From positions 1 through 27,592 of the IMG/VR virus record IMGVR_UViG_3300027763_000194: a DNA stretch of 27,592 nt; one strand, given 5' to 3'. Below, in pieces: positions 1 through 27,592 of this stretch. Below the pieces are notes generated by a model, which was not told where the DNA came from, did no database searches, and saw only the letters and a program-made list of their open reading frames with translations. Position 1 is the stretch's first letter; every line of letters starts with the position of its first letter. The translations under genes were made by a program, and so were the position numbers. The stretch comes from a virus.

Positions 1-884
1 GTAATTTGTCTTCTTGCATCATTCGCTCTACTGACACTGAAGATAGTATTGCTAATAAGATTAGGCTTGCTACAATTCTTGGAACTTTTCAAGCGTCGTT
101 AACAGACTTCCCTTACTTGCGTAAGATATGGCAAAAGAATACTGAAGAAGAAGCACTCTTAGGTGTGTCTATGACTGGTATCTGTGACAACACTTTGTTA
201 AATAATCCTGATGATGAATCATTACCTGCACGATTGGAGGCACTACGTGATATTGCTATCGCTACTAATGCTAAGTTTGCTAACGCTATCGGAATTAATC
301 AGAGTGTTGCTGTCACGGCGGTTAAACCCGAAGGTACCGTCAGTCAGCTATGCTCTACTGCCTCTGGTATTCATCCTCAGCATAGTAAATATTATATACG
401 TCGTGTCAGAGCTGACAACAAAGACCCTTTAACTCAGTTTATGATTCAAGCTGGTTTCGTTGCAGAGCCTTGTGTGATGAAACCTGAGTCAACTACAGTC
501 TTTAGTTTTCCTGTAGAAGTAGCTGAAGGTGGACTGTTGCGTGAAGACTTAACTGCTATTCAACACTTACGTTTGTGGTTAATCTTTCAGCGTCATTACT
601 GTGAGCATAAGCCGTCAGTCACTATCTCTGTCTTAGAGAACGAATGGATGGATGTAGGGGCGTGGACATTCAAACACTTTGATGAAGTTACTGGAGTGTC
701 TTTCCTACCAATGGATGGTGGCACTTACAAGCAAGCACCTTATGAAGAGTGTGACGAAGAGACCTACAACAGATTAAAGTTGTTGGTTCCTGATACCGTA
801 GACTGGGAGAACTTCAAAGAATATGACGATAATGTCGAAGGCGCTCAGATGTTGAGCTGCACTGCTGGAGGGTGTGAAATCTAA
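1..884 (+). CDS. Class II (adenosylcobalamin-dependent) ribonucleotide reductase, C-terminal part
   Basis: The reading frame is open from the left edge, so the N-terminal part lies outside the window; the TTG at position 6 is only an internal codon. The visible 292 residues resemble the C-terminal part of the monomeric B12-dependent ribonucleoside-triphosphate reductases, which make deoxynucleotides from ribonucleotides using an adenosylcobalamin-derived radical. Supporting segments are NLSSC at the start, LLGVSMTGICDN about 50 residues in, and a C-terminal SCTAGGCEI in which two cysteines are separated by four residues, as in the thioredoxin-reducible cysteine pair of this family. Such genes are common in aquatic phages and supply dNTPs for replication. 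It is convergent with the lysis genes and followed by a strong terminator. Class II assignment is good; the monomeric subtype is inferred. Confidence 0.82.
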   Translation, partial: NLSSCIIRSTDTEDSIANKIRLATILGTFQASLTDFPYLRKIWQKNTEEEALLGVSMTGICDNTLLNNPDDESLPARLEALRDIAIATNAKFANAIGINQSVAVTAVKPEGTVSQLCSTASGIHPQHSKYYIRRVRADNKDPLTQFMIQAGFVAEPCVMKPESTTVFSFPVEVAEGGLLREDLTAIQHLRLWLIFQRHYCEHKPSVTISVLENEWMDVGAWTFKHFDEVTGVSFLPMDGGTYKQAPYEECDEETYNRLKLLVPDTVDWENFKEYDDNVEGAQMLSCTAGGCEI

Positions 885-909
885 TTCCTTGTGTGTGGTA
901 GTACTTTAG

Positions 910-932
910 CCCCGCTTCGGCGGGGTTTTTTT
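910..932 (+). terminator. Rho-independent terminator after the ribonucleotide reductase
   Basis: A perfect 6-bp GC stem (CCCCGC / GCGGGG, 910-915 with 920-925) closes a TTCG tetraloop and is followed by seven T residues (926-932). It lies 26 bases after the reductase stop codon. No T-run follows on the minus strand, so it works for rightward transcription only and would stop it from running into the lysis genes. Confidence 0.93.
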
Positions 933-950
933 GTGTAATATACTACACAA

Positions 951-1379
951 TTATGAGTAAACTCTAGTGCCTTGTTTGTCTATAATTAGCACTTGTTTAC
1001 GAGGAGGTCTAGAAGGCATATCAGGAACGCTTATATGCGTCCATGAGTCGAATTCTCTGATGAGTTGGTCATACACTATGTCAGAAGCTATGATAGCCTG
1101 TACGACCTCATTAGGGGTCATTCCGGGGACTCTTATGTCAGCAGCAGCTCCTATACGATGTTGGCTGGTGTCTCGACTTCCAACAGAATCATTCACAGCC
1201 TTAGACCTAAATCCAGAGTTAATCATTACAGGCTTACCGCCTAGTAAAGTCTTAACCTGCTCAAGCGTAGCTGCTAACCTTGTTAAGTTAGCTATTTCAG
1301 TAGCGTTAGGAGTGTTGTCAAACTGTCTATGAGAAGTAGCAGTTAGTTCTTCTAAAGTAAAGTGTTCACTTAGATTCAT
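951..1379 (-). CDS. Endolysin, M15-type zinc peptidase
   Basis: A 142-residue protein with the metal-site pattern of phage M15 peptidases (D-Ala-D-Ala carboxypeptidase or L-Ala-D-Glu endopeptidase type): SGFRS at 55-59, SQHRIGAAAD at 72-81 giving His74 and Asp81, and WTHIS at 113-117 giving His115. These enzymes cut peptidoglycan peptides to release progeny. It has no signal peptide, so it needs a holin for access, and its start overlaps the end of the holin-like gene by 14 bases, a typical coupled lysis arrangement. It is the last gene of the leftward virion/lysis operon. The exact bond cleaved cannot be read from sequence. Confidence 0.88.
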   Translation of the reverse strand: MNLSEHFTLEELTATSHRQFDNTPNATEIANLTRLAATLEQVKTLLGGKPVMINSGFRSKAVNDSVGSRDTSQHRIGAAADIRVPGMTPNEVVQAIIASDIVYDQLIREFDSWTHISVPDMPSRPPRKQVLIIDKQGTRVYS

Positions 1380-1779
1380 CTTTTTCCTTAGCTTTCATGT
1401 CCATTATCTTCTCCAAAGTGCGACCCCCGAAATAGAAAGACATAATTAGCATACCCCATTGACCTAGCAACTGGACATACTCACCTGTGACATCAATCTT
1501 TGCAGCAGACAACCCAGCAAAGATAAAGTATCCAGCAAGAATAGCAATCAACGTCATTGGTCTTATGTTCTTAGATAGCCAAGAGTCACTATTCATGTCA
1601 GCTTGTAGTCGCTTAGTTAACTCTTGTGCTTCATTCATATCCGCTTGAATGTCAGCAAGTTTACCGTCCTGAGCTAACTTAGCTAGGTCTAACTGTGCTT
1701 GTGCTTTCTGTGCTGGGTCTGGTATTAACTTATCTACCAGTTTCATCCCTACACCAATGATGTCATCTATTCCAAACAT
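1366..1779 (-). CDS. Holin, GTA-holin-like membrane protein
   Basis: A 137-residue protein with an N-terminal amphipathic segment (FGIDDIIGVGMKLVDKLIPD), a charged helical linker (about residues 23-66), the motif DSWLSKNIRPMT, and two hydrophobic segments at about 74-93 and 101-118 followed by a basic tail. The SWLSKNIRP...FYFGGRTLEK pattern is that of the three-TM holin family first described in gene transfer agents. It would form holes in the inner membrane and release the endolysin. It sits directly upstream of the endolysin and overlaps it. The holin role rests on family resemblance and position. Confidence 0.68.
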   Translation of the reverse strand: MFGIDDIIGVGMKLVDKLIPDPAQKAQAQLDLAKLAQDGKLADIQADMNEAQELTKRLQADMNSDSWLSKNIRPMTLIAILAGYFIFAGLSAAKIDVTGEYVQLLGQWGMLIMSFYFGGRTLEKIMDMKAKEKDESK

Positions 1780-1788
1780 TACTTACTC

Positions 1789-2241
1789 CTAAAGTTTATA
1801 ACCCCAAGTACAAAACCACGCAATGACCGCAGCAAGCGCAAAACAGTAGAACTGCACTCTTCTAACCGCTTTAATGTCGTGTTGAAATTCTGCATTATTC
1901 TTTCGTTCACTATTTTCTATATCCAATTTGATTTTGAGAACTGCTTCCCATTCCTTTGCACCATGTTTTTTAACAAAGTCTATCTTTAACTTTGCTTCTT
2001 GTTCACTGATTTGTTTCTGATGTTTCCAGTGGTCAAGAGCCTTGATTAAGGCTTTCTCTTTTTTAAATTCAGCTTCACGAGCAGCTCTGCGTCTTTCGTT
2101 AGCTTTCTGTTGAGCTACGTCTATTGCATCTTTTTGTATAGCTTCAACTTGTTTTCCTAATGCTTTACCGCTTTCTCTACTAGCGTCAAGGCTACCAGTG
2201 AGTGTCTTTACTCCTTCGTTTATTCCGTAAAGGTCTGCCAT
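1789..2241 (-). CDS. Coiled-coil protein with C-terminal membrane anchor
   Basis: A 150-residue protein. Most of it is charged, Lys/Glu/Ala-rich and probably a long helix or coiled coil (about residues 30-125); the end is a single hydrophobic segment (about 130-147) followed by YKL, so it looks tail-anchored in the membrane. It lies between the ejection-protein genes and the holin, so roles in lysis control, as a spanin-like factor, or as a minor virion protein are all possible. Ordinary inner-membrane spanins carry the membrane segment at the N-terminus, which argues against a standard Rz protein. No good Shine-Dalgarno is seen before the ATG, which is unusual here. Function unknown. Confidence 0.75.
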   Translation of the reverse strand: MADLYGINEGVKTLTGSLDASRESGKALGKQVEAIQKDAIDVAQQKANERRRAAREAEFKKEKALIKALDHWKHQKQISEQEAKLKIDFVKKHGAKEWEAVLKIKLDIENSERKNNAEFQHDIKAVRRVQFYCFALAAVIAWFCTWGYKL

Positions 2242-2255
2242 AATTATTCATTGTG

Positions 2256-2285
2256 TGTATAGTGTGTATTTTTATTGATTTTCAG
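2256..2285 (-). promoter_or_regulatory. Weak candidate promoter before the lysis cassette
   Basis: On the minus strand CTGAAA (4 of 6 matches to the -35 box) is followed after 18 bases by TATACA (close to TATAAT), just upstream of the coiled-coil gene. It could boost lysis gene expression, but the -35 lies in the end of the upstream coding sequence and the match is modest. Confidence 0.25.
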
Positions 2286-3771
2286 GAGGGTTTAACGCAC
2301 CGCCTAATAAACCACGATAGGCAAGATTTGGAGCAGGTGCTTGAGCGCCAGCAGCAAGTTGACCAACTGCAGATTGTGCAGCTTGGCGACGTAATGCACT
2401 TTGTAGTAAGTCAGCAGATAAACCAGCACCTGACATTGCTAATGCACCAGTTGGAGATTGAGTATATAAAGCAGCTCCACCAGCAGCAGCTAATTGTGAA
2501 CGTAATGGACTAAACCTTGCTATTAAACTTAGAACCGAATCAAAAGGACCACCTTTAGCTACGGACTTAATGATGTTCTGTTCAGTAGTTGTAAACGCTC
2601 TCATTTTGTCTTTATTAGCAGCAAGATTAATAAAGCCACGTCGAATCAATTCACTCTCAGATGCTTTAGGGTCTAATTTTTTAACTTCGGCAACATTCAA
2701 AGCATCTTCTAGTGTTTGCGCTCTGTTGGCATTTCTCCAGTCCTTACGAGCAGACATGATGTCTTTGACAGCTTTATTAATACCATCTTTACCAGCAATA
2801 ATGTCTTTACCTGTAATGTTACTAATGTAATCATCTACTTTGGAAACAGCAACACCGCCTAAACGCTGTACATCCGCATTATTACTTCCTTTTAAGTCGT
2901 TTAACATTGCTCTCATTTTATCTAAAGAACTAAATGGAAGTTCAGTATTGTTACCTAATACACGAGCCATCTCAGTTAAACGAGCAGTTACTTCTTTTGC
3001 TGAATCTGTACCGGGAACCATACGAGCATCATCAAGGGCAGTACTGATTTCTTTAAACATACCTTGTACGCTTGTTGGTTTCAAGGTAATGCCAGCATCT
3101 TCGACTGCTTGATAAGATTGAACAGCTTTTTCTTTAACTTGAGCAATGGTTTCTCTTGGACGATATTTATAATCAATTCCTTTACCTGTTGCTGAAGCAG
3201 CTATAGTACCAGTAAGAATACCTGCAATAGTTGCTGCAGTATCGCTACCTGTTATTTCTTTAACAACTTCAGCAGTTGGTTGTGCAACAAGACCTGCAGC
3301 AGCAGAAGCAGGAACTTGACGAATTAAGTCAGACGCAAGAGCAGGGATATTAGGAGCTAACTTAGCCATTCCTGCAGTGCTTGCCATTGCTTGTGTACCT
3401 GACTGAACAGCTCGTTCTAAAGCATTTTCAGGAACAGGGATGCCAGCTTGTGTCAGCATTTGACTCTGTGCTTGAGCAGCAGAAGGCATACGACTCTCTG
3501 AACCAAGTGCCTGTGCGCCTAAGTTATAACCGCCTCTAATTGCTTCTAATATCATTGTGGCAGGTGAAGTAAAGGCTTCATAACCAGCACGAGCAGTTAG
3601 TCCAATCTGACGACCAAACTCATCTACCATTGAACGCTGTTTTGGTGCAGTAGCAACAGGAGCAGCCTGTGTCGGAGCTTGTGCTGTTCCACCAGCTAAT
3701 TCTTCTAAATCTGCATCAGATAACGCAGTAGCAGAGTTGTAAGTTACACCATTGATGGTATATTTTGGCAT
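2272..3771 (-). CDS. Putative internal virion (DNA ejection) protein, third of three
   Basis: A 499-residue Ala/Gln-rich protein with a short N-terminal region MPKYTINGVTYNSATALSDA, glycine/alanine-rich weakly hydrophobic stretches near residues 160-195 and 410-450, and a helical middle. It follows two other alanine-rich genes and occupies the place of T7 gene 16, the last ejection protein. Such proteins are packaged in the head and enter the host envelope ahead of the DNA. No lytic transglycosylase motif is evident and it is far shorter than T7 gp16 (about 1,300 residues). The role is inferred from composition and gene order. Confidence 0.6.
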   Translation of the reverse strand: MPKYTINGVTYNSATALSDADLEELAGGTAQAPTQAAPVATAPKQRSMVDEFGRQIGLTARAGYEAFTSPATMILEAIRGGYNLGAQALGSESRMPSAAQAQSQMLTQAGIPVPENALERAVQSGTQAMASTAGMAKLAPNIPALASDLIRQVPASAAAGLVAQPTAEVVKEITGSDTAATIAGILTGTIAASATGKGIDYKYRPRETIAQVKEKAVQSYQAVEDAGITLKPTSVQGMFKEISTALDDARMVPGTDSAKEVTARLTEMARVLGNNTELPFSSLDKMRAMLNDLKGSNNADVQRLGGVAVSKVDDYISNITGKDIIAGKDGINKAVKDIMSARKDWRNANRAQTLEDALNVAEVKKLDPKASESELIRRGFINLAANKDKMRAFTTTEQNIIKSVAKGGPFDSVLSLIARFSPLRSQLAAAGGAALYTQSPTGALAMSGAGLSADLLQSALRRQAAQSAVGQLAAGAQAPAPNLAYRGLLGGALNPPENQ

Positions 3772-3773
3772 TA

Positions 3774-4895
3774 TTAATCCTCAATAGTTACAACAAGACC
3801 AGACGCAAGTGTACGAGTTTTCTTTGCACCAGAAGATTGTTTTGGTGCTTGACCTCCGAACAAAGGTTCTACATTCTGTGAAGTACGTCGTTGGTCAATC
3901 CTAGTCGATGTGCGTTCTTTAGCTTTTACAATAGCGTCGTTGTAACGCTTTAAGGCTTGTAATGAAGCCTCTGAATCGTTTCGACCATAAGCAGCTACCA
4001 AAGCATTAGCAAAACGCAATACGTCCTTATCGGTCTGTACACCCTTCTCAGCACTAACTTGTAAGTTAACGGCTGTATCAACTGCAGACTTCAGTGCTTC
4101 ATAAGCACGACTTTCATCAGTAGAGTTACCTACAGCGTTTTGTGCCATGTACTTAGCATTATTAACAGGACTTAGATTTAACTTGCGAACACCTTTTGCA
4201 TCTGGTGTTAAGTTTAGAATTGAAGGACCCAACGCTTCAGACTGAGCTGTGTAAGTGTCAATAGCTTCCAAATCTTTGTCTTCACTCTTTTGAAGACTTG
4301 CTCCTAAAGGTTTAGACGGAGCAGCGCCTTTAGTTGCAGCAATCTCTGCCCTACGAAGTTTAGCATCTTGTGAACGCTGTAGAACTTGTAGAATCTTATC
4401 AGGAGAACCATACTTTGTTACTATTGTAATAACATCTTGTTCTGTTGCAGTAGGAGGTAAAGCCGATAACTCAGCACGAAGTTTCTCTTCATTAGCAGCA
4501 GATAATTCAGCTTTACTAATCTCTGCACGAGTCTTCTGTAGACCTAAACCACTCTTCTCCATCTCGTCTGCCTTTGCTGCAGCCAGCATAGATTCATTAG
4601 GAGCAAAAGGTTGCAAAGCACGACCAAAATCTCTAATGCCTTGTGGAGATGTTAAATCAAACTGTGAAGACAGTTGTTTAATCTTAGATACTTTTTCTAA
4701 TTCAGGGTCTCCACCAAGTAAACCAGACACACCACGAGCCAGTCCAGCACCGCCTTGATAGATAGACATCTTAGCTTGCTGTAAAGGCTCAAGATTTGCA
4801 TAACGAAAAGCGTTAGCTGCGTCCGTTGCTTGACGCTGACGCATCAGTTGTTCTGGGTCTACACCAAATAAACCGCCTACAATATTATCTGCCAT
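3774..4895 (-). CDS. Putative internal virion (DNA ejection) protein, second of three
   Basis: A 373-residue, mostly helical protein with many Ala, Gln and Lys residues, a glycine-rich patch near residue 50 (GGAGLARGVSGLLGGD), and a long helical middle (about 110-190). It lies two bases from its neighbours on both sides, in the place of T7 gene 15. The role is inferred from order and composition; I recognise no catalytic motif. Confidence 0.58.
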   Translation of the reverse strand: MADNIVGGLFGVDPEQLMRQRQATDAANAFRYANLEPLQQAKMSIYQGGAGLARGVSGLLGGDPELEKVSKIKQLSSQFDLTSPQGIRDFGRALQPFAPNESMLAAAKADEMEKSGLGLQKTRAEISKAELSAANEEKLRAELSALPPTATEQDVITIVTKYGSPDKILQVLQRSQDAKLRRAEIAATKGAAPSKPLGASLQKSEDKDLEAIDTYTAQSEALGPSILNLTPDAKGVRKLNLSPVNNAKYMAQNAVGNSTDESRAYEALKSAVDTAVNLQVSAEKGVQTDKDVLRFANALVAAYGRNDSEASLQALKRYNDAIVKAKERTSTRIDQRRTSQNVEPLFGGQAPKQSSGAKKTRTLASGLVVTIED

Positions 4896-4897
4896 AA

Positions 4898-5905
4898 TTA
4901 AAATGCTCCTGAAGCCCAGTTAGATGTAGGCATTGTGTTAATATCGACATTACGATTAGTTCCGCTACTAAACAAATTATTAAACCAACTGCTTCCAGCC
5001 CCTCCACCACCACCCATTGCAGAACCAGCACCGCTAAGTGCTGTACCAAGTGGACTATAGCCTTGATACTGACTATAGGCGTTAGCTGCAGCAGCTTGTG
5101 GTTGTAGATAGAGTTGACCTGCTCTTGCACCTGCTTGAGCGTATTGATTTGCCAAGTCTTGAGACAACAAGAAAGGTTGTTGTCCTAGCTTTTCTGTAGT
5201 TCCTAACAACTCTAACTGAGCGCCTAAAGGCTTGTAACCAGCGGTTGTTAATGTAGGTACTTGACCTAACAATTCACCACCAGTACCAAACAGACCAGCA
5301 CCAAACTTAGCTCTAGCCATGCCAGCTTCATCAGCTCTAGCAGCAAGTTCTAAGTCTTGACGAGATTGAGCATTAAACAACGCTTGTGCTAATGGGTTGG
5401 AAGGAGCGCCACCAGTGCCTGTTTGTACACCTAGACCGCCTGTACCACGACCAAAGTTAGTTGTTTGTAATCGAGCTAAATCGGCTGTTCTTGACGGAGC
5501 TAACAAAGCCTGTTGGCTTGTCATGTAGTCTTGAGCAGCTTGCTGTGGCGAAGTTGCTAAGTACTGTTGCCCTAAGTTAAATAAAGACTGTGCGCCACCC
5601 ATAATAGGTTGTGCAGCAGCTCCTATTTGAGTAGGGTCGTATTGACCAGTAGCTCCAAAGAGTTTATTCTGAATAGCTTGTAGCTGTGGTGATAGTTGGT
5701 AGCTTCCTCTTCCGTCAGCAAATGTAGACGTACCGAAGTTAGTTGTCATCCCATAAGGATTAAACTGAGCCATTGCAGAGGCTTTATCTGCAGCAGCTCG
5801 TAATGCTTCAGCTTGTCCTTTTGCAGCGTCTGCTGCTTTAGAACCTGAAATTAATCCGCCAGCTACTCCTAGTACTGGACCTGCTAGTGCCGCTGCTCCA
5901 CCCAT
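4898..5905 (-). CDS. Putative internal virion (DNA ejection) protein, first of three
   Basis: A 335-residue protein that begins with a Gly/Ala-rich hydrophobic segment (GGAAALAGPVLGVAGGLISG), then an Ala-rich helix, and ends in a glycine-rich segment (GTALSGAGSAMGGGGGAG). An N-terminal Gly/Ala hydrophobic patch is typical of small podovirus ejection proteins (T7 gp14 position) that insert in the outer membrane. Its start shares one base with the stop of the upstream gene. The role is inferred from order and composition. Confidence 0.58.
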   Translation of the reverse strand: MGGAAALAGPVLGVAGGLISGSKAADAAKGQAEALRAAADKASAMAQFNPYGMTTNFGTSTFADGRGSYQLSPQLQAIQNKLFGATGQYDPTQIGAAAQPIMGGAQSLFNLGQQYLATSPQQAAQDYMTSQQALLAPSRTADLARLQTTNFGRGTGGLGVQTGTGGAPSNPLAQALFNAQSRQDLELAARADEAGMARAKFGAGLFGTGGELLGQVPTLTTAGYKPLGAQLELLGTTEKLGQQPFLLSQDLANQYAQAGARAGQLYLQPQAAAANAYSQYQGYSPLGTALSGAGSAMGGGGGAGSSWFNNLFSSGTNRNVDINTMPTSNWASGAF

Positions 5906-6198
5906 TATAGACTCCTACTATATATGTGATACATTTGTTTATCCTGACCTATGAAATCTTCTTTAAATTCAAACCCAATTGATTTACCAAACTTAACTAA
6001 TTTTTTATTGTCCTCAGAAGCAAAAGCTACTAAAGGGACAGATACTAAGTGTTGTAATAAATTTAAATCTTCTAAATACTTTGTCTTAACTGTTGGTGTC
6101 CATTTACGAACATCTGTATGAAACCATATTAAATCCGCATGAAGCTCTAACAACATTGTGTAGTCTTCACGAATGACGACAGGTACTTTAAAACTCAA
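5905..6198 (-). CDS. GNAT-like small protein in the T7 gp13 position
   Basis: A 97-residue protein with MLLELHADLIWFHTDVRKW near the N-terminus and LVKFGKSIGFEFKEDFIGQ near the C-terminus, the latter like the last helix and strand of GNAT acetyltransferases, where the helix precedes a GF turn. It is shorter than a full GNAT domain and no acetyl-CoA binding loop is seen, so enzymatic activity is doubtful. The place between nozzle/fibre genes and the first ejection protein matches T7 gene 13, whose product is needed for correct internal virion assembly. That functional parallel is inferred from synteny. Confidence 0.5.
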   Translation of the reverse strand: MSFKVPVVIREDYTMLLELHADLIWFHTDVRKWTPTVKTKYLEDLNLLQHLVSVPLVAFASEDNKKLVKFGKSIGFEFKEDFIGQDKQMYHIYSRSL

Positions 6199-6501
6199 TT
6201 AGAACCCTGCTGGTTTAGGATACTTTGCTTTAACTGCTAAGCAAGCAGTACGATACTCTTCTAATGCTTCTGTATCATTCTTAACCCAAGCATCTACAAA
6301 TTGTCCTAACTCTGGATAAGCTGTCAGTCTTTGACGAACATAATCCATTGCAGCAATCTCTGCTTCTCTAGCAGCTTCAAAGTTTTGTTTACCAATTACT
6401 TCAGCTTCTAGTTTAGTAATCTCTACTAAGCCTGATGAAACTGTTTGTGTACTATCAAAACCGTATATTTTATTGTCAGCGTCTTTATAATATTTCATCA
6501 T
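6199..6501 (-). CDS. Tail-fibre assembly-like protein
   Basis: A 100-residue protein starting MKYYKDADNKIYGFDSTQ, a pattern typical of small proteins encoded directly after tail fibres, with a helical middle and a final segment rich in Tyr, Lys and Pro. It lies one base from its upstream GNAT-like neighbour and is preceded by the 257-residue fibre-tip gene, whose TAA overlaps the AAGGA ribosome site used here. Two consecutive ATG codons are present and the second has the better spacing. A chaperone role in fibre folding or attachment is likely but inferred. Confidence 0.55.
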   Translation of the reverse strand: MMKYYKDADNKIYGFDSTQTVSSGLVEITKLEAEVIGKQNFEAAREAEIAAMDYVRQRLTAYPELGQFVDAWVKNDTEALEEYRTACLAVKAKYPKPAGF

Positions 6502-6507
6502 CTATCC

Positions 6508-7281
6508 TTAATATAACTCTCTCCAGAAATCAACACTTTGACCACTGTCTAATTGATAAGTCTTTCCCGGAGGAACAATAACAAAGCCACCACCAAAAGC
6601 ACCGCAGCCATTCCATTGCCAGTTAAAGTTAGAGATAGACACACTATCTACAATAAAATTAATAGATGAATTTGTGGCACAAGTTGTTCTTGCTGACACA
6701 GCTATAGGGTAACTACGAGAGTTAGTGTATTGAGTATTAAAACTACGAGTGCTTGTAACGTTGTTCCACACTTCTCCGTTTAAACCTAAACCTGAGACTG
6801 TAGTGGCTGCTGCGGATGTCCATGTAGTTCCATTAGACTTCAAAATATTACCAGAAGTTCCCGGAGCTACTGTCTGTAACGCAGAAGTTCCGTTACCTAA
6901 TAACACTGCATTAGCAGACAAAGTAGAAGCACCTGTACCGCCATCAGCAACCGCTAAATCAGTAATACCAACAATAGTTCCACCAGTAATATCAACAGCA
7001 GTCTTCGCTTGTGTAGACATATTACCTAAAGCTAGTGTGTCAATTGCTGCTTTAACAAAAGCAGTATTAGCAAGCTGAGTCGTATTAGTGCCTGAACCCG
7101 CTGTAGGAGCTGCAGGAGTGCCTGTGAATGTTGGGCTATTGATGTTTGATTTAGAGGCAATTGCTGAAGAGATAGCTGTAAACTCGGTATCAATCTCTGT
7201 ACCTTTAACAATCTTTCCAGCGTTTCCTGTAGGAAGTCCGTCTTTAGCGGTAAAATTCGTTGCTTTACTATAATCTGCCAT
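6508..7281 (-). CDS. Tail fibre / receptor-binding protein
   Basis: A 257-residue protein. Residues about 1-45 are a short attachment region; SPTFTGTPAAPTAGSGTNTT followed by QLANTAFVKAAID is the classical phage tail-fibre repeat; GTGASTLSANAVLLGNGTSA and ILKSNGTTWTSA are common fibre-shaft motifs. The C-terminal part, about 160-257, contains aromatic and Gly-rich segments (NFNWQWNGCGAFGGGFVIVP) and probably forms the receptor-contacting tip. It is followed by a fibre-assembly-like gene and lies apart from the main fibre module at 10.8-14.5 kb, so this phage encodes at least two fibre loci. Confidence 0.78.
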   Translation of the reverse strand: MADYSKATNFTAKDGLPTGNAGKIVKGTEIDTEFTAISSAIASKSNINSPTFTGTPAAPTAGSGTNTTQLANTAFVKAAIDTLALGNMSTQAKTAVDITGGTIVGITDLAVADGGTGASTLSANAVLLGNGTSALQTVAPGTSGNILKSNGTTWTSAAATTVSGLGLNGEVWNNVTSTRSFNTQYTNSRSYPIAVSARTTCATNSSINFIVDSVSISNFNWQWNGCGAFGGGFVIVPPGKTYQLDSGQSVDFWRELY

Positions 7282-7290
7282 ATCGTATCC

Positions 7291-8910
7291 TTAAACTAAT
7301 GTTTTACCTGCTTTAACTGCTACGTCAATCTTTTGAATTGACATAGGGTTTCCATTGATGTCTGCTTCTAAACCAAGTTGCATAATTGTTCCTGAACCAC
7401 CAGCATTTACAGAGAATCTATCTAATACAATGCCTGAAGAGTATTCAGCAATATTGTATTCACCAATGTTGTATTCGTAGACAACAGCGGTGTCTAGAAC
7501 GTAAGTAGTAGCGTTATAACTTTCAGTGTAATCAAATCCCCACTTAACTGCTACAGATTGGTTTGTACCACCAATAAGAACCCAGCCAATCTTCTTTAAA
7601 ATCTTTAGCTTTGTAGAAGCATCAAAATCAAAATAGTTAGTGTAGTACTGTAAGCGATAAGTGGAACCATTATCTGAAAAACCAAAATACTTACCAATGT
7701 AAGATGTTTTACCAATCAATAGTTCTTTAGCTTGTGTAATACAAAAAGACTTAGGTTCTAAGTTGTCCCAAACAGTTACTCTAGCTGAACCATCTTCTAG
7801 ACGGGAACGAGTATCAAAACAATAAACAAACTTAGTAGTAGGTAAAGACAATAAATAAATAGCGTCTCTCTCGTGATAAATACTTTTAATCTTACCTAAA
7901 TCCGCTTCAGAGAATACGTTAGCCATTAAATCATCACGAACATTCTTAGAAATATCGTTCATTGGAAGCGATTTTTCTTGAATTACACGAGCAAGGCTAC
8001 GAACACCTGAATTAGACAAGAACACTAAGTCTGTTCCAATGTTTTGAATTGAGTCTCTTGACAGACAACCAACATTATAAATAATGTCTTGTAAAACTAA
8101 TGCACCTGTATCAATCGGATTAGCGTAGATAGCAATGTTATTACGACCAAAGATAACTAAGAATCCATTGTGTGCAGCAAGAGCAACCACATTATCAGCG
8201 TTAGGAAATACTTCTTGTAGGTTTAAATAACCTGCAGAACCTGTTGTAAAGTCTGTACCACGCAATAGGTCACTAAAATAGACAGTCTGTGTGTCGCCAG
8301 TAATGTTACCTACCCAGATACGTCCATAAGCAGACAATACAGTGTTAGGTTTAAAACTAGCAGTAGTGTGGTTTGCTGGTAGTGTACCAATATCACCTAC
8401 TTGCTGAAATCCAAAAGTACCTGAATCATGAGCATGTCCTGAACCACCTGATGTAGGTAACTCATGCCACACCAACATAGGATGTGCAGCCTGTGCTAAA
8501 TACGCATGAGGCTGAAAGTCGTTTACATCACCATAAGGCATCGCAGCCATCTGCCAGTTATTAGCAGTAATTGTGTAAGTAGCGTTACCTGAGTTAGTTG
8601 CGTTACGAACTAGCTTCTGTGTTAATGTTGCACGACCAGTAAATAACTTATTGTTACCAGCAGAGATGATAGTGTTGTCACCGCCATCAACTACTTCCAT
8701 CATGGCTTCAATGGGATTAGAACCTAAATCTGCATTGGTAGCATTTAAAGGTGTCCAACCACGTCTAGCACCAATACGACCATATCTATCAATAACACAG
8801 TTCTGTGCTTTAAGTGCAAACCCAGAAGCTAAAGTAATACTTGATTCTTGGAGGTTTAGTCCATAGAATCCCGGAGCAGCAATGGAGGAGGTCTGTAACT
8901 GTCCAGCCAT
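7291..8910 (-). CDS. Tail nozzle (T7 gp12-like tail tubular protein B)
   Basis: A 539-residue protein rich in beta-strand and aromatic residues. The N-terminal SSITLASGFALKAQNCVIDR followed by YGRIGARRGW is typical of phage nozzle/stabilisation proteins, and the rest shows the repeated strand pattern of a beta-propeller-type fold (segments such as AYGRIWVGN, NGFLVIFGRNNIAIY). Nozzle proteins cap the short tail below the adaptor and hold the DNA until infection. The gene follows the adaptor gene with a one-base overlap, as in T7 (genes 11 and 12). Confidence 0.72.
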   Translation of the reverse strand: MAGQLQTSSIAAPGFYGLNLQESSITLASGFALKAQNCVIDRYGRIGARRGWTPLNATNADLGSNPIEAMMEVVDGGDNTIISAGNNKLFTGRATLTQKLVRNATNSGNATYTITANNWQMAAMPYGDVNDFQPHAYLAQAAHPMLVWHELPTSGGSGHAHDSGTFGFQQVGDIGTLPANHTTASFKPNTVLSAYGRIWVGNITGDTQTVYFSDLLRGTDFTTGSAGYLNLQEVFPNADNVVALAAHNGFLVIFGRNNIAIYANPIDTGALVLQDIIYNVGCLSRDSIQNIGTDLVFLSNSGVRSLARVIQEKSLPMNDISKNVRDDLMANVFSEADLGKIKSIYHERDAIYLLSLPTTKFVYCFDTRSRLEDGSARVTVWDNLEPKSFCITQAKELLIGKTSYIGKYFGFSDNGSTYRLQYYTNYFDFDASTKLKILKKIGWVLIGGTNQSVAVKWGFDYTESYNATTYVLDTAVVYEYNIGEYNIAEYSSGIVLDRFSVNAGGSGTIMQLGLEADINGNPMSIQKIDVAVKAGKTLV

Positions 8911-9566
8911 TATACGCTAATCCATTCAGATTCTTCAACATAGCGTGAAGACTCTAACGAAATTGCATCTGATAAACTTTGTTTAAATAATGCGTATGTC
9001 TCAGCAGACTGTACACCGCCATCTTCACCACGCTCAGCTTGCGCTCTAGCCAAAGCACCAAGAATTACAGGCTCATGTGGAACTAAGAGTTTGTCTGAGT
9101 TAGCTGCTAATTCAACCTGTGGACGAATGACGTTAAAGCGAATATCATACACACCATCAGGAATAGGGAATAAATCAACCTGTGTATCACCATTGGTGTT
9201 TGTACCGTTAAAGTTATAGTACATTGGTGAATTTTTAGTGGTAGAACCTAATAAAAACATCCGGTTCATCCAATGAGTAGTAGCGTTCTGTAGAACAGTA
9301 TTGCTAGTGTCATTTAAGACATCAATCACACGGAAACGCTGACCAGTGCCTGTCAAGACATAGTTAAAGATGTCCGTAGCAGTTGTAGCAGATAATGTCT
9401 CAGATAATGAATTCCAGTTATACGCATCTTCTACTTGACGCTTAGAATCATTGATGTACTTAGCAATGAGCTTAACATAGGCGTTATCAGACACTGAGGA
9501 AGCCTCTGGCTCACGCAGTCGTATTAATACCTCGTTAGTGAGTTCTAGGTAGTTTTTAGATGCCAT
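8910..9566 (-). CDS. Head-tail adaptor (T7 gp11-like tail tubular protein A)
   Basis: A 218-residue protein beginning YLELTNEVLIRLREPE and including INDSKRQVEDAYNWNSL, a pattern typical of podovirus adaptors. The helical N- and C-terminal parts flank a beta-rich middle that includes FLLGS and a strand with DLFPIPDGVYDIRF. It would sit as a ring between portal and nozzle. The order adaptor then nozzle, with a one-base overlap, supports the assignment. AAGGA upstream is the ribosome site. Confidence 0.77.
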   Translation of the reverse strand: MASKNYLELTNEVLIRLREPEASSVSDNAYVKLIAKYINDSKRQVEDAYNWNSLSETLSATTATDIFNYVLTGTGQRFRVIDVLNDTSNTVLQNATTHWMNRMFLLGSTTKNSPMYYNFNGTNTNGDTQVDLFPIPDGVYDIRFNVIRPQVELAANSDKLLVPHEPVILGALARAQAERGEDGGVQSAETYALFKQSLSDAISLESSRYVEESEWISV

Positions 9567-9575
9567 ATTTTCCTT

Positions 9576-9604
9576 AGTGTAACACAGTTTTGACTATGTG
9601 TCAA
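9576..9604 (-). promoter_or_regulatory. Candidate sigma70 promoter before the adaptor gene
   Basis: On the minus strand a perfect TTGACA (9599-9604) is followed after 17 bases by TACACT (9576-9581, 4 of 6). The predicted start site is only a few bases before the ATG at 9566 and would leave out the AAGGA ribosome site, so it would give a nearly leaderless mRNA or the match is accidental. The -35 is also part of an inverted repeat TTGAC-acata-GTCAA. Confidence 0.35.
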
Positions 9605-9612
9605 CAATTATT

Positions 9613-9858
9613 TTAACAATCCCACTTCTTTAATGCCAGTGCTTTACGAGTAGGTCTGCCTTTTTCGTCCTTCATAGGACCTGCAACACCACCCATTCGA
9701 GCGCAAAAGCTCTTACGTCTACCAGCAGCTTTAGGAGACTTTGCAGCCTCTTTAGCAGACACTGGTGGCTTTAGCTTAGAACCAGTAGTCTTATTGTAGT
9801 AGTCTCTACCTTTTTGATTGAGACCGCCTTCAGGGTTCTGAAACGCTTTCTTAGGCAT
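9613..9858 (-). CDS. Small basic conserved phage protein (DUF6321-like)
   Basis: An 81-residue, Lys/Arg-rich protein. The C-terminal half (RKSFCARMGGVAGPMKDEKG, then TRKALALKKWDC) resembles a small family widespread in phages that I associate with DUF6321. No enzyme motif is seen; two cysteines (in SFCAR and at the end) could bind metal. It is coupled by a TAATG overlap to the gene before it and is one of three consecutive small basic proteins, which suggests a virion or DNA-associated role. Function unknown. Confidence 0.7.
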   Translation of the reverse strand: MPKKAFQNPEGGLNQKGRDYYNKTTGSKLKPPVSAKEAAKSPKAAGRRKSFCARMGGVAGPMKDEKGRPTRKALALKKWDC

Positions 9859-10007
9859 TATTTCTTCTTCTTTGCAGTCTTAGCAGAGTCTTTAAAGTCT
9901 TGAGCAGTAGGAGCGCCTTTGGAGCCTACTTTACGCATCTTCTCACCTGAACCAGCCTTAATACGAGCTTTCTTGGCTGCGATATTGGAATAGAGTCCTT
10001 GTTTCAT
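9858..10007 (-). CDS. Small basic conserved phage protein, 49 residues
   Basis: The frame encodes MKQGLYSNIAAKKARIKAGS followed by GEKMRKVGSKGAP and a lysine-rich tail ending KKKK. It shares TAATG overlaps with both neighbours, and these fix the start and stop. Proteins with the MKQGLY..I..K..RI.AGSGEKMR pattern are frequent in phage genomes next to similar basic small proteins. No function can be assigned; a role in the virion or in binding nucleic acid is suggested only by charge and position. Confidence 0.75.
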   Translation of the reverse strand: MKQGLYSNIAAKKARIKAGSGEKMRKVGSKGAPTAQDFKDSAKTAKKKK

Positions 10008-10192
10008 TATCGACCTCTACCAGCAGATTTCTTCATCATCTTAGACTGAGGCATCTTAGCTTCGCTCATAGCAATAGCAATAGCTTGTTTACGGCTCTTT
10101 ACTACAGGACCGCCTTTACCGCTGTGTAGTCCACCAGCTTTGTATTCAGACATTACTTTACCGACTTTAGCTGTTTGTTTCTTAGTTACCAT
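10007..10192 (-). CDS. Small basic conserved phage protein (DUF6496-like)
   Basis: A 61-residue basic protein with VMSEYKAGGLHSGKGGPVVK followed by SRKQAIAIAMSEA, the core of a small phage-associated family I know as DUF6496, and a Lys/Met-rich tail. The gene ends in a TAATG overlap with the next small basic protein. All three genes of this mini-cluster are likely translated together. Function unknown. Confidence 0.75.
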   Translation of the reverse strand: MVTKKQTAKVGKVMSEYKAGGLHSGKGGPVVKSRKQAIAIAMSEAKMPQSKMMKKSAGRGR

Positions 10193-10201
10193 GATTATCC
10201 T

Positions 10202-10549
10202 TTATGCAAAGTTTTGTACAGTTGACCTAGCGTCTAACTCTACTGTAATAACAACAGTAGTGGTAGAACCTGTTTCAGAGATAGCTCTAATTTCATCTCC
10301 CTCATCTAAAACAACATAATTCCCGTCACCGAGTAAGAAGAATGTTTTAGAAGAAAGTGGATAAGCAGAAGCAATCGCTACTTCTACGTTTTCACTCTTG
10401 TCATACCACCAGCAACTAAATGTCTTAGCTGAAGAAGTATTATTAAAAGCGTACAACAGCTTCCACAATGCCATGTTCCTAGTAGGGACAGTGAACAAGG
10501 TAGTCTTAGTGTTTGCAACTAAATTCTTACCTACTGAATGTGAACGCAT
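10202..10549 (-). CDS. Beta-rich putative virion protein
   Basis: A 115-residue protein, rich in Thr, Ser, Val and aromatic residues, with alternating strand-like segments (NTKTTLFTVPTRNMALWKLL, TFSCWWYDKS, TVVITVELD). Small proteins starting KNLVANTKTTLFTVP-like recur in phage structural clusters. It lies between a coiled-coil membrane gene and the small basic gene group, in the late virion operon. A surface or accessory virion role is plausible but not shown by sequence. Confidence 0.6.
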   Translation of the reverse strand: MRSHSVGKNLVANTKTTLFTVPTRNMALWKLLYAFNNTSSAKTFSCWWYDKSENVEVAIASAYPLSSKTFFLLGDGNYVVLDEGDEIRAISETGSTTTVVITVELDARSTVQNFA

Positions 10550-10555
10550 ATTACC

Positions 10556-10765
10556 TTACGCAAAGTGTTTAAAAATCCAATCCTTGAACAGAGTCAAGAA
10601 TATACCGATACCAGAAGCTAAGAAAGCAACTCCACCTAAGAAGCCTTTGTAACGCATCATCTCATCACGCACTGCATGGATACAGTCTAGTATTTCTTTC
10701 TGACTGGCTTGTAGCTTTTCTACTTCAGCTTCTAACACAGCGATACGCTCTACGGAATCTGTCAT
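10556..10765 (-). CDS. XhlA-like coiled-coil membrane protein
   Basis: A 69-residue protein. Residues about 1-40 form a heptad-rich coiled coil (ERIAVLEAEVEKLQASQKEI) and about 42-60 a single hydrophobic segment (FLGGVAFLASGIGIFLTLF) with a short basic tail. This layout matches XhlA-type proteins that assist phage lysis, but the gene lies 9 kb from the holin-endolysin pair, inside the fibre/tail region. It may be an additional lysis factor or a membrane protein of other use. It is one base from the upstream gene. Confidence 0.55.
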   Translation of the reverse strand: MTDSVERIAVLEAEVEKLQASQKEILDCIHAVRDEMMRYKGFLGGVAFLASGIGIFLTLFKDWIFKHFA

Positions 10766-10766
10766 G

Positions 10767-11024
10767 TTATCCTACCAATGCAGTTACTTCAGCTTGGGTT
10801 AAACCTAATGCCGCTAGTTTAGCTAGTGCAGATATTTTAGTTGATTCGGCTTGCTCTTTTTTTGCTAATAATTGAGCTTTGGTTGATTCCCAAAGAGCAT
10901 CAAGTTCATCTTGTGTTGGTTTTGGTGATTCATCTAACCATATCAAACCATCATAATAATCGCCATTTAAAGACCATTGTGCATTTGTATAATTTTTAGA
11001 AAGAATTTGAGAATAATCAATCAT
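10767..11024 (-). CDS. Fibre-associated XkdW-like small protein
   Basis: An 85-residue protein: MIDYSQILSKNYTNAQWSLN at the start, PKPTQDELDALWESTKAQL in the middle, and AKLAALGLTQAEVTALVG at the end. The pairing of a KPTQ-E-D motif with a final short helix LGLT..E..AL is typical of small proteins encoded beside phage tail fibres (XkdW or tail-fibre assembly type). The start overlaps the stop of the preceding fibre-tip gene by four bases (ATGA). Likely a fibre chaperone; inferred from family and position. Confidence 0.62.
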   Translation of the reverse strand: MIDYSQILSKNYTNAQWSLNGDYYDGLIWLDESPKPTQDELDALWESTKAQLLAKKEQAESTKISALAKLAALGLTQAEVTALVG

Positions 11025-11560
11025 GCAGAAATCTCCATTACTGTAATTGTGGATGTTGCTCTAGGGTCATAAGTAATATCATTATTATCATTTCCAGAAC
11101 GATTTATATAAACAGTATTTCCAGATGTTCTAGCACAAATTGTAGCTTTGTAAGTGGTGGCACTTGTTGTTGCTGGAGAATCTAGATAACAAGTATTTAC
11201 AGGAGTTTGTTTTCTAGAACCATCCGTATCACCAGCGTCCATAGCTTCAGTAACAGTTGCTCTATTACCAGCAGTATCACCAATTAAAATGGCGGTGCTA
11301 TTTCTATTTAATCTGTAATAAGCATTATAAGCAGAAGTTCCAAGAACCATATTAACAAAAACAAGCACCTTACTTGAAGCAAAAAGAGGAGTAATTGTTA
11401 CCGATAAACCAGTTACATCAACATAAGTTGGTACTACACTTGTAGTAGAAAATGTATCAGTTTTTACAGCTTGAACTACTTGTAATATTTTACCACCACT
11501 ATTTTGTGTAGTAGCGTTGTTAAATGTAAGACCATTAGTCCCATCAATAATCATTGTCAT
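11021..11560 (-). CDS. Tail-fibre tip / receptor-binding candidate
   Basis: A 179-residue beta-rich protein. The N-terminal IIDGTNGLTFNNATTQNSGG is a common phage fibre motif that precedes a C-terminal jelly-roll-like domain rich in Thr, Val and Asn (SVTITPLFASSKVLVFVNMV, TITVMEISA at the end). It is one of three separate tip-like genes in this module, each next to small partner genes. It could bind the host surface or attach to the stalk. The start shares one base with the stop of the upstream gene. Confidence 0.65.
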   Translation of the reverse strand: MTMIIDGTNGLTFNNATTQNSGGKILQVVQAVKTDTFSTTSVVPTYVDVTGLSVTITPLFASSKVLVFVNMVLGTSAYNAYYRLNRNSTAILIGDTAGNRATVTEAMDAGDTDGSRKQTPVNTCYLDSPATTSATTYKATICARTSGNTVYINRSGNDNNDITYDPRATSTITVMEISA

Positions 11561-11790
11561 TATGTATTCTCCGCTTTAAGTGCTTTTAGTGCATCAAGCG
11601 TTGTAGCAATATTAACTAAAGAAGTAATGTCTCTTAGTCTTTGCTTCTCAGCAACGATAGCAGCAGTGTCTGCACCAGTCTCTAAAGCTCTTTGAAACAA
11701 TACATCTTGAACTTCTAGCAACGGAGTACGCTCAGTACGTAATCTATCTTTAGTAATAACTTTAGCTTTGTCTATGTTAATAACAATCAT
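11560..11790 (-). CDS. Fibre-module helical protein
   Basis: A 76-residue protein, MIVINIDKAKVITKDRLRTE, then a helix with IVAEKQRLRDITSLVN and an Ala/Leu/Lys tail. I place the start at 11790 because this ATG forms an ATGA overlap with the stop of the upstream gene; an upstream alternative at 11805 would give five more residues and a larger overlap. Proteins of this type are encoded beside phage tail fibres and may be assembly factors. The function is not known. Confidence 0.62.
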   Translation of the reverse strand: MIVINIDKAKVITKDRLRTERTPLLEVQDVLFQRALETGADTAAIVAEKQRLRDITSLVNIATTLDALKALKAENT

Positions 11791-11984
11791 TCTTGATACT
11801 CCCATGCGTCTCTAAAGGTTCTATCTGTTGGAATATCCTCTATAGATACAATCTTAAAAGGCTTACCTTTAGGTACATCTTTAGCAGCTAGTTCTTCAAT
11901 AGTGTGTGTTTCAAGGTACTCAGCAGTTGGTATCAAAATAGATACACCGCCATCGTCATTAGGGTAGATTATTCTTTGTATCAT
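11787..11984 (-). CDS. Fibre-module small protein
   Basis: A 65-residue protein with IIYPNDDGGVSILIPTAEYL, then IEELAAKDVPKGKPFKIV and IPTDRTFRDAWEYQE. The N-terminal YPNDDG-VS-IPT and the C-terminal IP.DRTFR.AWE are recurrent in small phage proteins found beside fibres. It is joined by an ATGA overlap to the next small gene. Function unknown; assembly or attachment of fibre parts is a guess from context. Confidence 0.62.
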   Translation of the reverse strand: MIQRIIYPNDDGGVSILIPTAEYLETHTIEELAAKDVPKGKPFKIVSIEDIPTDRTFRDAWEYQE

Positions 11985-11994
11985 TTTATCCTAA

Positions 11995-12462
11995 TTATCT
12001 AAAGATAGCAATGTTGATGAATGCTTGGTCTTGGTCAGCTGGTCCAGAACTAGCTGTATTGATGCGAACCATCGAAGTTGTTCGTGCTAAACCGTCTGAG
12101 TTATCTCTAAGTAGAAAACCACCTGTTGTTCCACCACCAGTCCCTTGTAAACAAAAGTTTGTATCAGGCATAGCATTTGTCATATTTATTCGGTATAACC
12201 CAACACCGTCATCAGTAATGCTAGATACATTACCACTAGCACGAATAGCTACTGTACCAGTACCATTGAAGTTTACCCATGCACGGCAGCCGTATGCAGT
12301 AGCTACTGAGCCGTAACCTGAGTTAAATTGCAGATTAGCAGATGTATCAATAGTTACCGCAGTTGTTCCATTATTAGTTTGTAATGATAAAGCACCAGAA
12401 GTATCACCAGCAATCGCTATTGCAGTTCCACTTGTAGTTCCAGCAGATATTGTAGATGCCAT
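11995..12462 (-). CDS. Tail-fibre tip / receptor-binding candidate
   Basis: A 155-residue Thr/Gly/Ser-rich protein. IAGDTSGALSLQTNNGTTAV followed by TIDTSANLQF is a repeat-type phage fibre motif; after it comes a distinct domain (about 55-155) with WVNFNGTGTVAIRASGNVSS, MPDTNFCLQGTGGG and an end FINIAIFR. The WVNFNGTG..IR.S.NVSSI.D.G.G.Y pattern recurs at the C-terminus of fibre proteins of other phages. It is likely a beta-rich receptor-binding tip. The start shares one base with the upstream stop. Confidence 0.68.
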   Translation of the reverse strand: MASTISAGTTSGTAIAIAGDTSGALSLQTNNGTTAVTIDTSANLQFNSGYGSVATAYGCRAWVNFNGTGTVAIRASGNVSSITDDGVGLYRINMTNAMPDTNFCLQGTGGGTTGGFLLRDNSDGLARTTSMVRINTASSGPADQDQAFINIAIFR

Positions 12463-12632
12463 TATGCTAGTTGCTCCGCAGTTGGTCTAGCTAGTGTAGG
12501 ATGTTCCCATTTAGCAATATAATCGCCTTTGCCGTCTGAATCGTTTTGTAGTGTGATTGTTACATTGCGACCAACAAAATCAGCATCAGTAAGTTCGGGG
12601 TAAATTGTTTTAATTTTTTCGTATAAAGTCAT
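12462..12632 (-). CDS. Fibre-module XkdW-like protein, 56 residues
   Basis: The frame reads MTLYEKIKTIYPELTDADF..., then ITLQNDSDGKGDYIAKWEHP and ends RPTAEQLA. The IYPELTD..F, DSDGKGDYIAKWEHP, RPT.EQL pattern is that of small XkdW-type proteins encoded next to phage fibres. Both ends are set by TAATG overlaps with the neighbouring fibre-tip genes. It is likely a fibre assembly partner; inferred from family and position. Confidence 0.78.
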   Translation of the reverse strand: MTLYEKIKTIYPELTDADFVGRNVTITLQNDSDGKGDYIAKWEHPTLARPTAEQLA

Positions 12633-13168
12633 TATGAACTCCGAACCATTGAACCATTAATATAAGTATATACGCCAGTAGCTGTTGCAAAAACTGAACC
12701 AGTAGCACCGCTACTAAGTGCGTATAGCTCAACATAATCTGTAGAACCATTAAAATAAACTATTGATGCAACATTACTATATGTTTCAATAGAACTAATA
12801 ACGGATGAACCTCGTCTGAATTCAGAACCATTTTTATAAATTGAACAAATAATTGTTCCAGCACCACCGCAATCTATTTGTCCATTAATTTGATAATATC
12901 CAGCTACAGTAGGTGTAAAACGACTTGATGCAAAATTATTGTTTGTATCAAAATCTTCAGTATCAAATGTAACTTTTGTAAAAGTATTTGCTGTAATTGA
13001 TTGAGTGCCTAAAGAAGTTGATTTAAAAGCACTAAACGCTGGCATATTACCGCTAACCATTACTGTGCCAGTAGAGGCAGGTAGCGTAATAGTATTAGTA
13101 CCAGCTACGGCAGGGGCAGCTAAAGTAATAGCACCTGATGTATCGCCTGAGATTACGACTGAACTCAT
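12632..13168 (-). CDS. Tail-fibre tip with C1q/TNF-like head
   Basis: A 178-residue protein. The first part, VVISGDTSGAITLAAPAVAG then TNTITLPASTGTVMV, is a fibre linker motif; from about residue 43 the protein (MPAFSAFKSTS..., FTKVTFDTEDFDTNNNF, FTPTVAGYYQINGQI, and an end with YTYINGSMV) resembles the C1q-like trimeric head domain. I chose the ATG at 13168 since it makes an ATGA overlap with the stalk gene; a GTG at 13180 in the same frame is less likely. C1q-like heads in phage fibres commonly contact the host receptor. Confidence 0.72.
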   Translation of the reverse strand: MSSVVISGDTSGAITLAAPAVAGTNTITLPASTGTVMVSGNMPAFSAFKSTSLGTQSITANTFTKVTFDTEDFDTNNNFASSRFTPTVAGYYQINGQIDCGGAGTIICSIYKNGSEFRRGSSVISSIETYSNVASIVYFNGSTDYVELYALSSGATGSVFATATGVYTYINGSMVRSS

Positions 13169-14532
13169 AAGACTAACCACCTTTGCCCTGATGCAACAGT
13201 TACAGAATAACCTGATGCGATTGTTAGTGGACCAACAGATAAACAGTTGTTACCTGCTGTAGTTGTAATGTTCTCTGCAATACTTGTAGAGTTATAAGCA
13301 ATAGCCTTTGTAGCAGCAGTACCAAAGTATTGACCACCACCAACTGTACCCCATGATGCAGTGCTACCATCAGTAGTTAAATACTTTCCTGAATTGCCTG
13401 TCTGAGAAGGTAAAGAACTTACTGTTGCAGTTGATACTGCAGTAATTAATCCTTTACCATTTACAGTAATAACTGGAATAGATGTAGTAGAACCAAAAGC
13501 ACCAGTATTGCTATTAACTGTTGCTAGAGTTGCATTGGTAATTGCAGTACCAGTATTACCAGATAGAGTTAAATCACCACCAGTAACAGAGATAGTACCT
13601 GAGACAGTACCCCAAGATGTAGCAGTTCCGTTGGTAGTTAAGAACTTACCAGAGTTACCTGTTTGACTTGGAGTGTATGATGCTGCAGTTGTTGCTGAGT
13701 TGGCAGCGTTAGTTGCCGAAGTAGCAGCATTAGTCGCTGATGTACTAGCATTAGATGCTTGCGTTGTAGCAGTCGATGCAGAGCCACTTGCTGAGGTCGC
13801 AGAAGCTGCAGCAGCAGTTGCACTGGTGGAAGCATTACTAGCTTGCGTAGTCGCTGTAGTGGCACTCGTAGAAGCGTTACCAGCCTGTGTAGTTGCTATT
13901 CCTGCTTGAGTGGTTGCTGTGCTTGCTGATGTTGCTGCGTTAGTTTCGCTGGTAGCTGCATTAGATGCAGAAGTGCTGGCATTGCTGGCTTGAGTAGTCG
14001 CTGTAGAAGCACTTCCTGAAGCGGATGTAGCGGAGTTGCTTGCATTTGTAGCAGATGTGGAAGCAGCCGATGCACTGTTGGAAGCATTAGTTGCTGAAGT
14101 TGCTGCTGCACTTGCTGAAGTGGAAGCGTTAGATGCTTGAGTGCTTGCTGTAGTTGCTGAGGTACTTGCATTAGAAGCCTGTGTAGTTGCTGTTGAAGCA
14201 GACCCTGAAGCAGAGCTTGCTGAAGCTGCAGCAGCCGTTGCAGAAGTACTTGCGTTAGAGGCTTGTGTGGTTGCTGTAGAAGCTGAACCGCTTGCAGAGG
14301 TAGCTGAGTTAGATGCGTTAGTCGCTGATGTACTAGCATTAGATGCTGATGTAGAAGCGTTGCTTGCTTGAGTAGAAGCAGTTGTAGCTGAACCAGAAGC
14401 AGCAGTGGCAGAGGCTTGAGCAGCGTCTGCATCTACTTGAGCTTCTACAGCTAACTGACGAACTAAAAGAGCTTCACTTGAGGAGTCTGCAACAGCATCT
14501 CCTGCTCCACCTGCACCACGATAGATAGACAT
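13165..14532 (-). CDS. Tail-fibre stalk protein with Ala/Ser/Thr heptad repeats
   Basis: A 455-residue protein. Residues 1-37 (MSIYRGAGGAGDAVADSSSE) are a likely virion attachment segment; about 40-275 consist of heptads with Ala in the first and fourth positions (such as ASNASTS, ATNASNS, ASGSAST); then two copies of a motif TPSQTGNSGKFLTTNGTATS / LPSQTGNSGKYLTTDGSTAS near 278 and 370, and an end SGYSVTVASGQRWLVL typical of phage fibres. The heptads predict a long trimeric coiled coil of the kind in lambda Stf-type fibres. It is transcribed before three tip-like genes, which suggests a modular fibre with separately encoded heads. Confidence 0.8.
   Translation of the reverse strand: MSIYRGAGGAGDAVADSSSEALLVRQLAVEAQVDADAAQASATAASGSATTASTQASNASTSASNASTSATNASNSATSASGSASTATTQASNASTSATAAAASASSASGSASTATTQASNASTSATTASTQASNASTSASAAATSATNASNSASAASTSATNASNSATSASGSASTATTQASNASTSASNAATSETNAATSASTATTQAGIATTQAGNASTSATTATTQASNASTSATAAAASATSASGSASTATTQASNASTSATNAATSATNAANSATTAASYTPSQTGNSGKFLTTNGTATSWGTVSGTISVTGGDLTLSGNTGTAITNATLATVNSNTGAFGSTTSIPVITVNGKGLITAVSTATVSSLPSQTGNSGKYLTTDGSTASWGTVGGGQYFGTAATKAIAYNSTSIAENITTTAGNNCLSVGPLTIASGYSVTVASGQRWLVL
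13692..14415 (-). repeat. Degenerate 21-base repeats in the fibre stalk gene
   Basis: The DNA encoding the heptads is built from imperfect units of about 21 bases that recur singly and in longer blocks (for example the segment for AST-ATTQ-ASNASTSA appears several times). Codon choice varies between copies, so the repeats are diverged at the DNA level. They explain the long open shadow frames seen in the other readings of this segment. Confidence 0.8.
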
Positions 14533-14697
14533 TTAAACTTCCTCAGAAGTTGCTACAGTTTTCTTAGTGGTTTTTGCTACAGGTTTTACTTCTTCTTTTA
14601 CTTCCTCATAAGCAGGATTATCACGAGTAGTTAGAATATCTACTTCGTGTTCAAAAGAAATAATGTTGCCAGAAATAATACATTTAAATTGAACCAT
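14533..14697 (-). CDS. Small phage protein of unknown function, 54 residues
   Basis: The frame encodes MVQFKCIISGNIISFEHEVD, then a charged segment with DNPAYEEVKEEVKP and a Lys/Thr-rich tail. It stops immediately before the ATG of the fibre stalk gene, and AAAGG lies upstream of its own ATG. Small proteins with the F...SGN...F..E.DI pattern followed by NP.YE are common just downstream of phage coat genes. Function unknown. Confidence 0.72.
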   Translation of the reverse strand: MVQFKCIISGNIISFEHEVDILTTRDNPAYEEVKEEVKPVAKTTKKTVATSEEV

Positions 14698-14743
14698 ATT
14701 GTACCTTTACAGTTTATTTTAAAACTCTTATGAGAGAGTACTA

Positions 14744-14777
14744 AAGTAAACTGCCCCAGCAGTTTCTACCGGGGCAG
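14744..14777 (-). terminator. Terminator after the major capsid gene
   Basis: On the minus strand CTGCCCC (14777-14771) pairs with GGGGCAG (14757-14751) across a 13-base loop and is followed by TTTACTTT. It lies 15 bases past the coat-protein stop. A second weaker hairpin (ACTCT/AGAGT, 14739-14724) follows. The imperfect T-tract suggests partial read-through, like the T7 terminator after gene 10, making coat mRNA more abundant than downstream tail mRNA. Confidence 0.7.
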
Positions 14778-14791
14778 AGTCAATCAACTAC

Positions 14792-15712
14792 TTAAGCTGG
14801 AACAACTAAAGCAACAGAAGCGTAGTCACGCAACTCAGCTACACCGTAGAGTGTATCTGCAGTGAACAATGTACCGAGGTACTCTTGTTTGTACTGAGTT
14901 TGTGAACGAACACCCATTTGCTCAACGAGTACCATTGCATCTTTGTGAGCCATCAAGCAAGTACGAGCTGCAGTAGAACCAGAAGTTGTATCAGCGTTAG
15001 AAGATACAAATACAGGCATACCGTAGAGGTTACCGATTTCGCCATTGCGGATGGTGTTAGCAGAACCTTGCTCACCAACAAATGCTTGCTCAGTGTAACG
15101 AGCTAAGCCCATCAATGTGTTACGGCTTGATGGAGGGATAATGAAGAAACGACCATCCATTGGAACATCGCTGTCATCCAAACGCTGGATAGCACGACGG
15201 ATACCAGCATCAGTCAATGCAGAAGCGTTATTGTTTGCAGCAACATACAATGTGGAACCATCACCACCGATGTAACCCTTAGTGTAAGCTGCTGTATTAG
15301 CACCACCTTGAGAAATACGACCTAATTGGATAATGCTTGTGTCAACTTGCTTACCCAAAGCGTAGCCAGCGTCGTCTGTGTAGAACTGACGCAGTGAAGA
15401 CAATGCTTGAGCTTCGACAATATCCTCAATCAAACGGCTATACTCGTAGTGATTGGTGATTGAAACAGTTACTTCTGTCTCTGTTGCAGCAATCAAAGTA
15501 ACTTGTGAACCTGCAGTTTTAGAAGCTGCTGAACCACGAGTTGGAACAGGGATATGAACTGTATCGCCTTTTTTGCCTTTGAAAGACATCTTTTTAACAA
15601 GATTAGCTGCTACTAATGATTTCTTGTAAGCGGCTGCAATTTCGTCACTCCAGATTTCTGGGATGAACGTTGCTGCTGTTGTGACCGTTACGTTATCTGT
15701 ACCTAATGCCAT
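14792..15712 (-). CDS. Major capsid protein
   Basis: A 306-residue protein of typical phage coat size. N-terminal FIPEIWSDEIAAAYKKSLVA then NLVKKMSFKGKKGDTVHIPV and later VDTSIIQLGRIS, DGRFFIIPPSSRNTL, YGMPVFVSSN and an end LRDYASVALVVPA match the coat proteins of many podoviruses, which I expect to have the HK97 fold. It forms the icosahedral shell. It is preceded by the scaffold gene and followed by a terminator, the usual place for the most abundant virion protein. AAAGGAAA is its ribosome site. Confidence 0.9.
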   Translation of the reverse strand: MALGTDNVTVTTAATFIPEIWSDEIAAAYKKSLVAANLVKKMSFKGKKGDTVHIPVPTRGSAASKTAGSQVTLIAATETEVTVSITNHYEYSRLIEDIVEAQALSSLRQFYTDDAGYALGKQVDTSIIQLGRISQGGANTAAYTKGYIGGDGSTLYVAANNNASALTDAGIRRAIQRLDDSDVPMDGRFFIIPPSSRNTLMGLARYTEQAFVGEQGSANTIRNGEIGNLYGMPVFVSSNADTTSGSTAARTCLMAHKDAMVLVEQMGVRSQTQYKQEYLGTLFTADTLYGVAELRDYASVALVVPA

Positions 15713-15744
15713 GATATATTTCCTTTAAATTATAAATTCTAAAA

Positions 15745-16575
15745 TTACTTGACTCGTCCTTGGGCATAAGCACTCATGATTTCATCTTGAAGTGCCATAT
15801 AGCGGTCAGGGTCTGTCATTCTCAGTTTAATAAGGTCTGCTCTTCGATATACTTTTCTGCTGGTTTCACCAGAGCCACCAACATCGACTGTAGCTGCCTT
15901 CATTGCTTGTGCTTGAGCTTTGTTTTCAACTGCTGCTGTTTGAGTATTTTGATTCTGTTGTTTGACTTGTCTAAGTTCCTTGTAGGTACTCAACAATTCA
16001 TCAGCAGATTCAAAATCGTATTCAGCGTCAGCTTTAGCAAACAGGTTTAAACGAATTGCAGAAGATTTAACCCAATCTTGGAATCCAGCGTCTGATGCGA
16101 CGGTGGCAAAATCAGGATGTTTAGATGACAATTGTTGTGCCGTCTTCATCTTCTTCATTTCTAAAGCTGCTTGTCTAGCTTCAAGTACTGCAGGATGCTT
16201 CTCTACTTGTCTGTTGACCGCACTTGCTGGGTCGGCAAAAAAGTCGTCTTCAAGCGATTCTTCAATCGGGGCTGCTATTCTCTTGTTGGAATCGAGTTGC
16301 TGTTTTAATAACTGGTCTGCAAGACTTCGTACTTCGTGAACTTCATTTGCTTGTCGTCCAATGAGCTTTTCAGCTTCTTGGTGCATCTTAGCAATATCAA
16401 GAGCAGATTTACCTTTGTACTTCTCTGGTAATTCTTCTATTGGTTCAGCTTTGACACCAGCCTCTTCAGTTTTTCCTGCAGTAGTGCTGTCAGGAACTGG
16501 GGTTGTAATGTCTTGTACTTCGTCTTGTTCGTTACTGTTAAACAGTTCGTTTTGTTCAATGAATTGTGCTGCCAT
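15745..16575 (-). CDS. Capsid scaffolding protein
   Basis: A 276-residue, highly charged helical protein, Glu-rich at the N-terminus and Lys/Gln-rich in the middle, with no cysteine or evident catalytic motif. The C-terminal segment after a Gly/Ser linker (KVYRRADLIKLRMTDPDRYM then ALQDEIMSAYAQGRVK) is typical of podovirus scaffolds, whose basic helix-turn-helix C-terminus contacts the coat protein. It would be lost before or during packaging. It lies directly upstream of the coat gene, as expected. Confidence 0.85.
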   Translation of the reverse strand: MAAQFIEQNELFNSNEQDEVQDITTPVPDSTTAGKTEEAGVKAEPIEELPEKYKGKSALDIAKMHQEAEKLIGRQANEVHEVRSLADQLLKQQLDSNKRIAAPIEESLEDDFFADPASAVNRQVEKHPAVLEARQAALEMKKMKTAQQLSSKHPDFATVASDAGFQDWVKSSAIRLNLFAKADAEYDFESADELLSTYKELRQVKQQNQNTQTAAVENKAQAQAMKAATVDVGGSGETSRKVYRRADLIKLRMTDPDRYMALQDEIMSAYAQGRVK

Positions 16576-16643
16576 TTTTAAAGTCTCCTGTCACCGTATC
16601 AAGTGATTTTAGGATTAATAATCTGAGGCTCTTACGAGGTGTC

Positions 16644-16877
16644 TCAGGAATTTTGTTTCTGCTCTAGTTTCTGTTTTTCAGCTCTATTTCTCGCCCATCT
16701 ATCCGCCGCTGCAGAGAAGTTCCCTGAAAACGGTTCCAAATAAATGGTAGGAGTTGAAATCTGTCGTAAAGCAGTTTTACTGCAAGTCTCACACGATACT
16801 TCTGTCACCTCATAACTAACAAAGTGTTCGTGTAAGTGTCCCTCTTCGCAGAGGAAATCAAATACCCTAAGAGCCAT
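16644..16877 (-). CDS. Zinc-ribbon-like small head-cluster protein
   Basis: A 77-residue protein with RVFDFLCEEGHLHEHFV and VSCETCSKTALRQIS; Cys9, His12 or His14, Cys29 and Cys32 could hold one zinc, in the manner of FmdB-like zinc ribbons. The C-terminal half (LEPFSGNFSAAADRWARNRA) is helical and basic. It overlaps the upstream 83-residue gene by 11 bases and precedes the scaffold. This small protein recurs between portal and scaffold in related phages; its function is not known to me. Confidence 0.68.
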   Translation of the reverse strand: MALRVFDFLCEEGHLHEHFVSYEVTEVSCETCSKTALRQISTPTIYLEPFSGNFSAAADRWARNRAEKQKLEQKQNS

Positions 16878-17118
16878 TTGCTGAGTCTCCCGACATGAGC
16901 TGCTCGTAGGTCTGTGATGAACTGTCTTTAAGGCTTAATAGCCACTGAAGAACGTCTAACTGCCCTTTCTTCATAAACAAATCATTTTCATTCTGTATTG
17001 CTGCTACTTTGTTGATACCATCGAAGAAGCCTTGAGCATCTTCAAGCAGGTCTTTCCAACCTTGGGTAGCCATCATCGAGAATCTTGCCTCGTAATAGGC
17101 TTGTAGTTTTTCGTCCAT
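16867..17118 (-). CDS. Conserved small head-cluster protein
   Basis: An 83-residue helical protein beginning MDEKLQAYYEARFSMMATQG followed by WKDLLEDAQGFFDGIN and FMKKGQLDVLQWLLSLKD. I recall similar proteins (MDE.LQAYYEARF.MM...GWKDL) between portal and scaffold in several aquatic podoviruses, with no known activity. It is the first gene behind the promoter at 17171-17199, and AAAGGA lies upstream of its ATG. Confidence 0.72.
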   Translation of the reverse strand: MDEKLQAYYEARFSMMATQGWKDLLEDAQGFFDGINKVAAIQNENDLFMKKGQLDVLQWLLSLKDSSSQTYEQLMSGDSANGS

Positions 17119-17138
17119 TCTTTGTCCTTTTGGAGAAT

Positions 17139-17158
17139 GTAAGTGAGTGCTTACTTAC
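17139..17158 (-). promoter_or_regulatory. Operator-like inverted repeat, site A
   Basis: GTAAGTGAG-TG-CTTACTTAC is a nearly perfect 9-bp inverted repeat with a 2-bp spacer. It lies at about +6 to +25 of the transcript predicted from the promoter at 17171-17199, a normal position for a repressor. Its core AGTGAGTGCTTACTTAC matches 16 of 17 bases of site C (22074-22090) and 14 of 17 of site B (22017-22033). Confidence 0.65.
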
Positions 17159-17170
17159 TTATATAGCCGT

Positions 17171-17199
17171 ATTTTACCACAGTTTTATTAAAAAGTCAA
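17171..17199 (-). promoter_or_regulatory. Sigma70 promoter for scaffold/coat operon
   Basis: On the minus strand TTGACT (17199-17194) is followed after exactly 17 bases by TAAAAT (17176-17171). It lies between the portal stop and the small head gene at 17118 and would drive the small head genes, scaffold and coat protein, adding to transcription from the terminase promoter. Confidence 0.82.
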
Positions 17200-17208
17200 T
17201 AGATTTCT

Positions 17209-19209
17209 TTACATTCTTGCGTTTTTTTGCATCTGTAATTCAACAATCTTGCCTTTGTTTTCAATATCTTTCTCTTTGAGCATCAAATCAGCAATCTTTG
17301 CACGTTGTTCAAACTGCATCTGTGCGTTATCGCCTTCAATATTGGTAGAAAGTGAACTAATAACCTTCGCTTTTAGCTCTTCAGGCAGTAATTGTGTCTC
17401 AACTACAGTCTTTTGTGCCTCTGCTTGGTCTCTTTGCGCTCTAGCTTGCAGCGATTGAGTTGTTGCTTGAGCCTGTTCCATCTGCATTTGCTCTGCCATC
17501 TGCTGTTTCTGCTGTGCTTGTGGGTCAGGTTGGCTCATTTGAGTCAATGCAGCTTCCATTTCAGCACGATTAGACAGACTAGAGTTAGCGATAATGCCTT
17601 TGAGGATAATTGGCAACACAGGAGTGTTAGGTCCGAGTGTCTGTAACAAGCCAATAAGCTGTTGTTGTTCGTATTCACGAGCCATAATACCCAAAGTAGC
17701 GGTAGGAATGAACTTCATGTCTACAGAAGGATAACGCTCAGGGTCAAACTGCATATAACGGAAAGCAACCTTCTTAATCAACGGAACCATGAAGTCTTCT
17801 TGGAAGTTTGTCAGGGTACGCTTGTACTTCTTGATAATTCCAGACACAGCCATTGACATACCAGCACCAGTAGAATCACGAGAAGCCTGTGATACCATGC
17901 CTTGGCTATCTAAAGTACCAGTTGCCATCAACAACATACGCTCAAACTCACGAGCAGTAGCTGCAGACTCAGGGCTTGTGCTACCAAACTTGAATGGCAT
18001 CATAATCTCTGCAGGATTACCATTGGTGAGGATAGCTTTACCGGGTTTAACTTCAAACTTAGCACCACGAGGTAAGCGAGTAGCATCCATCGCAATCATT
18101 GGTGCAGTCGTGAGAGCTAAACTGTCTAAATGACTACGAAGCTGTGCATCAAGAGCCTTTTGCATATTGTAGGCTTTTTCTACTGTACCACGACCCCAAA
18201 AGCGATTAGGAACTGTATCATCCTGATAAGCAACTACAGGACGGTCTTTCATCATGTAGGGGTTCTTCTCAGCCTTGAGAAGTAATCCATCATTAGCAAT
18301 GACCACAATAGCCTCTACGAGGTCGCTGTAGTTGTCTGCGACTGAATCATCAGGGAACAGGTCAATTACCTCTTCTCCGTTGTTCTCAAGGTCTTCTAGG
18401 TACTCTCTAGGGACTAATCCGTAGTAAGTAAGGAGTTTAACCTTGTCATCTTGGAACTGAATTACTTCTTGAGTTACTTCTAAGTCGTCATCGTTACCAG
18501 TAGGTCCGATGTCTACCTTACGATAGATACCCTTTTCCATCCCTTCCACGATTTTGTGGATAGAGACAAACTTCTCAATGGCACAACCCATCGCATCTTC
18601 AATCGAAGTAGCGTTAGGGTCAATCAAGAAGTTCTTAGGATTAACTGGATTTATTTTAACGCAGAAGTATTGTTTCTCAGTAACGCCATAAGCAGCTTGC
18701 TCTGAACCGGGAATTGCTTGAGTGGAAGGAACATACTCAGTATCAGTCTTGACAATAATTTCGCCAATACCTGTTCCATAAATCTCAGCCATCAATTCAA
18801 CTTGGTCAACAGACTTACGAATCTTGTTAACAGTTAAGTCTTCCATGAGCAAAGCACGAAGAGCTTGGACATCCATTGGATTGCCGTTGTAATCCTTAAG
18901 GTCATCTTTGATGTCGAAGAATTCTCCGTTACCAAAGATAGCTTCCATGATTTCAGCGTGGCGAGTTTCTACCGCTTGCTGAGTGGCTGGACTGATTAGG
19001 CGACTACGCTCTGACTCTCTTGTCTTATCTTCAGAAGCCCATTCACCTCTAAAGATTCTTTCGTATTCTTTCCAGTCTTCTAGGAAGTTCTGGTCACGAC
19101 TGTCTCTCCAGCGGTCACAGTGTGCAACAACAAAAGCTGCTAGTTCTTTATCAGATGAAGAGGGTTCATCCCACATAGTGCCTTCGTTCATGTCCATATT
19201 CTCAGCCAT
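17209..19209 (-). CDS. Portal protein
   Basis: A 666-residue protein with RWRDSRDQNFLEDWKEYERI then FRGEW near the N-terminus, RSRLISPATQQAVETRHAEI and later RFWGRGTVEKAYNMQKALDA. These match the podovirus portal type related to the P22 portal. The C-terminal part (about 560-640) is Gln/Ala-rich coiled coil, like the barrel/tail of large portals. The portal forms the dodecameric DNA entry ring and binds the terminase. It follows the terminase and one unknown gene, and precedes scaffold and coat genes. Length is normal for this type. Confidence 0.88.
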   Translation of the reverse strand: MAENMDMNEGTMWDEPSSSDKELAAFVVAHCDRWRDSRDQNFLEDWKEYERIFRGEWASEDKTRESERSRLISPATQQAVETRHAEIMEAIFGNGEFFDIKDDLKDYNGNPMDVQALRALLMEDLTVNKIRKSVDQVELMAEIYGTGIGEIIVKTDTEYVPSTQAIPGSEQAAYGVTEKQYFCVKINPVNPKNFLIDPNATSIEDAMGCAIEKFVSIHKIVEGMEKGIYRKVDIGPTGNDDDLEVTQEVIQFQDDKVKLLTYYGLVPREYLEDLENNGEEVIDLFPDDSVADNYSDLVEAIVVIANDGLLLKAEKNPYMMKDRPVVAYQDDTVPNRFWGRGTVEKAYNMQKALDAQLRSHLDSLALTTAPMIAMDATRLPRGAKFEVKPGKAILTNGNPAEIMMPFKFGSTSPESAATAREFERMLLMATGTLDSQGMVSQASRDSTGAGMSMAVSGIIKKYKRTLTNFQEDFMVPLIKKVAFRYMQFDPERYPSVDMKFIPTATLGIMAREYEQQQLIGLLQTLGPNTPVLPIILKGIIANSSLSNRAEMEAALTQMSQPDPQAQQKQQMAEQMQMEQAQATTQSLQARAQRDQAEAQKTVVETQLLPEELKAKVISSLSTNIEGDNAQMQFEQRAKIADLMLKEKDIENKGKIVELQMQKNARM

Positions 19210-19217
19210 TTTATTCC

Positions 19218-19793
19218 TTAAATTGAATTACCGAATGGGTCGGTGTAGAAAGGGGTAGCTAACTCTTCTTTTGCAGGACGAGTTACATAGTTCTTTAATT
19301 CGTCTAAAAGTTTCATTTGCTTCGGGGTGTAGTTAAAAGACTTATCAACTTCTGGACTCCATTGACCTACAACATAACCACGAAGAGCAGAATCGGTAGC
19401 GTTTTTAATTGCGTCTTGTAATGGACGACCTTCAGCAAGCGTCATGTCAAAATCTAAAGCGTGTTCTTGTAATTTTTTAACTTGCTCTGGAGTCCAAGTC
19501 TTGATTAGTTGGTCTCTAATTTTATTAGCTACAGGGTCAATATGTAACAATTCTCCAGCTAAATCACGAGGAGTAAATTCTTTTGGTTTGTAGATTTCAA
19601 TTCCAACTTTATCAATTGGAAGAGTAGAGGGTCGACTAAATTTACCACCACCTAGAGGTCTACCAGTTTCACCAACAGGGTATGTCTCAGCGTATCCTTG
19701 TCCAGTTCCTAACACCACTTGTGGGTTATATTGAGAAACAAAAGGATACTGCTGTTGTGCTTGTTGCAAAAGCTGTTCTATGTAGTTATCCAT
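19218..19793 (-). CDS. Conserved unknown protein between large terminase and portal
   Basis: A 191-residue protein. I place the start at 19793, where ATG shares one base with the terminase stop (TAATG); a longer reading would add 11 unlikely residues. Segments are YIEQLLQQAQQQYPFVSQYN, IEIYKPKEFTPRDLAGELLH, IDPVANKIRDQLIKTWTPEQ and YVVGQW. Proteins with IE.......PRDLAGE.LH..P...K.R....T.T.EQ are found in this place in other phages. The DLAGELLH segment recalls metallopeptidase-like folds, but a HExxH motif is lacking. Function unknown. Confidence 0.65.
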   Translation of the reverse strand: MDNYIEQLLQQAQQQYPFVSQYNPQVVLGTGQGYAETYPVGETGRPLGGGKFSRPSTLPIDKVGIEIYKPKEFTPRDLAGELLHIDPVANKIRDQLIKTWTPEQVKKLQEHALDFDMTLAEGRPLQDAIKNATDSALRGYVVGQWSPEVDKSFNYTPKQMKLLDELKNYVTRPAKEELATPFYTDPFGNSI

Positions 19794-21046
19794 TAGTATC
19801 CGCTTATCACATCTAAAGTTTCCCACTCATCTCCGCCATCATCGACATCGAAAGAAGGTCTTACAAGTTGTTCAATGTACGCTAGGGCATCGACAGTATC
19901 ATCGTGTACGCCTTGCGTTGGAAACATCAACAACTCGTCTACAAATAAATCAAAGTCAGTTTCAGCATTAAGCACAATCCGTCCATGCTCAAAGTTACCT
20001 TGCAGCGCCCAAGTAACCCTATCTACTTTCTTTTTGTTGCCATGTGTCAATTCTTCAATGTGAGCGTAACAGTTCATTCTACGCATCGCATCCATCAAAG
20101 GATTCATAATTGCTTGCTTAGCGATTCCTCGCTCGATACCGACTGCGGTTGGTTGATACTCTTGAATGTTTTTAAGTATTCTTAGTGCCGTATCTTCAGT
20201 AGACCAACGACCACATTCAATCTTATCTACAAACCAAATATTATTATTATCTACTTTTACACACGCTATAGCCGTTTTGTCTAAGCGTTTGTTTGTTTGT
20301 TTCTTACCTAGTTCTTCAAAGCCAGCACAGTCTACTGCGATGTACCATGAACCATCTTTAGGTTCGTCACCAAACTTAATCCACTCTTCTTTAAACAAAT
20401 CAGAACCAGCATTGTTAAAGGAAGACATATACTCTTGATTAAAAGCAAAGGAACTTAGTGTCCTCTTAGCAGCTTCAATCTCTTTAGGGTCAATCGTCTC
20501 GTTATCTGCAGTAGTAAAGTGCCAAGACTTCCAATCCTCATCTTCACCGCTTTGTCCTAACTGGAACCACTCATAAAAGTGATTACGACCAGAAGGGGTA
20601 GAAATAAACATTGCTCTACCTTTTTTATCTGACAACGCTGCACGAAGCACTCGTTCCCAAATCTCTGGTTTAATAAACGCAACCTCGTCCATTACCAAAT
20701 ACGACAAAGACACACCACGCAAAGAGTCTTGGTTGTCAGCACCTCTAATGAGGATTTTTCTGCCGTTAACTAAAGTAATCTCTAAGTTGTTAATGTGAGC
20801 AGATTTGATAATGGGTCTACCTAAGTCCATTAACAAGTCCCACATAATGGTACGAGCTTGTCCTAGTGTTGGTGCAACATACATCACACTAGAACCTTCA
20901 GGACAATTTAAACCTTCAATTAATAAAGTGATTGCAGATAATCTGGATTTACCACAACGACGACCAGCAGCAATAACTTTAAATCGAGTCTTATCCTTAA
21001 ATACTGTTTGTTGCCAATTCAATAGTTTAAAATCAAGTGTTGTCAT
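19793..21046 (-). CDS. Terminase large subunit
   Basis: A 417-residue packaging motor and nuclease. ATPase: GRRCGKS at 28-34 (Walker A), LVMDE ending at Glu121 (Walker B and catalytic acid), STPSG at 149-153 (coupling motif). Nuclease: Asp239 in IAVDCAGF, Glu305 in VGIERG, and Asp382/Asp383/Asp386 in HDDTVDALAY, the RNase H-like metal site. It cuts concatemers and pumps DNA through the portal. ATG at 21046 overlaps the small subunit gene by 14 bases; an upstream TTG would add one residue. It precedes the portal, the normal order. Confidence 0.94.
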   Translation of the reverse strand: MTTLDFKLLNWQQTVFKDKTRFKVIAAGRRCGKSRLSAITLLIEGLNCPEGSSVMYVAPTLGQARTIMWDLLMDLGRPIIKSAHINNLEITLVNGRKILIRGADNQDSLRGVSLSYLVMDEVAFIKPEIWERVLRAALSDKKGRAMFISTPSGRNHFYEWFQLGQSGEDEDWKSWHFTTADNETIDPKEIEAAKRTLSSFAFNQEYMSSFNNAGSDLFKEEWIKFGDEPKDGSWYIAVDCAGFEELGKKQTNKRLDKTAIACVKVDNNNIWFVDKIECGRWSTEDTALRILKNIQEYQPTAVGIERGIAKQAIMNPLMDAMRRMNCYAHIEELTHGNKKKVDRVTWALQGNFEHGRIVLNAETDFDLFVDELLMFPTQGVHDDTVDALAYIEQLVRPSFDVDDGGDEWETLDVISGY

Positions 21047-21494
21047 CAATATCTCTTATAACAACATCTGTTACATCGTTTTCAATTACTTCAGAAGATT
21101 CTATAGTAGGAGAACCTAACGAAGTAATATTAATACTAATCTGCGGAGTACCGCCACCACTCTTAGCCTCGAAGCTAGATAATGGTAATAATCGTTCTCC
21201 ACAGAACTTGAGCATTGCACCTTGCGCTGGATGACCATCCGCCAATGCAGTCTCTATAATCTTTGTAATAACACTATCACCAGCAGTGGCTAATAACCTA
21301 GCTTTAAACTCCGCTATCCTAGCAGCGTCGCCGGGAGGTCTACCCAGTATGCCGGGATTCTTTTTCTTGGCGATAGCCGCCTTTGTGGGACGACCACGCT
21401 TTGGTTTACCATTAACCACTTCACGTCTTTTAATCTTCGGACGCTTTGGTTTTTCAACCACCAACACTTCGTTAGAAGACAAATCATCCGACAT
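21033..21494 (-). CDS. Terminase small subunit (probable)
   Basis: A 153-residue protein. The N-terminal 50 residues are very basic with PKRGRPTKAAIAKKK and GILGRPPGD, suitable for DNA binding; the middle is helical (AEFKARLLATAGDSVITKII, HPAQGAMLKFCGERLLPLS) and the end is acidic (VIRDIDDNT). The ALADGHPAQGAMLKFCGERLLP pattern, directly before and overlapping the large terminase, fits small subunits that recognise the packaging site. AAAGGA lies upstream of the ATG. A promoter and a structured 190-base leader precede the gene. Confidence 0.8.
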   Translation of the reverse strand: MSDDLSSNEVLVVEKPKRPKIKRREVVNGKPKRGRPTKAAIAKKKNPGILGRPPGDAARIAEFKARLLATAGDSVITKIIETALADGHPAQGAMLKFCGERLLPLSSFEAKSGGGTPQISINITSLGSPTIESSEVIENDVTDVVIRDIDDNT

Positions 21495-21518
21495 GAGTCT
21501 TTATCCTTTAAGGAGACA

Positions 21519-21555
21519 TAAAAAAATCAAAGCACCACAAGTACTATAGAGTGCT
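21519..21555 (-). terminator. Possible attenuator in the terminase leader
   Basis: On the minus strand AGCAC (21555-21551) can pair with GTGCT (21535-21531), followed by TTGATTTTTTTA. It lies between the terminase promoter and its ribosome site. The stem is only 5 bp with a 15-base loop, so strong termination is doubtful. Confidence 0.3.
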
Positions 21556-21583
21556 ATCGGAAGATTCGTTGTTCGCTATCGGA
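21553..21583. repeat. Two GCTATCGGA direct repeats
   Basis: The 9-base GCTATCGGA occurs at 21553-21561 and 21575-21583, 22 bases (about two helical turns) apart on the same face, about 60-90 bases upstream of the small terminase start. This spacing suits protein binding, possibly a small-terminase packaging site. Confidence 0.45.
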
Positions 21584-21585
21584 GA

Positions 21586-21613
21586 GGGGAACGCCTGTTG
21601 GCTGTTGTTCCCC
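21586..21613 (-). promoter_or_regulatory. Stable hairpin in the terminase leader
   Basis: GGGGAAC (21586-21592) and GTTCCCC (21607-21613) form a perfect 7-bp stem; inside it GCC (21593-21595) and GGC (21600-21602) stack a further 3 bp with a TGTT loop and a 4-base bulge on one side. It would form in the RNA from the terminase promoter. No T-run follows on the minus strand. Confidence 0.6.
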
Positions 21614-21638
21614 TTGCTACAGGGCGCTATAACTTGTC

Positions 21639-21652
21639 GTCCCGAAGGGGAC
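21639..21652 (-). promoter_or_regulatory. Second hairpin in the terminase leader
   Basis: GTCCC-GAAG-GGGAC is a perfect 5-bp stem with a 4-base loop, about 35 bases after the predicted transcription start. Together with the hairpin at 21586-21613 it makes the leader strongly structured. Confidence 0.5.
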
Positions 21653-21692
21653 TATACAGTATCTTTATTGTGTGCTTTTCACTTGTAAAGCG

Positions 21693-21721
21693 ATTTTAGC
21701 ATACTTTCGTGATTCTGTCAA
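21693..21721 (-). promoter_or_regulatory. Sigma70 promoter of the terminase/virion operon
   Basis: On the minus strand a perfect TTGACA (21721-21716) is followed after 17 bases by TAAAAT (21698-21693). A/T-rich TATAAAATAATGC lies just upstream of the -35, like an UP element. The start would be near 21686, giving a 190-base leader before the small terminase gene. It is the main leftward promoter I can see. Confidence 0.88.
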
Positions 21722-21762
21722 GCATTATTTTATAAACAGTGTTTAAAGTACTTCTAAGGGGG

Positions 21763-21840
21763 TTGTCTAAGACGCCTACGGCAGCGCAGACAGCGGGGCT
21801 ACCTTAACAGTGTTATCCTCCGCAGTCCCTCTTACAGAGG
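21763..21840. other. Array of three hairpins, GC-rich
   Basis: Consecutive stems: TGTCT (21764-21768) with AGACA (21788-21792), enclosing GCC-TAC-GGC; GCGGGG (21793-21798) with CCTCCGC (6 bp including one G-T), enclosing TAAC-AGT-GTTA; and CCTCT-TAC-AGAGG (21828-21840). The segment is GC-richer than its surroundings and encodes no protein. It could be a structured RNA, an origin or a binding site. Confidence 0.4.
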
Positions 21841-21855
21841 TGAGCATTTTCCATT

Positions 21856-21876
21856 ATAAACAATCTTGTCTATTTT
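21856..21876 (+). repeat. Direct repeat copy 1 (ATAAACAAT-NN-TGTCTATTT)
   Basis: ATAAACAATCTTGTCTATTTT matches ATAAACAATACTGTCTATTTA at 22205-22225 in 18 of 21 positions. TTGTCTAT also occurs at 22045-22052. The repeats bracket the operator area and suggest binding sites or a former duplication. Confidence 0.6.
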
Positions 21877-21968
21877 ATCTTTTATTATCAACTATTTAGG
21901 TCTATGTTGACATAAGTCCTATTTTACTCTTTTGTATGCTATAGCGGCTCCAACAACATTAACAACAC

Positions 21969-21996
21969 AACAACACCCCCTCCCCCCTATGTTGTT
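21969..21996. other. Hairpin with a 14-base C-rich loop
   Basis: AACAACA (21969-21975) pairs perfectly with TGTTGTT (21990-21996). The loop is CCCCCTCCCCCCTA, so the minus strand shows a run of GGGGGGAGGGGG. The flanking plus strand from about 21948 to 21990 has no G at all (A/C/T only). This is the most skewed stretch of the window. Confidence 0.55.
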
Positions 21997-22016
21997 TCTA
22001 TACCACACTATAGCGA

Positions 22017-22033
22017 AGTAAGCACTTACTTAC
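22017..22033 (+). promoter_or_regulatory. Operator-like site B
   Basis: AGTAAGCACTTACTTAC; AAGTAAG-CA-CTTACTT (22016-22031) is a perfect 7-bp inverted repeat with a 2-bp spacer. Same motif as sites A (17142-17158) and C (22074-22090). Confidence 0.6.
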
Positions 22034-22049
22034 TTGCTCCTGGGTTGTC

Positions 22050-22055
22050 TATAAT
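22050..22055 (+). promoter_or_regulatory. Consensus -10 element between sites B and C
   Basis: A perfect TATAAT on the plus strand. No good -35 exists at 16-18 bases; the place of a -35 is occupied by site B, so a rightward early promoter here would need an activator or be very weak. Site C would lie at about +12 to +28 of the transcript. Confidence 0.4.
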
Positions 22056-22073
22056 AGGGACAGAGTCAACGAT

Positions 22074-22090
22074 AGTGAGTACTTACTTAC
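22074..22090 (+). promoter_or_regulatory. Operator-like site C
   Basis: AGTGAGTACTTACTTAC, identical to site A in 16 of 17 bases. It starts 57 bases after site B. Both B and C are followed by ATAATNGGGACAG (22051-22063 and 22095-22107), so the area looks like a diverged duplication. Confidence 0.62.
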
Positions 22091-22204
22091 ATCGATAATG
22101 GGGACAGTGTTGTTTCTACGTCACTGTATATCTGTACAGCACCAGGTGAGTGGGACGATGATGCACCATTACAGGGCAACATAGTTAGTGGATACTTACA
22201 CGTC

Positions 22205-22225
22205 ATAAACAATACTGTCTATTTA
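22205..22225 (+). repeat. Direct repeat copy 2 (ATAAACAAT-NN-TGTCTATTT)
   Basis: Second copy of the repeat at 21856-21876. Here it overlaps an inverted repeat ACTGT-ctatttat-ACAGT and a nearby CAGTAT, so the copy can also fold into a small hairpin. Confidence 0.6.
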
Positions 22226-22272
22226 TACAGTGGTATTAATACAACAGTATCCGGATAAAAGCAAGGCAATGC

Positions 22273-22332
22273 CAGGCTAAGATGACAATGTCATAGGAAT
22301 CGATTACAGGGCTTTTAAGACCTTTTAGCCTG
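22273..22332 (+). other. Long inverted repeat enclosing a small hairpin
   Basis: CAGGCTAA (22273-22280) and TTAGCCTG (22325-22332) are perfect 8-bp complements. Between them ATGAC-AAT-GTCAT (22282-22294) forms a 5-bp hairpin. TTTT follows on the plus strand. As RNA this would be a branched structure in the leader of any rightward transcript starting upstream. Confidence 0.45.
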
Positions 22333-22375
22333 TTTTGAGGGCTTAGTATTACCAGCTTGAGAACTCTATTTTGTC

Positions 22376-22387
22376 AGGGTAAACCCT
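22376..22387. promoter_or_regulatory. 12-bp palindrome AGGGTAAACCCT
   Basis: AGGGT-AA-ACCCT is symmetric except for its central two bases. A related imperfect copy, TAGGGTAAACACCTA, lies at 22454-22468, nearer the first early gene. Paired copies of this type often bind a dimeric repressor. Confidence 0.4.
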
Positions 22388-22490
22388 TAGTCTAAAGTAG
22401 GTCTGAATCATTACTAATAGTTATATTCCACGATGTGATAAACCTGCAAAACATAGGGTAAACACCTATTTTGTGATGCTTGCAAATCGC

Positions 22491-22496
22491 TAAAAT
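22491..22496 (+). promoter_or_regulatory. Candidate -10 of the first early gene
   Basis: TAAAAT, the same -10 hexamer as in the leftward promoters, lies 43 bases before the ATG at 22539 and would leave the AGGAGA ribosome site (22528-22533) in the transcript. No good -35 is seen at 16-18 bases, so the call is weak. Confidence 0.3.
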
Positions 22497-22538
22497 TGAG
22501 TCTAGTAGTTAAGTAGTTAAACAAACCAGGAGAAACAA

Positions 22539-22736
22539 ATGACAACATTCTTTAAATTTGTAGATGAGCTAACAGAGCAACGCAAGCACAATAACGATGT
22601 GTTCGGGGTTGAGTACTTCTCTAAGTCTAATCCTAGTGTTCGTCATTATGTGGCTCTGCGTAACGAGCAAGAATTGACAAACCTTAAAGAGTTTCATCGT
22701 GAGTATGATTTACAATTTAATGTGTTAGCTGTTTGA
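22539..22736 (+). CDS. First early gene, unknown small protein
   Basis: A 65-residue protein, MTTFFKFVDELTEQRKHNND then SNPSVRHYVALRNEQELTNL. It is charged and mixed helix/strand, with no membrane segment and no motif I recognise. A strong AGGAGA ribosome site lies 5 bases before the ATG. As the first gene of the rightward arm it is probably expressed right after DNA entry. Function unknown. Confidence 0.72.
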   Translation: MTTFFKFVDELTEQRKHNNDVFGVEYFSKSNPSVRHYVALRNEQELTNLKEFHREYDLQFNVLAV

Positions 22737-22784
22737 TTAACAGTAGTAAACTTAAAACGCTTTATCCTAACTTTGGAGAATTAT

Positions 22785-23096
22785 ATGAACATCAATGAAA
22801 ACCTCTGTAACAACGCATACCGCAAAATTGCTAAATTACTGACCAAAGCCTCTGACCTGGGAATGGACTTATCTGGAGATGGCTTTGCAAGTGAGAATGA
22901 TTCTAGCGGTCATGTCTATCTTGCAATGACTGATTACAACTTCACGCTTTTCATCAGCTTAGGCTCTGACGATGTTAAGGCTCTTTGGTACTCTACTTAT
23001 GATGGTCAAGAGATTGAAATTACTGTAGGTGATATGAGTCTCATCGATTTAGAGACTTGGGCATCCGAACTAGACAACCAATCAGAAGAGGCTTAA
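22785..23096 (+). CDS. Early unknown protein
   Basis: A 103-residue acidic protein, MNINENLCNNAYRKIAKLLT, then HVYLAMTDYNFTLFISLGSD and an acidic end. I chose the ATG at 22785 with GGAG seven bases upstream; a TTG at 22773 in the same frame overlaps that ribosome site. No known motif. The next gene starts three bases after its stop, so both are one operon. Confidence 0.7.
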   Translation: MNINENLCNNAYRKIAKLLTKASDLGMDLSGDGFASENDSSGHVYLAMTDYNFTLFISLGSDDVKALWYSTYDGQEIEITVGDMSLIDLETWASELDNQSEEA

Positions 23097-23098
23097 TT

Positions 23099-23389
23099 AT
23101 GAGAAAAATAGAACAACAAATGGTTTTGGCAGTAAATAACATTATTCACAACCAAAGTGCCGAAGGTTGGAGTTTTGACAATACTATCGTCACCAATGCA
23201 GGTGATAGAGCTAAAGTTTTCCTACATGGAAACCACATCGCTGACGTATTTAAAACAGGGATTTTAGAGGTCAACATTGACACGCTACGTCGTTGGTCAA
23301 CTCCCACTACTAAAAGTCGTCTACGTGCTTTGGGCGCTCATGTCTTCACTCATAAAGGTGTGACATATCTTAATCACGAATCAATCTAA
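23099..23389 (+). CDS. Early conserved-type phage protein
   Basis: A 96-residue protein. NNIIHNQSAEGWSFDNTIVT then GDRAKVFLHGNHIADVF and STPTTKSRLRALGAHV. Small phage proteins with the sequence pattern N..V...G....V.L.GN.IA and a following W.T.TTKSRL are frequent in early regions; their role is not known to me. The start is the ATG at 23099 with GAGG upstream; translation is likely coupled to the preceding gene. Confidence 0.72.
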   Translation: MRKIEQQMVLAVNNIIHNQSAEGWSFDNTIVTNAGDRAKVFLHGNHIADVFKTGILEVNIDTLRRWSTPTTKSRLRALGAHVFTHKGVTYLNHESI

Positions 23390-23402
23390 TAAAAGGCTAA
23401 TT

Positions 23403-23864
23403 ATGAATAAAATTATCATGGAAGAGGTTTACACAGGCGGAGGGTGCGAACACCTCTGTCTCCAGTTTGTTGATTATGGTCTGCAATTTGACCTGATGAA
23501 CGCTGATGAATACTCCACCAATCAGTTACCAGAAAATGGCAAACCATTCTGTTTTAACCTTAGCAAAATTGGCGATGGTATGAATGGAAACTATTTACAG
23601 GTGTCCGGTAACTTTGACAACTATCAGAGCGGAACTATTAAGGATTTCTGTCTAGGTTATCTTGCTGCGTTGAAGCTAAAACCAGTTATTGAGGCAGAGC
23701 CTGAGCCATATGATATTGATGGATTGTTTTCATCGATTAATGACATCTATCAACAATATGATGATGGAAAGATTGACAAAGAAGTAGCTAATAGAATCAC
23801 GAAATTATGTTGTGATGCGTTTATTGATTGGTATGAACTATTTGAAGACGGGAAACAAAAATGA
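23403..23864 (+). CDS. Early unknown protein
   Basis: A 153-residue acidic protein: IIMEEVYTGGGCEHLCLQFV, DGMNGNYLQVSGNFDNYQSG, then a helical C-terminal half with EVANRITKLCCDAFIDWYEL. No known family recognised. AAAGG lies upstream of the ATG. Its stop overlaps the ATG of the following tiny membrane gene (ATGA). The C-terminal 60 residues could be a separate helical domain. Confidence 0.7.
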   Translation: MNKIIMEEVYTGGGCEHLCLQFVDYGLQFDLMNADEYSTNQLPENGKPFCFNLSKIGDGMNGNYLQVSGNFDNYQSGTIKDFCLGYLAALKLKPVIEAEPEPYDIDGLFSSINDIYQQYDDGKIDKEVANRITKLCCDAFIDWYELFEDGKQK

Positions 23865-23938
23865 AATCATTTATACTTACAGGTTTAACTCTTTATACTA
23901 TTTTGTTTGCTTTGGTGTACATTGTTGTTTATTTATAA
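23861..23938 (+). CDS. 25-residue single-pass membrane peptide
   Basis: MKSFILTGLTLYTILFALVY followed by IVVYL. Almost the whole chain is one hydrophobic segment with a Lys near the N-terminus. It starts in an ATGA overlap with the previous gene, which supports translation. Such phage micro-proteins may modify the host membrane or block superinfection, but nothing in sequence shows a specific task. Confidence 0.55.
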   Translation: MKSFILTGLTLYTILFALVYIVVYL

Positions 23939-23951
23939 CAAAAGGAAATCT

Positions 23952-25049
23952 ATGAAATACCTTAGTGTTTGCAGTGGAGTAGAGGCGGCAACAGTAGCGT
24001 GGCACTCGTTAGGGTGGCAACCTGTTGCATTTTCTGAAATCGAGCCATTCCCATCAGCAGTATTGGCTCATCATTATCCAAATGTCCCTAATCTTGGGGA
24101 TATGACTAAATTTAAAGATTGGAACCTAAATGAATCAATTGACATTCTTGTTGGAGGAACTCCCTGCCAATCATTCTCAGTCGCAGGACTCCGAAAAGGT
24201 CTTGAAGACCCAAGAGGAAACCTTGCCCTCACCTATGTTGGAATTCTTGACAAATTTAAGCCCAAATGGTTTATCTGGGAAAACGTTCCAGGTGTCCTCA
24301 GTTCCAATAGTGGAAGGGACTTTGGCTCCTTCCTCGGGGCGGTGGCTGAACTCGGGTATGGGTTCGCCTATCGGGTGCTTGATGCTCAAAACTTCGGAGT
24401 CCCACAAAGGCGCAGAAGAGTCTTTGTTGTCGGATGTCTTGGAGGTTGGGACTCTGCAGCAGAAGTATTATTTGAGTCAGAAAGCCTGTCAGGGGATATT
24501 AAACAGAGCAGAAAGACGAGGCAAGGTGTTGCCGGTTTTGTTGAAAGTAGCTTTGGACAATATCGTGAAGATGTCATCGCAGGAACAACCAAAGCAAGCG
24601 GAGGAGTCTTAGGAGGTGGCTCTGAAACATTCTTAACAGTCTACGAAAACCATCCATCCGATAGTAGGGTCAAAGATATGGGTGATGTGTGTCAGACTGT
24701 AACATCTACGTGGGGTAGCGGAGGCGGTAATATTCCATTTGTTCAGAATGTTGCGTTCGGTTGGCAGAATAGTTCTCATCAGGGTATGTCAATTGATACA
24801 ATTTCACCTACACTAGATAAGAGCAAAACCCCTGCAACAGTACAAAACATGAGTGTTCGAAGACTGACTCCTGTTGAGTGTGAGCGGTTGCAAGGCTTTC
24901 CAGATAACTACACACAGATTCCCTGGAACAAGAAAGTTGCTATTGGTTGTCCAGATGGATTACGCTATAAAGCAATGGGAAACTCAATGGCAGTTCCTGT
25001 AATGAATTGGATTGGAAATAGAATCCACAACTTTAATGAAGGCTTATAA
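23952..25049 (+). CDS. dcm: Cytosine-5 DNA methyltransferase
   Basis: A 365-residue methyltransferase that transfers a methyl group from S-adenosylmethionine to cytosine C5. Motif I-like SVCSGVEAATVAWHSLGW (5-22), motif IV GGTPCQSFS with catalytic Cys72, ENV at 110-112 (motif VI), QRRRRVFVVG at 152-161 (motif VIII), RRLTPVECERLQGFP near 303-317 (motif IX) and AMGNSMAVPV near 341-350 (motif X). All key motifs are present, so it should be active. The target sequence, set by about residues 165-300, cannot be read. I chose the ATG at 23952 with AAAGGAAA upstream. No cognate nuclease is adjacent, so it probably protects phage DNA. A second long frame is nested inside (24130-24612). Confidence 0.93.
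   Translation: MKYLSVCSGVEAATVAWHSLGWQPVAFSEIEPFPSAVLAHHYPNVPNLGDMTKFKDWNLNESIDILVGGTPCQSFSVAGLRKGLEDPRGNLALTYVGILDKFKPKWFIWENVPGVLSSNSGRDFGSFLGAVAELGYGFAYRVLDAQNFGVPQRRRRVFVVGCLGGWDSAAEVLFESESLSGDIKQSRKTRQGVAGFVESSFGQYREDVIAGTTKASGGVLGGGSETFLTVYENHPSDSRVKDMGDVCQTVTSTWGSGGGNIPFVQNVAFGWQNSSHQGMSIDTISPTLDKSKTPATVQNMSVRRLTPVECERLQGFPDNYTQIPWNKKVAIGCPDGLRYKAMGNSMAVPVMNWIGNRIHNFNEGL
24130..24612 (+). CDS. Nested overlapping gene inside the methyltransferase
   Basis: A 160-codon frame lies wholly within the methyltransferase gene, shifted by +1, covering its codons 60-220. It starts ATG with GGAA five bases upstream. The product looks like an ordinary protein: MNQLTFLLEELPANHSQSQD, a middle with SGRWLNSGMGSPIG, and a C-terminal QQKYYLSQKACQGILNRAER then RGKVLPVLLKVAL, a plausible basic helical domain. 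I recall phage hypothetical proteins with an EE.PA..S.SQD.E start, an NSGMGSP motif and a YYLS.KAC.GIL.RAE.RGK..P end, but could not check them. The conserved GGTPCQSFSVAGLRK of the methyltransferase and EELPANHSQSQDSEK here are read from the same DNA. Function unknown; an accessory to modification or counter-restriction is a guess. Confidence 0.62.
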   Translation: MNQLTFLLEELPANHSQSQDSEKVLKTQEETLPSPMLEFLTNLSPNGLSGKTFQVSSVPIVEGTLAPSSGRWLNSGMGSPIGCLMLKTSESHKGAEESLLSDVLEVGTLQQKYYLSQKACQGILNRAERRGKVLPVLLKVALDNIVKMSSQEQPKQAEES

Positions 25050-25050
25050 A

Positions 25051-25203
25051 ATGAATGATGCACGGGTATTCTTACTTGAAGACATCACCGCACTAATGCA
25101 GCACACCACAACTCCAACATGGTTGCTAAGTGTTAACGATGAGGGGCTTTATAGGTTATGGCAGGATTTGGTAAACCTAACAACAATGGAGGTTACACAA
25201 TGA
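25051..25203 (+). CDS. Small unknown protein after the methyltransferase
   Basis: A 50-residue protein, MNDARVFLLEDITALMQHTT then WLLSVNDEGLYRLWQDLVNL. The ATG lies one base after the methyltransferase stop; an upstream in-frame ATG at 25036 is possible. Its stop overlaps the ATG of the next gene (ATGA). Helical and slightly acidic; no recognised family. Confidence 0.55.
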   Translation: MNDARVFLLEDITALMQHTTTPTWLLSVNDEGLYRLWQDLVNLTTMEVTQ

Positions 25204-25379
25204 ATAAATATATAGAAGAGTTATTGACGGAGATGCAATTTGATTTCAATGACCTAGCTATTGGCAATACTTATACAGATATAGGCTATGACAATAAAAA
25301 AGAGTTTTTTGAAGAGATGGGCAATAAAGTAAGTGAGTTATATTTCAGATTACAAAATAAGGAAAACACTACTATATGA
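25200..25379 (+). CDS. Small acidic unknown protein
   Basis: A 59-residue protein, MNKYIEELLTEMQFDFNDLA then DNKKEFFEEMGNKVSELYFR. A perfect GGAGG ribosome site eight bases before the ATG decides the start. Acidic and helical, without membrane segment or metal-binding motif. Overlaps both neighbours by ATGA. Function unknown. Confidence 0.65.
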   Translation: MNKYIEELLTEMQFDFNDLAIGNTYTDIGYDNKKEFFEEMGNKVSELYFRLQNKENTTI

Positions 25380-25528
25380 CACTAGAAGAAGTAGCTAAAG
25401 AGCTTGGTATTAGTCACCAGGCAGTTTGGGAAATACAAAACAGGGCAATAATCAAGCTACGTATTGCCTTAAAAAAACATGACATTACTTATAAGGATTT
25501 AGAACTATGCTTAAAATTATCTGTTTAG
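25376..25528 (+). CDS. Sigma region 4-like helix-turn-helix protein, 50 residues
   Basis: MTLEEVAKELGISHQAVWEI followed by QNRAIIKLRIALKKHDITYK and a short Leu-rich tail. The TLEEVAKELGIS..AVWEIQ.RAIIKLR pattern is the helix-turn-helix of sigma70 region 4 (compare the usual TLEEIG..LGVTRERVRQIE..AL.KLR). There is no region 2, so it cannot be a full sigma factor; it may bind DNA at -35-like sites, or touch RNA polymerase, to redirect transcription. ATGA overlap with the preceding gene supports translation. A ribosome site is not obvious apart from GGAAAA upstream. Confidence 0.72.
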   Translation: MTLEEVAKELGISHQAVWEIQNRAIIKLRIALKKHDITYKDLELCLKLSV

Positions 25529-25656
25529 CCTCAGCACTGTTATATCTGGGCGATGTGTTTGCTGTCTGTCAGACAGTCATAATTGATACTCCTAAAGGGT
25601 CTCAGGTCTGTTTTATTTGCAACGATGGTAAATATATCAATTGTTCACCGCTATGA
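25507..25656 (+). CDS. Exported Cys-rich small protein, 49 residues
   Basis: A likely signal peptide, MLKIICLASALLYLGDVFA, with cleavage after VFA, then a 30-residue mature part VCQTVIIDTPKGSQVCFICN followed by DGKYINCSPL with four cysteines that could form two disulfides in the periplasm. Small exported phage proteins with QTVII.TP.G...C are known to me from other phages without function. The start lies within the end of the sigma-like gene (22-base overlap) and the stop overlaps the next start (ATGA). Confidence 0.62.
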   Translation: MLKIICLASALLYLGDVFAVCQTVIIDTPKGSQVCFICNDGKYINCSPL

Positions 25657-25748
25657 AAAATCCATACACAATTCTTTATTGGCTTGTTGGTTTAACTGTT
25701 TATACTCAAACACTACATTGGTTGTTAAACTTAATTGAAAGGCTCTAA
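25653..25748 (+). CDS. 31-residue membrane peptide
   Basis: MKNPYTILYWLVGLTVYTQT then LHWLLNLIERL. One hydrophobic segment (about 7-25) with amphipathic end. It starts in an ATGA overlap with the exported Cys-rich gene and stops one base before the next ATG, so translation is likely coupled. Function unknown. Confidence 0.5.
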   Translation: MKNPYTILYWLVGLTVYTQTLHWLLNLIERL

Positions 25749-25749
25749 C

Positions 25750-25995
25750 ATGAGATGTATTTGCTGCAATACAGCATTAAATGACTATGAATCGACTGTC
25801 AGGCATGGTATTACAAAACAGTTTGTTGAGATGTGTTCTATCTGTTTAAGGTCAGTAGATGCCTACATTCCGCTCCAGGTACGCAACGACTTACTAAGTG
25901 AGGGCGATACAGGTAACGGGGAATTGATAGAGGAAGATGACTACATTGAAGACTACGATGATGACGGGATTGATGACTACTGGGAGGAGCGCTGA
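25750..25995 (+). CDS. Small zinc-finger-like acidic protein
   Basis: An 81-residue protein with MRCICCNTALNDYESTVRHG and VEMCSICLRSVDAY: CxxC at 3-6 (with an extra Cys5) and CxxC at about 29-32 make a probable four-cysteine zinc finger. The C-terminal half is strongly acidic (EEDDYIEDYDDDGIDDYWEE). Similar T7-like early proteins exist with unknown roles. I chose the ATG at 25750 with AAAGG 11 bases upstream. An acidic tail of this type may mimic DNA; this is speculation. Confidence 0.7.
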   Translation: MRCICCNTALNDYESTVRHGITKQFVEMCSICLRSVDAYIPLQVRNDLLSEGDTGNGELIEEDDYIEDYDDDGIDDYWEER

Positions 25996-25998
25996 GGT

Positions 25999-26024
25999 AT
26001 CATAGGTTCTATATAGTCTATGAT
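25999..26024. repeat. 7-bp inverted repeat after the zinc-finger gene
   Basis: ATCATAG (25999-26005) and CTATGAT (26018-26024) are perfect complements around a 12-base loop, just after the stop codon at 25995. No T-run follows, so it is not a classical terminator, but it may protect the mRNA end or bind protein. Confidence 0.45.
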
Positions 26025-26092
26025 GTTAGCTATGAAGAGTAATGATTTATAACTACATCAAAAAACAATCAACGATAGTAATGTCGTAAAGC

Positions 26093-26121
26093 ATTATAGT
26101 AAAGTTTTAAAATGTTGTCAA
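26093..26121 (-). promoter_or_regulatory. Consensus sigma70 promoter directed against the early genes
   Basis: On the minus strand TTGACA (26121-26116), 17 bases, TATAAT (26098-26093): a perfect match in both boxes and spacing. It lies in the 210-base gap of the early arm and points leftward, antisense to the zinc-finger and small early genes. It shares ATAAAATAA upstream and GCTTTAC downstream with the terminase promoter at 21693-21721. No minus-strand gene follows. Confidence 0.72.
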
Positions 26122-26152
26122 GCTATTTATTTTATGGATTGTGTCTTAAAAA

Positions 26153-26168
26153 CAACAAGTTTTTGTTG
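26153..26168 (+). repeat. Inverted repeat CAACAA-gttt-TTGTTG
   Basis: A perfect 6-bp inverted repeat with a 4-base loop, directly followed by GACTTTACG. It lies 38 bases before the next gene start and may be an operator or a small RNA hairpin. Confidence 0.35.
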
Positions 26169-26205
26169 ACTTTACGATAAGATGTCTTTTTACACAGGGG
26201 GTTCT

Positions 26206-26385
26206 ATGTTGGAATTTGACGAAATGAGTGGTTTAGAGCTGCAATATGCTCAAGAAGAGATGCATAAGCATTTTGTTTTGGAAGAGATGGTCTATCTTTG
26301 TGGTCTTTATGGTTACGAGCCTATGATGGACGAGTTCCGGCAGCGCTTAAATCAAGCGATAGACCGATTAGTCCCTGTTGTATAG
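26206..26385 (+). CDS. Small unknown protein
   Basis: A 59-residue, helical, acidic protein: MLEFDEMSGLELQYAQEEMH then YGYEPMMDEFRQRLNQAIDR. I chose the ATG at 26206 because AGGGGG lies five bases upstream; an ATG at 26182 in frame has no ribosome site. No recognised family or membrane segment. Confidence 0.6.
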   Translation: MLEFDEMSGLELQYAQEEMHKHFVLEEMVYLCGLYGYEPMMDEFRQRLNQAIDRLVPVV

Positions 26386-26400
26386 GGCTAGGTATTAACT

Positions 26401-26616
26401 ATGTTGAGATATGCGCTTGTAGCGTGTTTTAGTGGGTTTATAGGGTATTCTATCGCTGCTTATGAGCACGACCACCAGGTCTGCGGGAATTATGTTACAA
26501 AACACAGCGATTGGTATGGATGGTTAAGTGTTAAGGACGGGGTTTATCGGTGTTTTTGGTTAGAATCGAGATACCCTTATCGTGTTCAACAAGGAATAAT
26601 TGAGGTTAAAAAATGA
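26401..26616 (+). CDS. Membrane-anchored or exported small protein
   Basis: A 71-residue protein with a hydrophobic N-terminus (MLRYALVACFSGFIGYSIAA) acting as signal or anchor, then a compact domain DHQVCGNYVTKHSDWYGWLS, VKDGVYRCFWLESRYPYRVQ with two cysteines. I recall phage proteins with the ..C..Y..K.SDWYGWL.VKD..YRCFWLE.RYP pattern, of unknown function. It is probably in the inner membrane or periplasm. The stop overlaps the next start (ATGATG). Confidence 0.68.
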   Translation: MLRYALVACFSGFIGYSIAAYEHDHQVCGNYVTKHSDWYGWLSVKDGVYRCFWLESRYPYRVQQGIIEVKK

Positions 26617-26813
26617 TGCAATATAAAAGTGAACCAATTGGATTGACTGCTACATTCAAAGTAACGAAGACTTACTACGTTACTTGTTACGGCGACACCG
26701 AAGAGGATTGCTACATCATGGCGGAGAATTTATCGCCTACGGATATTAAAGAAGAAGACTTAGGCGATATGGAAGTAGAAATTGCCGGTGGGTTTGAATA
26801 TGACGGATTCTAA
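26613..26813 (+). CDS. Small acidic unknown protein before the primase
   Basis: A 66-residue protein, MMQYKSEPIGLTATFKVTKT, then an acidic second half with GDTEEDCYIMAENLSPTDIK and an end GGFEYDGF. The strand pattern of the first half (ATFKVTKTYYVTCYGDTEED) suggests a small beta domain. It overlaps the primase start by 14 bases and the previous stop by ATGA. Function unknown. Confidence 0.65.
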   Translation: MMQYKSEPIGLTATFKVTKTYYVTCYGDTEEDCYIMAENLSPTDIKEEDLGDMEVEIAGGFEYDGF

Positions 26814-27592
26814 GTATGTAAAGCACATCCCCTGCGAGAGTTGTGGCAGTAGTGATGCGAACAGTTTGTTTGACGACAATCATCAATACTGTTTTGCTTG
26901 TCAGACTTATGTTGCAGGTGATGGTACAACAACACAAACAAAGGCAGTTAAACCAATGAATAAGGATTTAAACTTTTATGACAATAGTTCTTCTCTCAGT
27001 ATCGCTAGTCGTGGTATTACTTCGGCTACTTGCATAGCTTACGGAGTTCGCCAGAACGAAGGTAAACACTTTTATCCCTACTATGATATTGATGGGGTAA
27101 TGACGGCAATCAAAACAAGGTTAGTGGAAACCAAAGATTTTAGTATTGCCGGAGACTTTAAAGAGGCTACATTGTTTGGACAGAATCTGTTCACCAAGTC
27201 AGGGCGCTATCTAACCATCTGCGAGGGTGAATTAGATGCACTAGCAAGCTACCAGATGCAAGGTAGCAAGTACCCTTGCGTTAGTGTTAGAAGTGGAGCA
27301 CAAGCAGCTCTAAAGGATTGCAAAATGCAATATGAATGGATTGATTCATTTGAGAATATTGTGATTTGTTTTGATGCTGATGAGCCGGGAATTAAAGCAT
27401 CACAAGCAGTTGCTGAGTTGTTTGGTGGCAAAGTTAAAGTAATGAAGCATAGGAAAGGATACAAAGATGCGTGTGATTATCTTGAGAATGGTGCTGGTAA
27501 AGAATTTATTGATTCTTGGTGGTCTGCTGAGTCTTATGTCCCTGATGGAATTATTCAAGGCAACACCCTCTGGGACATTGTGTCAGCGCCTA
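26800..27592 (+). CDS. DNA primase-helicase, T7 gp4-like, N-terminal part
   Basis: 264 residues are visible and the frame is open to the right edge, so the helicase part lies outside. Zinc-binding domain: Cys12, Cys15, Cys31 and Cys34 (HIPCESCGSS, QYCFACQ), which recognises the priming site in T7-type primases. Primase TOPRIM core: CEGELDALAS at 141-150 with Glu142, and CFDADEPG at 190-197 with Asp192 and Asp194, the metal-binding acids. It would make RNA primers and, with the missing C-terminal RecA-like domain, unwind DNA. It shares 14 bases with the preceding gene. An internal in-frame ATG (codon 53) with AAGG upstream could give a form without the zinc domain, as in T7. Confidence 0.92.
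   Translation, partial: MTDSKYVKHIPCESCGSSDANSLFDDNHQYCFACQTYVAGDGTTTQTKAVKPMNKDLNFYDNSSSLSIASRGITSATCIAYGVRQNEGKHFYPYYDIDGVMTAIKTRLVETKDFSIAGDFKEATLFGQNLFTKSGRYLTICEGELDALASYQMQGSKYPCVSVRSGAQAALKDCKMQYEWIDSFENIVICFDADEPGIKASQAVAELFGGKVKVMKHRKGYKDACDYLENGAGKEFIDSWWSAESYVPDGIIQGNTLWDIVSAP

Follow-up and report, generated by a model that had tools for sequence, protein, structure and literature searches.

Why should a phage carry a perfect sigma70 promoter that points back into its early genes, with no gene behind it to transcribe? The question is raised by a 27.6 kb fragment of an uncultured tailed phage, the whole of which (27,592 nucleotides) we refer to as the window; no cultured close relative of this phage was found. 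Its leftward virion genes (portal, major head protein and terminase) occupy positions 951-21494, and a divergent non-coding region of ~1 kb separates them from a rightward arm of small early genes, a cytosine methyltransferase (23952-25046) and a T7-type primase/helicase. Within this arm, in a 210-base gap with plus-strand genes on either side (25750-25995 and 26206-26385), lies the minus-strand promoter that we call P26 (TTGACAACATTTTAAAACTTTACTATAAT, 26093-26121). The initial annotation had described a perfect TTGACA-17-TATAAT on the minus strand in a gap of the plus-strand arm, and the description holds: P26 matches the consensus at 12/12 positions, without an extended -10, and is the sole exact match to TTGACA-N15..19-TATAAT within the window, against a mean of 0.05 expected by chance (5 of 100 dinucleotide shuffles of the window have one). 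It combines the elements by which a sigma70 promoter is recognized, namely TTGACA, a spacing of 16-18 nt, TATAAT and an occurrence above chance, and is very probably a real promoter and not a chance match. From the position of the -10 box, its RNA is predicted to start at about 26086. The features of the locus, with its sister promoter P21, are these:

21693-21721, minus strand: P21, the terminase promoter (TTGACA-17-TAAAAT), a sister leftward promoter, conserved in relatives
25750-25995, plus strand: left neighbour, a small protein with a CxxC..CxxC zinc-ribbon motif and a very acidic tail, of the same family in 68 of 73 genomes
25996-26047, no strand assigned: remainder of the gap, containing the CTATATAG palindrome; a rightward terminator-like hairpin and T tract in many relatives
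26048-26092, minus strand: conserved initially transcribed region (GCTTTACGACATTACTATCGTTGATTGTTT...), 74% mean pairwise identity
26093-26098, minus strand: -10 box of P26, TATAAT; TATAAT, TACAAT or TAAAAT in relatives
26116-26121, minus strand: -35 box of P26, TTGACA; exact TTGACA in 59 of 64 gap-covering relatives
26122-26140, minus strand: conserved A/T-rich upstream stretch (AAAATAAA), UP-element-like, 66% mean pairwise identity among 30 non-redundant relatives
26166-26171, plus strand: possible -35 box (TTGACT) of a divergent rightward promoter, weak here and with no good -10
26206-26385, plus strand: first gene of the right-hand (replication) block, an ORF with GGGGG before its ATG and with homologues in relatives
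26800-27592, plus strand: T7-type DNA primase/helicase, cut by the window end (phrog_239, E 2e-82), the query for relatives

We gathered 80 related contigs via the primase gene, and further ones via two more distant queries. It had been proposed to check the promoter by asking whether related phages keep its boxes in the same gap, and the outcome was strongly positive: P26 is present there in 59 of the 64 contigs expected to cover the gap, with 11 or 12 of 12 matches. In nearly all covering contigs a leftward TTGACA-16/17-TAnnnT with at least 11/12 matches stands 0.6-2.3 kb before the primase gene. P26 is kept in two sub-clades with differing flanks, and it stayed in the 5 of 73 genomes where another gene replaces the left neighbour. 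The motif TTGACA-16..18-TATAAT occurs 0 to 3 times per genome in 14 near-complete relatives, mostly as the P26 copy alone.

Conservation is concentrated at particular parts of the locus. Within the main clade (30 non-redundant members), pairwise identity averages 88% in the -10 box and 65% in the spacer, 74% in the first 45 bases past the -10 box and 55% beyond them, and 42% in the leader of the right-hand gene; the value of 100% for the -35 box carries a bias, TTGACA having been the criterion by which members were chosen. To test conservation free of this bias, we searched all viral contigs for the exact 20-base core of the transcribed region (ACATAGACTATCGTTGATTG). It was found in 33 of them, once each, and in 33/33 directly behind TTGACA-16/17-TAnnnT. 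No exact copy was found in the prokaryote genome collection, and for this reason host mimicry was dismissed.

These patterns bear on the simplest rival explanation, that P26 is a stray or relic promoter without function, kept through common descent alone. The relatives do share descent, and two of them (L014 and L017) have lost the -35 box, retaining the -10 box and the transcribed region; because of this loss, the full strength of P26 is not indispensable. Elsewhere, however, the boxes are retained while the spacer and the leader next to them drift, and P26 is kept where its neighbours differ. We therefore disfavour this explanation and consider it highly improbable.

Further from the window, the picture changes. 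Three contigs (L100, L101 and L106) are without the consensus form of P26. In a distant clade (L096, L100, L106 and L128), the same gap has a leftward promoter-like site of the extended -10 kind, consisting of TTGAAA or TTGCAA, 16-17 bases, and TGn followed by TACCAT or TACCCT. No P26-like site was found in lineages at about 50% primase identity, several of which have the homologue of the left neighbour placed after the primase gene. Directly behind the promoter-like site of the distant clade stand two to three copies of a palindrome, TGTTGT-N5..7-ACAACA, which is also repeated in the window (21990-22130) and in the divergent region of several relatives; these palindromes are likely operators of some regulator. 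The window also holds three plus-strand direct repeats around GTAAGTACTTACTTAC (22015-22034, 22072-22091 and 22181-22200), two of them followed by CTATAATAGGGACAG / CGATAATGGGGACAG, which are possible early promoters or operator sites.

The initial annotation had also remarked that no minus-strand gene follows P26, and the remark extends to the group as a whole: across 75 genomes (the window and 74 relatives), no minus-strand ORF preceded by a ribosome-binding site begins in the 300 nt downstream of P26. In the absence of a downstream minus-strand gene P26 does not class as an mRNA promoter, and a small leader peptide or missed gene was dismissed on the same ground. RNAalifold returned no consensus structure on either strand, single-sequence fold z-scores were weak (means of -0.75 for the minus and -0.95 for the plus strand), and the region of the P26 transcript had no Rfam match, so that a structured RNA was dismissed as well. 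With no ORF, no consensus fold and no Rfam match, any product of P26 would therefore be a non-coding RNA without an evident fold.

Such an RNA could in principle be a discrete small RNA with targets elsewhere in the phage or in the host, on which it acts in trans, and with its first 45 nt as the working part. The transcribed start is conserved as that of a functional RNA would be, L014 and L017 retain it although their -35 box is lost, and every one of the 33 exact copies of the core lies behind P26. The structural results just given nevertheless speak against a small RNA, and so do the leftward terminators that should bound it: leftward hairpins with T tracts occur in 31% of the gaps versus 15% of shuffles at -4 kcal/mol, weakly above the background, and none was found near P26 in a scan of the window. 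The sole complementary site in the early leader, an 11-base match (TCAACGATAGT) at 22066, was considered as a trans target and dismissed, as it is not conserved in relatives; the lack of an exact core copy in the prokaryote genome collection likewise counts against a small RNA. We regard a trans-acting small RNA as improbable.

A short sequence, TTACGACATTACTATCG, is slightly T7-promoter-like. A T7-type promoter was dismissed, since the likeness fades in the consensus and the polymerase gene was not found in relatives; the gene for a T7-type RNA polymerase (PF00940) was absent from 18 near-complete relatives, with a control phage scoring positive. From this absence, host RNA polymerase probably serves these phages.

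P26 has a close counterpart in P21, which matches the consensus at 11/12 positions and has an extended -10 (TGC TAAAAT), in contrast to the 12/12 of P26, where the extended -10 is absent. The resemblance of their flanks, pointed out earlier, was confirmed: ATAAAATAA stands upstream of both and GCTTTAC just past the -10 box, and the likeness recurs in relatives. It was also proposed, as an alternative to antisense control, that leftward transcripts from P26 reach the virion operon. P26 would then be a second promoter of that operon, its transcripts crossing the early genes in reverse and then the divergent region before they enter the terminase and virion genes. Its orientation, which is that of P21, and the shared flanks (with GC(T/C)TTAC as the downstream element) agree with such a role, as does the finding that leftward terminator-like sites are no more numerous than by chance. 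However, a conserved leftward promoter, P21, already precedes the terminase genes directly, and for this reason the alternative is less economical than an antisense function. Moreover, the leader would amount to ~4.4 kb of RNA antisense to early transcription, and the conservation of the transcribed start would be left unexplained. We judge a virion-operon role unlikely. In most relatives the CTATATAG palindrome closely follows the left gene's stop codon (within 25996-26047 in the window); in some clades it is also found directly past the -10 box of either P26 or the terminase promoter. The virion operon probably has an internal promoter as well: at 17171-17199 on the minus strand, in the gap that separates the portal gene from its leftward successor, stands TTGACT-17-TAAAAT, its -10 box preceded by TG.

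The left neighbour is the first gene that a leftward P26 RNA would overlap; its residues C3, C6, C29 and C32 are invariant, it belongs to no known family, and its predicted structure, of low confidence (pLDDT 58), was left out of the reasoning. Between this gene and P26, a rightward hairpin followed by a T tract (-4 kcal/mol or better) was found in 59% of 32 genomes versus 18% of shuffles. The best examples come from relatives such as L043 and L049 (CCTATACAGTC...GGCTGTAAGG TTTTAATA), and none was found in the window's own gap. On the other side, most relatives have TTGACA or TTGACT at 23-25 bases from the -35 box of P26, an element that is shifted and degenerate in the window. We judged this putative divergent rightward promoter from its fixed place alone, because its summed box score is not above that of shuffles. 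Further to the left, at 25376-25528 on the plus strand, a protein of 50 residues is made up solely of a helix-turn-helix resembling sigma70 region 4 (Pfam Sigma70_r4, 25.9 bits, above the threshold); similar proteins occur in 3 of 15 relatives, and it could act on -35 boxes.

This arrangement also invites the view that the gap is a replication element, in which transcription from P26 primes or opens an origin beside the primase gene. The gap is A/T-rich, contains palindromes and divergent promoter-like sites and adjoins replication genes, and in lambda the promoter pO affects replication (PMC3985674). In the genomes examined, however, GC skew changes sign near the terminase, at the divergent region and not at P26, and an origin at the gap was dismissed by this measure; the repeat arrays, too, lie in the divergent region and not in the gap of P26. 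An origin at P26 thus seems to us unlikely.

We suggest instead that P26 is an antisense promoter that faces the early promoters and damps early-gene transcription by convergent transcription, and we put the probability of this reading at about 0.5. P26 would use host sigma70 to drive a leftward non-coding transcript from the point where the early (host-takeover) genes give way to the replication genes, firing against the early promoters. RNA polymerases starting from P26 would collide with those coming from the early promoters, and the P26 RNA would be antisense to the 3' part of the early operon, with the zinc-ribbon/acidic gene first. The outcome would be that early-gene expression goes down and the right-hand replication genes remain on. 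The initial annotation had envisaged an antisense RNA that shuts down early genes: the conserved boxes stand in its favour and the anatomy of the locus fits it best. The sequences establish the site, where it lies, that it is conserved and that no coding product follows it, neither its orientation nor the missing gene being an artefact; the repression itself, the firing of P26 in infection and the extent of its RNA we infer.

Several points count against damping. A promoter with consensus boxes would be expected to be active as soon as infection begins, depressing the early genes just when they are required, unless it is held back. In addition, no leftward terminator was found, the window is without the rightward hairpin, L014 and L017 have lost the -35 box, and 5 of 73 genomes have a different gene on the left. 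The conserved region past the start of P26 may serve as an operator, as a leader element or for processing, and as a control site it could explain why P26 would not fire at once. More speculatively, the fixed module of rightward terminator, regulated antisense promoter and divergent replication promoter might form a timing switch, turning early genes down and replication on in a lineage without an RNA polymerase of its own. The transcribed start would then be the timing site for a phage factor, for instance the sigma-region-4-like protein where present. This extended proposal is tentative, and we think it rather doubtful. Antisense promoters are often dismissed as noise, or are known from single phages. 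P26 keeps a constant position in dozens of contigs from a group of uncultured phages, with the surrounding sequence drifting, and therefore offers a natural system in which to test convergent transcription as an off-switch of early genes in phages that apparently depend on host RNA polymerase.

Antisense RNAs have been reported in Pseudomonas phages, in LUZ100 and also in LIT1 and LUZ7 (PMC10134795). P26 resembles LUZ100 in its (predicted) non-coding antisense transcription within a phage operon. In LUZ100 the antisense RNAs concern structural genes and were detected by RNA sequencing, whereas P26 lies at the border of early and replication genes, is known from sequence alone and is widely conserved. 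The effect we propose has a designed equivalent in E. coli, where a gene with a strong promoter at its end, directed back into it, is repressed increasingly with promoter strength, polymerase collisions and antisense RNA contributing about equal parts (PMC4731013). Brophy and Voigt (2016) built the part as a one-way terminator followed by an antisense promoter (PMC4731013). With hairpins enriched to the left of P26, many of its relatives show a like order of gene, putative rightward terminator and strong back-pointing promoter; P26 differs in being natural and read from genome sequences only, and the window itself lacks the hairpin.

The closest natural parallel is lambda pO, which is directed back into the early operon from a position immediately ahead of the replication genes, reduces transcription from pR and aids replication control (PMC3985674); the lambda OOP RNA suppresses CII activity (PMC5869508). 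Like pO, P26 is a leftward host-sigma70 promoter that opposes a rightward early transcript and has a small early gene on one side and replication genes on the other; in both cases the RNA, predicted for P26, comes close to or extends over the 3' end of the upstream gene. Unlike for OOP, a leftward terminator similar to tO was not found, and in place of cII and O the neighbours of P26 are the zinc-ribbon/acidic gene and a T7-type primase, with no PHROG or Pfam matches to cII or O. OOP is defined by its terminator and its neighbours; both were looked for at P26 and not found, and for this reason we do not place it in the OOP family. A role in lysogeny is also unlikely, since no integrase was found in 16 near-complete relatives from the P26-bearing and nearest clades. 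In an outgroup at ~51% primase identity (L132 and L138, records G018 and G017), an integrase is present and P26 is absent. Compared with pO, P26 has in addition a conserved transcribed start, and it is a new form of the convergent antisense promoters of which lambda pO is an example.
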